Assembly: GCA_019750255.1 (NCBI GenBank)
Contig: JAIEOU010000003.1
Coordinates: forward strand, 83,350 to 124,096
Direction of reading: 5' to 3'
Source of the DNA: Patescibacteria group bacterium
Lineage (GTDB): Bacteria > Patescibacteriota > Minisyncoccia > Phycocordibacterales > UBA918
DNA: 40,747 bases
In this document: positions 1 through 40,747 of the stretch, in pieces
How the letters are laid out: the number at the start of each line of letters is the position of its first letter
How positions within the stretch are numbered: position 1 is the first letter of the stretch
Made by a program: the position numbers and the translations under genes
The notes under the pieces: generated by a model
What the model was told of the DNA's origin: nothing
The model's input: only the letters and a program-made list of their open reading frames with translations
Databases searched by the model: none

Positions 1-633
1 TCCTGGTTGCTCAAACGTTATCCCGATATGCAGGGGGTAGGTGAGCCTGGTCTCTCGCCAAAAGGCAAGCCCCTGGAGCGTTCAGGAGTGGTACACCGAC
101 TCGACCGTGATACATCAGGAGTAGTGGTCTGTGCCAAAAATCAAGATGCCCACGCCTTCCTCAAGCAACAATTTCATGACCGTCTTGTCTATAAAGAGTA
201 CCGTGCTTTTGTGTATGGTCGCGTCCATGACCGATGGGGGACGATAGATAGACCAATCGGTCGCAGTGCCAAAGACTTTAGACTGCGTTCGGCCCAGCGG
301 GGAGCTCGCGGTATTATGCGTCCGGCAACGACCGACTACGAACGGATTGGTGCTGGTGAATATGAGGGCGAATCGTTTTCGTATGTAAAGCTGATTCCAA
401 AGACCGGTCGCACCCACCAACTTCGCGTACACTTAAAGGCAATTGATCGTCCAATTGTTGGTGACACTCAGTATGCCCCAGCGCATGTCGAGCGTTCTAA
501 TAATCTGGATTTGAAACGTCTAGCACTCCATGCCCACATCCTTGAGTTTATCGTTCCCGGTGGTGAATCAGAGCGTTTTATGGCGCCGGTACCGCCTGAT
601 TTCGAGACCGCTGCGGAACGTATTGCGGAGTAG
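1..633 (+). CDS. RluA-family rRNA pseudouridine synthase (5' end outside window)
   Basis: Expected to isomerise specific uridines in rRNA to pseudouridine in the cytoplasm. The frame is open from base 1, so the N-terminus, including any S4 RNA-binding domain, lies outside the window; 210 residues remain. The RluA signature HRLDRDTSG is intact, and its second Asp is the family's catalytic nucleophile. GRTHQLRVHL and RLALHAH follow where this fold places them. The gene ends with TAG about 75 nt before rplS. Whether it is an RluD-, RluC- or RluA-type enzyme cannot be told without the N-terminus. Family assignment is firm, target site unknown. Confidence 0.92.
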   Translation, partial: SWLLKRYPDMQGVGEPGLSPKGKPLERSGVVHRLDRDTSGVVVCAKNQDAHAFLKQQFHDRLVYKEYRAFVYGRVHDRWGTIDRPIGRSAKDFRLRSAQRGARGIMRPATTDYERIGAGEYEGESFSYVKLIPKTGRTHQLRVHLKAIDRPIVGDTQYAPAHVERSNNLDLKRLALHAHILEFIVPGGESERFMAPVPPDFETAAERIAE

Positions 634-642
634 TCAGGCCTG

Positions 643-689
643 TGGTAGATTATGGCACTTGTAAACGGCCCGAAGTAGCATTTCGAGCC
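643..689 (+). promoter_or_regulatory. Extended -10 promoter and leader hairpin of rplS
   Basis: TGG-TAGATT at 643-651 fits an extended -10 box (TGnTANNNT), a form that recurs in this window. The leader of about 50 nt holds a hairpin at 667-689 (GGC-c-CGAA / TTCG-a-GCC, 7-nt loop). Ribosomal-protein leaders often bind their own product; that role here is inference only. Confidence 0.4.
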
Positions 690-709
690 ATAATTAAAAG
701 GATTATTAT

Positions 710-1342
710 ATGACAACAGCAGTTCGAGGCGTCGTGACTTCACCGGTCAACATGGAAGAGCGTTCAACGCTCGGACTTCGTGTAGGCGATACGGTGCGTG
801 TTCACCAAAAGATTCAGGACAAGGGTAAAACCCGCCTTCAGATTTTTGAAGGTCTCGTGCTCGCACGAAAGCACGGTGCCGAAGCTGGAGCCACCTTTAC
901 TGTTCGTAAGGTAACGAGTGGGGTTGGTGTTGAGAAGATTTATCCTCTCTACTCTCCAAACATCGATAAGCTCGAAATCGTCAAGCGAGCAAAGGTTCGT
1001 CGTGCCAAGCTCTACTACATCCGCGACAAGGTAGCTCGTGAGGTAAAGCGACAGATGCGTCGCATGAGTGTGGTAGACCTCTCGACGGACTCAGAGACAG
1101 AAATTGCAGCTCGTGTTGCCGCAGAAGCAAAGGCGGCTGAAGAGGCTGAGCGTAAGGCGCTTGAAGAGGCGGACCTCAAGGTCAAGGAAGCAGAAGCCGC
1201 CGCCGCAGTAGTGGTAGAGGAGGTTGCTGTAGCTGAAGAGGCAGCTCCAGAGGTGGTAGCGGAAGAGGCTCCGGTTGCGGACGTTACCCCTGAAGTTGCG
1301 GCAGCAACGGATGAAGTCCCTGCCGAAGAGAAGAAAGACTAA
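710..1342 (+). CDS. rplS: 50S ribosomal protein bL19 with long acidic C-terminal tail
   Basis: Structural protein of the large subunit at the subunit interface. Residues 1-118 are a complete bL19 (GDTVRVHQKI, FEGLVLARK, GVGVEKIYPLYSP, AKLYYIRD). bL19 is usually about 115 residues; this one has 210. The extra part, about residues 122-210, is made almost only of Ala, Glu and Val with some Lys, looks disordered or helical, and ends EEKKD. The start is the ATG after an A-rich stretch. A strong terminator follows directly, so the gene is a single unit with its own promoter. Family is certain; the role of the tail is unknown. Confidence 0.97.
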   Translation: MTTAVRGVVTSPVNMEERSTLGLRVGDTVRVHQKIQDKGKTRLQIFEGLVLARKHGAEAGATFTVRKVTSGVGVEKIYPLYSPNIDKLEIVKRAKVRRAKLYYIRDKVAREVKRQMRRMSVVDLSTDSETEIAARVAAEAKAAEEAERKALEEADLKVKEAEAAAAVVVEEVAVAEEAAPEVVAEEAPVADVTPEVAAATDEVPAEEKKD

Positions 1343-1357
1343 CTCTTTTAAAGTAAG

Positions 1358-1387
1358 AAAACACCCCGGCCTCTGCCGGGGTGTTTT
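1358..1387 (+). terminator. Rho-independent terminator after rplS
   Basis: Perfect 13-bp stem (1358-1370 with 1375-1387), loop CTCT, GC-rich core flanked by A4 and T4. The A-tract also makes it usable in reverse. Confidence 0.9.
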
Positions 1388-1537
1388 CTCTTATGTAAAG
1401 TGTTCTGTTACTCAATGAGAAGTGTGCGGATCGCAAAGCTGACCGGGTTCGTGGTTATGTGTGGGAGTAATAGTTTGTGGTTTCTTCATCTTTTGTGGCA
1501 CACTCGTATCAAGCGAGCGTGGGGTCGGTTTTCGTTG
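1388..1537. other. Intergenic stretch without a recognisable gene
   Basis: Between the rplS terminator and the tRNA-Leu promoter I see no supported gene. A 60-codon frame at 1400-1582 runs into the tRNA promoter, has no family resemblance and no ribosome binding site. Confidence 0.6.
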
Positions 1538-1566
1538 TTGCAATGTGGTCATATTCTGTGCATAAT
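1538..1566 (+). promoter_or_regulatory. Probable promoter of tRNA-Leu
   Basis: TTGCAA (1538-1543), a 17-nt spacer and CATAAT (1561-1566) lie 22 nt before the tRNA 5' end. Spacing is ideal; both boxes are imperfect. Confidence 0.5.
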
Positions 1567-1588
1567 GTCGCCACTCATCTGAGTACCT

Positions 1589-1672
1589 GCCCAGGTGGCG
1601 AAATTGGTAGACGCACTACCTTGAGGTGGTAGCGCCTTCACGGGCATGCTGGTTCAAATCCAGTCTTGGGCA
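1589..1672 (+). tRNA. tRNA-Leu (anticodon GAG)
   Basis: Class II tRNA of 84 nt. Acceptor strands GCCCAGG and CTTGGGC pair (one G-U). The anticodon stem CTACC/GGTAG closes the loop TTGAGGT, giving anticodon GAG for CUC/CUU leucine codons. A long variable arm follows, then the T arm with GGTTCAAATCC. The discriminator is A, as expected for leucine. CCA is not encoded, so CCA-adding enzyme is needed. The 3' acceptor strand is also part of the downstream hairpin. Confidence 0.97.
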
Positions 1673-1717
1673 CATAAAACAAAACCGGCTTTCGCCGGTT
1701 TTGTTTTATGTGCCCAA
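1666..1717 (+). terminator. Terminator hairpin that includes the tRNA-Leu 3' end
   Basis: A perfect 24-bp inverted repeat (1666-1689 with 1694-1717, loop TTTC). Its left arm starts inside the tRNA, taking six nt of the 3' acceptor strand plus the discriminator, and its right arm repeats them in reverse complement. The core CCGGC/GCCGG with T4 works as a terminator. The stem competes with acceptor pairing in the nascent transcript. Confidence 0.85.
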
Positions 1718-1760
1718 AGTCGCACCCTGCGGTGCGACGTGCTGGATTTGAAAACCGCAG
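1709..1760 (-). repeat. Broken inverted copy of the tRNA-Leu 3' part
   Basis: On the reverse strand this region resembles the tRNA-Leu 3' end: TGTGCCCAA (1709-1717), then CTGGATTTGAA (1742-1752), which is the exact complement of the T-arm segment 1653-1663. Between them sits a separate hairpin, 8-bp stem GTCGCACC/GGTGCGAC with loop CTGC (1719-1738). It looks like a decayed partial tRNA copy, possibly left by integration or inversion. Confidence 0.5.
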
Positions 1761-1966
1761 CGATGCCGGAGGCGAACGAGGTGGGGCCGCAAGTACTTAG
1801 ATTTTTATGAATAAAATGAAATAAAAAGCTTAGTAACTTGGACCAAATCAGTCTTGGTTCACTGTATAGCCAGTATAGTTAGTAACTTGACCCCATAAGC
1901 GGTTCGGCACCCCCGTTTACGTCCAGTCTTTACTTGTTCGAGTGAAATAATGAATTCAGAAAGACG
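1761..1966. other. AT-rich intergenic region with a short direct repeat
   Basis: No gene is supported here. The 11-mer TTAGTAACTTG occurs at 1830-1840 and again at 1879-1889, each followed by a GACC-like run. A small hairpin (GACCAA/TTGGTTC) follows the first copy. Confidence 0.4.
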
Positions 1967-1972
1967 TATACT
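1967..1972 (+). promoter_or_regulatory. -10 box TATACT before the HExxH protein
   Basis: TATACT ends 7 nt before the ATG at 1980. This argues for that start rather than the in-frame ATG at 1950, which lies upstream of the box. Confidence 0.5.
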
Positions 1973-1979
1973 TAGGTGC

Positions 1980-2879
1980 ATGTCCCGCTTCACCAGTACT
2001 TTGAAAACGTTCACACCCATCGTTCTTTTGGGCTTGGTACTGTTATCGCCAGTGGCGCCTGTTCAGGCCGCGGCTACAGAAAGTGCCCAAAGTCGTGCTG
2101 GACTCTTAGCTCAGATACACATCCTCACCAAAGAGGTAGAGCGCTTAAAGGCCCTCATAGCTGCCAGGGCACTGGTACAAAAACCCCTGAAAGTCTATGA
2201 ATCTCGCTTTTTTGATGTTCGCTTTGAGACGGTTTATCAAGTTACTCAAAGAGGTCTCGTTCGGCTTGATGCTCCAGGCGCCGGCGTCCGCACTGTCGAC
2301 GCTCAAATCTACAGCCTACTGACCGGTGTTCTTGGCTCGGCAACTATTCTGGAATACATCGATGACTTTCGTGTATTTAATAACGATAATACGGAATTGA
2401 GCGCCTTTGTTGAAACAAAAAGCGGTGGCGATACCTGGCTGTTTGGAGTCAATCGTTCAGGTTTTTCACTCACTGACGGCGAAACGAAAGCATCATTCAT
2501 CGATTTGTTTTTACACGAGTACGCCCATCTACTGCTCCTCAAAGAAGATGATTTGGTGAGTGACTATGAGGATTCCTTTTGGTCCACGGCTGATTACCGA
2601 CATGCGACACGCGTAGAGCGAGCGGTTGATCAATTTGACGTTATGCAAGCATATTACGAAAGTAATAAAGATCGCTTTGTGAGTGACTACGCTACCATGA
2701 ACGTCGACGAAGATATCGCCGAATCTTTCGTCTCGTTTGTGGTGACGAACCGTCCTGTCGGCAATCGACTTCGGGACCAAAAAATAAACTTTTTCTATGG
2801 CTCCAGGGCGATGGTGGAGGAGCGGACCCGATTACGAAACAATCTCCGGACGCAAGGAGTGATACTGTCTGGTTCCTAG
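1980..2879 (+). CDS. Secreted HExxH metallopeptidase-like protein
   Basis: A 299-residue exported protein of unknown substrate. Residues 1-30 form a signal peptide (hydrophobic run PIVLLGLVLLSPVAP, likely cleavage after VQA). A short helical stretch with heptad character (about 35-65) follows. The zinc motif HEYAH lies at 179-183, and EDIAES at 244-249 could give the third, Glu ligand as in gluzincins. I could not name a family. The start was moved to the second ATG because it gives a normal signal peptide and has a -10 box 7 nt upstream. No operon partner is evident. Peptidase activity is inferred from the motif only. Confidence 0.7.
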   Translation: MSRFTSTLKTFTPIVLLGLVLLSPVAPVQAAATESAQSRAGLLAQIHILTKEVERLKALIAARALVQKPLKVYESRFFDVRFETVYQVTQRGLVRLDAPGAGVRTVDAQIYSLLTGVLGSATILEYIDDFRVFNNDNTELSAFVETKSGGDTWLFGVNRSGFSLTDGETKASFIDLFLHEYAHLLLLKEDDLVSDYEDSFWSTADYRHATRVERAVDQFDVMQAYYESNKDRFVSDYATMNVDEDIAESFVSFVVTNRPVGNRLRDQKINFFYGSRAMVEERTRLRNNLRTQGVILSGS

Positions 2880-2929
2880 ACAGACCGGGCCGTGTCTGGG
2901 CTGGTAGGGTGGGAGGTAAGGAGCGGGTA

Positions 2930-2935
2930 TATACT
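2930..2935 (+). promoter_or_regulatory. -10 box TATACT before the gene at 2950
   Basis: TATACT ends 14 nt before the ATG; no Shine-Dalgarno sequence is visible, so the leader would be only a few nt. Confidence 0.45.
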
Positions 2936-2949
2936 ACGTCTTCTTATAT

Positions 2950-3576
2950 ATGAGTACATTAAAGTATCTGATTCTTGGAGTAGTAGTGTTGGTTGTCGGT
3001 ATTGTCGGCTTTGGTTTGTATGGCGAGTATGCGAAGGATCAGGCGGTGGTTGCGGTAGCAATAGAAAAGATTGACCGTCCTGATTTGGGATTTTCGTTCA
3101 CGTATCCTAGTGGAGAGGAGGCGTTTAGCATGATCCAGTCTATGGCGACCAGCACCGGTTCCATGCTCCAGGCCTACGTGATGATGCCTACTGAAGAGTA
3201 TTTCGCTTTAGAGGAGAGTAAAGATGCGCGTGAGACCCCGGCTGCTATGAGTGTCTTTGTGTTCACTGATGACCAAGCCACGACCACCACTACCGGCACC
3301 ACCACAGTACGCCTCGACCGTAGCGAGCGCCTGGTTAACTGGGCCACCGCCAATGACTCATTCACTTCATTTACCCGACCACTCTCACCCCCAGAGCAAA
3401 CAGAAATCGACGGCGTAGACGCTCTCCACTACCGAGCTGATGGTCTTTATCCGCAAGATATTTACCTTGTAAGCTACAAAAATCGCATCTATATGTTTGT
3501 TACTCAGTTTAATGCTGAAACTGACCTAACCTACACCACCTTTCAAGAGCTAATTGCTTCGGTCTCATTTGATTAA
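2950..3576 (+). CDS. Membrane-anchored protein of unknown function
   Basis: 208 residues: an N-terminal TM helix (about residues 5-24, rich in Val, Ile and Gly) and an outward-facing domain. The first part of the domain contains DLGFSFTYPSG, a start often seen in envelope proteins of these bacteria, then a Thr-rich stretch (TTTTTGTTTV) and a C-terminal part with YKNRIYMFVTQF, resembling small lipoprotein-like domains that end in a short helix. No catalytic motif is visible. It is a single unit bounded by its own -10 box and a strong terminator. Function unknown. Confidence 0.75.
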   Translation: MSTLKYLILGVVVLVVGIVGFGLYGEYAKDQAVVAVAIEKIDRPDLGFSFTYPSGEEAFSMIQSMATSTGSMLQAYVMMPTEEYFALEESKDARETPAAMSVFVFTDDQATTTTTGTTTVRLDRSERLVNWATANDSFTSFTRPLSPPEQTEIDGVDALHYRADGLYPQDIYLVSYKNRIYMFVTQFNAETDLTYTTFQELIASVSFD

Positions 3577-3581
3577 TAACT

Positions 3582-3616
3582 AAAAACCGGCCCATGAAAC
3601 GGGCCGGTTTTTTTTA
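3582..3616 (+). terminator. Bidirectional terminator between the 2950 gene and the photolyase-like gene
   Basis: A 12-bp stem (3582-3593 with 3601-3612), 7-nt loop, then a run of T. The A-tract on the left makes it usable for the reverse-strand gene ending at 3642. Confidence 0.9.
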
Positions 3617-3641
3617 AATCTAAATCACGGCCGGTGATTTT

Positions 3642-5114
3642 TTATTCAGAGCTGGAAAAATAAGCGCTGGCTCGCTTCTCGAACGCACTTCGCTTTGCGG
3701 TAGACATTTTTTCCAATAACTTGGGCATCATCGATAGTCGGTGGTTTTTGTTGAAAAAGGCTTTATGTGTATCAATAAAATTCCAGTAGAGTGCTGTCCA
3801 TAACTCCTCCCAGTCGCCGCCGGGGAAGTCCGACATTTTCTTCAGGTAGCTACTGCCTGAAATATAGGGTTTCGTTGCAAAAATTCCACCGTCGGCAAAT
3901 TGACTCATCCCGTAGACGTTCGGCACCATCACCCAGTCGTACGCGTCGACATACATGGCCATAAACCAGCGGTATGCCTCATCAGGATGGGTGTGCGAAA
4001 GCAGCATGAAGTTACCAAGTACCATTAAGCGTTCGATGTGGTGATTGTAGCCATGTTGTAGAGCGCGATTAATAGTTATATCGACGGGTAGCACACCAGT
4101 GGTGCCGGACCAAAAGCTCGGCGGGAGAGTTCGCGTGTGCTGCCAAAAATTTTTAGTGCGCATGGTCGTACCGTCGCACTCATAGCTGGCACGAATAAAC
4201 TCGCGCCACCCGAGCACCTGTCGAACAAAGCCCTCAATATTATTTAAAGGGATGTCGTGTTCGTTGCCGTAAGTAATCACAGTCGCAAGAACTTGAGTAG
4301 GGGTAAGGAGACCGATATTTATGAGCGGAGAAAGGGTCGAGTGAAATAACTGCGAGTGATTGATGGTCAGCGCATCCTCGTAGTCACCGAAATGGTGGAG
4401 GCGTTCGGTCACGAAGTTATGTAGGTGCGCCTCGGCAGTAGCATGGGTCCAGGGTACCCAGACTGCCGCATCGCCGTATCGTTCGCCTGGTACCGATTCG
4501 AGCCATCTTAGTGCGTCATTTACATCGGCACTTTCGACCGTCGTTATGTCAGAAGGAAGTGAAACATTGTTTGGCAACTTTTTGCGATTATCTTCATCAA
4601 AGCTCCAGGCTCCACCCTTAGGTTCGTTCGTGTCGGTAGTGAGTATTTTTTTATCAATGCGGAGCCGCTTATAAAAGCGGGCCATGTGCTTACCGCTTTT
4701 TTGGTAGCGAGCGACAGCTTCTTCCTTAGAAAGGATGAAGAGGGGAGACTCGTAGTGCGTAAGGGTAAAGCTGTGTACTCGAACGGATTTTTCGATGCGC
4801 CGCTCAAGCCACCGGTCGGTCGTGTCGCAGATGTGGAGATGAGTGATGCTGGCATTCGCCAGGGCTGAGAAGATACTAGTGCTATCGGAAAGGCTACTAA
4901 TATCGAGGTATATAACCTGGTATCCCTGCTCCTCGAGGTAAATTTTGTACGCCCGCATCGATAGTCGGTGGAGGAGGAGTTTTTGAGTATGGACCGGAAA
5001 TTCAGTCAGAAACAGGGGCTCCTCAACTAAGTAGACCGTTCGCTCCAGGGCGAGACCGGGGTGTTCTAAAAAGAGTTGGTTCGGATAGATGACGGTCGCT
5101 TCTTTCACAGTCAT
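3642..5114 (-). CDS. Photolyase/cryptochrome-family protein (FeS-BCP type) lacking the Fe-S cysteines
   Basis: 490 residues. The family repairs (6-4) photoproducts or senses light using FAD. The N-terminus (IYPNQLFLEHPGL, residues 9-21) is the family's Rossmann-like antenna domain. The C-terminal FAD domain has LGWREFIRA (301-309), HHIERLMVLGNF (358-369), YVDAYDWVMVPNVYGMSQ (388-405) and GGIFATKPYISGSSY (409-423). Prototypes such as PhrB carry four Cys for a [4Fe-4S] cluster. Here only Cys96 and Cys313 exist, and the segment after KMSDF that normally holds the cysteine cluster is shortened to PGGDWEELWT. The start at 5114 is favoured over an upstream in-frame ATG that would overlap the divergent DUF2256 gene. 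That neighbour is a known companion of this family. Confidence 0.9.
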   Translation of the reverse strand: MTVKEATVIYPNQLFLEHPGLALERTVYLVEEPLFLTEFPVHTQKLLLHRLSMRAYKIYLEEQGYQVIYLDISSLSDSTSIFSALANASITHLHICDTTDRWLERRIEKSVRVHSFTLTHYESPLFILSKEEAVARYQKSGKHMARFYKRLRIDKKILTTDTNEPKGGAWSFDEDNRKKLPNNVSLPSDITTVESADVNDALRWLESVPGERYGDAAVWVPWTHATAEAHLHNFVTERLHHFGDYEDALTINHSQLFHSTLSPLINIGLLTPTQVLATVITYGNEHDIPLNNIEGFVRQVLGWREFIRASYECDGTTMRTKNFWQHTRTLPPSFWSGTTGVLPVDITINRALQHGYNHHIERLMVLGNFMLLSHTHPDEAYRWFMAMYVDAYDWVMVPNVYGMSQFADGGIFATKPYISGSSYLKKMSDFPGGDWEELWTALYWNFIDTHKAFFNKNHRLSMMPKLLEKMSTAKRSAFEKRASAYFSSSE

Positions 5115-5115
5115 G

Positions 5116-5123
5116 AGTATACT
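5116..5123. promoter_or_regulatory. Palindromic -10 region shared by divergent genes
   Basis: AGTATACT is its own reverse complement, so TATACT is present on both strands. On the plus strand it ends 10 nt before the DUF2256 ATG (5134). On the minus strand it nearly touches the photolyase-like ATG (5114); TAGTAT 4 nt away is an alternative there. Confidence 0.45.
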
Positions 5124-5133
5124 AGACCTAACA

Positions 5134-5271
5134 ATGGCGACAAAACCTAAAGAAACCAAGCTGTGTCTGGCGTGTAAGCGGCCGTTTACCAACCGCAAAA
5201 GTTGGAAAAGTCGGGGGCAATGGGACGGGGTACTCTATTGTTCAGATCGCTGTCGAAAGCAGAAAGTTTGA
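5134..5271 (+). CDS. DUF2256 small zinc-ribbon-like protein
   Basis: A 45-residue protein with the DUF2256 pattern: CLACKRPFTNRKSW followed by YCSDRCRK. Two CxxC pairs (C-L-A-C and C-S-D-R-C) suggest zinc binding. DUF2256 genes are often found next to photolyase/cryptochrome genes, and here the partner is divergently transcribed from the same intergenic region. The start at 5134 is chosen because translation from the upstream in-frame ATG would run across the promoter and antisense to the partner's first codons. Biochemical role is not known. Confidence 0.85.
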   Translation: MATKPKETKLCLACKRPFTNRKSWKSRGQWDGVLYCSDRCRKQKV

Positions 5272-5376
5272 ATCCCTCGCTCTCTTGTGCGGGGTAGTCC
5301 GAGCTCAATGATTCTTTTTTGCTGCCTCCTTTAGCGTTTTATGCAGGCGGTTCGGTGATGCAACTAAAGGGACTCG
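5272..5376. other. Short intergenic region between converging genes
   Basis: No gene or clear terminator. It contains T6 at about 5316 and no convincing stem. Confidence 0.4.
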
Positions 5377-6009
5377 TTACTGAACCGGTACCAATAGTTC
5401 ATTGCGGAGGACTAGAGGCATGGAGAGGGGTGGATTGTACTGCGCCACACTGACCTCTCCGCTAATGGTCACTTTGTCTCGTGCGAGGGCGGATAGTAAT
5501 TGCGCCTTTTTCCTTTCGAGTCGAGTAGCGGTGGCGTACCAGGTGAAGGTCACGGCTGCCACTTTGTGGGCGGGCACTTCCCTAATGGTTACTGCGGAGT
5601 TATTGGGGCGCGGAAGAGTATCGAGTGTGTATAGTGATGGAAGTACAAATGCAACCGTAGTGTCACCCGTTCTGTCTGGGGTGCTCAGTACCGGCGTCGT
5701 CATAGCAATTTTTTCGGCCGCGGGGGTTTCAAGGACGGGGGCCGTCATGGCAATGCTCGTCCTACTCACGTTATTGCCAAATATATAATCAGCAATGACG
5801 CGAAAGCCAGAAGATAATGCGCCTTCGGGGCCGCTCGGTACAGTAGTCTCGGCCACAATGTAGTTTTTGTACTCGCGAATTTCATAACCCTCATGTTCGG
5901 ACACTACGGTATAGACAGGTTTTTCAATATTCCGAACTACTAAGTAGCTACCGAGTGCCCACAGGATAAGTATGAGTAGAGTCCCGAGCGCAGTGTAGGA
6001 GATGAACAT
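5377..6009 (-). CDS. SOUL-family heme-binding-like protein with N-terminal TM helix
   Basis: 210 residues. An N-terminal TM helix (about residues 5-27) is followed by the SOUL fold: YEIREYKNYIVAET, then two family repeats, IAMTAPVLE and IAMTTPVLS, and the C-terminal LSMPLVLRNELLVPV. SOUL proteins bind heme or other hydrophobic ligands; no single ligand residue is universal, so heme binding here is inference. The membrane anchor places it at the cell surface. A -10 box TATACT ends 7 nt before the ATG, so the mRNA is probably leaderless. Confidence 0.9.
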   Translation of the reverse strand: MFISYTALGTLLILILWALGSYLVVRNIEKPVYTVVSEHEGYEIREYKNYIVAETTVPSGPEGALSSGFRVIADYIFGNNVSRTSIAMTAPVLETPAAEKIAMTTPVLSTPDRTGDTTVAFVLPSLYTLDTLPRPNNSAVTIREVPAHKVAAVTFTWYATATRLERKKAQLLSALARDKVTISGEVSVAQYNPPLSMPLVLRNELLVPVQ

Positions 6010-6016
6010 ACATCTG

Positions 6017-6022
6017 AGTATA
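6017..6022 (-). promoter_or_regulatory. -10 box TATACT of the SOUL gene
   Basis: Reverse-strand TATACT with 7 nt to the ATG at 6009. Confidence 0.55.
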
Positions 6023-6229
6023 GCACCGGGCCCATGAAAGGGTAGTTATGAATAAAAATTCCCCCCAACAGTAGTTAAAAAGTTGAGTGATAGGATCCAG
6101 CCTGGATTACTGCAAGAGAAATGATTCTGGTAGGACTGGCCTTAAGAGTAATAACGGTAAGCACAAAGCGGATGGTACGGCACAGTAAGAAAGAGAAATC
6201 AGAGATAGGCGAGAAGATGGCTCCAGAAT

Positions 6230-7660
6230 ATGCACTACCTACTAGCTCGTATAACTCAGATTAACTATCGCCATTATTTAGTGGGTGGGCTTGTGCTTTG
6301 TGTAATGGCTGGCTTTGGCTGGATTAAACACGCTTCCGCCCAGGCTGCCTATTCTGTAGACGTAACCACAAACACGGTATCTGGCAACTCCGTCACCATA
6401 CAATGGTCAGCTCCCTCGAATCGACCAATCGGTACCGGCTGGGTTGGAATCTACACCCCCGGCGCCGCTGACGAGCAGTACTACCGCTGGGCCTATGTCT
6501 CTAGCGGTACAGGTGGCACTGTCACTATTTCGTACGTCGAACCCGGCACCTACCAGGTCCGCCTCTTTACCGGTTCACAGTACGAACGTGTTGCCTCGGG
6601 TGGCACCTTTACCGTACTTGGTGGACAGGGTCAGGGTGGTGCTGGCAATAATAATGGTACCGGAGGCAATAGTAATTCTGAAGGTAATACGAGCGGGAGC
6701 TACTCACTTTCACTTTCAGCGACCTCAATTGCCCCGGGCGGAAGGGTAACGGTCACTATCAACACACCTGCTTCCGCTAATCGTAATCGAGATTGGATCG
6801 GACTCTACCGCGTTGGCACAAGTAATGAGTCGTATATAGACTGGCAATATGTGGATGATGACGATTCAAGTGCTGCGACCGTCATTATCGATAATGCTGG
6901 GCAGTATGAATTTCGCTATTTTAGAAACGATAGCTACGCTGACGTGGCGACGTCCCCCGTGGTTACCGTTACTACAACTTCCGGTGGGAGTAACCAGTGC
7001 TCGCTTAGTACTGTGGCAGGCGTGACTAATTATCCACCACGCAGTGGCCCGGTCGTCGCCTTCGGAGACAGCTTAACCGCAGGCGTAGGTGCCACAGCCG
7101 GGCAGGACTATGTCAGCCAGCTCGAGCGGCTCACCGGCGTTTCCATTGTTAATGCGGGAGTGAGTGGTGATACCACCAGAACGGCCCTCGCGCGACTGGA
7201 GAGTGATGTGCTAGCGCGGGACCCTGCGACAGTGATCGTCTGGATAGGGGGTAACGACATTTTATCGCACTACTATGATCGTGTCGTTCGTGGTCTCGAG
7301 AGTCAGACGGTGAGGGAGGTGGTGCGCCAAGCGTTCGAGCGCCTTGGCAGTAACCTTGCGAACGCGCCGGTTATTATGCCTAATGAGACGTTTGAAAACC
7401 TAGAAACCATTGTGCGCAGAATTCACGCTGATGGGGCGGTTGTCATCTTGGTCGGTTTCAGCGGGGAACCCTTTAATACTAATCTCGACAGTAGGTTTAG
7501 GGCGGTGGCAGAAGCAACGGGTGCCATCTACGTACCTGATGTGCTCGATGGGGTAATTGGTAGACCGAGCCTCATGAGTGATTTGATCCACCCTAATGAT
7601 GAGGGGTACCGCATCGTAGCAGGTCGCATCAACCAACAGTTATTGTGCGTGGTTAGGTAG
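6230..7660 (+). CDS. Exported SGNH/GDSL hydrolase with two N-terminal beta-sandwich domains
   Basis: 476 residues, secreted or surface-bound. Residues 16-38 are a signal peptide or anchor ending ASAQA. Two related beta-sandwich domains follow (about 41-130 and 155-248); both carry W(V/I)G(I/L)Y then Y..W.YV and a closing G.Y(Q/E)(V/F)R, like SKICH/Ig-type modules. A Gly/Asn/Ser linker (132-157) separates them. The C-terminal hydrolase has all SGNH blocks: GDSLTAG (Ser281), AGVSGDTT, GGND (341-343 region) and DLIHP (Asp451, His454). It resembles TesA-type arylesterase/lysophospholipase enzymes; the substrate may be a host or own envelope lipid or polysaccharide ester. No clear ribosome binding site. 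Confidence 0.88.
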   Translation: MHYLLARITQINYRHYLVGGLVLCVMAGFGWIKHASAQAAYSVDVTTNTVSGNSVTIQWSAPSNRPIGTGWVGIYTPGAADEQYYRWAYVSSGTGGTVTISYVEPGTYQVRLFTGSQYERVASGGTFTVLGGQGQGGAGNNNGTGGNSNSEGNTSGSYSLSLSATSIAPGGRVTVTINTPASANRNRDWIGLYRVGTSNESYIDWQYVDDDDSSAATVIIDNAGQYEFRYFRNDSYADVATSPVVTVTTTSGGSNQCSLSTVAGVTNYPPRSGPVVAFGDSLTAGVGATAGQDYVSQLERLTGVSIVNAGVSGDTTRTALARLESDVLARDPATVIVWIGGNDILSHYYDRVVRGLESQTVREVVRQAFERLGSNLANAPVIMPNETFENLETIVRRIHADGAVVILVGFSGEPFNTNLDSRFRAVAEATGAIYVPDVLDGVIGRPSLMSDLIHPNDEGYRIVAGRINQQLLCVVR

Positions 7661-7840
7661 TTCCTACTAGTTTTGTTCAGGGAGGCTAGTTTAGTGAGGA
7701 CTGCGCGCCTGCGAAAGCAACATCACCGAAAGGGGGTTTTGCTCCAGGGTGGCTACAGGGAGTCGATCCGGAGAACTAAAGAAACAGTCCATTGTCTTAC
7801 ATTACCAAGCCACCGTTCAGTAGGGGGGGTGGTTGTGTGA
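7661..7840. other. Intergenic region between converging genes
   Basis: About 180 nt without a gene. A loose stem AGCAA/TTGCT around 7710-7735 may serve as a terminator; I see nothing firmer. Confidence 0.3.
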
Positions 7841-8455
7841 TTATAGTTCGCACGTAAGGCCACAGCTCTCTGCGGGGGCCGTACCGCGTTCCGGGCAGGT
7901 TCCGCTATAAATGCAGGACGTATCGGTTACCGCATCGAGATAGGAGGACAGGGAAGGGTTGTTCGGATCTCCCAGGTATAGCAACACACGGTCTTCATCG
8001 TTAGGTACATAGGTAAGAAGTTCGCTAGTACGTTCTTCTTCATTTACATAGAGGAGCAGCTCCGTCTCTTCTCCGGTGCAGTTTAATTTATTTTGAATAG
8101 TAATACAGTCAGAGGTGAGCGTGATGCCGAGTGAGGATAGAAACTCTACCAAGGTGATGTGTGGCGCGTGGAAATGAATCACCTTACCATTCCCGTCGTG
8201 GAGGTGTACGCCCGCGTGGAGTATCCTTTCAGCCACTGACATGTATTCTTTGTCAGAAAGGTCAATTTTGGTGTCGTTGATCACTATCAAAAAGTCGGCG
8301 TGCGTATGGTACTCCTCGGAGTGTTCGTGTGTGTCGGAAAACAAGTAGGGGCGGTCATACCCGAAGACCGGCAAAAGGACGGCGCTCGTAAGTGCTCCAA
8401 CTATAAGGCCGGCCAACAGCGCTATGAATGTGCGCAATGAAAGCATCTGTAACAT
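7841..8455 (-). CDS. His-rich membrane-anchored protein of unknown function
   Basis: 204 residues. A TM helix (about 8-30) is followed by an extracellular His-rich segment, HEHSEEYHTHADF, then HLHDGNGKVIHFHAP, which together place many His and Asp residues close to each other and suggest metal binding. The C-terminal third has the sequence YVNEEERTSE and DRVLLYLG and six Cys, four of them near the end. I recognise the pattern (HTHADF ... HLHDGNG ... DRVLLYLG) as one common among hypothetical proteins of these bacteria, without a known role. A -10 box TATAGT lies 6 nt before the ATG, so the transcript is probably leaderless. Confidence 0.8.
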   Translation of the reverse strand: MLQMLSLRTFIALLAGLIVGALTSAVLLPVFGYDRPYLFSDTHEHSEEYHTHADFLIVINDTKIDLSDKEYMSVAERILHAGVHLHDGNGKVIHFHAPHITLVEFLSSLGITLTSDCITIQNKLNCTGEETELLLYVNEEERTSELLTYVPNDEDRVLLYLGDPNNPSLSSYLDAVTDTSCIYSGTCPERGTAPAESCGLTCEL

Positions 8456-8461
8456 GACACT

Positions 8462-8467
8462 ACTATA
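8462..8467 (-). promoter_or_regulatory. -10 box TATAGT of the His-rich protein gene
   Basis: Reverse-strand TATAGT, 6 nt before the ATG at 8455; no room for a ribosome binding site. Confidence 0.55.
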
Positions 8468-8508
8468 CCCCAGATTTTAAATAGGGGAATTCCATAATAT
8501 GTCTGGGG

Positions 8509-8555
8509 GCCGCCCACGAAAAAAGCCCCCGAAGGGACTTTTCCGCGTGGGCGGC
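8509..8555 (-). terminator. Terminator nested in a hairpin with the tRNA-His 3' end
   Basis: Inner stem-loop AAAAGTCCC-TTCG-GGGGCTTTT with T6 (reverse strand) is a normal terminator. Around it, 8509-8518 is the perfect complement of 8546-8555, which includes five nt of the tRNA-His 3' acceptor strand and the discriminator. The layout parallels the tRNA-Leu terminator. Confidence 0.8.
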
Positions 8556-8621
8556 TAGAGAGAATCGAACTCTCGATACCGGCTCCACAAACCGGAGTTT
8601 TACCACTAAACTATAGCCGCC
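8550..8621 (-). tRNA. tRNA-His (anticodon GTG)
   Basis: On the reverse strand GCGGCTA pairs with TAGCCGC. The D stem GTTT/AAAC, anticodon stem CCGGT/GCCGG with loop TTGTGGA (anticodon GTG) and T arm AGAGTTCGATTCTCT are all present. The base before the acceptor is G and the discriminator is C, the G-1:C73 pair that identifies tRNA-His. CCA is not encoded. The first 16 nt also form the last codons of the HNH remnant. Confidence 0.97.
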
Positions 8622-9099
8622 ATAAACCGTTTGTATTCACTTTTATCGTGATGTACAAGGTGGTGGCAATTGTGGCACAACCAAGCCAGATTTTCAATAG
8701 CGTTATTGAAATGGTTCTTGTCAATGTGATGTACTGCTAAAACCCGAAAATCACTACTTCCGCAAAGTCTACAAATCTTTGGATTAGTCTGCCTGGCCAA
8801 AAAACTTCTATAGGCATTGTTACCATTTTTCCAATTAGGATGTTTTTCCATTGAAAATTCTGCATTTCGCCATTTAGTCTGACATGACTTTCCACAAAAG
8901 AATTTCCCGCTCTTTGAACCCCGCAAAGCTTTTCCCTTTTTGTAGGTTTCACTGTTGCAAATAGTACAATTTACGATTTTTCCATCCTTGACGCAGTCAC
9001 CTTACATACACGAGAACAATAAATACCGTAGCCGTTCTTTATCCAAGAGGGCTTTGCGTTGAAAGGATTATGGCACTGTTTGCAAGTAACAGTAGTCAT
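8606..9099 (-). pseudogene. Frameshifted HNH endonuclease gene ending inside tRNA-His
   Basis: Two frames on the reverse strand make one protein. From ATG at 9099 the frame reads MTTVTCKQCHNPFNAKPSW, then YCSRVCK, and stops at 8971-8973. The next frame resumes with VNCTICNSETYKKGKALRG, WRNAEFSMEKHPNWKNGN and an HNH domain (CRLCGSSD, LAVHHIDKNHFNNAIENLAW, CHNCHHLVHHD). A one-base loss near 8980-8990 (or a -1 shift) explains the break. This is the small zinc-ribbon plus HNH type of free-standing homing-like endonuclease. The last codons, ATG-GCG-GCT-ATA-GTT-TAG, are the 5' end of tRNA-His. Unless frameshifting is programmed, no intact protein is made. A sequencing error at one base would also restore it. 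Confidence 0.75.
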
Positions 9100-9238
9100 T
9101 CATAAAATTAAACTAACAAAGAATATTAAGTTATAACCATGCTTTGTGTATACAGCAAGCCCATCTTATTATTTCTCTTTATATAAGCGAGCTATCTGAT
9201 CGAGTGTTCGGAACAGTCTGCGCTATACTATTGTCACT
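9100..9238. other. AT-rich intergenic region
   Basis: Upstream sequence of the HNH remnant and of the small gene at 9239. TAATATTCT on the reverse strand near 9125 could be a -10 box for the HNH gene. Nothing else is clear. Confidence 0.3.
9224..9229 (+). promoter_or_regulatory. -10 box TATACT of the small TM protein
   Basis: TATACT ends 9 nt before the ATG at 9239. Confidence 0.45.
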
Positions 9239-9328
9239 ATGGATAAAACGGTACTTACCATCACGCTCTTTTTTACCTTTATGATTGGGGCCGGGGTTGG
9301 CTTCTACCTGATGCGTATCATTTTCTAA
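9239..9328 (+). CDS. Small single-TM protein (29 residues)
   Basis: MDKTVLTITL then a hydrophobic run FFTFMIGAGVGFYLMRIIF and TAA. The whole protein is one TM helix with a Gly-x-Gly-x-Gly face (GAGVG). It is too short for standard gene calling but has a -10 box at the spacing used by neighbouring genes and lies 52 nt before the YibE/F-like gene. Function unknown; it could be a partner of that membrane protein. No family recognised. Confidence 0.5.
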   Translation: MDKTVLTITLFFTFMIGAGVGFYLMRIIF

Positions 9329-9365
9329 TAAATAGCAGGACGTAGCCCTCGGTGATGTGGCGGTG

Positions 9366-9371
9366 TAGAAT
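9366..9371 (+). promoter_or_regulatory. -10 box TAGAAT of the YibE/F-like gene
   Basis: TAGAAT ends 9 nt before the ATG at 9381, with TG two bases upstream. Confidence 0.45.
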
Positions 9372-9380
9372 GGCGTATAT

Positions 9381-10508
9381 ATGAAGCGCTACGTTTTAGG
9401 GATACTGGCCTTGTTGTGGGTGCTCCCGGGTGTCGGGTTGGCACAAGAGGTACACCAAGAATGGCAAGAAACCGTGCGCGGTGAGGTGCTTGAGGTAACG
9501 GCACAATACGAACGCGACATTATGGGTACGGACGCTACCACCACCGTGCAGGAGCTTCGTGTTCAAATTATGGATGGCGAACGAAGTGGGGAGGTAGTGC
9601 GTCTTGAAAATGACTTGGTGGTACTGGATAAGGGTGATGCTATTTTTGTTGACCGGTTGATATCAATTGATGACACGGAGTACTATTTATTTAAAGATGT
9701 TGAGCGACGGCCGCAACTTATTTACTTGACCGGTTTTTTTGTACTGATGGTACTTCTGTTTGCTGGGTGGCAAGGAGCCCGAGCGTTAATTAGTTTATCG
9801 ATTAGTGTTGGCGCTATACTACTGCTTCTTGTTCCGGCGCTACTCGCGGGCTACTCGCCGGCACTCACTAGTCTTGGGATTGCCGCACTTATACTGGCGG
9901 TAACCTTATTTATTACCCACGGGATTAACGCCCGCTCGGTGATTGCGTTTATAGGGACCCTTTCGGCCGTGGCGGTGACCTGTGCTATTGCTGCCTGGTC
10001 GGTGTCGGCGATGCGACTCACTGGCTTTGCTTCGGACGCGTCGGTGTTTCTTAACTTTTCGACCGGAGGTACGCTCGACTTTACCGGCCTTCTTTTAGGA
10101 AGCATTATTATTGGTCTACTTGGGGTCCTGGATGACGTATCAATCACGCAAGCTTCGGTTGTTCAGGAGCTGCGCGGTGCGAATCAAGAACTTCCTTGGC
10201 TGCAGCTGTATACCCGCGCCATTAGGGTAGGGCGTGACCATGTCGGCTCGCTGGTTAACACGCTTGCTCTCGCGTACGTGGGGGCGGCGCTTCCGCTCGT
10301 GCTCCTGTTTGCGCGGGCTGATTCAGCCCTTGGGCTTACCCTCAATCAGGAAGTGGTGGCGGTTGAGATTGTTCGGATTGTAGTAGGAAGCATTGGACTC
10401 ATTCTCGCGGTACCGCTTACGACCGTGATGGCGGCGTGGTATTTTAAAGATAAAGACGTGGAGCGGGGGAGTGGTCATAGTCATGGACATGCGCACCACC
10501 ATCACTAG
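9381..10508 (+). CDS. YibE/F-family multi-pass membrane protein with His-rich tail
   Basis: 375 residues. A signal peptide (ending GLAQ, about residue 21) is followed by an extracytoplasmic beta domain (23-110) and seven or eight TM helices. Family features are ITHGINARSVIAFIGT, then GLLGVLDDVSITQASVV and GRDHVGSLVNTLALAYVGA. YibE/F proteins are widespread membrane proteins of unknown transport role. The C-terminus, GHSHGHAHHHH, holds seven His in eleven residues and probably binds metal; I do not recall it as a family feature. mscL follows 63 nt downstream with its own putative promoter. Confidence 0.88.
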   Translation: MKRYVLGILALLWVLPGVGLAQEVHQEWQETVRGEVLEVTAQYERDIMGTDATTTVQELRVQIMDGERSGEVVRLENDLVVLDKGDAIFVDRLISIDDTEYYLFKDVERRPQLIYLTGFFVLMVLLFAGWQGARALISLSISVGAILLLLVPALLAGYSPALTSLGIAALILAVTLFITHGINARSVIAFIGTLSAVAVTCAIAAWSVSAMRLTGFASDASVFLNFSTGGTLDFTGLLLGSIIIGLLGVLDDVSITQASVVQELRGANQELPWLQLYTRAIRVGRDHVGSLVNTLALAYVGAALPLVLLFARADSALGLTLNQEVVAVEIVRIVVGSIGLILAVPLTTVMAAWYFKDKDVERGSGHSHGHAHHHH

Positions 10509-10550
10509 AATTAGGTTTTGTTTAGGACGGACCACTGTTCATAATAGAAG

Positions 10551-10571
10551 TATTAAAAATGTAGGTATTAT
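10551..10571 (+). promoter_or_regulatory. Possible -10 boxes before mscL
   Basis: TATTAA at 10551-10556 is 15 nt before the start; TATTAT at 10566-10571 directly abuts the ATG and is too close. The first is the more likely. Confidence 0.3.
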
Positions 10572-10958
10572 ATGAAAAACTTCATTCTTGAGTTCAAGCA
10601 GTTTGCCATGCGGGGCAATGTTATCGACCTGGCGGTGGCGGTGGTCATTGGTACGGCTTTTGGGCGCATTACTTCATCGCTTGTCGATAACATCATCATG
10701 CCGTTTTTGGGGATCTTGATGGGCGGAATTAATCTAAGCGATTACTCGTTTACCTTTATACATTCGACCATTACCTACGGTGTTTTTATCCAGTCAGTGA
10801 TTGAATTTATTCTCATCGCTTTTGCGGTGTTTGTCTTTGTAAAGGTGTTGAGTAAGGTGAAGGAGACCTTGATTCGGACTGAAGAAGTCAAGCCAACGCC
10901 ACCGCCAAGTGAAGAAGTGCTACTCTTGCGGGAAATTCGGGATAGTGTAAAGCAATAA
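10572..10958 (+). CDS. mscL: Large-conductance mechanosensitive channel MscL
   Basis: 128 residues, usual family length. It opens a large pore under membrane tension to release solutes during osmotic downshock. The N-terminal amphipathic helix and first TM are clear (FKQFAMRGNVIDLAVAVVIGTAFGRITSSLVDNIIMP, read in two overlapping parts around residues 8-44), with the pore-lining glycines. The second TM is at about 68-92. The cytoplasmic C-terminal helix ends LLREIRDSVKQ, a common MscL ending. A terminator follows. Confidence 0.97.
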   Translation: MKNFILEFKQFAMRGNVIDLAVAVVIGTAFGRITSSLVDNIIMPFLGILMGGINLSDYSFTFIHSTITYGVFIQSVIEFILIAFAVFVFVKVLSKVKETLIRTEEVKPTPPPSEEVLLLREIRDSVKQ

Positions 10959-10979
10959 ACGGGAAGAGGTTTAAGAAAG

Positions 10980-11011
10980 CACTACGACGTCAACGTCGCG
11001 GTGTTTTTTTT
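10980..11011 (+). terminator. Terminator after mscL
   Basis: 10-bp stem with one mismatch (10980-10989 with 10994-11003), loop TCAA, then T8. Confidence 0.85.
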
Positions 11012-11427
11012 GTAAACCGGTCCCGAGCCGCACTAGTCAAAGGGTAAAAAAGTTGCTGACTACGACCTGCTCGGTGGTTATCCACAGAGCACCCACAGTC
11101 CAAGGAATAATAATCCTTATTTGTAGCCATGCAGACGATGTAAAGCCCTATTTTACGAAGTGCCCAACAGCTTCTATGATGAACGCATCACACTCCACTG
11201 TGTGTCGGAGGTTACAGACACGCGCTTAGTCACGTGCCATGCTAGTCACATGGTTTGTCTTTCGCTCCCCTGCAAATCATTTGTAGACATGATCGTCCTA
11301 TGCGCCCTGGCTGCGCGCGTAGACACACCACATACGATCGCGTGTGCACATGATGTTCCCGAAGGGGTCTGACGATAGGCGTGAAGCGCGGGTCTCTGCT
11401 GTCTTTATTATGAATCGGAAAGTACAC
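11012..11427. other. Long gene-free stretch upstream of nrdB
   Basis: About 415 nt with no supported gene. It is rich in short CACGTG-, GTGTGT- and CACACC-like words that could pair (for example near 11190-11240 and 11310-11350). I see no NrdR-box pair, cobalamin riboswitch or other RNA I can name. It may be the regulatory leader of the ribonucleotide reductase operon or a decayed gene. Confidence 0.35.
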
Positions 11428-12741
11428 ATGAAAATTGAACATATTCGAAAGCGAGACGGGTCGATTCAGCCATTCGATATAAATAAGATTGAGAGCGCCA
11501 TCTTCAAAGCGCTAAATGAAACACAAGCCGGCACCCCAAGCGAGGCGGCAATTGTCGCGGCCAAGGTGCACGAAAAGGTGATTGCTATGTGTGTCCAGGC
11601 AGCCACCGCAGAACCCGGCAGTCCGATTGCTCAGAAATGTGTCGACGGCTACCCAGCGGTGGAAGAAATTCAGGACCTCGTAGAAGAAGCACTCATGGAG
11701 ACCGGTTTCTTTGATACGGCCAAGGCCTACATCATCTATCGAAATGAGCGCAAGAAGATGCGTGAGCGTGACATTTTCAAGAAGCGGGTGAACCTAAAGC
11801 CCTACGAATATCCAGAACTTAACGAGTACGTCAGTGCGGTGCGTCACTCCTACTGGGTACATACTGAATTCAACTATACGAGTGACGTGCAAGACTTTCA
11901 TGTAAACGTCACTCCGAAAGAACGGAGCGCGATGAAAAACGCGATGTTGGCAATCGCTCAAATAGAGGTATCGGTAAAGACCTTCTGGGGCAACATCTAC
12001 CAGAAAATGCCAAAGCCAGAAATTGGCTCAGTCGGCTTTACGTTTGCTGACAGTGAGGTGCGCCACATGGACGCGTACGCCCACTTGCTCGAGCTCCTCG
12101 GACTAAACGCTGAGTTTGAAAAAATTAAGGATATCCCGGTTATCCAGGAGCGTATCAACTACCTCGAAAAGACCATCACGCTCGCACGGACTGAAGAGAA
12201 CCGGCAATACATGCATTCGGTGCTGCTTTTTTCGCTCTTTATCGAGCACGTGTCCCTGTTCTCGCAGTTCCTCATAATCATGTCGTTTAACAAGCATCGG
12301 AATCTCTTTAAGGGTATTAGTAACGCGGTAGAAGCCACCTCTAAAGAAGAGCAAATACATGGCATGTTTGGCATTGATGTAATTAACATCATTCGAAAGG
12401 AACACCCAGAATGGTTTGATGATGCCTGCAAGGCAATGATTGTAAAAGCCTGTGAAGAAGCGTACGTCGCCGAAAGTAATATTATTGATTGGATCTACGA
12501 AGCGGGGGAGCTTGATTTCCTGCCGTCACAAAACGTAAAGGAGTTCGTGAAGCATCGCTTCAATAACTCGCTCGCTGCCATTGGTATGCCCCGCATCTTC
12601 GATGTAAGCGAAGCGCTCCTTGAAGAGACGGACTGGTTTGATAATGAGGTTATCGCCACCAAGCATGTCGACTTCTTCCAAAAACGATCTATCAATTACA
12701 ACAAGCGCAGTGCAAGTGTGACCAGTGCCGACCTCTTTTAA
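11428..12741 (+). CDS. nrdB: Class I ribonucleotide reductase small subunit with N-terminal ATP-cone
   Basis: 437 residues. It carries the metal-radical cofactor that starts reduction of ribonucleotides to deoxyribonucleotides. Residues 1-115 are an ATP-cone (KRDGSIQPFDINKIESAI, ending AKAYIIYRNERKKMRE), the allosteric on/off domain that usually sits on NrdA. The R2 domain follows, with ligands E180, E210-x-x-H213, E273 and E308-x-x-H311, and Tyr217 at the radical position (SEVRHMDAY). The first ligand appears to be Glu, not Asp. The start at 11428 gives MKIEHIRKRDG, a typical ATP-cone start; 11410 is an alternative. nrdA overlaps the end by 17 nt. Metal type and radical type cannot be told from sequence. 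Confidence 0.93.
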   Translation: MKIEHIRKRDGSIQPFDINKIESAIFKALNETQAGTPSEAAIVAAKVHEKVIAMCVQAATAEPGSPIAQKCVDGYPAVEEIQDLVEEALMETGFFDTAKAYIIYRNERKKMRERDIFKKRVNLKPYEYPELNEYVSAVRHSYWVHTEFNYTSDVQDFHVNVTPKERSAMKNAMLAIAQIEVSVKTFWGNIYQKMPKPEIGSVGFTFADSEVRHMDAYAHLLELLGLNAEFEKIKDIPVIQERINYLEKTITLARTEENRQYMHSVLLFSLFIEHVSLFSQFLIIMSFNKHRNLFKGISNAVEATSKEEQIHGMFGIDVINIIRKEHPEWFDDACKAMIVKACEEAYVAESNIIDWIYEAGELDFLPSQNVKEFVKHRFNNSLAAIGMPRIFDVSEALLEETDWFDNEVIATKHVDFFQKRSINYNKRSASVTSADLF

Positions 12742-14461
12742 TTACCGTCCTGACATTAACTCTGAATTCCGTATGACTCGAGAACCGTGGTACTGGCTGA
12801 ACGACAACAGTCGCGCTTTCCTAGCGCGAGGCTACCTTGCCCAAGGGCAGACCGCTGAAGAGCGCGTGCGTGTCATTGCCGAAACAGCCGAGAATATTCT
12901 AAAGAAGCCGGGGTTTGCCGATAAGCTTGTTGATTACACCAGTCGCGGCTGGGTATCGTTTGCGTCACCTGTGTGGAGCAACTTTGGTGCGGGTCGGGGG
13001 CTGCCGATTAGTTGCTTTGGTTCATATATCGCCGACGACATGGCCAGTATTTTGTACACCAATGCGGAGGTAGGCATGATGAGTAAGTATGGGGGTGGTA
13101 CCTCAGCCTTTTTTGGTGACCTACGGGCGCGCGGGGCAGGGATCAGTGATATGGGTTCTAGCAATGGTCCGGTTACTTTCATGCAGCTCTTCAATGTGAT
13201 GATGAATGTGGTAAGTCAGGGTTCGGTCAGACGGGGTAATCTGGCTGCCTATCTACCGATTGATCACCCAGATATTCTTGAGTTTCTGGACATTGCGACT
13301 GAAGGGAATCCTATTCAAGGTCTGACACATGCCGTAACTGTTACTGACGCCTGGCTCGAAGAGATGGTAGCCGGAGATGAAGAGAAGCGGGCGGTGTGGG
13401 CACGAGTTATTCAGCGTCGCGGTGAGATGGGCTTCCCATACGTGATGTTTATTGATAACGCGAACAACAATACGGTTGATGTCTACAAGGATAAGGGGCT
13501 TAAGATTGTGGCCTCAAACCTGTGTAGCGAAATCATGCTCCCGAGTACGCGCGACTGGTCGTTTGTGTGTTGTCTCTCGTCCATCAACGTCTTGTTCTAC
13601 GATGACTGGAAGGACACTGACCTGGTCGAAACCATGACTTACTTCCTCGACGCGGTGATTAGTGAGTTCTGTGAAAAGCTCGAGGCGCTTCGCGACCATA
13701 CCGACGCTGATAAGCGCCAGGCCTTTTACTTTATGGAGCGAGCCTATAAGTTCTCTATCGAGAACCGAGCGCTCGGACTTGGGGTGCTTGGTTGGCACTC
13801 ACTCCTTCAGGAAAAGATGCTCGCCTTTGAAAGCGAGGAAGCAGCAGTGCTTAACGTTGAGCTCTTTAAGCTCATCGGTGACCGCGCCAAGGCCGCCAGT
13901 GTCGCGATGGGGAAGGAGTACGGCGAACCAGCGGTACTAAAGGGCTACGGCCGCCGCAATACGACCACCATGGCGATTGCACCAACTACCAGTTCCGCCT
14001 TCATCCTCGGTCAGGTATCACAAGGTATCGAACCAGTGTGGAGTAACTGCTATATCAAAGACGTAGCCAAGCTGAAGGTGACTATTAAAAACCCGTTCCT
14101 TGAGAAGCTGCTTGAGACCAAGGGAATGAATACCAAAGAGGTCTGGGATGGTATCCGCGACAATGACGGATCGGTGCAGCATCTAGACGCCCTTACCGAT
14201 CAAGAGAAAGCGGTGTTCCGGACCTTTGCGGAAATTGACCAGGGTGCCGTGATAGATCAGGCCGCTGACCGGCAGCCGTTTATTGACCAGGGCCAGTCGC
14301 TCAATGTGATGGTGCCGCCAAGTGTTACGGCTAAAGAAATTAATGCCCTCTACATGCGGGCCTGGAAGGGCGGGGTAAAGGCACTCTACTACCAGCACAG
14401 CATGAACGCCGCTCAAGAAATGGTGCGCAAGAAGATCGCGTCAAATGCCAAAGCAGAGTAA
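12725..14461 (+). CDS. nrdA: Class I ribonucleotide reductase large subunit, short, without ATP-cone
   Basis: 578 residues. Catalyses ribonucleotide reduction. Active-site elements are present: Cys97 (LPISCFGS), the triad Asn265-x-Cys267-x-Glu269 (NLCSEIML), the redox partner Cys in VCCLSS (282/283), and the radical-path tyrosines Tyr555-Tyr556 (ALYYQHS). Two usual parts are missing: the N-terminal ATP-cone, which is on NrdB, and the C-terminal Cys pair that passes electrons from thioredoxin or glutaredoxin; the protein ends KKIASNAKAE, and the next frames show no Cys tail. The start is GTG within the last codons of nrdB, so translation is probably coupled; ATG at 12773 is an alternative. Confidence 0.93.
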   Translation: MPTSFNYRPDINSEFRMTREPWYWLNDNSRAFLARGYLAQGQTAEERVRVIAETAENILKKPGFADKLVDYTSRGWVSFASPVWSNFGAGRGLPISCFGSYIADDMASILYTNAEVGMMSKYGGGTSAFFGDLRARGAGISDMGSSNGPVTFMQLFNVMMNVVSQGSVRRGNLAAYLPIDHPDILEFLDIATEGNPIQGLTHAVTVTDAWLEEMVAGDEEKRAVWARVIQRRGEMGFPYVMFIDNANNNTVDVYKDKGLKIVASNLCSEIMLPSTRDWSFVCCLSSINVLFYDDWKDTDLVETMTYFLDAVISEFCEKLEALRDHTDADKRQAFYFMERAYKFSIENRALGLGVLGWHSLLQEKMLAFESEEAAVLNVELFKLIGDRAKAASVAMGKEYGEPAVLKGYGRRNTTTMAIAPTTSSAFILGQVSQGIEPVWSNCYIKDVAKLKVTIKNPFLEKLLETKGMNTKEVWDGIRDNDGSVQHLDALTDQEKAVFRTFAEIDQGAVIDQAADRQPFIDQGQSLNVMVPPSVTAKEINALYMRAWKGGVKALYYQHSMNAAQEMVRKKIASNAKAE

Positions 14462-14549
14462 GTCTTGTACACAAAAACGTCTGGTGGGTGTTGAAAGCTG
14501 AAGTGAAGCGACCGAAGGGTAAGGTATGATGATGATGTCACAGAGTGCT
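14462..14549. other. Short spacer after nrdA
   Basis: Nothing recognisable except the approach to the terminator; repeated ATG (GATGATGATG) near 14526 has no downstream frame. Confidence 0.3.
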
Positions 14550-14610
14550 AAAAGGCGCTCGGCAGGGACTACGCGTCGCGACCGCGCAGTCCCCGCCGAG
14601 CGCCTTTTTT
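14550..14610 (+). terminator. Long terminator hairpin after nrdA
   Basis: Stem AAAAGGCGCTCGGC with GCCGAGCGCCTTTT, extended inward by GGGACT/AGTCCC and CGCG pairs, then T6. One of the most stable hairpins in the window. Confidence 0.9.
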
Positions 14611-14640
14611 AGTGTCTGGTAAGCGAGTAGGCATATTTGG

Positions 14641-14646
14641 TACTAT
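14641..14646 (+). promoter_or_regulatory. -10 box TACTAT of the matrixin-like gene
   Basis: TACTAT ends 6 nt before the ATG at 14653. Confidence 0.5.
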
Positions 14647-14652
14647 AGGACC

Positions 14653-15600
14653 ATGCGCAGTAGCTTCATTATTGTCCTTATCGCCACGATTTTATTTTCA
14701 GGTGCGCACTGGTATATCCGTACTGAGGGCGTGTGCCCAGTGCCGCTTAAGTATCGTCTAGGCTCTTACGATGAACGTTTTTTGCTTTCTCCTGACGAAG
14801 TGAAGCAGGTCATTGGGGAGGCTGAGGTAGCCTGGGAAGAAGCGGTGGGGCGAGAACTATTTATATACGATGAGTCGGCTGATTTTGTCGTTGATTTTGT
14901 GTTTGATGAACGACAGCGTCGCGCCGAAAGTGAGGAGGAGTCACGACAGAGGCTTAATGAGCAGGAAGAGCGTACTAGTGCTACCCGGGCCGCGATCGCT
15001 GCTCTCGAGGCTGATTTTAGCGAGGCGAAAGAGCAATATGAGACGCGGACACGGGTATATGAGCGAGACTTGGGTAGGTATAATGCAGAAATCGAAGCCA
15101 TTAACGCGCGCGGAGGAGCCGATGAAAGAGAGCGAACGGAACTCGCGGCTCGGCAACGCGCCTTTGCCGCCGAAGAGCGAACGCTCGAGTCGATGGCCAA
15201 AAACCTCAACACCCTTATCGAGCAGATCAATGAGCTCGGTAGTGAAGGGAATATGCTTGTCGAACAATACAATGAAGAGGTGGCGGTTTATAACGACCGC
15301 TACGGTGAGGCGGGTGCCTTTACACAGGGCGAATATGCCGATGGTCGAATTACCATCTACAAATATAGTGATACCACCGAGCTGCGACAGGTAATGGCGC
15401 ATGAGTTTGGGCACGCGCTGGGCGCCGACCACGTTGAGGACAACCAAGCGATACTGTACTATTTACTTGAGCAACAACCTGACGAGCTCACGCTAACGCC
15501 TTCTGACGTTAGCGCAGTAGCGCTCGTTTGTGGCGAGGGTGACGAATTCTCGCACCGTTTGCGGCACTTTATACGCACCGCGCTGTCGTTACTAACATAA
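14653..15600 (+). CDS. Membrane-anchored matrixin-like metalloprotease with inserted coiled coil
   Basis: 315 residues. An N-terminal TM helix or signal (4-18) is followed by a split metalloprotease domain. The first part contains CPVPLKYRLGSYDERF and the strand FVVDFVFDE. A long charged helical segment, about 88-215 (Glu, Arg, Ala-rich, heptad-like), is inserted. The second part has GRITIYKYSD and the zinc site HEFGHALGADH (His250, Glu251, His254, His260). Metzincins normally have a Met-turn shortly after; here the equivalent reads AILYYLL, without Met. It acts outside the cell, substrate unknown. The SIMPL gene follows after 14 nt, so the two are likely one operon. Confidence 0.85.
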   Translation: MRSSFIIVLIATILFSGAHWYIRTEGVCPVPLKYRLGSYDERFLLSPDEVKQVIGEAEVAWEEAVGRELFIYDESADFVVDFVFDERQRRAESEEESRQRLNEQEERTSATRAAIAALEADFSEAKEQYETRTRVYERDLGRYNAEIEAINARGGADERERTELAARQRAFAAEERTLESMAKNLNTLIEQINELGSEGNMLVEQYNEEVAVYNDRYGEAGAFTQGEYADGRITIYKYSDTTELRQVMAHEFGHALGADHVEDNQAILYYLLEQQPDELTLTPSDVSAVALVCGEGDEFSHRLRHFIRTALSLLT

Positions 15601-15614
15601 CCATTTCACAGTTT

Positions 15615-16406
15615 ATGAACGAAACATTTTTTAGCAGTCCAATCAATCGAATACTCGGTACTTTGGCGCTTGTCGGTCTGGTTGTCTCATTTGCAGCGTA
15701 CGCGTACTACACACTGAAACAGGCTGAGTACATGTACATGGGTCCGACCACCATCTCGGTAACAGGTGAAGGAGAGGTGCTTGCGGTGCCTGATGTGGGA
15801 CAGTTTAGTTACACTGTGAGCGCGAGCGCTCCTGACGCTACGGCAGCCCAGACTGAGGTGGCTACGAAGGGCAACGCCGTGATTGCCTATTTGAAAGAGC
15901 AAGGAATCGAAGATCGTGATATTAAAACCCAACAGTACTCAATGTACCCAAAGTACCGCTGGGAAGAGCGGCCGTGTGTGTATGGCGTGCCGTGTATGCC
16001 GGGACAGCAGATCGAGGACGGGTTCGAGGTTAGTCAGAGCGTAACCGTAAAAGTGCGCAACCTCGATACTGCCGGTAACCTCATCACTGGAGTTGGAGAA
16101 AAAGGGGCTACTAATCTTTCCGGTCTTACCTTTACTGTTGACGATGAAGAGGCACTGAAGAGCGAAGCGCGCACTCTTGCGATTGCCGATGCGCAAGCTC
16201 AATCAGAACAGCTCGCGAAAGATCTCGGTGTCCGCATTGTCAAAATGAATGGTTACTACGAAGAGGGTCCAATGTCCCCACTCTATGGGTATGGTGGTGA
16301 AATGGACGCCAAAATGCAGTCAGCGATGCCGGCGGTCGCTCCTGAGCTTCCAGCTGGAGAGAGTGCAACCAAAAGCCGCGTGACGGTAACGTACATCGTA
16401 AAGTAG
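15615..16406 (+). CDS. SIMPL-domain (DUF541) membrane-anchored protein
   Basis: 263 residues. An N-terminal TM helix (about 14-33) is followed by a SIMPL domain: TISVTGEGEVLAVPDVGQF, AVIAYLKEQGIEDRDIKTQ, GFEVSQSVTVKVRNLD, GATNLSGLTFTVDDEE and a helix rich in Ala and Gln (AIADAQAQSEQLAKDLG). The final strand RVTVTYIVK is typical. Members (BP26/YggE-like) form periplasmic or surface oligomers of unclear function, linked to stress. Two Cys in RPCVYGVPCMPG could form a disulfide. It is 14 nt after the protease gene, and both probably share its promoter. Confidence 0.92.
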   Translation: MNETFFSSPINRILGTLALVGLVVSFAAYAYYTLKQAEYMYMGPTTISVTGEGEVLAVPDVGQFSYTVSASAPDATAAQTEVATKGNAVIAYLKEQGIEDRDIKTQQYSMYPKYRWEERPCVYGVPCMPGQQIEDGFEVSQSVTVKVRNLDTAGNLITGVGEKGATNLSGLTFTVDDEEALKSEARTLAIADAQAQSEQLAKDLGVRIVKMNGYYEEGPMSPLYGYGGEMDAKMQSAMPAVAPELPAGESATKSRVTVTYIVK

Positions 16407-16424
16407 GGAATAGAGGTTGCTATA

Positions 16425-16460
16425 AAAAGCGACCCCGGGCAACAGCCCGGGGTCGCTTTT
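16425..16460 (+). terminator. Terminator after the SIMPL gene
   Basis: A 16-bp perfect stem (16425-16440 with 16445-16460), loop AACA, A4 and T4 flanks. Confidence 0.92.
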
Positions 16461-16522
16461 GACATTAACCAAAAAAAGAGTACTATTGTAGTTAATCCGC
16501 CCCCGAGGCGTTTTTATTTTGC

Positions 16523-16528
16523 TAAACT
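16523..16528 (+). promoter_or_regulatory. -10 box TAAACT of secE
   Basis: TAAACT ends 7 nt before the secE ATG; a T-rich stretch is upstream. Confidence 0.4.
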
Positions 16529-16535
16529 ATTAGGT

Positions 16536-16724
16536 ATGAATGCACTCAGTAAATACTTCCGCGACACCTTTGCCGAAATGCGACAGGTGGCGTGGCCAAC
16601 CCAATCACAGGCCCTCAAGTACACCGCGCTCGTGGTCGCGATTTCAGTATTCGTGGCGCTGTTTGTAGCTGCCTTTGACTACCTCTTTTCGCTTGGGATT
16701 AATGCTATCGTAACCTCTTTCTAA
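16536..16724 (+). CDS. secE: Preprotein translocase subunit SecE
   Basis: 62 residues, the short single-TM form. Part of the SecYEG channel in the membrane. The amphipathic helix carries the family motif FAEMRQVAWPTQSQ, followed by one TM helix (about 30-52). nusG starts 4 nt after its stop, the usual secE-nusG order. Confidence 0.97.
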   Translation: MNALSKYFRDTFAEMRQVAWPTQSQALKYTALVVAISVFVALFVAAFDYLFSLGINAIVTSF

Positions 16725-16728
16725 TTAT

Positions 16729-17274
16729 ATGGCTAAACAAGTTTCAACAGGCGAACGGCACTGGTACGCGATTCACACCTACTCGGGCTATGAGAATGCC
16801 GTAACGCGCAACCTCAAGCAGCGTATCGACTCACTCGGCATGCATGACAAAATTTTCAACGTTGTCGTGCCAACTGAAAAAAAGATTCGGGTAAAGGGTG
16901 GCAAGCGTGTTATGGAAGAGGAGCGTATCTACCCTGGATACGTCCTCGTAGAAATGGTAGTGGATGATGAGTCGTGGTACGTCGTGCGTAACACGCCACG
17001 GGTCACCGGGTTCGTCGGTAGCGGCACCCAACCAGTACCCCTCACACAGGCCGAGTACGACTCGCTCATGAAGCGTATGAGTACTGATACCGTGAAGCAT
17101 AAGGTTGATGTCTCGGAAGGTGACCTTGTGATTATTACCGATGGTCCGTTTAAGGAGCTTGAAGGGAAGGTGGGTGGTGTTGACGAAAAGAGCGGCAAGG
17201 TAAAGGTGCTTGTTGCCATGTTCGGTCGCGAAACTCCGGTTGAACTCGACTTTTTGCAAATTAAGCGGGTTTAA
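16729..17274 (+). CDS. nusG: Transcription termination/antitermination factor NusG
   Basis: 181 residues, usual length. It binds RNA polymerase and couples transcription to translation through uS10. The NGN domain (WYAIHTYSGYENAVTRNLKQ, YPGYVLVEM, TPRVTGFVG) and the C-terminal KOW domain (GDLVIITDGPFKELEGKVGG) are complete. Its TAA stop is the first codon of structured element A (TAAGGAGG). Unlike in most bacteria, rplK does not follow directly; a 1-kb stretch with an opposing gene lies between. Confidence 0.98.
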   Translation: MAKQVSTGERHWYAIHTYSGYENAVTRNLKQRIDSLGMHDKIFNVVVPTEKKIRVKGGKRVMEEERIYPGYVLVEMVVDDESWYVVRNTPRVTGFVGSGTQPVPLTQAEYDSLMKRMSTDTVKHKVDVSEGDLVIITDGPFKELEGKVGGVDEKSGKVKVLVAMFGRETPVELDFLQIKRV

Positions 17275-17361
17275 GGAGGCCGTAGGCCGACTATAAACCG
17301 CTTATGCAGGCGCTTCATTATTTCTGAGCATCAAAGCGAAAGAAATAATGGTAGCGAGCTG
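17272..17361. repeat. Structured repeat element, copy A
   Basis: Read on the reverse strand: outer stem GCAG-ct-CGCT / AGCG-c-CTGC, internal loop ACC/GA, inner stem ATTATTTCT/AGAAATAAT, loop TTCGCTTTGATGCTC, then TAAGCGGTTTATAGTC, a small GGCC hairpin and CTCCTTA. On the plus strand it starts at the nusG stop codon. The 15-nt loop and internal loop are identical to copy B while both stems differ in sequence but keep pairing. Confidence 0.75.
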
Positions 17362-17400
17362 CGAAAAAGAGTATGAATTGGCGAATAACTTCGTCGGTAC

Positions 17401-17450
17401 GGAAAAAGGAGCGCTTGCTGGACACGTGTCCCACTCGCGCTCCTTTTTCC
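17401..17450. terminator. Terminator-like hairpin with a nested palindrome
   Basis: Stem GGAAAAAGGAGCGC with GCGCTCCTTTTTCC (14 bp) and, inside the loop, the perfect 12-bp palindrome GGACACGTGTCC (17420-17431). It can act in both directions and probably ends secE-nusG transcription. Confidence 0.8.
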
Positions 17451-17521
17451 TAGACTCCTCGTTCTTCATCCAATTTCTGCCTTTTGATAAAAGCCCCTGT
17501 GTGCTGCTAAATGAGCTAATT

Positions 17522-17560
17522 AACAAAACGCCCGCAAGCTATGCTCGCGGCTGTTTTGTT
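17522..17560. terminator. Terminator-like hairpin
   Basis: AACAAAAC at 17522-17529 pairs with GTTTTGTT at 17553-17560 around a GC-rich inner stem with small mismatches. Confidence 0.65.
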
Positions 17561-17574
17561 TGTATATAAAAAGA

Positions 17575-17602
17575 ATGGGCGCGTTCCGGAGAACGCGCCC
17601 AT
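17575..17602 (-). terminator. Terminator of the reverse-strand gene at 17625
   Basis: An 11-bp perfect stem (17575-17585 with 17592-17602), loop CCGGAG; on the reverse strand it is followed by TTCTTTTTATAT. Confidence 0.85.
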
Positions 17603-17624
17603 GATGCTGCTAGCTGGGCTTGTA

Positions 17625-18101
17625 TCAGGTGACCGGCGCGAATACCAGAGTTCCTGCATTCCACAGGCGGTTGCGGCCGACGTGTCTAAGGATTCCTGTA
17701 CCAGGAACACGTTGATTCGTATCCGCACTCCAGCGGTGCCAGAAGGACAGCGAGACAACCTGTTCGTTCAGGTACCCGATGACGGACTGTGAGAGTCGTC
17801 GTTTGCTTTTGAACAAGAAGGCAAAGAGATGCGCGACCTGCTCTGGACGGAAGTGGTACCCGGGGTTCAGTTCGGCGAGAGCTGCCTCGATGGTATCGTC
17901 ATCCGCGCATGGTTCGAGAGAGATCTCAAACACATTCACACGGAACGGCGGCAACGGGTGCGGTGACGGTGTCGGCTCGAGCACATGCTCGAAAAAACCT
18001 AGCGTGCAACCGGGCCCTTCCGAGCTGCTGTAGAAGTTACCGAGATGGAAATCAGGAGGCAGCGAAACTTCATGACTACCGCACGGAACGAGTACTTTCA
18101 T
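17625..18101 (-). CDS. Hypothetical protein between nusG and rplK
   Basis: 158 residues, soluble, no signal or TM. The N-terminal half has a Pro-rich segment (EPTPSPHPLPPF); the C-terminal half has ELNPGYHFRPEQVAHLFAF, VVSLSFWHRW, RVPGTGI and a closing strand NRLWNAGTLVFAPVT. The pattern (ELNPGY...R.E.V..L.AF, then W and V-P motifs, then a final beta strand) resembles a set of hypothetical proteins I associate with these bacteria; no function known. It has a normal leader: -35/-10 boxes, a GGCAGC/GCTGCC hairpin, and AAAGG before the ATG. It splits the usual nusG-rplK neighbourhood and is transcribed against it. Confidence 0.7.
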   Translation of the reverse strand: MKVLVPCGSHEVSLPPDFHLGNFYSSSEGPGCTLGFFEHVLEPTPSPHPLPPFRVNVFEISLEPCADDDTIEAALAELNPGYHFRPEQVAHLFAFLFKSKRRLSQSVIGYLNEQVVSLSFWHRWSADTNQRVPGTGILRHVGRNRLWNAGTLVFAPVT

Positions 18102-18128
18102 GGATGTTACCTTTGCTCGATGATCGGT

Positions 18129-18189
18129 TGTGGGGCAGCAAAAGCTGCCTGTCTGTTTAATATTATATCACATTATACTCAAAAAGCAA
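18129..18189 (-). promoter_or_regulatory. Promoter and leader hairpin of the 17625-18101 gene
   Basis: On the reverse strand TTGCTT (18184-18189), 16 nt, TATAAT (18162-18167). The leader has a strong hairpin GGCAGC-TTTT-GCTGCC near 18132-18147 and AAAGGT 7 nt before the ATG. Confidence 0.6.
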
Positions 18190-18198
18190 TTATGTGGC

Positions 18199-18227
18199 TT
18201 GCTTAATAGGCATTTCTCTTGTATTCT
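18199..18227 (+). promoter_or_regulatory. Promoter of rplK
   Basis: TTGCTT (18199-18204), a 17-nt spacer, TATTCT (18222-18227). The leader is about 60 nt. It sits back to back with the promoter of the reverse-strand gene. Confidence 0.6.
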
Positions 18228-18295
18228 ACGCGGGCTTCAGGACGGGCTCAGGTATGGACCCTGGCTCTCTCCACACAATTTAAATTAAACAATCC

Positions 18296-18721
18296 ATGGC
18301 AAAGAAATTAGTAAAGAAAATAAAGGTACAGGCAACCGGTGGTAAGGCAACTCCAGCTCCGCCACTCGGACCTGTGCTTGGTCAGGCAGGTATCAATATC
18401 GGCGAGTTCGTAAACCAGTTTAACGAACAGACCCGTGATCGTATGGGCGAAGTGGTGCCAGTAGAGCTCATGGTCTACGATGACCGTAGCTTCACTTTCA
18501 TCACTAAGGTGTCACCAGCATCGCGTTTGGTGCTCAAGAAGATGAACAAAGACAAGGGTTCAAGTAAGAACGTCTCTTCAAAAATCGGTACTATCACCCG
18601 TGCCCAGGTGCGCGAGATTGCTGAAATAAAAATGGTCGACATGAACGCTGCTTCAGTTGAGGCCGCGATGAAGACTATCGAAGGCACGTGCCGTTCAATG
18701 GGAGTGACGGTGGTAGACTAA
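18296..18721 (+). CDS. rplK: 50S ribosomal protein uL11
   Basis: 141 residues, usual length. Part of the GTPase-associated centre of the large subunit. The start KIKVQATGGKATPAPPLGP, then LGQAGINIGEFVNQFN, and the C-terminal RNA-binding domain (KNVSSKIGTITRAQVREIAE) are complete. In most bacteria rplA (uL1) follows in the same operon; here a terminator follows at once and no uL1 gene occurs in the window. Loss of uL1 has been reported for some CPR lineages. Confidence 0.98.
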   Translation: MAKKLVKKIKVQATGGKATPAPPLGPVLGQAGINIGEFVNQFNEQTRDRMGEVVPVELMVYDDRSFTFITKVSPASRLVLKKMNKDKGSSKNVSSKIGTITRAQVREIAEIKMVDMNAASVEAAMKTIEGTCRSMGVTVVD

Positions 18722-18741
18722 AGATTCTCAATTAAATCAAA

Positions 18742-18771
18742 AACAAAAGCCGGGTAATCCCGGCTTTTGTT
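18742..18771 (+). terminator. Terminator after rplK
   Basis: A 13-bp perfect stem (18742-18754 with 18759-18771), loop TAAT, ending TTTTGTT. Confidence 0.92.
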
Positions 18772-18838
18772 GTGCAGAAAACTATCACCTTGTGTTGTGT
18801 GTGTTACTATGCCGACAGCAACAATTGTGGAGTCTCCC

Positions 18839-19321
18839 ATGCCCCTTATCGGTGTGCCAAAACTACATCGTATCGTCGCCCTCAGAGCACAATACGACGG
18901 ATCGTGTGCTCGGGGCTGGTTACTCGCTAAAAAGTTCTTTCCCGAACGAGCCCTTTTAGCTCGCCTTTTCGCTCGTGGTGCTTTGCTTAACGAATTCACG
19001 CAAGCTCCGACGACCAAGCAGGTGAGCGATATGCTTTGTCAGATTACGTGCACATATGTCGCCCTAGAGGTTCGTGAGTTGGGTGCAATTGAGCGTATAG
19101 CGGCTATCGGAGTTCGGTTGTGTCGGCACTACCATCATGTGCAGTCTCCTGATTTTTGGGAATTACCACAAGTACTTCCGCACCGTATGGCATTTTCCAG
19201 TACGGTCAGTGCAGACACCGTCACTCTGATGGGCGAACACAGCTCGTACCACCTCGGCAGTGTAGGTCGCGAGTTAGCTCGGGTGCTGGCTGAAGATATC
19301 CAGACGCGCCAGGCGGCGTGA
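18839..19321 (+). CDS. Hypothetical protein
   Basis: 160 residues from the ATG at 18839, which has GTGGAG 6 nt upstream and follows a TTACTAT box at about 18803; 18809 is a possible earlier start. The protein is helical and soluble, with AQYDGSCARGWLLAKKFFPERALLARLFARG-type segments and a run of His and Tyr (CRHYHHV). No motif or family recognised. A terminator follows. Leader, ribosome binding site and terminator make a real gene likely. Confidence 0.55.
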   Translation: MPLIGVPKLHRIVALRAQYDGSCARGWLLAKKFFPERALLARLFARGALLNEFTQAPTTKQVSDMLCQITCTYVALEVRELGAIERIAAIGVRLCRHYHHVQSPDFWELPQVLPHRMAFSSTVSADTVTLMGEHSSYHLGSVGRELARVLAEDIQTRQAA

Positions 19322-19327
19322 ATCAGT

Positions 19328-19359
19328 GGCGGGATTCCCTCGGTGGAACCCGCCGCTTT
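19328..19359 (+). terminator. Terminator after the 18839 gene
   Basis: GGCGGG-a-TTCC pairs with GGAA-CCCGCC around a 6-nt loop; CTTTCTT follows. Confidence 0.8.
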
Positions 19360-19466
19360 CTTATGTATGTTAGAGCAGGTCGAATTCTCTAGCGGGTGCA
19401 CGTGCTGTTGTATTAGCTCAGGATGTCATGGTAGTGTTTGAGTCGGTTTGTTCCGAGGAGATGAAA

Positions 19467-20072
19467 ATGTCGAGTTTAAAAGGCCGCAACGATAGCGTTG
19501 TCCTGGAAGAGCGAATTCTCCTACAACTGCTCGATTCGCCCTATCGTCGACACAAGCACGCAAGCTTGGCCGACGAGCGCCTCACGGTAGTTGCCTTCGT
19601 CTATACACCCGAAGGTCAGCTGCTGTTTGTCCTTCCATCTCGTGCGAAGAAGCACGGCTGGATTCCTCCACAAGGTGGGGTCGAAGAAGGGCAGACACTG
19701 CGAGCGGCGGTGGCGGCAGAGCTCCGGGAAGAGTGTCGCTACGGTATCCACCGACTGGGGAATGAAATGAAGCTTCTCGGTCACTGGCGCTCTGATAATG
19801 GGCGCGGTGGCGTGAAGCGGCTTGTGGGAGTGTTTGTGCCCCTGCTCTCATGGCAGGAACCAAAGACCAACTACGAGAACCGCAAATGGTGCTTGGCGGG
19901 TAGTTGGGATGAGGTGGCGAAGCTTATGAAGGACGGCAGCGATAACAAGCGTCTGGCCGTTAACCATTTTTTAGGCGCTGCTGCAGTACGCGTTCCGCGT
20001 TTCAAGAAAAAGTGGGGAGTACCCACAGTTCCGTTCCGGCTGGCTATGCAAGCTGAAGCCGTCGCCGCTTAA
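19467..20072 (+). CDS. NUDIX hydrolase
   Basis: 201 residues. NUDIX enzymes cleave nucleoside diphosphates linked to another group. The sequence LTVVAFVYTPEGQLLFVLPS leads into HGWIPPQGGVEEGQT and the helix RAAVAAELREECRYG. The EE pair that binds metal is kept (LREEC), but the Arg of the usual REUxEE is Ala (AELREE). About 55 residues N-terminal and a basic C-terminal tail (PRFKKKWGV) are extra to the fold. The start at 19467 has GAGGAG 6 nt upstream; two earlier ATGs are possible. A terminator follows. Substrate unknown. Confidence 0.87.
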   Translation: MSSLKGRNDSVVLEERILLQLLDSPYRRHKHASLADERLTVVAFVYTPEGQLLFVLPSRAKKHGWIPPQGGVEEGQTLRAAVAAELREECRYGIHRLGNEMKLLGHWRSDNGRGGVKRLVGVFVPLLSWQEPKTNYENRKWCLAGSWDEVAKLMKDGSDNKRLAVNHFLGAAAVRVPRFKKKWGVPTVPFRLAMQAEAVAA

Positions 20073-20086
20073 GCAGTGGCCAAAAA

Positions 20087-20118
20087 GGCGGGTCCGATTT
20101 ATTGGACCCGCCACTTTC
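20087..20118 (+). terminator. Terminator after the NUDIX gene
   Basis: GGCGGGTCC (20087-20095) pairs with GGACCCGCC (20104-20112), then ACTTTCG. Confidence 0.85.
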
Positions 20119-20155
20119 GTGCCTGGAAAGTAGGTTAGGGAAATAAGATATTTGA

Positions 20156-20161
20156 TATACT
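20156..20161 (+). promoter_or_regulatory. -10 box TATACT of dcd
   Basis: TATACT ends 6 nt before the dcd ATG; no ribosome binding site. Confidence 0.55.
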
Positions 20162-20167
20162 GAGCGT

Positions 20168-20716
20168 ATGTTTCTTTCCGATACGGATATAAAAAAAGCG
20201 GTAGAGAGTGGAGCAATTACCCTTGAACCATTTGATCCAGCTCGGCTCCAGCCGGCGAGCTATGACATTAGGCTCGGCAACACGTTTTTAATAAACGAAG
20301 CCCATTCCATTCAGGCAATTGATCCAGCAAAAAAGATCTACCCACAAACGCAAACCCTAACGATTCCTGATGGTGAAGAGTTCGTCCTTCATCCTGGCGT
20401 GAGCATCCTTGGGTATACCAAAGAAAAATTTGGCTCAAATGAGTTTTTGATAGAGCTCAATGGTAAGTCGTCGCTGGCTCGAATTGGACTCATCGTTCAC
20501 AACTCCGCGAGTATTGTGAATCCTGGCCACTTTCTCCATATGGCGCTCGAGCTTTGTAACCTCAATAACGTGCCGATTGTCCTCCGGCCCGGGATGGAGA
20601 TTGCCCAGCTGACGTTTTCAACCCTCTCTTCACCACCGCGGCAATTTTACGCCGAGCGCGGTCGCTATAGCGAAGACAATATCGCGGGGTATAAACCACC
20701 GAAGGAGGTGGTATAG
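20168..20716 (+). CDS. dcd: dCTP deaminase family protein
   Basis: 182 residues, usual length. Deaminates dCTP to dUTP on the way to dTMP. Family elements: LQPASYDIRLGNTF near the N-terminus, NGKSSLARIGLIVHNSA with the substrate-binding SSLAR, VNPGHFLHMALELCN with the Glu expected to activate water, and MEIAQLTF. Some members also hydrolyse dUTP (Dcd-Dut); a separate dut at 23082 makes this unnecessary here. It heads the thymidylate gene group. The end of the gene contains a second extended -10-like box (TGGTATAGA). Confidence 0.93.
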   Translation: MFLSDTDIKKAVESGAITLEPFDPARLQPASYDIRLGNTFLINEAHSIQAIDPAKKIYPQTQTLTIPDGEEFVLHPGVSILGYTKEKFGSNEFLIELNGKSSLARIGLIVHNSASIVNPGHFLHMALELCNLNNVPIVLRPGMEIAQLTFSTLSSPPRQFYAERGRYSEDNIAGYKPPKEVV

Positions 20717-20740
20717 AAATGCAGTTCGCCGCCACTTCTT

Positions 20741-20831
20741 TTTAACAAACACAACCGCTGAATTCTCCCTGTGGGGTCGAATTCAGCGAAGTGTTTGCCT
20801 AAGCAAAATATAGTCGGCCTAAGCCTCCTTA
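20741..20831. repeat. Structured repeat element, copy D
   Basis: Plus strand: outer stem AAACAC/GTGTTT, internal loop ACC/GA with an A-A mismatch, inner stem GCTGAATT/AATTCAGC, loop CTCCCTGTGGGGTCG, then TAAGCAAAATATAGTC, a GGC/GCC hairpin and CCTCCTTA. Its last three bases are the thyX stop codon, so on the thyX strand it begins TAAGGAGGC, as copy A does after nusG. Confidence 0.75.
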
Positions 20832-22208
20832 GTTCTCCTCAACTTTTACAATGTCACTTTCGCCGCGCTTTACGTTAAAGCGTCCCGGGTCTGGGTCGAG
20901 GTGAAGTGTGAGACCAGTATCAGCATAGGCGTCCCTAAGAAGGACAGCCATTTCCGCTGCGCGCTTAGCGAGGGTGGGGTGGACGAGGCTTGTCGCCCGT
21001 AGCTCCACGAGATAGGCGAGTGCCGGTAGGTCGCCTGAAAGGTAGTTGCTGATATCCAGCCCCATGGGGAGATAGTACTGTCGCACGGCAGCGTCGGGTG
21101 TGATTGTCTGCGCAGATGCGAGTTGGCTCGCAATCAATGCTTCGGCTTTGGTGCGCAAGGTCGGAGTGAGTTCACCCAAGTACCACTGATTAAAGCCCAA
21201 ATCGGCCGTAAGAAGCGGCATTCTTTGGGTAACCGCACGGTGGCGTTGAATGTCACGAAATGAACCGAAGTCTAACGTAAAGGCAAAGGCTGCCTCTCCG
21301 TAGGCGCCGAGGAATTTTGGTAGCTCGGTTTTTGCGGGCCGCGCGGCAATGAGTTCGCGGTATGGTGCAAGCGCGGCCTTGTCGATGCTGTCGCGGACGA
21401 GCGCTACCGCCGGTGATTTCAGGTCATGATAGTAGTAGTGCTTATACGAAGCCTTAACGTACGCTTCCGTGCCTTCGTAGCGCTTCTTGTTGGTATCAAA
21501 GGAGTTTGGGTAGACGGTAATCAAGGCGTCTTCCAATTTTTCAGCAATCTCCCGGACCTCAAGGAGGGGATGGTGGCGTAGCTGGAGTATGCGGTCGGCA
21601 AACTGGCGTAAGGTCGTTGTCCAAGCCAGGTTCGTAGAAGCACCAGCCGGGAGAAAGCCCCGGCACATATCAAAGGCGCGCGCCGCAATCGCTTTTTGAT
21701 AAATCGTTTCTTTTTCTTCTGCCCCGCGGGGGTAGCGGGCCGGAAGCGCCGCTTTCATTTCAGCCACCGCTTCCAGATAAAACGTCCGCCAAGTTTCAAG
21801 TACAATGGTACTTTCAGGTGTCCCTACGGGATCAATAAAGGGCTGGGCGGCAAAATCAATGTAGCGGGTTGACGCCTCCTGTCCGTTGTACAGTTTTGAG
21901 TCTTGAATCGCTTTAGCGGCCAGCATCGAGATACCTTCCACAAACACAATCGCGCTGCCGCAGTCACCGATTGATTTGTGTCCGTAGCCAACGTAGTAGG
22001 TGGACATAAATTTTTCCGCCCCGCGCTCGGCGAGGACCTTGAGGTGCTCATCGATACCCCCAGTTGAGCGCGAGTGGAGCGCCTGTAGCATTGAGGTGGC
22101 TTCAGCATTCAACACGGCTCCGGGATTAAGGATTACAATCTTGCCGCCGCCCACGAGCCCGGTCGTGTGGTGGGTGAGGTCGGCCAAATCATTAGTATGG
22201 GTTTTCAT
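20829..22208 (-). CDS. thyX: Double-length ThyX-type flavin-dependent thymidylate synthase
   Basis: 459 residues, about twice a normal ThyX. ThyX methylates dUMP using FAD, NADPH and methylene-tetrahydrofolate. Two ThyX-like halves are visible. The N-half has SKLYNGQEASTRY (104-116), matching the S-x-N-E-x-S-x-R-Y end of the signature, but IQD where RHR should be; then FLPAGASTNLAWTTTLRQF (186-203). The C-half has RHR (322-324) followed by AVTQRMPLL, without the S-x-R-Y part; then YYLPMGLDISNYLSGDLP (378-395). The two halves thus keep complementary pieces. Double-length ThyX-like proteins exist in other bacteria. A -10 box lies 8 nt before the ATG. Confidence 0.85.
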   Translation of the reverse strand: MKTHTNDLADLTHHTTGLVGGGKIVILNPGAVLNAEATSMLQALHSRSTGGIDEHLKVLAERGAEKFMSTYYVGYGHKSIGDCGSAIVFVEGISMLAAKAIQDSKLYNGQEASTRYIDFAAQPFIDPVGTPESTIVLETWRTFYLEAVAEMKAALPARYPRGAEEKETIYQKAIAARAFDMCRGFLPAGASTNLAWTTTLRQFADRILQLRHHPLLEVREIAEKLEDALITVYPNSFDTNKKRYEGTEAYVKASYKHYYYHDLKSPAVALVRDSIDKAALAPYRELIAARPAKTELPKFLGAYGEAAFAFTLDFGSFRDIQRHRAVTQRMPLLTADLGFNQWYLGELTPTLRTKAEALIASQLASAQTITPDAAVRQYYLPMGLDISNYLSGDLPALAYLVELRATSLVHPTLAKRAAEMAVLLRDAYADTGLTLHLDPDPGRFNVKRGESDIVKVEEN

Positions 22209-22216
22209 ATGGTCCT

Positions 22217-22222
22217 AGTGTA
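22217..22222 (-). promoter_or_regulatory. -10 box TACACT of thyX
   Basis: Reverse-strand TACACT ends 8 nt before the ATG at 22208. Confidence 0.45.
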
Positions 22223-22340
22223 GCTTTGTGGCCGAGAGCGCGCTTGTGGATCTTGCGGGGATAGTGTGTACTTGTGGTGTTTAGGACATGGAGCAGGGGG
22301 GTTGTATAGACTTCTTGTGCGAAAAGAAGGCTGCTTATGG

Positions 22341-22346
22341 TATAAA
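22341..22346 (+). promoter_or_regulatory. Extended -10 box of tmk
   Basis: TGG-TATAAA, ending 6 nt before the ATG at 22353. It shows that an upstream in-frame extension is not used. Confidence 0.55.
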
Positions 22347-22352
22347 AAAGCC

Positions 22353-23060
22353 ATGTCAAAAATTGGAACCCTCATAGTGATCGATGGTGCCGATGGTGCC
22401 GGAAAGGCCACTCAGACGAAGCTACTCGTTGACCGATTGCGCAGTGAAGGGCGGACCGTTGAAACGTTGTCGTTTCCCGGCTACGAAACCAATACCTTTG
22501 GAAGACTTATCCGCGAGTGTCTGCTCGGAGAGCGGGGGAATTTTAAGAAGGGAGGAAAAGTGGGCGATTTTGCTTCGCTCGACCCGCGCATTGCTTCGAC
22601 GTTGTATGCAGCTGATCGGTTTGAATCACGACCGCAACTTGTATCGTGGCTCGAGGGTGGCGCCACGGTTATTCTCGATCGCTACGTGAGCTCGAATATG
22701 CTCCATCAAGGCAGCAAGATTCATAATGACGAAGCAGCGCTGACCGAATTCTTGTCTTGGAATGATCATGTCGAGCACACAATTTTCGGGATGCCGCGAC
22801 CGGATGCAATTCTCTATTTAGATGTGCCCTTTGAAGTACGAAAAAATATGATGCACCACGACGGAGTCCGGGGCGAGCTCGATACTGTAGAAAAAGATGA
22901 AGACTACCAACGAGCGGCTGAGGAGTGTTCACGAACGCTGCTCGCGCGGCTCAATAATTGGACACCGATTAAGTGTACCGAGAATGGAGTTATTAAATCC
23001 AAAGAGGCGATTCATGAACAGGTGTACAACACTGCCACGCAAATACTTGCTCGCGCCTAA
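22353..23060 (+). CDS. tmk: Thymidylate kinase
   Basis: 235 residues. Phosphorylates dTMP to dTDP. The P-loop reads DGADGAGKATQTKLL (about 10-24; Ala replaces the usual Ser/Thr after GK). The DRYVSSNMLHQG motif carries the DR(Y/H) and substrate-binding residues. LYLDVPFEVRK and a lid region follow. It is longer than the common 205-215 residues because of a loop (GERGNFKKGGKVGDFASLD). The start follows from the -10 box. It lies divergent from thyX and 21 nt before dut. Confidence 0.93.
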   Translation: MSKIGTLIVIDGADGAGKATQTKLLVDRLRSEGRTVETLSFPGYETNTFGRLIRECLLGERGNFKKGGKVGDFASLDPRIASTLYAADRFESRPQLVSWLEGGATVILDRYVSSNMLHQGSKIHNDEAALTEFLSWNDHVEHTIFGMPRPDAILYLDVPFEVRKNMMHHDGVRGELDTVEKDEDYQRAAEECSRTLLARLNNWTPIKCTENGVIKSKEAIHEQVYNTATQILARA

Positions 23061-23066
23061 TCTTGG

Positions 23067-23072
23067 TATACT
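23067..23072 (+). promoter_or_regulatory. Extended -10 box of dut
   Basis: TGG-TATACT, ending 9 nt before the dut ATG, just after the tmk stop. Confidence 0.5.
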
Positions 23073-23081
23073 TCTTCCCAT

Positions 23082-23504
23082 ATGAAACTACTCATCAAAA
23101 AAATTGACCCCGCTGCCAAGGTGCCGAGCTTTGCCCACAGTACTGATGCTGGGCTCGACGTATGCTCACTTGAAGAGGTGGTCATCCTTCCTGGGGAACG
23201 GAAGTCGCTTCGGACAGGCATAGCGATGGCGATACCGGAAGGCCATGTCGGCCTGGTTTGGGACAAGAGTGGCATTGCGCACAAGGGCGGGCTAAAGACG
23301 CTGGGAGGCGTCATCGACGCTGGGTACCGCGGCGAAATTTTTGTCGGTCTTTTGAATGCAGGCGATAGCGCCTATACGTTTGCGGTGGGCGACAAGGTAG
23401 CGCAAATTCTTATTCAGACAATTGTGCAGCCGGAATTAGTGGTAGCCGATGAGCTGCCTGAAGCTGACCGTGGCGAAGGCGCCTTCGGCAGCACGGGGAA
23501 GTAA
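23082..23504 (+). CDS. dut: dUTPase
   Basis: 140 residues. Hydrolyses dUTP to dUMP and pyrophosphate, keeping uracil out of DNA and feeding ThyX. All five motifs can be followed: STDAGLDV, the DKSGIAHKGG region, GGVIDAGYRGEI with the catalytic Asp, the AQILI strand, and the C-terminal RGEGAFGSTGK that closes on the substrate. Trimeric type. Confidence 0.97.
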   Translation: MKLLIKKIDPAAKVPSFAHSTDAGLDVCSLEEVVILPGERKSLRTGIAMAIPEGHVGLVWDKSGIAHKGGLKTLGGVIDAGYRGEIFVGLLNAGDSAYTFAVGDKVAQILIQTIVQPELVVADELPEADRGEGAFGSTGK

Positions 23505-23531
23505 GGCGTATTAAGAGCTGCGGTATTGTCC

Positions 23532-23873
23532 ATGAAAAACAGAAACACCAACCTCAGGATTGCAATTGGACTGGTCGCATTGGTGGCGCTGGTCGCAGGC
23601 TTTGTGTATGGTCCCGGATACCTGCGGGAGCGTGAGGAGGGGAGGTTGAATACCGTTGGGACAGAAGTGCCGGCTGTTATCCTTGGTGTGGAAGAGACAG
23701 GAAATCGGTATAACGATATGTCCGAGTTACTCTATACAGTCGAGGTTACACCGGTTGGCGCTGCGCCGTACCGGGTTTCCATCACGACCGTTGGCACGCC
23801 ACAGCCCGGAGGAACGCCAGTGACGGTGGTCGTAGATCCAAACGATACACAGAGTGTTGCCTTTAAACAATAA
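23532..23873 (+). CDS. Small membrane-anchored protein, DUF3592-like
   Basis: 113 residues from ATG 23532 (an in-frame TTG two codons earlier is less likely). One TM helix (about 10-30) and a small beta domain: VPAVILGVEETG, ELLYTVEVTPVG, APYRVSITTVG, GTPVTVVVDPNDT. The pattern of an N-terminal anchor, a short beta barrel and a D-P-x-D ending resembles DUF3592 proteins of unknown function. It lies between dut and glyA with 27- and 9-nt gaps and may be co-transcribed. Confidence 0.65.
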   Translation: MKNRNTNLRIAIGLVALVALVAGFVYGPGYLREREEGRLNTVGTEVPAVILGVEETGNRYNDMSELLYTVEVTPVGAAPYRVSITTVGTPQPGGTPVTVVVDPNDTQSVAFKQ

Positions 23874-23882
23874 TATTCCCGC

Positions 23883-25151
23883 ATGTCACACTACGATTTC
23901 ATAAAAGCCCAGGACGCCGAGGTGTTTGGCGCACTCATGGGGGAGGAGGAGCGTGAACGGCACGGCATCGAACTCATCCCGTCAGAGAACTACGTATCGC
24001 GGGCGGTCTTAGAGGCTAACGGCTCAGTCTTTACCAATAAGTACTCGGAGGGATATCCTGGCAAGCGCTATTACGGGGGTCAGGAATTTACCGATATTGT
24101 TGAGACGATTGCGATTGAGCGCGCGAAGCAACTCTTTGGCGCAGCCTTCGCTAATGTGCAGCCACTAGGCGGCGCAGCGGCGAATGTTGCCATGTACTTT
24201 GCGCTCATGGAGCCCGGCGACACCGTACTTGGTATGGATCTTTCGCACGGCGGACACTTGACCCACGGTCACCCGACGACCGCCATCAATAAAGTGTTCA
24301 ATTTTGTTCGCTACAAGATGAAGGATGTTGATACCGGTGAAATTGATTATGAGCACTTGCGCCAAGTGGCCCTCGAGCACAAGCCAAAAATAATTCTAGC
24401 TGGCTTCTCGGCCTATAGTCGAGAACTTGATTACGCGAAGTTTGTCGAGATTGCGCGCGAGGTTGGAGCGTATACCGTAGCTGATATGGCACATATCGCT
24501 GGACTAATTGCCGGTGGTGCGCTTAAGAATCCTTTTGATGCGGGCTTTGATGTAATAATCACGACCACCCACAAGACCTTGCGCGGTCCGCGCGGGGGGA
24601 TGATTCTCGTCCGCGAGAACGCTGATATTGCCAAGAAAATAAACAAGGCAGTATTCCCGGGGATGCAGGGCGGTCCGCACATGCAAGCCATTGCCGCCAA
24701 GGCGGTGGCCTTTGGTGAGGCGCTTCATCCAAATTTTAAAGTGTACGCGGCGCAGGTACTCAAAAACGCCAAAGCGATGGAGGTGGTGTTTAAAAATGAA
24801 GGGGTGCGCCTACTGTGTGGCGGAACCGACAATCACCTACTACTTGCGGATGTATACGGTTCACTCGGGGTAACCGGGCAGGAGGCGGAAGTGCTGCTCG
24901 ATGAGGTCGGTATAACGCTAAACAAAAACATGATTGCGGATGAACCCCGCACCGCCATGGACCCGTCAGGTATACGCTTTGGTACCCCGGCTATGACTAC
25001 TCGCGGTATGAAAGAGTTGCAAGCGACACGTCTCGCTGAACTTATGCTCGAGACCCTTCGCCACAAGGACGATACTGCGAAGAAGTTGGCGGTGAAGGCG
25101 GAGATAAAAGAAATGTGCCTGGCGCACCCCGTTCCCGAGTCGTTTGTTTAA
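23883..25151 (+). CDS. glyA: Serine hydroxymethyltransferase
   Basis: 422 residues, usual length. PLP enzyme that converts serine and tetrahydrofolate to glycine and methylene-tetrahydrofolate, the carbon donor for ThyX. It has LIPSENYVSRAVLEANGS, NKYSEGYPGKRYYGG, ADMAHIAGLIAGG and the PLP-lysine site TTTHKTLRGPRGG. No gap or truncation. A terminator follows. Confidence 0.98.
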   Translation: MSHYDFIKAQDAEVFGALMGEEERERHGIELIPSENYVSRAVLEANGSVFTNKYSEGYPGKRYYGGQEFTDIVETIAIERAKQLFGAAFANVQPLGGAAANVAMYFALMEPGDTVLGMDLSHGGHLTHGHPTTAINKVFNFVRYKMKDVDTGEIDYEHLRQVALEHKPKIILAGFSAYSRELDYAKFVEIAREVGAYTVADMAHIAGLIAGGALKNPFDAGFDVIITTTHKTLRGPRGGMILVRENADIAKKINKAVFPGMQGGPHMQAIAAKAVAFGEALHPNFKVYAAQVLKNAKAMEVVFKNEGVRLLCGGTDNHLLLADVYGSLGVTGQEAEVLLDEVGITLNKNMIADEPRTAMDPSGIRFGTPAMTTRGMKELQATRLAELMLETLRHKDDTAKKLAVKAEIKEMCLAHPVPESFV

Positions 25152-25175
25152 CATTGCGACTACCAGTGAAGAGAG

Positions 25176-25207
25176 CAAACGGTGCGACCTGCAGGTCGCA
25201 CCATTTG
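25176..25207 (+). terminator. Terminator after glyA
   Basis: A 22-nt perfect palindrome (25181-25202, GGTGCGACC core) flanked by CAAA and TTTG that extend the stem. Confidence 0.8.
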
Positions 25208-25210
25208 TTG

Positions 25211-25216
25211 TACAAT
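25211..25216 (+). promoter_or_regulatory. -10 box TACAAT of the DUF2914 gene
   Basis: TACAAT ends 7 nt before ATG 25224, favouring that start over 25182 and 25215. Confidence 0.5.
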
Positions 25217-25223
25217 GTTCCAT

Positions 25224-26318
25224 ATGGTTTGGCGTTCATTGTTAGAGAGACCGGCGGTGCGGGCGGTGCAAAAGCACTGGCTGTCGATGGCGTTCGTGCT
25301 TGGGTTTGTTAGTGACCTGATCCTTCTTAATCAAATCGATAGTCTCTTCGATAACCTTCTCCTCGCGTTTTATGTCACGCTTGCGACTGTCTCGCTCCTG
25401 TTATTTTATGCCGGTGTCGCACAGCGGGGCGGGGAACGCTTTTCGCGAATATGCGAGCGGTACATGCCGGTCCTCATGCAGTACTCGTTTGGCGGTCTCT
25501 TGTCAGGGATGCTTATTTTCTATGGCCGCTCGGGAGATTTTTTTGTCAGTGCGCCGTTTTTGCTTTTGATTGTCGGCGTGGTATTTGGGAACGAATTTAT
25601 AGTGAAGCGGAGCAATCGGCTGTTGTTCCATCTTGCGCTCTATTTCATCGGTACCTTTTCGTACCTCGTCATGGTTGTCCCTCTCCTGACTGGCTATATG
25701 GGTGACGTTATATTCGTGGGCTCAGGGATACTGGCGGCACTTCTTATTTTTGCAGTGGTAAAGCTGCTTATCCGCATTATTCCCAATTTTGTTACCCTGC
25801 AAATCCGCTCAATTGTGTTTGTACTCGGTGGTATTTACGTGTTGTTTAATGGTCTCTATTTCTTGAACGTTATTCCCCCGATCCCACTCTCACTTACCGA
25901 ATTACATATCTATCACTCAGTTGAAAAAACAAGCGCTGGAGGGTATCGCGTACTCACTGCAAACGAAAGCTGGTGGGAGCAATTGCCGTACTTGCCGATT
26001 ACTTTCTCGCCAGCACCAGGGAAGGGTGCCTACTGCTTTGCGCGGGTGTATACGCCGGTACGGCTCCATACCGATATTTACCACCATTGGGAGTACTACA
26101 GTGAGGCGGCTGGTGAATGGCAATCGCGCTTTCGTATCTCCTATCCTATCTCAGGAGAAAACAAAAGTGGCTATGGCGGCTACTCTGTATCCAATAATCT
26201 GGCTAACGGTAAGTGGCGTTGTAGTGTAGAGACTGAGCGGGGGCAGGTGCTCGGACGACGTACCTTTACGGTTGATCTCAGTCAGTCGCCCGGCGAACTG
26301 ATTACTCGAGTAGAATAA
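25224..26318 (+). CDS. DUF2914 multi-pass membrane protein
   Basis: 364 residues. About seven TM helices (residues 17-230) are followed by a C-terminal extracytoplasmic domain with HTDIYHHWEYYSEAAGEWQ, FRISYPISG and GKWRCSVETERGQVLGRRTF, the DUF2914 signature. The function of the domain is unknown; it may bind carbohydrate or act in envelope stress. An earlier start at 25182 would include part of the glyA terminator and is unlikely. It lies upstream of ileS but has its own -10 box. Confidence 0.88.
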   Translation: MVWRSLLERPAVRAVQKHWLSMAFVLGFVSDLILLNQIDSLFDNLLLAFYVTLATVSLLLFYAGVAQRGGERFSRICERYMPVLMQYSFGGLLSGMLIFYGRSGDFFVSAPFLLLIVGVVFGNEFIVKRSNRLLFHLALYFIGTFSYLVMVVPLLTGYMGDVIFVGSGILAALLIFAVVKLLIRIIPNFVTLQIRSIVFVLGGIYVLFNGLYFLNVIPPIPLSLTELHIYHSVEKTSAGGYRVLTANESWWEQLPYLPITFSPAPGKGAYCFARVYTPVRLHTDIYHHWEYYSEAAGEWQSRFRISYPISGENKSGYGGYSVSNNLANGKWRCSVETERGQVLGRRTFTVDLSQSPGELITRVE

Positions 26319-26353
26319 CCGAAATGTTGATGCTACCAGAGCACTTGTCGTTG

Positions 26354-26409
26354 TGGTAGGATGCCTTTACATGCCTGATACGCATGGTTCCAAATGCTCA
26401 CGCATTTGG
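26354..26409 (+). promoter_or_regulatory. Promoter and leader hairpin of ileS
   Basis: TGG-TAGGAT (26354-26362) gives a leader of about 75 nt holding the hairpin CCAAATGC-TCAC-GCATTTGG (26390-26409). No T-box signature is visible. Confidence 0.4.
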
Positions 26410-26442
26410 TTATGTCTGATATACATAATAATTTAATTTCAT

Positions 26443-29400
26443 ATGAGTAAGCTACAGGGTCGTGAGAACGACACCGTTACAGTCGACACGGTAGTAAAAA
26501 GCGAGGTCGCCCTACGTGAGGAAACTATCCAGGCGTTTTGGGAAGAGCACGACATTTTTCATAAAAGTATAACGACGCCCGCCGGCGCCGAACCAAAAGG
26601 GGACTTCGTTTTTTACGACGGGCCGCCATTTGCGACTGGCACCCCGCACTACGGACATATTTTGGCCGGTACTATCAAGGATGCCATTCCGCGTTTTTGG
26701 ACGATGCAGGGTTACCGGGTGCGTCGTAAGTGGGGGTGGGATTGCCATGGGCTTCCACTCGAGAACCTCATCGAGAAGAAGCTAGGGTTGGCGACGAAGC
26801 GTGATATTGAAACCTACGGGGTAAAAAACTTTAACGAAGCGGCGCGTGCGGCGGTGATGGAATATGCTGATGATTGGGCAAAAGTAGTGCCACGCATGGG
26901 GAGGTGGGCGGATATGGAAGTGGACTATAAGACGATGGATAGCACCTACACCGAAAGCGTGTGGTGGGTGTTTTCCGAGCTTAATAAAAAAGGGCTCGTC
27001 TACGAAGGTTTCAAGAGTATGCACCTTTGCCCGCGCTGCGGGACAACCCTCAGTAACTTCGAGGTAAACCAAGGGTATAAAGATATAAAAGATATTGCCG
27101 TGACGGTAAAGTTGCCGCTCCTCGACGCAGCGGGTCTGCCGACCGATACCAGTCTCCTTGTTTGGACGACTACACCGTGGACGTTACCCGGCAATATGGC
27201 CGCGGCTATCCACCGCGACTTTGAGTACGTGAAGGTACAACTTGAGGGCGGGTATGTAATTCTGGCCAAAGGGCGTCTAGCCCAGCTCGGTGACACCCCT
27301 CATGAAATCGTCGAAACCATGAAGGGTAGCGACCTGGTCGGACGTTCTTATGAGCCGCCATTTAATTATTGGCAGAAGCAGGACTTCGATGGTAAAGGTA
27401 AGGCTTGGAAAATCTATCACGCTGACTATGTTGAGCTTGGTGAAGAAGGAACCGGCGCGGTGCACCTCGCTCCGGCCTATGGGGATGAGGACATGCAGCT
27501 CGCGAAAGCCGAGGGCGTACCAATCATGCATCACGTCGATGGCGCTGGGCACTTCCTCGATTTTGTGACCGACTTTGCCGGACAGCTCGTGAAGCCAAAA
27601 GATGATGATGAAGCTGGCGTCGATCACAAGGCCGCAGACATTGAAGTACTGAAAAAACTTCAGGAAATGGGGAAGGTGTTTAAGAAGGAAAATATCACCC
27701 ATAGCTACCCGCACTGTTGGCGCTGTGACACGCCGCTCCTCAACTACGCGACCACGTCGTGGTTTGTGAATGTGCCCAAGATAAAGGATGAACTGGTGGC
27801 AGCGAACGACACCGTACAGTGGGTACCCGACCACGTGGGCAGTAACCGGTTTGGTCGCTGGCTCGAAGGGGCACGCGACTGGGCGGTGTCGCGCCAGCGC
27901 TATTGGGGTGCCCCTCTTCCGATCTGGAAAAACGAAGTGACGGGGGAGTATAAAGTCTTCGGATCACTAAAAGAACTTTTGAGTCATGCTCCGAAGCGGG
28001 GTAATCAATACTTTGCTGTGCGGCATGCGCAAGCAGAGAGCAATCTCACTGGTGTTATAAATGCGCTTTCTGGTACAGACAATCCACTCACTGAAACTGG
28101 TAGGGCACAGTGTGTGGAAATTGCATCAGCGCTCAGAGACAAAGGAATTACGAAAATCGTACACTCTGGTCTCGAGCGTGGACGTGAGACGGCCGAGCGG
28201 GTAGCAGCGAGCCTTGGTCTTCCCTTAGAGGTTGTTGTCGAAGATTCTCGCATCATTGAATTCCAAGTTGGCGCAGCCTACGAAGGTAAAACATGGGAGG
28301 AGTTTAATGCGAACTTTAATAGTGAAGCGGAGAAGTTTACCAAAGAGCTCCCTGGCGTGGAGCGTCGTCGTGACCTCATTAAGCGAGCTGGTGAGTTTCT
28401 GTATGAATTTGACGCAGCTCACCGAGAGGAAAATGTACTTATCGTTGGTCATGGTAGTTCTATCTTTGCGCTGCAGTGTGCCGCCGAAGGTGCCGACATG
28501 AAGCGTACGGTAGCGCTCAAGGAAGAAGGATATCTAAAAAATGCTGAAGTCCGACCAGTGCCGTTTACACCCCTGCCACACAACGACTTTTACGAGCTCG
28601 ACTACCATAGACCATATATCGATGATTTTGAGGTGGTTGATACCGACGGTACGCGACTTGTGCGTGTTCCCGACGTTTTTGACTGTTGGTTTGAGTCAGG
28701 CTCGATGCCTTATGCGCACCATCATTACCCATTTTCCTGCGGTAATGAGCAATTTGGAAAAGAGTATTTCCCAGCCCAGTTTATCGCCGAAGGGCTCGAT
28801 CAAACGCGGGGCTGGTTCTACTCACTCATTGTGCTGGGAACGGCTCTGTTTGGTAAATCGCCGTATGAGCACGTGATTGTTAATGGACTTGTGCTGGCTG
28901 AAGACGGAAAGAAGATGTCAAAGTCATTGCGTAATTACCCCGACCCAATGGAGCTTACAGAACGGGTGGGAGCGGATGCGATGCGCTACTACCTTCTCAC
29001 TTCACCGGTGGTGCGCGGCGAGGATTTGCACTTCTCCGAAAAGGAAGTGCTCGAGCTACAGCGAAAGAATATTGGTCGCCTCCATAACGTACTTGCGATG
29101 TACGAGCTGTATAAAGACGGTACGGCACCGGGAGGAGATTCGGCGAATATTCTCGACCGGTGGATTGTGGCGCGCCTCAACCAGCTGATTGCCGACTCGG
29201 AGGCGGGGTATCGCGCGTACGAGCTCGACCGGGCAACACGCCCAGTCGCGGACTTTATTGATGACCTGTCGGTCTGGTATCTGCGTCGTAGTCGTGACCG
29301 CCTTAAGGGTGATGACGCAGAGGATAAGGCGCTTGCCCTTGGAACCTTGCGACACGTATTACGCGAGCTCGCGCTTGTTATGGCCCCGGTCATGCCATTT

Positions 29401-29991
29401 TATGCTGAGTACTTATGGCAGGCGGTGGAGGAAGAGAGTGGTGCCGAAAGTGTGCACTTAGGTGCGTGGCCGAAGAGTGGGCTGGTTGATAGTGAGTTAC
29501 TGTCTCATATGGAGCGAGCACGGGTGGTGGTGACAGTTGCTCTACAGGAACGAACAACAGCCAACATAAAAGTGCGTCAGCCAATTACTTCGGTTACTGC
29601 TCCAGATATGCCAGAGGAGTTTCAGAAAATTGTTTTAGATGAAATTAACGCAAAGGGATATGTGTGTGGCGGCCCAGCTGGTCAGCATGGTGGAATAATT
29701 GTCTCTATTGACCGCGTACTTACCCCCGAACTCATTGCCGAAGGGAATGTGCGTGAACTGATGCGGGGGATTCAGGAGCAGCGTAAAATCATTGGTCTCT
29801 CACCGCAGGACCGAATAGTATTGATGGTAGAAACCAGAGAAGAAGGACAGGCGCTGCTGAGGGGTGAATCTCGTGATTTGTTGATGAAAACGGTAGGTGC
29901 AAACGACGTGGTCTTTGGCGAGGCTGGAGACGGCATCTCCATCACGGCTGGAGAACACTCATTTAAAGTTGCGGTGATCAAGGTGGGATAA
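26443..29991 (+). CDS. ileS: Isoleucyl-tRNA synthetase with an inserted histidine-phosphatase domain
   Basis: 1182 residues; joins isoleucine to tRNA-Ile. The order is: HIGH site PHYGH (68-72); zinc pairs C196/C199 and C425/C428; the CP1 editing domain with TTTPWTLPGN and GTGAVHLAPAYGDEDM; SRQRYWG (483-489); then, at about 515-715, a complete histidine-phosphatase domain (VRHAQAESN with R527-H528, HSGLERGRETAE with R579, GHGSSI with H670); then the synthetase resumes with YELDYHRPYIDDF, DCWFESGSMPYA, KMSKS (824-828) and the anticodon domain. The PHYGH form and missing C-terminal zinc finger match the eukaryote-like IleS2 type. Synthetase and phosphatase motifs are both intact. The frame is continuous. 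Confidence 0.96.
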   Translation: MSKLQGRENDTVTVDTVVKSEVALREETIQAFWEEHDIFHKSITTPAGAEPKGDFVFYDGPPFATGTPHYGHILAGTIKDAIPRFWTMQGYRVRRKWGWDCHGLPLENLIEKKLGLATKRDIETYGVKNFNEAARAAVMEYADDWAKVVPRMGRWADMEVDYKTMDSTYTESVWWVFSELNKKGLVYEGFKSMHLCPRCGTTLSNFEVNQGYKDIKDIAVTVKLPLLDAAGLPTDTSLLVWTTTPWTLPGNMAAAIHRDFEYVKVQLEGGYVILAKGRLAQLGDTPHEIVETMKGSDLVGRSYEPPFNYWQKQDFDGKGKAWKIYHADYVELGEEGTGAVHLAPAYGDEDMQLAKAEGVPIMHHVDGAGHFLDFVTDFAGQLVKPKDDDEAGVDHKAADIEVLKKLQEMGKVFKKENITHSYPHCWRCDTPLLNYATTSWFVNVPKIKDELVAANDTVQWVPDHVGSNRFGRWLEGARDWAVSRQRYWGAPLPIWKNEVTGEYKVFGSLKELLSHAPKRGNQYFAVRHAQAESNLTGVINALSGTDNPLTETGRAQCVEIASALRDKGITKIVHSGLERGRETAERVAASLGLPLEVVVEDSRIIEFQVGAAYEGKTWEEFNANFNSEAEKFTKELPGVERRRDLIKRAGEFLYEFDAAHREENVLIVGHGSSIFALQCAAEGADMKRTVALKEEGYLKNAEVRPVPFTPLPHNDFYELDYHRPYIDDFEVVDTDGTRLVRVPDVFDCWFESGSMPYAHHHYPFSCGNEQFGKEYFPAQFIAEGLDQTRGWFYSLIVLGTALFGKSPYEHVIVNGLVLAEDGKKMSKSLRNYPDPMELTERVGADAMRYYLLTSPVVRGEDLHFSEKEVLELQRKNIGRLHNVLAMYELYKDGTAPGGDSANILDRWIVARLNQLIADSEAGYRAYELDRATRPVADFIDDLSVWYLRRSRDRLKGDDAEDKALALGTLRHVLRELALVMAPVMPFYAEYLWQAVEEESGAESVHLGAWPKSGLVDSELLSHMERARVVVTVALQERTTANIKVRQPITSVTAPDMPEEFQKIVLDEINAKGYVCGGPAGQHGGIIVSIDRVLTPELIAEGNVRELMRGIQEQRKIIGLSPQDRIVLMVETREEGQALLRGESRDLLMKTVGANDVVFGEAGDGISITAGEHSFKVAVIKVG

Positions 29992-29997
29992 TCGCGC

Positions 29998-30576
29998 ATG
30001 TCGTATTCGACCTATACGACAGAAGCCATTGTCTGCGGCACTCGTGACCGCAACACTACCGACCGTTCATTTCTCTTGTTTACCCAAAGTGGTGGCATGC
30101 TCTATGCTGAGGCGCGGGCGGTGCGGCGAGAAAACAGTAAGCAGCGACACGCTCTTCAGGATTTTACCCGGGTACGCATTTCGCTCATTCGCGGTAAGTC
30201 GGGGTGGCGGGTCGGAAGTGTCGAAGCTCTGGAAAACTACTACGCAAATGCCGTTGATCGGGAGGCTCGGGGAAGTGTAGTGGGACTCGTCAAAATGTTG
30301 CGACGGTTCGCGCGGGGCGAAGAGGCTATGACCGAAGTGTATGAATTTATCAAAGTCGCGCTCGCGGTACTTACGCAGTCCCAGGCGTCACGTACCTTTC
30401 TTGATGCGTATGTTCAGGTGCACTTTTTGGCCTATCTGGGGTATGTCGCACTTGGTATGTTACCGGCCCCGCTACAGCACACCAATGTTACGTCGGCGGG
30501 AGCGCTTGCGAGTAAAGACTACGAGGCGCTCTTGCGTATACAATTAGAAAGCGCCGTAGTTCACAGTCATCTTTAG
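29998..30576 (+). CDS. recO: DNA repair protein RecO, short form
   Basis: 192 residues, against about 240 in most bacteria. RecO helps load RecA at gaps. The N-terminal OB fold is clear: STYTTEAIVCGTRDRNTTDRS (read as two parts), FTQSGGMLYAEARAVRRENS, ALQDFTRVRISLIRGKSGW. A helical domain follows. The CxxC zinc pairs that many RecO proteins have in the C-terminal domain are absent, and the C-terminus is short. It starts 6 nt after ileS, so it is co-transcribed. Confidence 0.88.
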   Translation: MSYSTYTTEAIVCGTRDRNTTDRSFLLFTQSGGMLYAEARAVRRENSKQRHALQDFTRVRISLIRGKSGWRVGSVEALENYYANAVDREARGSVVGLVKMLRRFARGEEAMTEVYEFIKVALAVLTQSQASRTFLDAYVQVHFLAYLGYVALGMLPAPLQHTNVTSAGALASKDYEALLRIQLESAVVHSHL

Positions 30577-30647
30577 AAGAATTCCACAGTAATGAGTAGC
30601 TGTGGGAAAATCTGTTTACTCAGATGACGTGGTAACTTGAAGCGGGG

Positions 30648-30653
30648 TATACT
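30648..30653 (+). promoter_or_regulatory. -10 box TATACT of the large surface protein gene
   Basis: TATACT ends 7 nt before ATG 30661 and sets that start. Confidence 0.55.
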
Positions 30654-30660
30654 GAAGCAT

Positions 30661-32601
30661 ATGCCGGATTTCAAAGATAAGGAAAAAATGGAATCGCTCC
30701 GCGGCCGACTCTATGAGCGTGGTCAAGACGCAGCGTTTATTTCTGCGCGCCACAGCCTTTCGCGTCCTCAGTCGGTTGATGTGGCGCGTGGTTGGGCTTC
30801 GACCGCTCCCGTTGCAGTCGTCGAGTCCGTACCGGTACAGCATGTGGCCGAGGCTACCCCGGCTGACGATCAAAGCGCGGCAGAGGCCAAAAATCCACGG
30901 CGCTACCGGTCGATTATTCTGCTTGTCACTACGGTGTTATTTGTTCTTACCGTCGGGACATCAAGCGTGTACCTCTTTTTTGGTGGCAATCAAATCTCGG
31001 GTAAAAATATTGACTTTGTACTCACGGGCCCCCTGGCTGTTGCGGGTGGTGATATCGTAACCCTCCAGGTAGCCGTCAATAACAATAATGCTGTCGCCAT
31101 TGAAGGGGCAACGCTCGTGGTTAATTATCCCTCGGGTACCAAGTCGATTGGTGAAGGGTCGCGAGACCTTTTTGAAGAGCGCATCCCGCTTGAAACAATA
31201 GCAGCTGGTGAATCAAAAGTGATACCCATCCAGGTAGCTGTATTTGGAGAAGAAAATGAAGGAAAGGAAATTACCGCAGCCATTGATTACCGTGTTACTG
31301 GCAGCAACGGTACGTTTTATAAAGAAGCTGAACCGGTCAAGTTCACTATCAACTCTTCTCCCGTGATTTTGCGGGTGGAGTCGGTAGAAAAAATATCGGC
31401 CGGACAGGAATTCGAAATTAAGCTCAGTGTGCTATCAAATGCTAAGTCCCCACTGTCTAATGTGCTCATTAGTGCGGCTTACCCAGACAGCTTCCGTTTT
31501 GTGAGCGCTAAGCCCGAGCCGTCATACCGGCAAAGTGAATGGACACTCAAAGAGCTTGCAGCGGGCGAAACTCAAACAATCACTATTCGCGGGGTGGGGA
31601 CTGGGCTGTCGAGTGAGGCCTTTATTGTGCGGTTCCAAGCCGGTACCCCAAGAACCGATAATCAATTTATGATTGGATCGGTCCTCGCTCAGACCGCCAG
31701 CACCTTTACTGTCGAACAGCCGTTTGTTGATATGCAAGTGCGGATAGGTAATGATACAGATAATGACGTGGTCCTACCTGCGGGCGGTGCAACAGATGTG
31801 GTGGTGGTAGTGACGAATACTCACAGTGAGCCAATCTACGATATGAACTTGCGCGTGGTACCGGCCGGTAGTGCTTTCAATGAATCACTGCTACGTATAA
31901 ATGCTGGCTTTTACGATTCGCTCAAAAAGGAGCTCCGCTTTGAGGTGTCGGGCTCTCCGGAGCTGGCGCTTGTGCAGCCTGGTGAAAAGCGAGAGTTCCG
32001 TTTTACTTTGAGTGGAGATACTGAACTACGGACTGCCACTCTTGACTTGGCGGCGAGCGTGTATGGTCGGCGGGTGAGCGAACGTAATGTGCCAGAAGTG
32101 CTGATTGGTGCGGCCGAGACATCGGTCCGTTACTCATCGGTAGCAACGTTGGCTCAGCAAATTGACCACTTAAGCGGTCCTGTGCCGCCAACGGTGAATG
32201 AGGAAACGCTGTATACTTTGACCCTTGAAGCGACGGCCGGAGCTAATGATGTAACCGGTGCTCGTGTGGTCACTACCTTGCCGCAATATGTAGGCTGGCT
32301 CGCGGCTTATAACGGTCCAGGGGAGGTTAGCTTTAACCCTATCAATAAAGAGCTGAGTTGGAATATTGGTGAGGTTAAGAGTAGTGAGCGCAAGGTGTTG
32401 TCTTTCCAGGTAAGCTTTACGCCAAGTGTTCTCCAGGTTGATACTGTCCCTGTCATGATGAATCGCCAAGTCTTTGAGGCTACTGACCGCTTTACCGGCG
32501 CCCGCCTTTCTACCGACGCACCACCAATTACCACGCAGTTATCAGAAGAGCAGGGCTACGACCGCGACAACGGAATAGTGGTAAATAATGGCGGAGAGTA
32601 G
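30661..32601 (+). CDS. Large single-TM surface protein with repeated beta-sandwich (DUF11-like) domains
   Basis: 646 residues. A cytoplasmic N-terminal region (1-80) carries low-complexity Ala/Val/Glu; a TM helix lies at about 84-106 (IILLVTTVLFVLTVGTSSV); the rest is outside. The outer part is a chain of beta-sandwich modules with the pattern 'V.NN..V.I.GA.LVV.YP', 'A.GE...I.I' and 'T..LP..V'. These resemble DUF11/CARDB-type adhesion or scaffold modules. No enzyme motif. A role in cell-surface structure or attachment is inference. Its end overlaps the first possible glyQS start, and a -10-like TAGGAT follows. Confidence 0.8.
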   Translation: MPDFKDKEKMESLRGRLYERGQDAAFISARHSLSRPQSVDVARGWASTAPVAVVESVPVQHVAEATPADDQSAAEAKNPRRYRSIILLVTTVLFVLTVGTSSVYLFFGGNQISGKNIDFVLTGPLAVAGGDIVTLQVAVNNNNAVAIEGATLVVNYPSGTKSIGEGSRDLFEERIPLETIAAGESKVIPIQVAVFGEENEGKEITAAIDYRVTGSNGTFYKEAEPVKFTINSSPVILRVESVEKISAGQEFEIKLSVLSNAKSPLSNVLISAAYPDSFRFVSAKPEPSYRQSEWTLKELAAGETQTITIRGVGTGLSSEAFIVRFQAGTPRTDNQFMIGSVLAQTASTFTVEQPFVDMQVRIGNDTDNDVVLPAGGATDVVVVVTNTHSEPIYDMNLRVVPAGSAFNESLLRINAGFYDSLKKELRFEVSGSPELALVQPGEKREFRFTLSGDTELRTATLDLAASVYGRRVSERNVPEVLIGAAETSVRYSSVATLAQQIDHLSGPVPPTVNEETLYTLTLEATAGANDVTGARVVTTLPQYVGWLAAYNGPGEVSFNPINKELSWNIGEVKSSERKVLSFQVSFTPSVLQVDTVPVMMNRQVFEATDRFTGARLSTDAPPITTQLSEEQGYDRDNGIVVNNGGE

Positions 32602-32617
32602 TAGGATAGCGCTTATT

Positions 32618-34018
32618 ATGGCTGACAAAGAAAATACCACAATGGAAAAAATCGTCTCGCTCTGTAAGCGGCGGGGCTTTATCTTCCAAGGGAGCGAAAT
32701 CTACGGTGGGCTCGCAGGAACCTTTGATTATGGTCCCTTAGGCCTCGCCATAAAGAAGAATATTGAGCGCTTGTGGTGGAAGCGGTTCGTCGATGATCGG
32801 ACTGATATGTACGGTATTGACGCTTCGCTTATCTCAAGCGCCAAGGTCTGGGAGGCCTCTGGTCACACCACTACTTTTAATGATCCCCTGGTAGAGGATC
32901 TTAAAACTAAAAAGCGCTACCGCGCTGACCATCTGCTTGAAGATGCTGGTCATAACGCTGAAGGTCTTACCCTTGAAGAGCTTACGGCTAAACTACAGGA
33001 GCATGAGGTAAAGAGTCCTGATGGCAATGCAATCTCTGAACCAAAGTTGTTCAACATGCTCTTTCCGGTCTATATGGGTGCCGTGGCGAATGATGACTCT
33101 TTGGCGTACCTGCGTGGTGAAACTGCTCAAGGTATGTTCACTAATTTTAAAAATATTCTCGATTGTTTCTCACCCAAGCTCCCGTTTGGTATTGCCCAGA
33201 TTGGTCGTTCGTTTCGTAACGAAATTGCTCCGCGTGACTATATCTTCCGTGTCCGGGAGCTTGAGATTATGGAGTTCGAGTACTTCATCAAAGAGGGTGA
33301 ATGGGAGGCCCAGTTTGAAGCGTGGCGCGCTGAATACCATCGCTGGTTTTCTGCTCTCGGGTTTACCACCGATGACTACAAAGAGGTGGAGCTCGACGAG
33401 AAAGACCGCGCTCACTACAGTAAGCGGACGATGGATTTCTATTTTAAGTATCCGTTTGGTTTTAAAGAGATTGGCGGCATCGCGTATCGTACGGACTATG
33501 ACCTTAAAAACCACATGGAAAAAAGTGGTGTTGATATGCGCTACCTCGATAGCGAGACCAATGAAAAATATATACCGCACGTGATGGAGCCAACCTTTGG
33601 CCTTGGCCGCACAGTGCTCGCAGTAATCGCAAAAGGTTACACCGAAGATGAAATGGGAGGGGAGACTCGTACGTACCTGAAGCTGCCTACGCACCTCGCC
33701 CCGTACCGGGCGTGCGTATCGCCGCTCCTCAAGAACAAGCCACAGCTTGTAGAAAAAGCCCGAGAAGTATTTCTCATGCTCAAAAAGGAATTTGGTAACA
33801 TTGCCTGGGATGATAATGGTAATATCGGCAAGCGCTACCGACGACATGATGAAATTGGTACACCATACTGCATTGTTATTGACTTCGATACGCTCGGTGA
33901 GGATGATTCGGCCGCTAAGGACACGGTAACAATCCGCGACCGCGACACTGGAGCCCAGGAACGCTTGACCATTTCTGAGCTCGCGAGTCATCTACGTACG
34001 AGCAGCTTAGGGGGCTAG
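32618..34018 (+). CDS. glyQS: Glycyl-tRNA synthetase, dimeric type
   Basis: 466 residues. A class II synthetase of the alpha2 type. It has RRGFIFQGSEIYGGLAGTFD, DYGPLG, LRGETAQGMFTNFKNI (motif-2 neighbourhood), FGIAQIGRSFRNEI, RELEIMEFEYF and the motif-3 end HVMEPTFGLGRTVLAV. The C-terminal anticodon domain (PYRACVSPLLKN, YRRHDEIGTPYCIVIDFD) is complete. ATG 32618 is preferred; 32588 would overlap the previous gene by 14 nt, and 32642 is a third option. A terminator follows. Confidence 0.97.
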   Translation: MADKENTTMEKIVSLCKRRGFIFQGSEIYGGLAGTFDYGPLGLAIKKNIERLWWKRFVDDRTDMYGIDASLISSAKVWEASGHTTTFNDPLVEDLKTKKRYRADHLLEDAGHNAEGLTLEELTAKLQEHEVKSPDGNAISEPKLFNMLFPVYMGAVANDDSLAYLRGETAQGMFTNFKNILDCFSPKLPFGIAQIGRSFRNEIAPRDYIFRVRELEIMEFEYFIKEGEWEAQFEAWRAEYHRWFSALGFTTDDYKEVELDEKDRAHYSKRTMDFYFKYPFGFKEIGGIAYRTDYDLKNHMEKSGVDMRYLDSETNEKYIPHVMEPTFGLGRTVLAVIAKGYTEDEMGGETRTYLKLPTHLAPYRACVSPLLKNKPQLVEKAREVFLMLKKEFGNIAWDDNGNIGKRYRRHDEIGTPYCIVIDFDTLGEDDSAAKDTVTIRDRDTGAQERLTISELASHLRTSSLGG

Positions 34019-34026
34019 TATTAATA

Positions 34027-34054
34027 AAAACCTTTAGGTGTTACTGAGGGTTTT
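34027..34054 (+). terminator. Terminator after glyQS
   Basis: A 10-bp stem AAAACCTTTA / TGAGGGTTTT with two G-U pairs and an 8-nt loop, ending T4. Confidence 0.75.
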
Positions 34055-34081
34055 GACACATTATTATAATTGTAGTTTATT
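34053..34081 (+). promoter_or_regulatory. Promoter region of the XRE regulator
   Basis: TTGACA (34053-34058) with TTTATT 17 nt downstream; a perfect TATAAT also occurs at 34065-34070 with only a weak -35 (TACTGA at 34042). Either could be used. TTGACA overlaps the T-tract of the preceding terminator. Confidence 0.45.
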
Positions 34082-34111
34082 AGACACGGACCACAGTGAA
34101 AGGGTGGAATA

Positions 34112-34483
34112 ATGTTTGATCAGGTTAGGGCTTTTCCAAAACACCGTAAAGCCATCGATAGACACATCGGAAAGCAGATTGCTGAAGCGCGTCAGGTGTT
34201 GGGAATGTCCGAGCAGACGCTTGCAGATGCTGTTGGTCTATCGCCGGCAGCGCTTCTTAGTATCGAGCAAGGACGCGCGCGCATCACTGCCCTCTATCTT
34301 TTTGACGTGGCAGCACACCTCAATAAGTCGCTTGGTTACTTTTACGGGATGACGGAAGTGACGACGGAGCGAATAAAAGACCGTATGCTCGCGACCGAAG
34401 AAGAGTGGCTGCTGGCTAAGGTTCGGACACTCAGTGAGAAGCAGCGTGAGGTGCTCCGGAGACTGCTTGAGGTGCTGCAGTAA
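34112..34483 (+). CDS. XRE-family helix-turn-helix regulator
   Basis: 123 residues. The HTH lies at about 18-75: IGKQIAEARQVLGMSEQTLADAVGLSPAALLSIEQGRARITA, a standard five-helix XRE fold (quoted in parts), followed by LYLFDVAAHLNKSLGYFYG. The C-terminal helix (about 85-123) ends LSEKQREVLRRLLEVLQ and may dimerise or sense. It has a leader and AAAGGGTGG upstream of the ATG, unlike the leaderless genes nearby. Target genes unknown; it is a lone regulator with its own terminator. Confidence 0.9.
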   Translation: MFDQVRAFPKHRKAIDRHIGKQIAEARQVLGMSEQTLADAVGLSPAALLSIEQGRARITALYLFDVAAHLNKSLGYFYGMTEVTTERIKDRMLATEEEWLLAKVRTLSEKQREVLRRLLEVLQ

Positions 34484-34496
34484 ATTGAAGTACATG

Positions 34497-34535
34497 AGCC
34501 CCGGGTGCACCAGCACTCGGGGCTACCGTTTTTTT
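34497..34535 (+). terminator. Terminator after the XRE gene
   Basis: AGCCCCG-g-GTGC / GCAC-t-CGGGGCT with loop ACCA, then ACCGT and T7. Confidence 0.9.
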
Positions 34536-34546
34536 ATAGGCAGTGG

Positions 34547-34552
34547 TACAGT
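34547..34552 (+). promoter_or_regulatory. Extended -10 box of metG
   Basis: TGG-TACAGT, ending 8 nt before the metG ATG. Confidence 0.5.
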
Positions 34553-34560
34553 AGATTTCT

Positions 34561-36009
34561 ATGGAAAAGTCAGCACGCTACATCACTACCACCCTCCCGT
34601 ACGTCAACGATGCGCCGCATTTAGGTCACGCACTTGAATTTGTGCAGGCGGATACGCTTGCTCGGTTTTGGCGGCAGAGTGGCCACGAGGTGTTTTTTAA
34701 CTCTGGTACCGACGAGCATGGACAGAAAATCGCTGATAAGGCAGATGAGAAAGGCGAGAGCCGGCAAGGCTACGTGGATCATTATGCCGGAGAGTTTATG
34801 AAGCTCGGCGAAGCGCTTAGTCTTTCGTACGATAACTTTATCCGTACTACGAGCCCGGCCCACAAAGCCGCTGCGCAAGCGATTTGGCACAAGTGTCTTG
34901 AAAAGGGCGATATATATAAAAAGAAATATAGTGGCCTTTATTGTGTGGGTGATGAGGCGTTCATGAAAGAGTCGGATCTGGTCGATGGTCGCTGTCCAAA
35001 TCACCCCAACCAAGAGTTGGTTCAGGTGGAAGAGGAAAACTATTTCTTTAAGCTTTCAAACTATCAATCCTACTTAGAGGAGTATCTCGCGCAGCCGGGC
35101 GTGATTGTGCCCGAGTGGCGCCGCGAAGAAGCGCTTAATTTTGTAAAGGCAGGCCTAGAAGATTTCAGTATTTCCAGGGAGGCCGAGCGGCTTACCTGGG
35201 GTGTACCGGTACCAGGCGACGATACCCAGGTGATGTACGTGTGGTTTGACGCCCTTACGAACTACATCAGTACCCTGGGCTGGCCTGCCGATACGGACGG
35301 TAATTTTCAAAAGTTTTGGCACGAAGGCGAGACGCTCCAGCTCGCCGGCAAGGACCAAGTGCGTTTCCAGTCAATTATGTGGCAGGCGATGCTACAAAGT
35401 GCTGGGGTTAAGGCAACTGACCGCGTGGTCTATCACGGCTTCCTAACCTCGGCAGGTCTGAAGATGTCAAAATCGATAGGTAACGTAATTTCTCCCTATG
35501 AACTCGTCGCCAGGTATGGTACCGACGCAACACGCTACCTACTGTTGCGGCACGTCCATCCATTTGAGGATACCGATATTACCTGGGAGCGGCTTGATGA
35601 ATGGTACACCGCCAATTTAGTAAATGGCCTTGGTAACCTCGTAGCACGGGTGATGAAGATGGCCGAGACGCACCTGCCGGCACCTGTAGCGGTTACCGCA
35701 GAAGCGCTTGATGAGTCATTTGTGGCGCTCGTCGATGGTTACGATTTCCAAAACGCCATGGTCCACATCTGGGAACATGTACAAAAAGCTGATGCATATA
35801 TTCAAGAAACTGAACCATTTAAGGGGATAAAATCAGATAATGCCGACGAGGTAGCGGCTGCTAAGGCGGTTATTGAGCAGTTGGTTCAGCATCTCTACAC
35901 ACTCGCACAGTACCTAGTGCCGTTTATGCCGGCCACCGCTCTCATTATTACCAAGGCGGTGCAGGATAATAAAAAACCGGAAAACCTCTTTAACCGGCTA
36001 GAAGTGTAG
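34561..36009 (+). CDS. metG: Methionyl-tRNA synthetase
   Basis: 482 residues. It has TTTLPYVNDAPHLGHALE (HIGH = HLGH), FNSGTDEHGQKI, a CP1 region, YVWFDALTNYIS and KMSKS (LKMSKSIGNVISP), then the anticodon helical domain (ENLFNRLEV at the end). It lacks a C-terminal EMAP-like tRNA-binding domain, so it is the short form. tatD follows, a common neighbour. Confidence 0.98.
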   Translation: MEKSARYITTTLPYVNDAPHLGHALEFVQADTLARFWRQSGHEVFFNSGTDEHGQKIADKADEKGESRQGYVDHYAGEFMKLGEALSLSYDNFIRTTSPAHKAAAQAIWHKCLEKGDIYKKKYSGLYCVGDEAFMKESDLVDGRCPNHPNQELVQVEEENYFFKLSNYQSYLEEYLAQPGVIVPEWRREEALNFVKAGLEDFSISREAERLTWGVPVPGDDTQVMYVWFDALTNYISTLGWPADTDGNFQKFWHEGETLQLAGKDQVRFQSIMWQAMLQSAGVKATDRVVYHGFLTSAGLKMSKSIGNVISPYELVARYGTDATRYLLLRHVHPFEDTDITWERLDEWYTANLVNGLGNLVARVMKMAETHLPAPVAVTAEALDESFVALVDGYDFQNAMVHIWEHVQKADAYIQETEPFKGIKSDNADEVAAAKAVIEQLVQHLYTLAQYLVPFMPATALIITKAVQDNKKPENLFNRLEV

Positions 36010-36058
36010 TCGACAATAGTTCAATTGATTGAACTAGAGTGACGATAGTAATGTGTGG
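36010..36058 (+). other. Short inverted repeat between metG and tatD
   Basis: AGTTCAAT-TG-ATTGAACT (8-bp stem, 2-nt centre, 36019-36036) without a T-run; possibly an operator rather than a terminator. Confidence 0.35.
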
Positions 36059-36064
36059 TAGGGT
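36059..36064 (+). promoter_or_regulatory. Extended -10 box of tatD
   Basis: TGG-TAGGGT, ending 8 nt before the ATG at 36073. Confidence 0.45.
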
Positions 36065-36072
36065 AAGGCTCT

Positions 36073-36936
36073 ATGACCTGGCAGTACATCGATACCCACG
36101 CCCACGTAAATCTCTCTGCTTTTAACGGTGACCGTGAGGTGGTGCTTGCTCGCGCCTATGAAGCTGGGGTGGCACACATCAATATCGGTACAAAGCGAAG
36201 TACGAGTGCGCGGGCGGTAGAGATTGCCGAGGCGCACGATGATGGGAGTAATACGATTTGGGCAATTGTCGGTCTTCATCCCATTCAAACTACACCAGGC
36301 AGTCATGGCGAGGAAGAAATTGGTGAGGGTGGTGTGCCGTTTGTGTCGCGCGGTGAAGTGTTTGATGTTGAGTACTACCGTGCGCTCGCACGTCATAAAA
36401 AAGTGGTGGGGATAGGGGAGTGTGGTTTTGATTATTACCACTGTGACGCGAGTACCTACGAAGCGCAGGAGGATGCCTTTATTGCGCAGATACGACTCGC
36501 TAATGAGCTTAAGCTCCCGCTCATGATCCACACCCGTGACCCAAAGCCGGGCGAACCAACTCCAACGGGTAATAGTGCCTACGACGACGTGCTCCGACTG
36601 CTCCGTGAACATGCCGTCGTACCAGGGAACGTGCATTTTTATGCCGGCTCTGACGAACAGGCAAAGCAGTTTTTTGATATTGGTTTCACTATTTCGTTTA
36701 CGGGGGTGATTACCTTTGCTAGGGCCTACGAAGAGCTTGTCAAAGCAGTCCCTCTTGACCGTATGCATGCCGAGACCGACTGTCCCTACGTAGCGCCCGT
36801 GCCCTACCGTGGGCAGCGCTGTGAGCCAGCGCACGTGATTGAGGTGGTAAAGAAAATTGCAGATTTGAAGAATCTTGATATTAGAGTGGTGAGTGAGCAG
36901 TTGGCAGAAAACGCGCGGAGCTTGTACGGGCTGTAG
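36073..36936 (+). CDS. tatD: TatD-family metal-dependent hydrolase
   Basis: 287 residues. TatD enzymes are cytoplasmic deoxyribonucleases with a TIM-barrel and two metals. Ligands are in place: DTHAHVN (two His), GIGECGFD (Glu), LMIHTRD (His), GNVHFYAG (His) and HAETDCPYVAP (Asp). Some members act on D-aminoacyl-tRNA or 3' ends of DNA; the true substrate is open. The gene is downstream of metG, as in many bacteria, but seems to have its own -10 box. Confidence 0.93.
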   Translation: MTWQYIDTHAHVNLSAFNGDREVVLARAYEAGVAHINIGTKRSTSARAVEIAEAHDDGSNTIWAIVGLHPIQTTPGSHGEEEIGEGGVPFVSRGEVFDVEYYRALARHKKVVGIGECGFDYYHCDASTYEAQEDAFIAQIRLANELKLPLMIHTRDPKPGEPTPTGNSAYDDVLRLLREHAVVPGNVHFYAGSDEQAKQFFDIGFTISFTGVITFARAYEELVKAVPLDRMHAETDCPYVAPVPYRGQRCEPAHVIEVVKKIADLKNLDIRVVSEQLAENARSLYGL

Positions 36937-36968
36937 CGTCAGAGCTTGTTTTAAAAGATGGTGTTTGG

Positions 36969-36974
36969 TAGGGT
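36969..36974 (+). promoter_or_regulatory. Extended -10 box before the Cys-rich protein gene
   Basis: TGG-TAGGGT; the leader is about 25 nt and holds AAGGGATG before the ATG at 37004. Confidence 0.45.
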
Positions 36975-37003
36975 AGGAACCGAACCAGTTAAGGGATGTT
37001 CCA

Positions 37004-37291
37004 ATGACCACAGTTAGCGGCAGTAGAAACTACCCGCTATGCGATTACTCTGTATCCGATCCGAGTAGTGATGGGGAGGGTATCATCGAGTGCATGAGAG
37101 CCTCTCGTCACCAAGGTCCCTGTATGGGCATAGATTGCACAGAGCAAACCGTTCTGTGGTGTCGCCTCGTGTGTGATGGCTGTGACGCCCGAGGGTGCGC
37201 GGATGACCCAGTCATTAGCTGCCCCTTTGATGGTGATGTCGAAGCGGCGCTGGCGGGAGCGCAGAAGCTCCCGTGTCTACAGAAACACTGA
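37004..37291 (+). CDS. Small cysteine-rich protein
   Basis: 95 residues with ten Cys: single residues spaced through the first half (LCDY, IECM, GPCMG, DCTE), then WCRLVCDGCDARGCAD with four, then ISCPF and LPCLQ. No signal peptide. The spacing could give two zinc or Fe-S sites, but no known ribbon matches. The leader with ribosome binding site, the start and the terminator 5 nt downstream support a real gene. Function unknown. Confidence 0.55.
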   Translation: MTTVSGSRNYPLCDYSVSDPSSDGEGIIECMRASRHQGPCMGIDCTEQTVLWCRLVCDGCDARGCADDPVISCPFDGDVEAALAGAQKLPCLQKH

Positions 37292-37295
37292 AACG

Positions 37296-37330
37296 AAACG
37301 GCGCGAATCCATCCTGGGTTCGCGCCGTTT
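37296..37330. terminator. Bidirectional terminator
   Basis: A 12-bp perfect stem (37296-37307 with 37319-37330), AAACGGC/GCCGTTT ends. It serves the Cys-rich gene and the converging VanY-type gene. Confidence 0.85.
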
Positions 37331-37347
37331 GAACGTCTCCTGGTTTC

Positions 37348-38280
37348 TTAATCGAAGATGCTCACGAGGTACTCGTCAATCTTACGTTGCTCCCAGTCGT
37401 AGAAGTGAACGTCGGCAGCATGCAGGTCTCGAGCGAGGTCTTCGCCGACAAATCTCCAGTGCCAAGGCTCGTAGACGTAGAAACTATTATTTTCGGGATA
37501 GGAAAGTATGAAACCGTACTTGTGAGCATTTTCTTGCAGCCACGTGTAGGCGGGAGTGGCCGCAAAACTAGTGTACGGTCCGCCGACCGCTGGGGTGGTC
37601 AGGTCGAGTGTTGTGCCGAGTTGGTGCTCAGAAAAGCCTTGGTCTGCCGAAAAGGCATTGGCGCCCGTTCCGTATTGCTGGGTGTATTGACCCTTTAATT
37701 CATTTTGTTCATCAAATGAACGGTATGCCGACACTACTTTTAAATCAATGGCGTCGTCAGCGGCGTCGTCAAGCATTTCTTTTAAAAACTTCCAGGCCGA
37801 GGCATGAAAATATTGTTCCTTCCTGCCGGGAAGTACATAGGAATCGTCAATTTTGGTGAGGCGTTGGGGAATGTAGTTTTCGTTTAAAAAGTACACCTTT
37901 GAGTACTTTTGTAGCAACTCTTTGTCGGTCTTTGAGAGCTTGTCGAGCACGCCAATGGTACCGGCGAGGTCATCGAGCTGATCTTCGAATTCTTCGTTGC
38001 GGTTTTGTTCACGGTCGAGGTCTCGCTCGGTCTCACGCAGTTCTTCCTCGGTTATGGAGAGTCGATAAGCGAGGTCAGTGATGGTGGAGCTGGCCTGTGC
38101 ACGTTCGACTACCAGAGTATTGGAAGAGGAGGCGTTTTCGAGTAAAAAGAAGTTTCGCTCCTTTAAGAGCATATCAATGTGGGAACGCTGGGTCAGGTGC
38201 TGCCAGGTTAGGTAGGTGGTTGTCACTGCAAGGGTAAGGGTAATAACCCCCAGGGCATAGACGAGATAGGAACGCTGCAT
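37348..38280 (-). CDS. D-alanyl-D-alanine carboxypeptidase, VanY type
   Basis: 310 residues. It trims the terminal D-Ala from peptidoglycan stem peptides outside the membrane. A TM helix (6-26) is followed by a coiled coil (about 60-110, ITEEELRETERDLDREQNR) and the LAS peptidase domain: SAYRSFDEQN, SEHQLGTTLDL (zinc His and Asp) and EPWHWRFVGE (catalytic Glu region and zinc His). A -10 box TAGAAT with TGG lies 9 nt before the ATG. It is divergent from rpsF. Confidence 0.93.
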   Translation of the reverse strand: MQRSYLVYALGVITLTLAVTTTYLTWQHLTQRSHIDMLLKERNFFLLENASSSNTLVVERAQASSTITDLAYRLSITEEELRETERDLDREQNRNEEFEDQLDDLAGTIGVLDKLSKTDKELLQKYSKVYFLNENYIPQRLTKIDDSYVLPGRKEQYFHASAWKFLKEMLDDAADDAIDLKVVSAYRSFDEQNELKGQYTQQYGTGANAFSADQGFSEHQLGTTLDLTTPAVGGPYTSFAATPAYTWLQENAHKYGFILSYPENNSFYVYEPWHWRFVGEDLARDLHAADVHFYDWEQRKIDEYLVSIFD

Positions 38281-38289
38281 GTAGGGCTT

Positions 38290-38295
38290 ATTCTA
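38290..38295 (-). promoter_or_regulatory. Extended -10 box of the VanY-type gene
   Basis: Reverse-strand TGG-TAGAAT, 9 nt before the ATG at 38280. Confidence 0.5.
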
Positions 38296-38334
38296 CCATG
38301 TTCCGTAATGCTTGAAGCGGGGCAGTTTTTATGG

Positions 38335-38340
38335 TAGGGT
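38335..38340 (+). promoter_or_regulatory. Extended -10 box of rpsF
   Basis: TGG-TAGGGT with about 29 nt to the rpsF ATG. Confidence 0.45.
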
Positions 38341-38369
38341 GTGCCCGTTACTAGTAAGCAGTTTTGCAC

Positions 38370-38915
38370 ATGCAAGAAAGCACAATGCCGGCGGTTGAGG
38401 CCGAAGTGGTTGGAAACGAGCGCGAGCCCGTAGCCTACGAGTTCGCCTTCCACATTCTTCCAACAGTCGCCGAAGGGGAAGTCGAGAGTGTTTACAACAC
38501 CCTCAAAGAGCATATTACAAAGGCTGGAGGCACTATCTTTGACACGGAAGCACCAGAGCGTTTTGATCTCGCCTACGGCGTGGTTAAGTACCTCGAAGGT
38601 CGCAACCGGGTATTTACAAGCGCGTATTTCGGTTGGATTCGCTTCCATCTCACGCCCGCTGCGCTCGCAGGCCTTACCGAAGACATCGATGGCGTCAAAG
38701 AACTCCTCCGTTACCTCCTTATTCGCCTCACGCGTGAAGAAGAACAGGCACCGTTTCGTTTTCACGAAGCATTGGCTGAAACTCGCGTAAAGACGATTGG
38801 GACTCCCGATGGTGAAGTGATTGCTGCCGATGCTGAAGTGGTAGAAGAAGTAGTTGAAGGTGCTCCAGAAGTGGCCGTTGCTGACGCAACCGTCTCTGGC
38901 GAGGAGGTAAAGTAG
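38370..38915 (+). CDS. rpsF: 30S ribosomal protein bS6 with N- and C-terminal extensions
   Basis: 181 residues, against about 95-135 usually. bS6 pairs with bS18 on the small-subunit platform. The fold runs from EPVAYEFAFHILP to LLRYLLIRLTREEEQ (about 20-125), with the family's FDLAYGVVKYLEGRNRVF-like central strand. About 18 acidic residues precede it, and a tail of roughly 40 residues follows, rich in Glu, Val and Ala, much like the bL19 tail. A TTG two codons before the ATG is also possible as a start. First gene of the rpsF-ssb-rpsR set. Confidence 0.95.
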   Translation: MQESTMPAVEAEVVGNEREPVAYEFAFHILPTVAEGEVESVYNTLKEHITKAGGTIFDTEAPERFDLAYGVVKYLEGRNRVFTSAYFGWIRFHLTPAALAGLTEDIDGVKELLRYLLIRLTREEEQAPFRFHEALAETRVKTIGTPDGEVIAADAEVVEEVVEGAPEVAVADATVSGEEVK

Positions 38916-38919
38916 TAGG

Positions 38920-38942
38920 TATACTAATAGGGTAATAACCCT
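38920..38942 (+). promoter_or_regulatory. -10 box and leader hairpin of ssb
   Basis: TATACT (38920-38925), directly followed by the hairpin AGGGT-AATA-ACCCT (38929-38942); about 38 nt from the box to the ssb ATG. SSB could be made from rpsF transcripts as well. Confidence 0.4.
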
Positions 38943-38963
38943 AACCACCTACGAATTCACTCT

Positions 38964-39410
38964 ATGTACCTCAACAAGGCGATGGTCTACGGTAACCTTA
39001 CCCGCGATCCAGAAATGAAGGCACTGCCAAGCGGTATGAGCATCTGCTCGTTCTCACTAGCCACTAACCGCGTCTACAACGACCGGGACGGCAAGCGTCA
39101 GGAACAGACTGACTACCACAACGTTGTGGTATTCGGAAAGCAGGCGGAAACCACCGCTAAGTACCTCACGAAGGGCAGTAGCACGTATGTCGAGGGCCGG
39201 ATGCAGACACGTAGTTGGGAAAAGGATGGCCAGAAGCAGTATCGTACCGAGATTGTCGCTGACCGCGTACAGTTTGGCCCACGTACGGGTGGTAGTGGTG
39301 GAGCGGCTCCGGCTGCTTCAGCCGCGGGGGGTAATAACCCCGACGACCGCGCACCGGCGCTTCCGGATTATCCAGAGGAAGAGATCAATCCTGAAGACAT
39401 TCCCTTCTAG
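38964..39410 (+). CDS. ssb: Single-stranded DNA-binding protein
   Basis: 148 residues. The OB fold is complete: NKAMVYGNLTRDPEMKALPSG, CSFSLATNR, TDYHNVVVFGKQAETTAKYL, YVEGRMQTRSW. A Gly/Ala/Pro linker follows. The acidic tip ends NPEDIPF, matching the conserved DDIPF-type end through which SSB recruits RecO and other repair proteins (recO is at 29998). Standard place between bS6 and bS18. Confidence 0.98.
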   Translation: MYLNKAMVYGNLTRDPEMKALPSGMSICSFSLATNRVYNDRDGKRQEQTDYHNVVVFGKQAETTAKYLTKGSSTYVEGRMQTRSWEKDGQKQYRTEIVADRVQFGPRTGGSGGAAPAASAAGGNNPDDRAPALPDYPEEEINPEDIPF

Positions 39411-39438
39411 AGCACACCACCGGCCCAGCTACTTTGTT

Positions 39439-39499
39439 GGCGCTATCGTAAAAACGTTCACCGTACACCTACGTACGCCTCACGTTTTTACTCCGCGCC
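39439..39499. other. Hairpin with internal loop after ssb
   Basis: GGCGC/GCGCC (39439-39443 with 39495-39499), internal loop TATC/TCC, inner 9-bp stem GTAAAAACG/CGTTTTTAC (39448-39456 with 39483-39491), 26-nt loop with CGTAC/GTACG. The layout recalls the repeat elements A-D but shares no loop sequence with them. Confidence 0.5.
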
Positions 39500-39572
39500 G
39501 CCGCGTATCTGAACCAGTGGCTGCACTCTAGAATCAGGCCGCTGACGTTCCGCTGATTAAAATTAAAAATAT

Positions 39573-39667
39573 GCAGGTTGCCACCGTTACTTTTTTCGCT
39601 TTGATGCTCAAAAGTAACGAGGCAACTGACTAAGGAAAACATAGTCTCAGCTCCGCTGCTCCTTGTT
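39573..39667. repeat. Structured repeat element, copy B
   Basis: Plus strand: outer stem GTTGCC/GGCAAC, internal loop ACC/GA, inner stem GTTACTTTT/AAAAGTAAC, loop TTCGCTTTGATGCTC (same 15 nt as copy A), then TAAGGAAAACATAGTC, the hairpin CAGC-TCC-GCTG and CTCCTT. It lies between ssb and rpsR, 30 nt before the rpsR start. Confidence 0.8.
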
Positions 39668-39696
39668 TCTCCTCATTATTAGATAAAAGTATTCCC

Positions 39697-39900
39697 ATGG
39701 AAAAGCACAACCTCCACAAGAAAGCCCCGGTCGAACACGTCGACTACAAAGACATTACCCGTCTGGGAGCCCTCGTAAACCCACACGCTCGTATCCTCAA
39801 CCGCCGCCGCACCGGCTTTACTGCCAAGCAGCAGCGCGACCTCTCACGAGGCATCAAGCGCGCTCGATTTATGGCCCTCATGCCGTACATCCAACACTAA
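39697..39900 (+). CDS. rpsR: 30S ribosomal protein bS18
   Basis: 67 residues. Binds bS6 on the small-subunit platform. It contains VDYKDITRLGALVNPHARIL, RRRTGFTAKQQRDLSRGIKRAR and ARFMALMPYIQH, the full family signature. bL9 (rplI), the usual next gene, is absent. Flanked by repeat elements B (before) and C (after). Confidence 0.97.
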   Translation: MEKHNLHKKAPVEHVDYKDITRLGALVNPHARILNRRRTGFTAKQQRDLSRGIKRARFMALMPYIQH

Positions 39901-39908
39901 GCAGAAAC

Positions 39909-40000
39909 AAAGAGCGGCGTAAGCCGCTCTTATGTTTTGCTTACGTGGGCGCTTCACTAGTTTCGACCCTTAAAGGGAGAAACTGGTGGCAGCGAGCCAC
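39909..40000. repeat. Structured repeat element, copy C
   Basis: Reverse strand: outer stem GTGG-ct-CGCT / AGCG-c-CCAC (same bulges as copy A), inner stem CAC-c-AGTTT / AAACT-a-GTG, loop CTCCCTTTAAGGGTCG (type of copy D), then GTAAGCAAAACATAAG and the AGAGCGGC hairpin. It starts 9 nt after the rpsR stop. Confidence 0.7.
39911..39930. terminator. Terminator after rpsR, part of element C
   Basis: Stem AGAGCGGC/GCCGCTCT, loop GTAA, then TATGTTTTGCTT on the plus strand and TTTGTTTC on the minus strand; bidirectional. Confidence 0.85.
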
Positions 40001-40185
40001 GGTGAACACTCCAAATAGTACTTCCAGTATCAAACACTTCGGCGGATTGTCCCTTCACAGGGACAATCCGCCGATTTGTGTGTGCAAAGATAGTCCGTAT
40101 GGTAAACAGGCGCGGCTAGTCTCCTCTCCTCAGTGTTTGAAAAAAGTAACGGAGGCGAGTTGAGGTGAGGCGAGCTTGAAATTAG
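40001..40185. other. Gene-free region with further inverted repeats
   Basis: Besides copy E (40032-40084) it holds a loose 13-bp repeat, TCTCCTCTCCTCA near 40120 with TGAGGTGAGGCGA near 40162, with two mismatches. No gene. Confidence 0.4.
40032..40084. repeat. Partial repeat element, copy E
   Basis: AAACACTTCG, a stem of 15-16 bp (GCGGATTGTCCC / GGGACAATCCGC) and TTTGTGTGTG. It matches copy D read on the thyX strand (AAACACTTCG, CACAGGGA, TTGTGTTTG at the same places) but lacks the TAAGC...ATAGTC module. Probably a decayed copy directly after C. Confidence 0.5.
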
Positions 40186-40268
40186 ATACTATATTATTTA
40201 ATCGAGAAGTTCTGATCATTCGCGAGAGGGAATAGCTAAAAACACCAGCACGCACGTGTGGGTTTTTT
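40186..40268 (+). ncRNA. Possible small transcript ending in a terminator
   Basis: TACTATATT near 40187 could be a -10 box; a hairpin CCAGCACG-CA-CGTGTGGG with one mismatch, followed by T6, lies at 40243-40267. No coding frame between. Only the terminator is reasonably supported. Confidence 0.25.
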
Positions 40269-40355
40269 GTTGAGTCTGTAATGCTTTAAAGGCCGTTCAC
40301 CTCAATAAAGCCTTATTTTTATAGCCGCTTATAAGTGCTCGGAGTGGGGAATTTA

Positions 40356-40384
40356 TTGCTTTTTAGAAAAAATTATGCTATAGT
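40356..40384 (+). promoter_or_regulatory. Promoter of the small membrane protein
   Basis: TTGCTT (40356-40361), a 17-nt spacer, TATAGT (40379-40384). Same -35 sequence as the rplK promoter. Confidence 0.65.
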
Positions 40385-40433
40385 ATATTTCTAGTGAAAG
40401 GATGTCCTCTCACTAAGATTGGAGGAAAGGTCA

Positions 40434-40568
40434 ATGAACAAACTGTGTTCGAGAGATCAGGATTTTCAAGACATGGAGTCCCGTCCAGGTGCAGGTGGTG
40501 CCGGAATCTTCGGCTTAACCCTGATACTTGCGGTCCTCTATATCCTCATCGCGAATCTCTTTTTCTGA
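40434..40568 (+). CDS. Small single-TM protein (44 residues)
   Basis: Starts MNKLCSRDQDFQDMESRP, then a Gly/Ala hinge (GAGGAGIFG) and a TM helix LTLILAVLYILIANLFF ending the protein. GGAGGAAAGG lies 4-13 nt before the ATG, an excellent ribosome binding site, and a near-consensus promoter is upstream. A longer frame on the same strand (40394-40609) lacks these features. Function unknown; no family recognised. Confidence 0.65.
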   Translation: MNKLCSRDQDFQDMESRPGAGGAGIFGLTLILAVLYILIANLFF

Positions 40569-40677
40569 AAGACGCGCATTGTCGGGAAATCATCAGGTTC
40601 CGGAAGTAGCGGCGAAATTACCCTTAGGGTAGCTTCGCACGCACTCCCGGGCCTTTCATTTTTTATACTACTTAGAC

Positions 40678-40746
40678 TCAAACCCCAACTGCACTAATAC
40701 CAAATAGTTTAGCAAACGATTCTTCTGGTGTCTCCCAGTTTAATGT
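40678..40746 (-). CDS. C-terminal end of a probable IS30-like transposase (rest outside window)
   Basis: The last 22 residues on the reverse strand read TLNWETPEESFAKLFGISAV and two more, then TGA. The LNW.TP.E.F pattern is typical of the C-terminus of IS30-type DDE transposases. Only the end is present, so the family is tentative; an integrase-core protein of another IS family could end similarly. No terminal repeat can be identified between 40600 and 40678. Confidence 0.45.
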   Translation of the reverse strand, partial: TLNWETPEESFAKLFGISAVGV

Positions 40747-40747
40747 C

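Follow-up and report, generated by a model that had tools for sequence, protein, structure and literature searches.

The thyX stop codon and element D

Why does a palindromic repeat lie across the stop codon of thyX, and is it part of the transcript's 3' end or an insertion? In the 40,747-nucleotide stretch of DNA analysed here (the window), the thyX open reading frame (20829–22208, minus strand, 461 codons, homologues at 62–76% identity) ends inside such a repeat, element D. The initial annotation placed D at 20741–20831, and the sequence indeed reads with the architecture it described. A covariance model search identifies D as a genuine copy of its family at 20742–20842 (88.4 bits, E = 2e-16), with its gene strand on minus and the order T1, GGAG, hairpin 2, guide, hairpin 1. 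The overlap with the stop codon (20829–20831) therefore stands, while the proposed end does not: D reaches about 11 nt into the thyX coding sequence, covering its last codons, so that the true end lies near 20842.

Hairpin 1 of D (20746–20797, plus strand) has an outer stem CAAACAC/GTGTTTG, an AACC/GAA internal loop, an inner stem GCTGAATTC/GAATTCAGC, a TC/TC mismatch and a CC..GG tip, with the class I loop CTCCC-TGTG-GGGTCG. Hairpin 2 (20800–20841) reads TAAGCAAAATATAG-TC-GGCctaaGCC-TC-CTTAGTTCTCCTCA. Its inner arm, the partner of T1 and the "guide" on the minus strand, lies at 20800–20813 (plus strand) and is weakly matched in D; its apex, TC-GGC-ctaa-GCC-TC, at 20814–20827 (plus strand; GA/GA on minus); and its T1 arm at 20829–20842 (minus strand), where it is formed by the thyX end ..GAGGAGAAC-TAA, with the stop falling at +11 of T1.

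The covariance model, built from 28 copies and spanning 103 positions, finds exactly four copies in the window, with E-values (from a short calibration) between 5e-17 and 1e-13. Apart from D these are element A (17261–17364, gene strand plus, model match on minus), element B (39571–39676, gene strand minus, model match on plus) and element C (39897–40002, gene strand plus, model match on minus). Element A begins with TAA-GGAGG right after nusG, as first noted, and its left arm is the end of that gene, ..AAG-CGG-GTT-TAA, with the stop at 17272–17274.

In the host genome (G000, about 950 kb, 99.9% complete), where the window occupies C15:83350-124096, the model matches 66 places at E ≤ 0.01, and 49 of these reach at least 60 bits when overlapping pairs with a common hairpin are counted. 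Across the genus the element is present (at least one model match) in 25 of 38 genomes, the host included; since scoring covered the 105 best candidate places of each genome, the copy numbers of the relatives are lower bounds. Elsewhere in the order, weak matches alone were obtained, in 8 of 146 genomes. Among named genome records the exact core pattern occurs in one, that of Parcubacteria group bacterium Gr01-1014_29, and a pattern search of viral contigs returned none. An Rfam scan of the window reported tRNAs only, with no family above its gathering score for the repeat, and nothing credible was retrieved for element A at E-values up to 10.

Copies also form tandem and inverted arrays. In one cluster of the host genome (G000:C10:7000-8400; loci L002 and L012), copies in both orientations surround a greA-like gene, together with a 187-bp tandem duplication, and adjacent copies have one hairpin 2 in common.

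Fold, covariation and loop classes

The element, of about 103 nt, consists of two adjacent, unlike hairpins. On the gene strand it starts with T1 (TTAAGNAGAAATAA), followed by an AGGAG-like head, a small hairpin, CGACTA, an inner arm complementary to T1, and then hairpin 1, which throughout the family is built of an outer stem, an asymmetric loop, an inner stem and a tip. The TC/TC mismatch is present in both hairpins and reads GA/GA on the gene strand.

The fold covaries strongly. Both sides of a pair have changed in 289 cells, against 90.6 ± 8.3 after shuffling, 87.6% of cells are paired, and the covariation score of 0.456 falls to 0.06–0.10 when the partners are slid. The signal is the same in the relatives alone. 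Alignments fitted to the model lean towards its structure, and the unfitted alignment A1 gives the same signal; since copies within one genome are related, the shuffle results are not to be read as probabilities.

The T1 arm follows its own element: its fit to the inner arm of the same copy (6.9) exceeds that to the arms of other copies (4.4), a difference reached in none of 10,000 permutations, nor in any of 10,000 restricted to the 21 copies that overlap a stop codon. Element D, with a complementarity score of 3.0, is the lowest among these, tied with the copy at valS.

A second loop class, claimed from copies in the window, does exist, and both classes are widespread: class I, with CGACC..GGGAG on the gene strand, has 19 copies in the host genome, and class II, with GAGC..GCGA, has 22. 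The two share a single fold and differ in the tip pair, C-G in one and G-C in the other.

The resemblance to the anti-Shine-Dalgarno sequence of 16S rRNA, which had been noted at first, does not hold up as a conserved feature when copies are compared, and a role based on it finds no support. TAAGGAG is present in 25 of the 46 host copies and 10 of 40 from relatives, TAAGGAGG in only seven and two, respectively, and AACGAG, AATGAG and AAAGAG are common. In the window CCTCCTTA occurs three times against 0.95 expected, once outside any element, which by itself is not beyond chance; in D it occupies 20824–20831. The motif is one side of the TC/TC (GA/GA) internal loop common to both hairpins.

Hairpin 2 also occurs in another form, whose T1/inner-arm stem has an extra GA/GA mismatch (TTTGTTTGAGCAAAGGAG..CGACTATTGCGAAAATA); it was observed at L178, L167, L168, L172, L176 and other loci in genomes G005, G028, G034 and G020. 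A kink-turn reading of the GA/GA loop was rejected, no regular 3-nt bulge adjoining it.

Placement at stop codons

To describe placement, 46 host and 40 congeneric copies were taken together (86 in all), with gene ends called from ORF length rather than annotation. In 21 of the 86 copies a long sense ORF has its stop in the element's first 15 nt, and in none at the mirror position, the hairpin-1 end (Fisher p = 2e-7); local stop density predicts 2.1 for the former. One bias bears on this count: T1 has stops in two frames, so that an ORF coming from its side is terminated in it. If every ORF that runs into the element and stops at any point inside it is counted, the figures are still 28 on the T1 side against 6. 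The position of the stop within T1 varies (+1, +2, +5, +6 or +11). Because some of them are orthologous, the 21 copies represent about 16 distinct genes, among which we take from the translations nusG, ftsZ, groEL, valS, khpA, priA, rplF, grpE and thyX.

About three quarters of the copies have no stop overlap; they lie near gene ends in either orientation. Stop overlap is thus no general rule, but in a quarter of the copies it is a true preference with one favoured side. The initial annotation had named placement at random with respect to stop codons as the outcome speaking against its view; these counts do not show it, and the suggestion that insertion is targeted to gene ends is well supported by the one-sided enrichment, together with the displaced gene ends and the scattered gain and loss described below.

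Displaced gene ends

The nusG end could be read in 29 genomes, and the element sits directly on it in six (G000, G034, G002, G024, G060 and G022). At all six sites the inner arm is nearly the reverse complement of the nusG end in the same genome, though the codons differ between genomes (codon/arm pairs AAGCGGGTTTA/TAAACCGCTT, TAAGAAgATTTA/TAAATTTCTTA, TAAAAGAATTTA/TAAATTCTTTA and TCAAGAAaGTTTA/TAAACTTCTTGA). Beyond the element a second nusG end is found in four of the six: AAAAGAGTATGA in G000, AAACGAGTGTAA in G034, AAAAAGGTCTAA in G002 and AAAAGAATTTAA in G024, the last identical to the first end. These displaced ends read KRV-stop, KKV-stop or KRI-stop; in the window the displaced end, AAA-AGA-GTA-TGA (K R V stop), follows element A at 17365–17376 on the plus strand.

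Presence at nusG requires six changes on a 30-genome tree, no fewer than with shuffled labels, indicating that the element comes and goes at one stop codon. The tree was inferred by a quick search from NusG, FtsZ and KhpA without their C-terminal columns, with several open forks and FtsZ missing in about a third of the rows; its starred branches alone force four of the changes. In the near relative G061 the nusG stop carries no element, and an apparent half of hairpin 1 followed by AAGCGGGTGTAA lies further down.

At other genes the picture is similar. The element lies on the ..KLK-stop end of ftsZ in G000 and G032 and on the ..DLKI-stop end of khpA in G000 and G061; most congeners have no element at either gene, including some that end in the same residues. 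G000 and G061 carry the element at both the khpA and the priA ends (L145/L156 and L150/L151). At the orthologous priA site the loop class differs between these two genomes, which suggests replacement at one site.

Flanking direct repeats are clear at about eight sites, with lengths of 14–39 nt, among them CTGTGCAGAAATAA (14 nt, exact) at valS in G000 and repeats of 33 nt (a gene end in G061), 28 nt (G006), 27 nt and 17 nt (G020). They are absent or unrecognisable at most copies, D included, and where they occur the second repeat is often set apart from hairpin 1 by additional sequence. A copy's own flanks are more alike than shuffled ones (14 of 5,000 permutations as high), to which tandem arrays contribute. 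Varying lengths, and most copies having no duplication, imply no single staggered cut.

At thyX, the T1 of element D (..GAGGAGAAC-TAA) is near the family consensus AAGSAGAAATAA, and the thyX ends of relatives differ and carry no element; the last residues of ThyX here therefore probably came with the element or were shaped by it. Beyond D comes a stretch (AAAAAGAAGTGGCGGCGAACTGC) similar to the 3' half of a further hairpin 1, apparently one half of an earlier copy.

Two further palindromic families were noticed at the same genes. One (TTGGCGAA..CTTCGTC..hairpin..TTCATCCAA) lies directly at the nusG and khpA stops of many congeners (L100, L110, L116, L117, L119, L120 and L125 at nusG; L221, L225, L227 and L237 at khpA) and in the window at 17377–17480; its far arm is likewise complementary to the last codons of the gene. 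The other, a two-hairpin family (GGCGGAGCGATGTGA..CGCCCCTTCCTAGGGCG..ACTTAGTAGA), comes after the stop codon of ftsZ in many of the congeners (L180, L189, L192, L193, L194, L197, L198, L201 and L208), often with a displaced second FLRRSKLK-stop and an inverted ftsZ end (TCAAAACTTAAATAAGTTTTGA).

A proposed model of insertion at gene ends

These observations lead us to propose that D is a copy of a small, non-autonomous mobile palindrome, of REP/MITE-like character, that inserts at gene ends without breaking the gene; we give this reading a probability of about 0.5. According to it, the element would spread within and between genomes, preferring targets that resemble its left arm (approximately TTAAGNAGAAATAA or a variant), which very often means a site across a gene's stop codon. 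Insertion would keep the gene whole, its last codons and stop becoming the T1 of hairpin 2, while a second copy of the gene end would be pushed beyond the element on the right. With a full gene end left in place and the displaced one on the right, insertions over stop codons would be harmless and survive. The inner arm being complementary to T1, target and element would pair and so complete hairpin 2. The likeliest mechanism would be a single-strand insertion guided by pairing between the inner arm and the target, with an enzyme supplied in trans.

Several steps of this proposal go beyond the sequences themselves. We infer that the element moves as single-stranded DNA, and the enzyme would act in trans; no autonomous copy was recognised among the loci examined, whose genes were partly annotated. 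The complementary arm may either have served as a guide at insertion or have been made or selected afterwards. The G024 site, with its identical duplication and perfect arm, favours matching at insertion, while valS, where an exact 14-nt duplication accompanies an arm matched over the core only, and D, whose match is poor, suggest that a core match would be enough. We picture the arm as acting before insertion rather than adapting to its site later. Against mobility it can be said that even diverged copies keep their structure well, an observation that fits selection in place too.

Should the proposal be right, tiny Parcubacteria genomes would carry lively populations of very small palindromes that remodel the termini of essential genes, nusG and ftsZ among them, while leaving these genes unbroken. 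The pairing between arm and last codons would make the choice of target directly testable and add a guided mode to the few insertions known, and apparently conserved 3' structures in such genomes may turn out to be insertions.

Alternative explanations

A different reading takes the element as a cis-acting structure of the mRNA 3' end, its hairpins enclosing the stop codon together with the 3' UTR so as to protect the message or tune termination, and selected gene by gene. The stop lies within the stem at some 16 different genes, always in sense, and orthologous ends are occupied in at least two genomes at ftsZ, khpA, priA and nusG. Moreover, the gene strand as RNA folds more stably than the opposite strand in 79 of 86 copies and has more G-U pairs (7.2% against 2.4%), although on model-fitted columns in the host genome the G-U counts (65 and 60) favour neither strand, so that it is the whole folds that carry the argument for one strand. 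The element may have a role at mRNA 3' ends. On the other side stand the three quarters of copies that lie off stops in either orientation, the scattered presence at nusG and the many empty ftsZ and khpA ends, the priA site with its different loop classes, and the displaced gene ends, which require an insertion event. We regard this explanation as doubtful, with a chance of about one in five; the ribosome recycling and mRNA stability suggested at first have no direct support, most copies lying off stops and those showing no orientation bias.

Equally tentative is a combination of the two, in which an element that arrived by insertion was later retained as a useful 3' end. It would account for the insertion marks together with the pairing kept in diverged copies and the occupancy of orthologous ends, but common occupancy could equally come from repeated insertion.

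Much less probable is that the element is a classical REP mobilised by the RAYT-like Y1 transposase of the genome. The GGAG-hairpin head, the arrays in both orientations and the location at gene ends would suit such a system, REPs are known to supply stop codons (PMC3733652), and the host genome has one Y1 gene, which is RAYT-like (G000:C9:10401-10625). However, RAYT genes are defined by the REPs that flank them in inverted orientation, and this one has no copies beside it, the sole C9 match among the matches listed being at 26991. Nor does Y1 presence track the element across the 38 genomes (17/6/8/7, p 0.30): eight genomes have the element without Y1_Tnp and six the reverse, and six congeners at least 90% complete have elements but no Y1 gene. 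Membership of the RAYT-linked REPs was rejected on these two grounds.

Target-primed reverse transcription of an RNA copy, which would explain the variable 14–39 nt duplications and the preferred folding strand, is highly improbable, as no reverse transcriptase was found in the 99.9% complete host genome and the enzyme does not track the element across the genus (4/5/21/8, p 0.23).

Relation to known systems

The mobile palindrome that we favour shares features with several known systems. It is like REP, BIME and REPIN sequences, the GTAG- and CGTC-tagged palindromes: short imperfect palindromes in tens of copies, located at gene 3' ends, clustered in both orientations and with compensated stems. 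REPs are mostly found downstream of genes, in clusters of both orientations and with compensatory stem changes (PMC2817692, PMC3733652); the element is likewise high-copy, extragenic, placed at gene 3' ends and clustered in both orientations. It departs from the definition of a REP as a 20–40 nt palindrome tagged GTAG or CGTC, having 103 positions, two hairpins and GGAG, CGAG or TGAG heads, and also in lacking a flanked RAYT, in using the gene's own end as left arm and in leaving a displaced second gene end. The termini of GTAG REPs are reported to supply stop codons, and CGTC REPs have no known transposase (PMC3733652); in the latter, published work already knows palindromes that have no transposase of their own.

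MITEs resemble the element in being small, non-coding and dispersed, and the flanking duplications at some of its copies would fit them as well; unlike them it has no terminal inverted repeats of the whole element in the alignments, its duplications vary in length, and no parent transposon was found. The ends of IS200/IS605 elements are hairpins, cut by a Y1 HUH enzyme, and a sequence adjoining the hairpin recognises the target through base pairing; that guide has about 4 nt, lies on the other side of the hairpin, and insertion is not known to make a target duplication. The hairpins, and for the element a putative targeting by pairing, are the likeness, whereas the arm of the element has 11–13 nt and duplications exist. 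Integrative islands of the tRNA type rebuild a gene's 3' end and displace the old one, as is seen here, but the element is only about 100 nt long, has no integrase and uses many target genes. Integron attC sites, which also lie at gene ends, fold into hairpins that contain an extrahelical base; no RYYYAAC/GTTRRRY boxes were seen by eye in the consensus of alignment A1.

More speculatively, the element may belong to a class of miniature mobile elements that choose the stops of essential genes by pairing an internal guide arm of 11–13 nt with the final codons, a strategy which several unrelated families of one genus would share; insertion would then be guided by nucleic acid and spare the gene, with no known enzyme. 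We consider such a class unlikely enough to be put forward as a candidate only.

TIGR arrays, which occur in parasitic bacteria, are tandem 8–12 nt repeats with 9-nt spacers beside a Nop-domain gene (PMC12045711); identity of the element with them was rejected, the tandem-array layout being different (PMC12045711).

Elsewhere in the window, positions 14550–14608 hold a long, near-perfect intergenic hairpin (AAAAGGCGCTCGGC../..GCCGAGCGCCTTTT), probably a bidirectional terminator.
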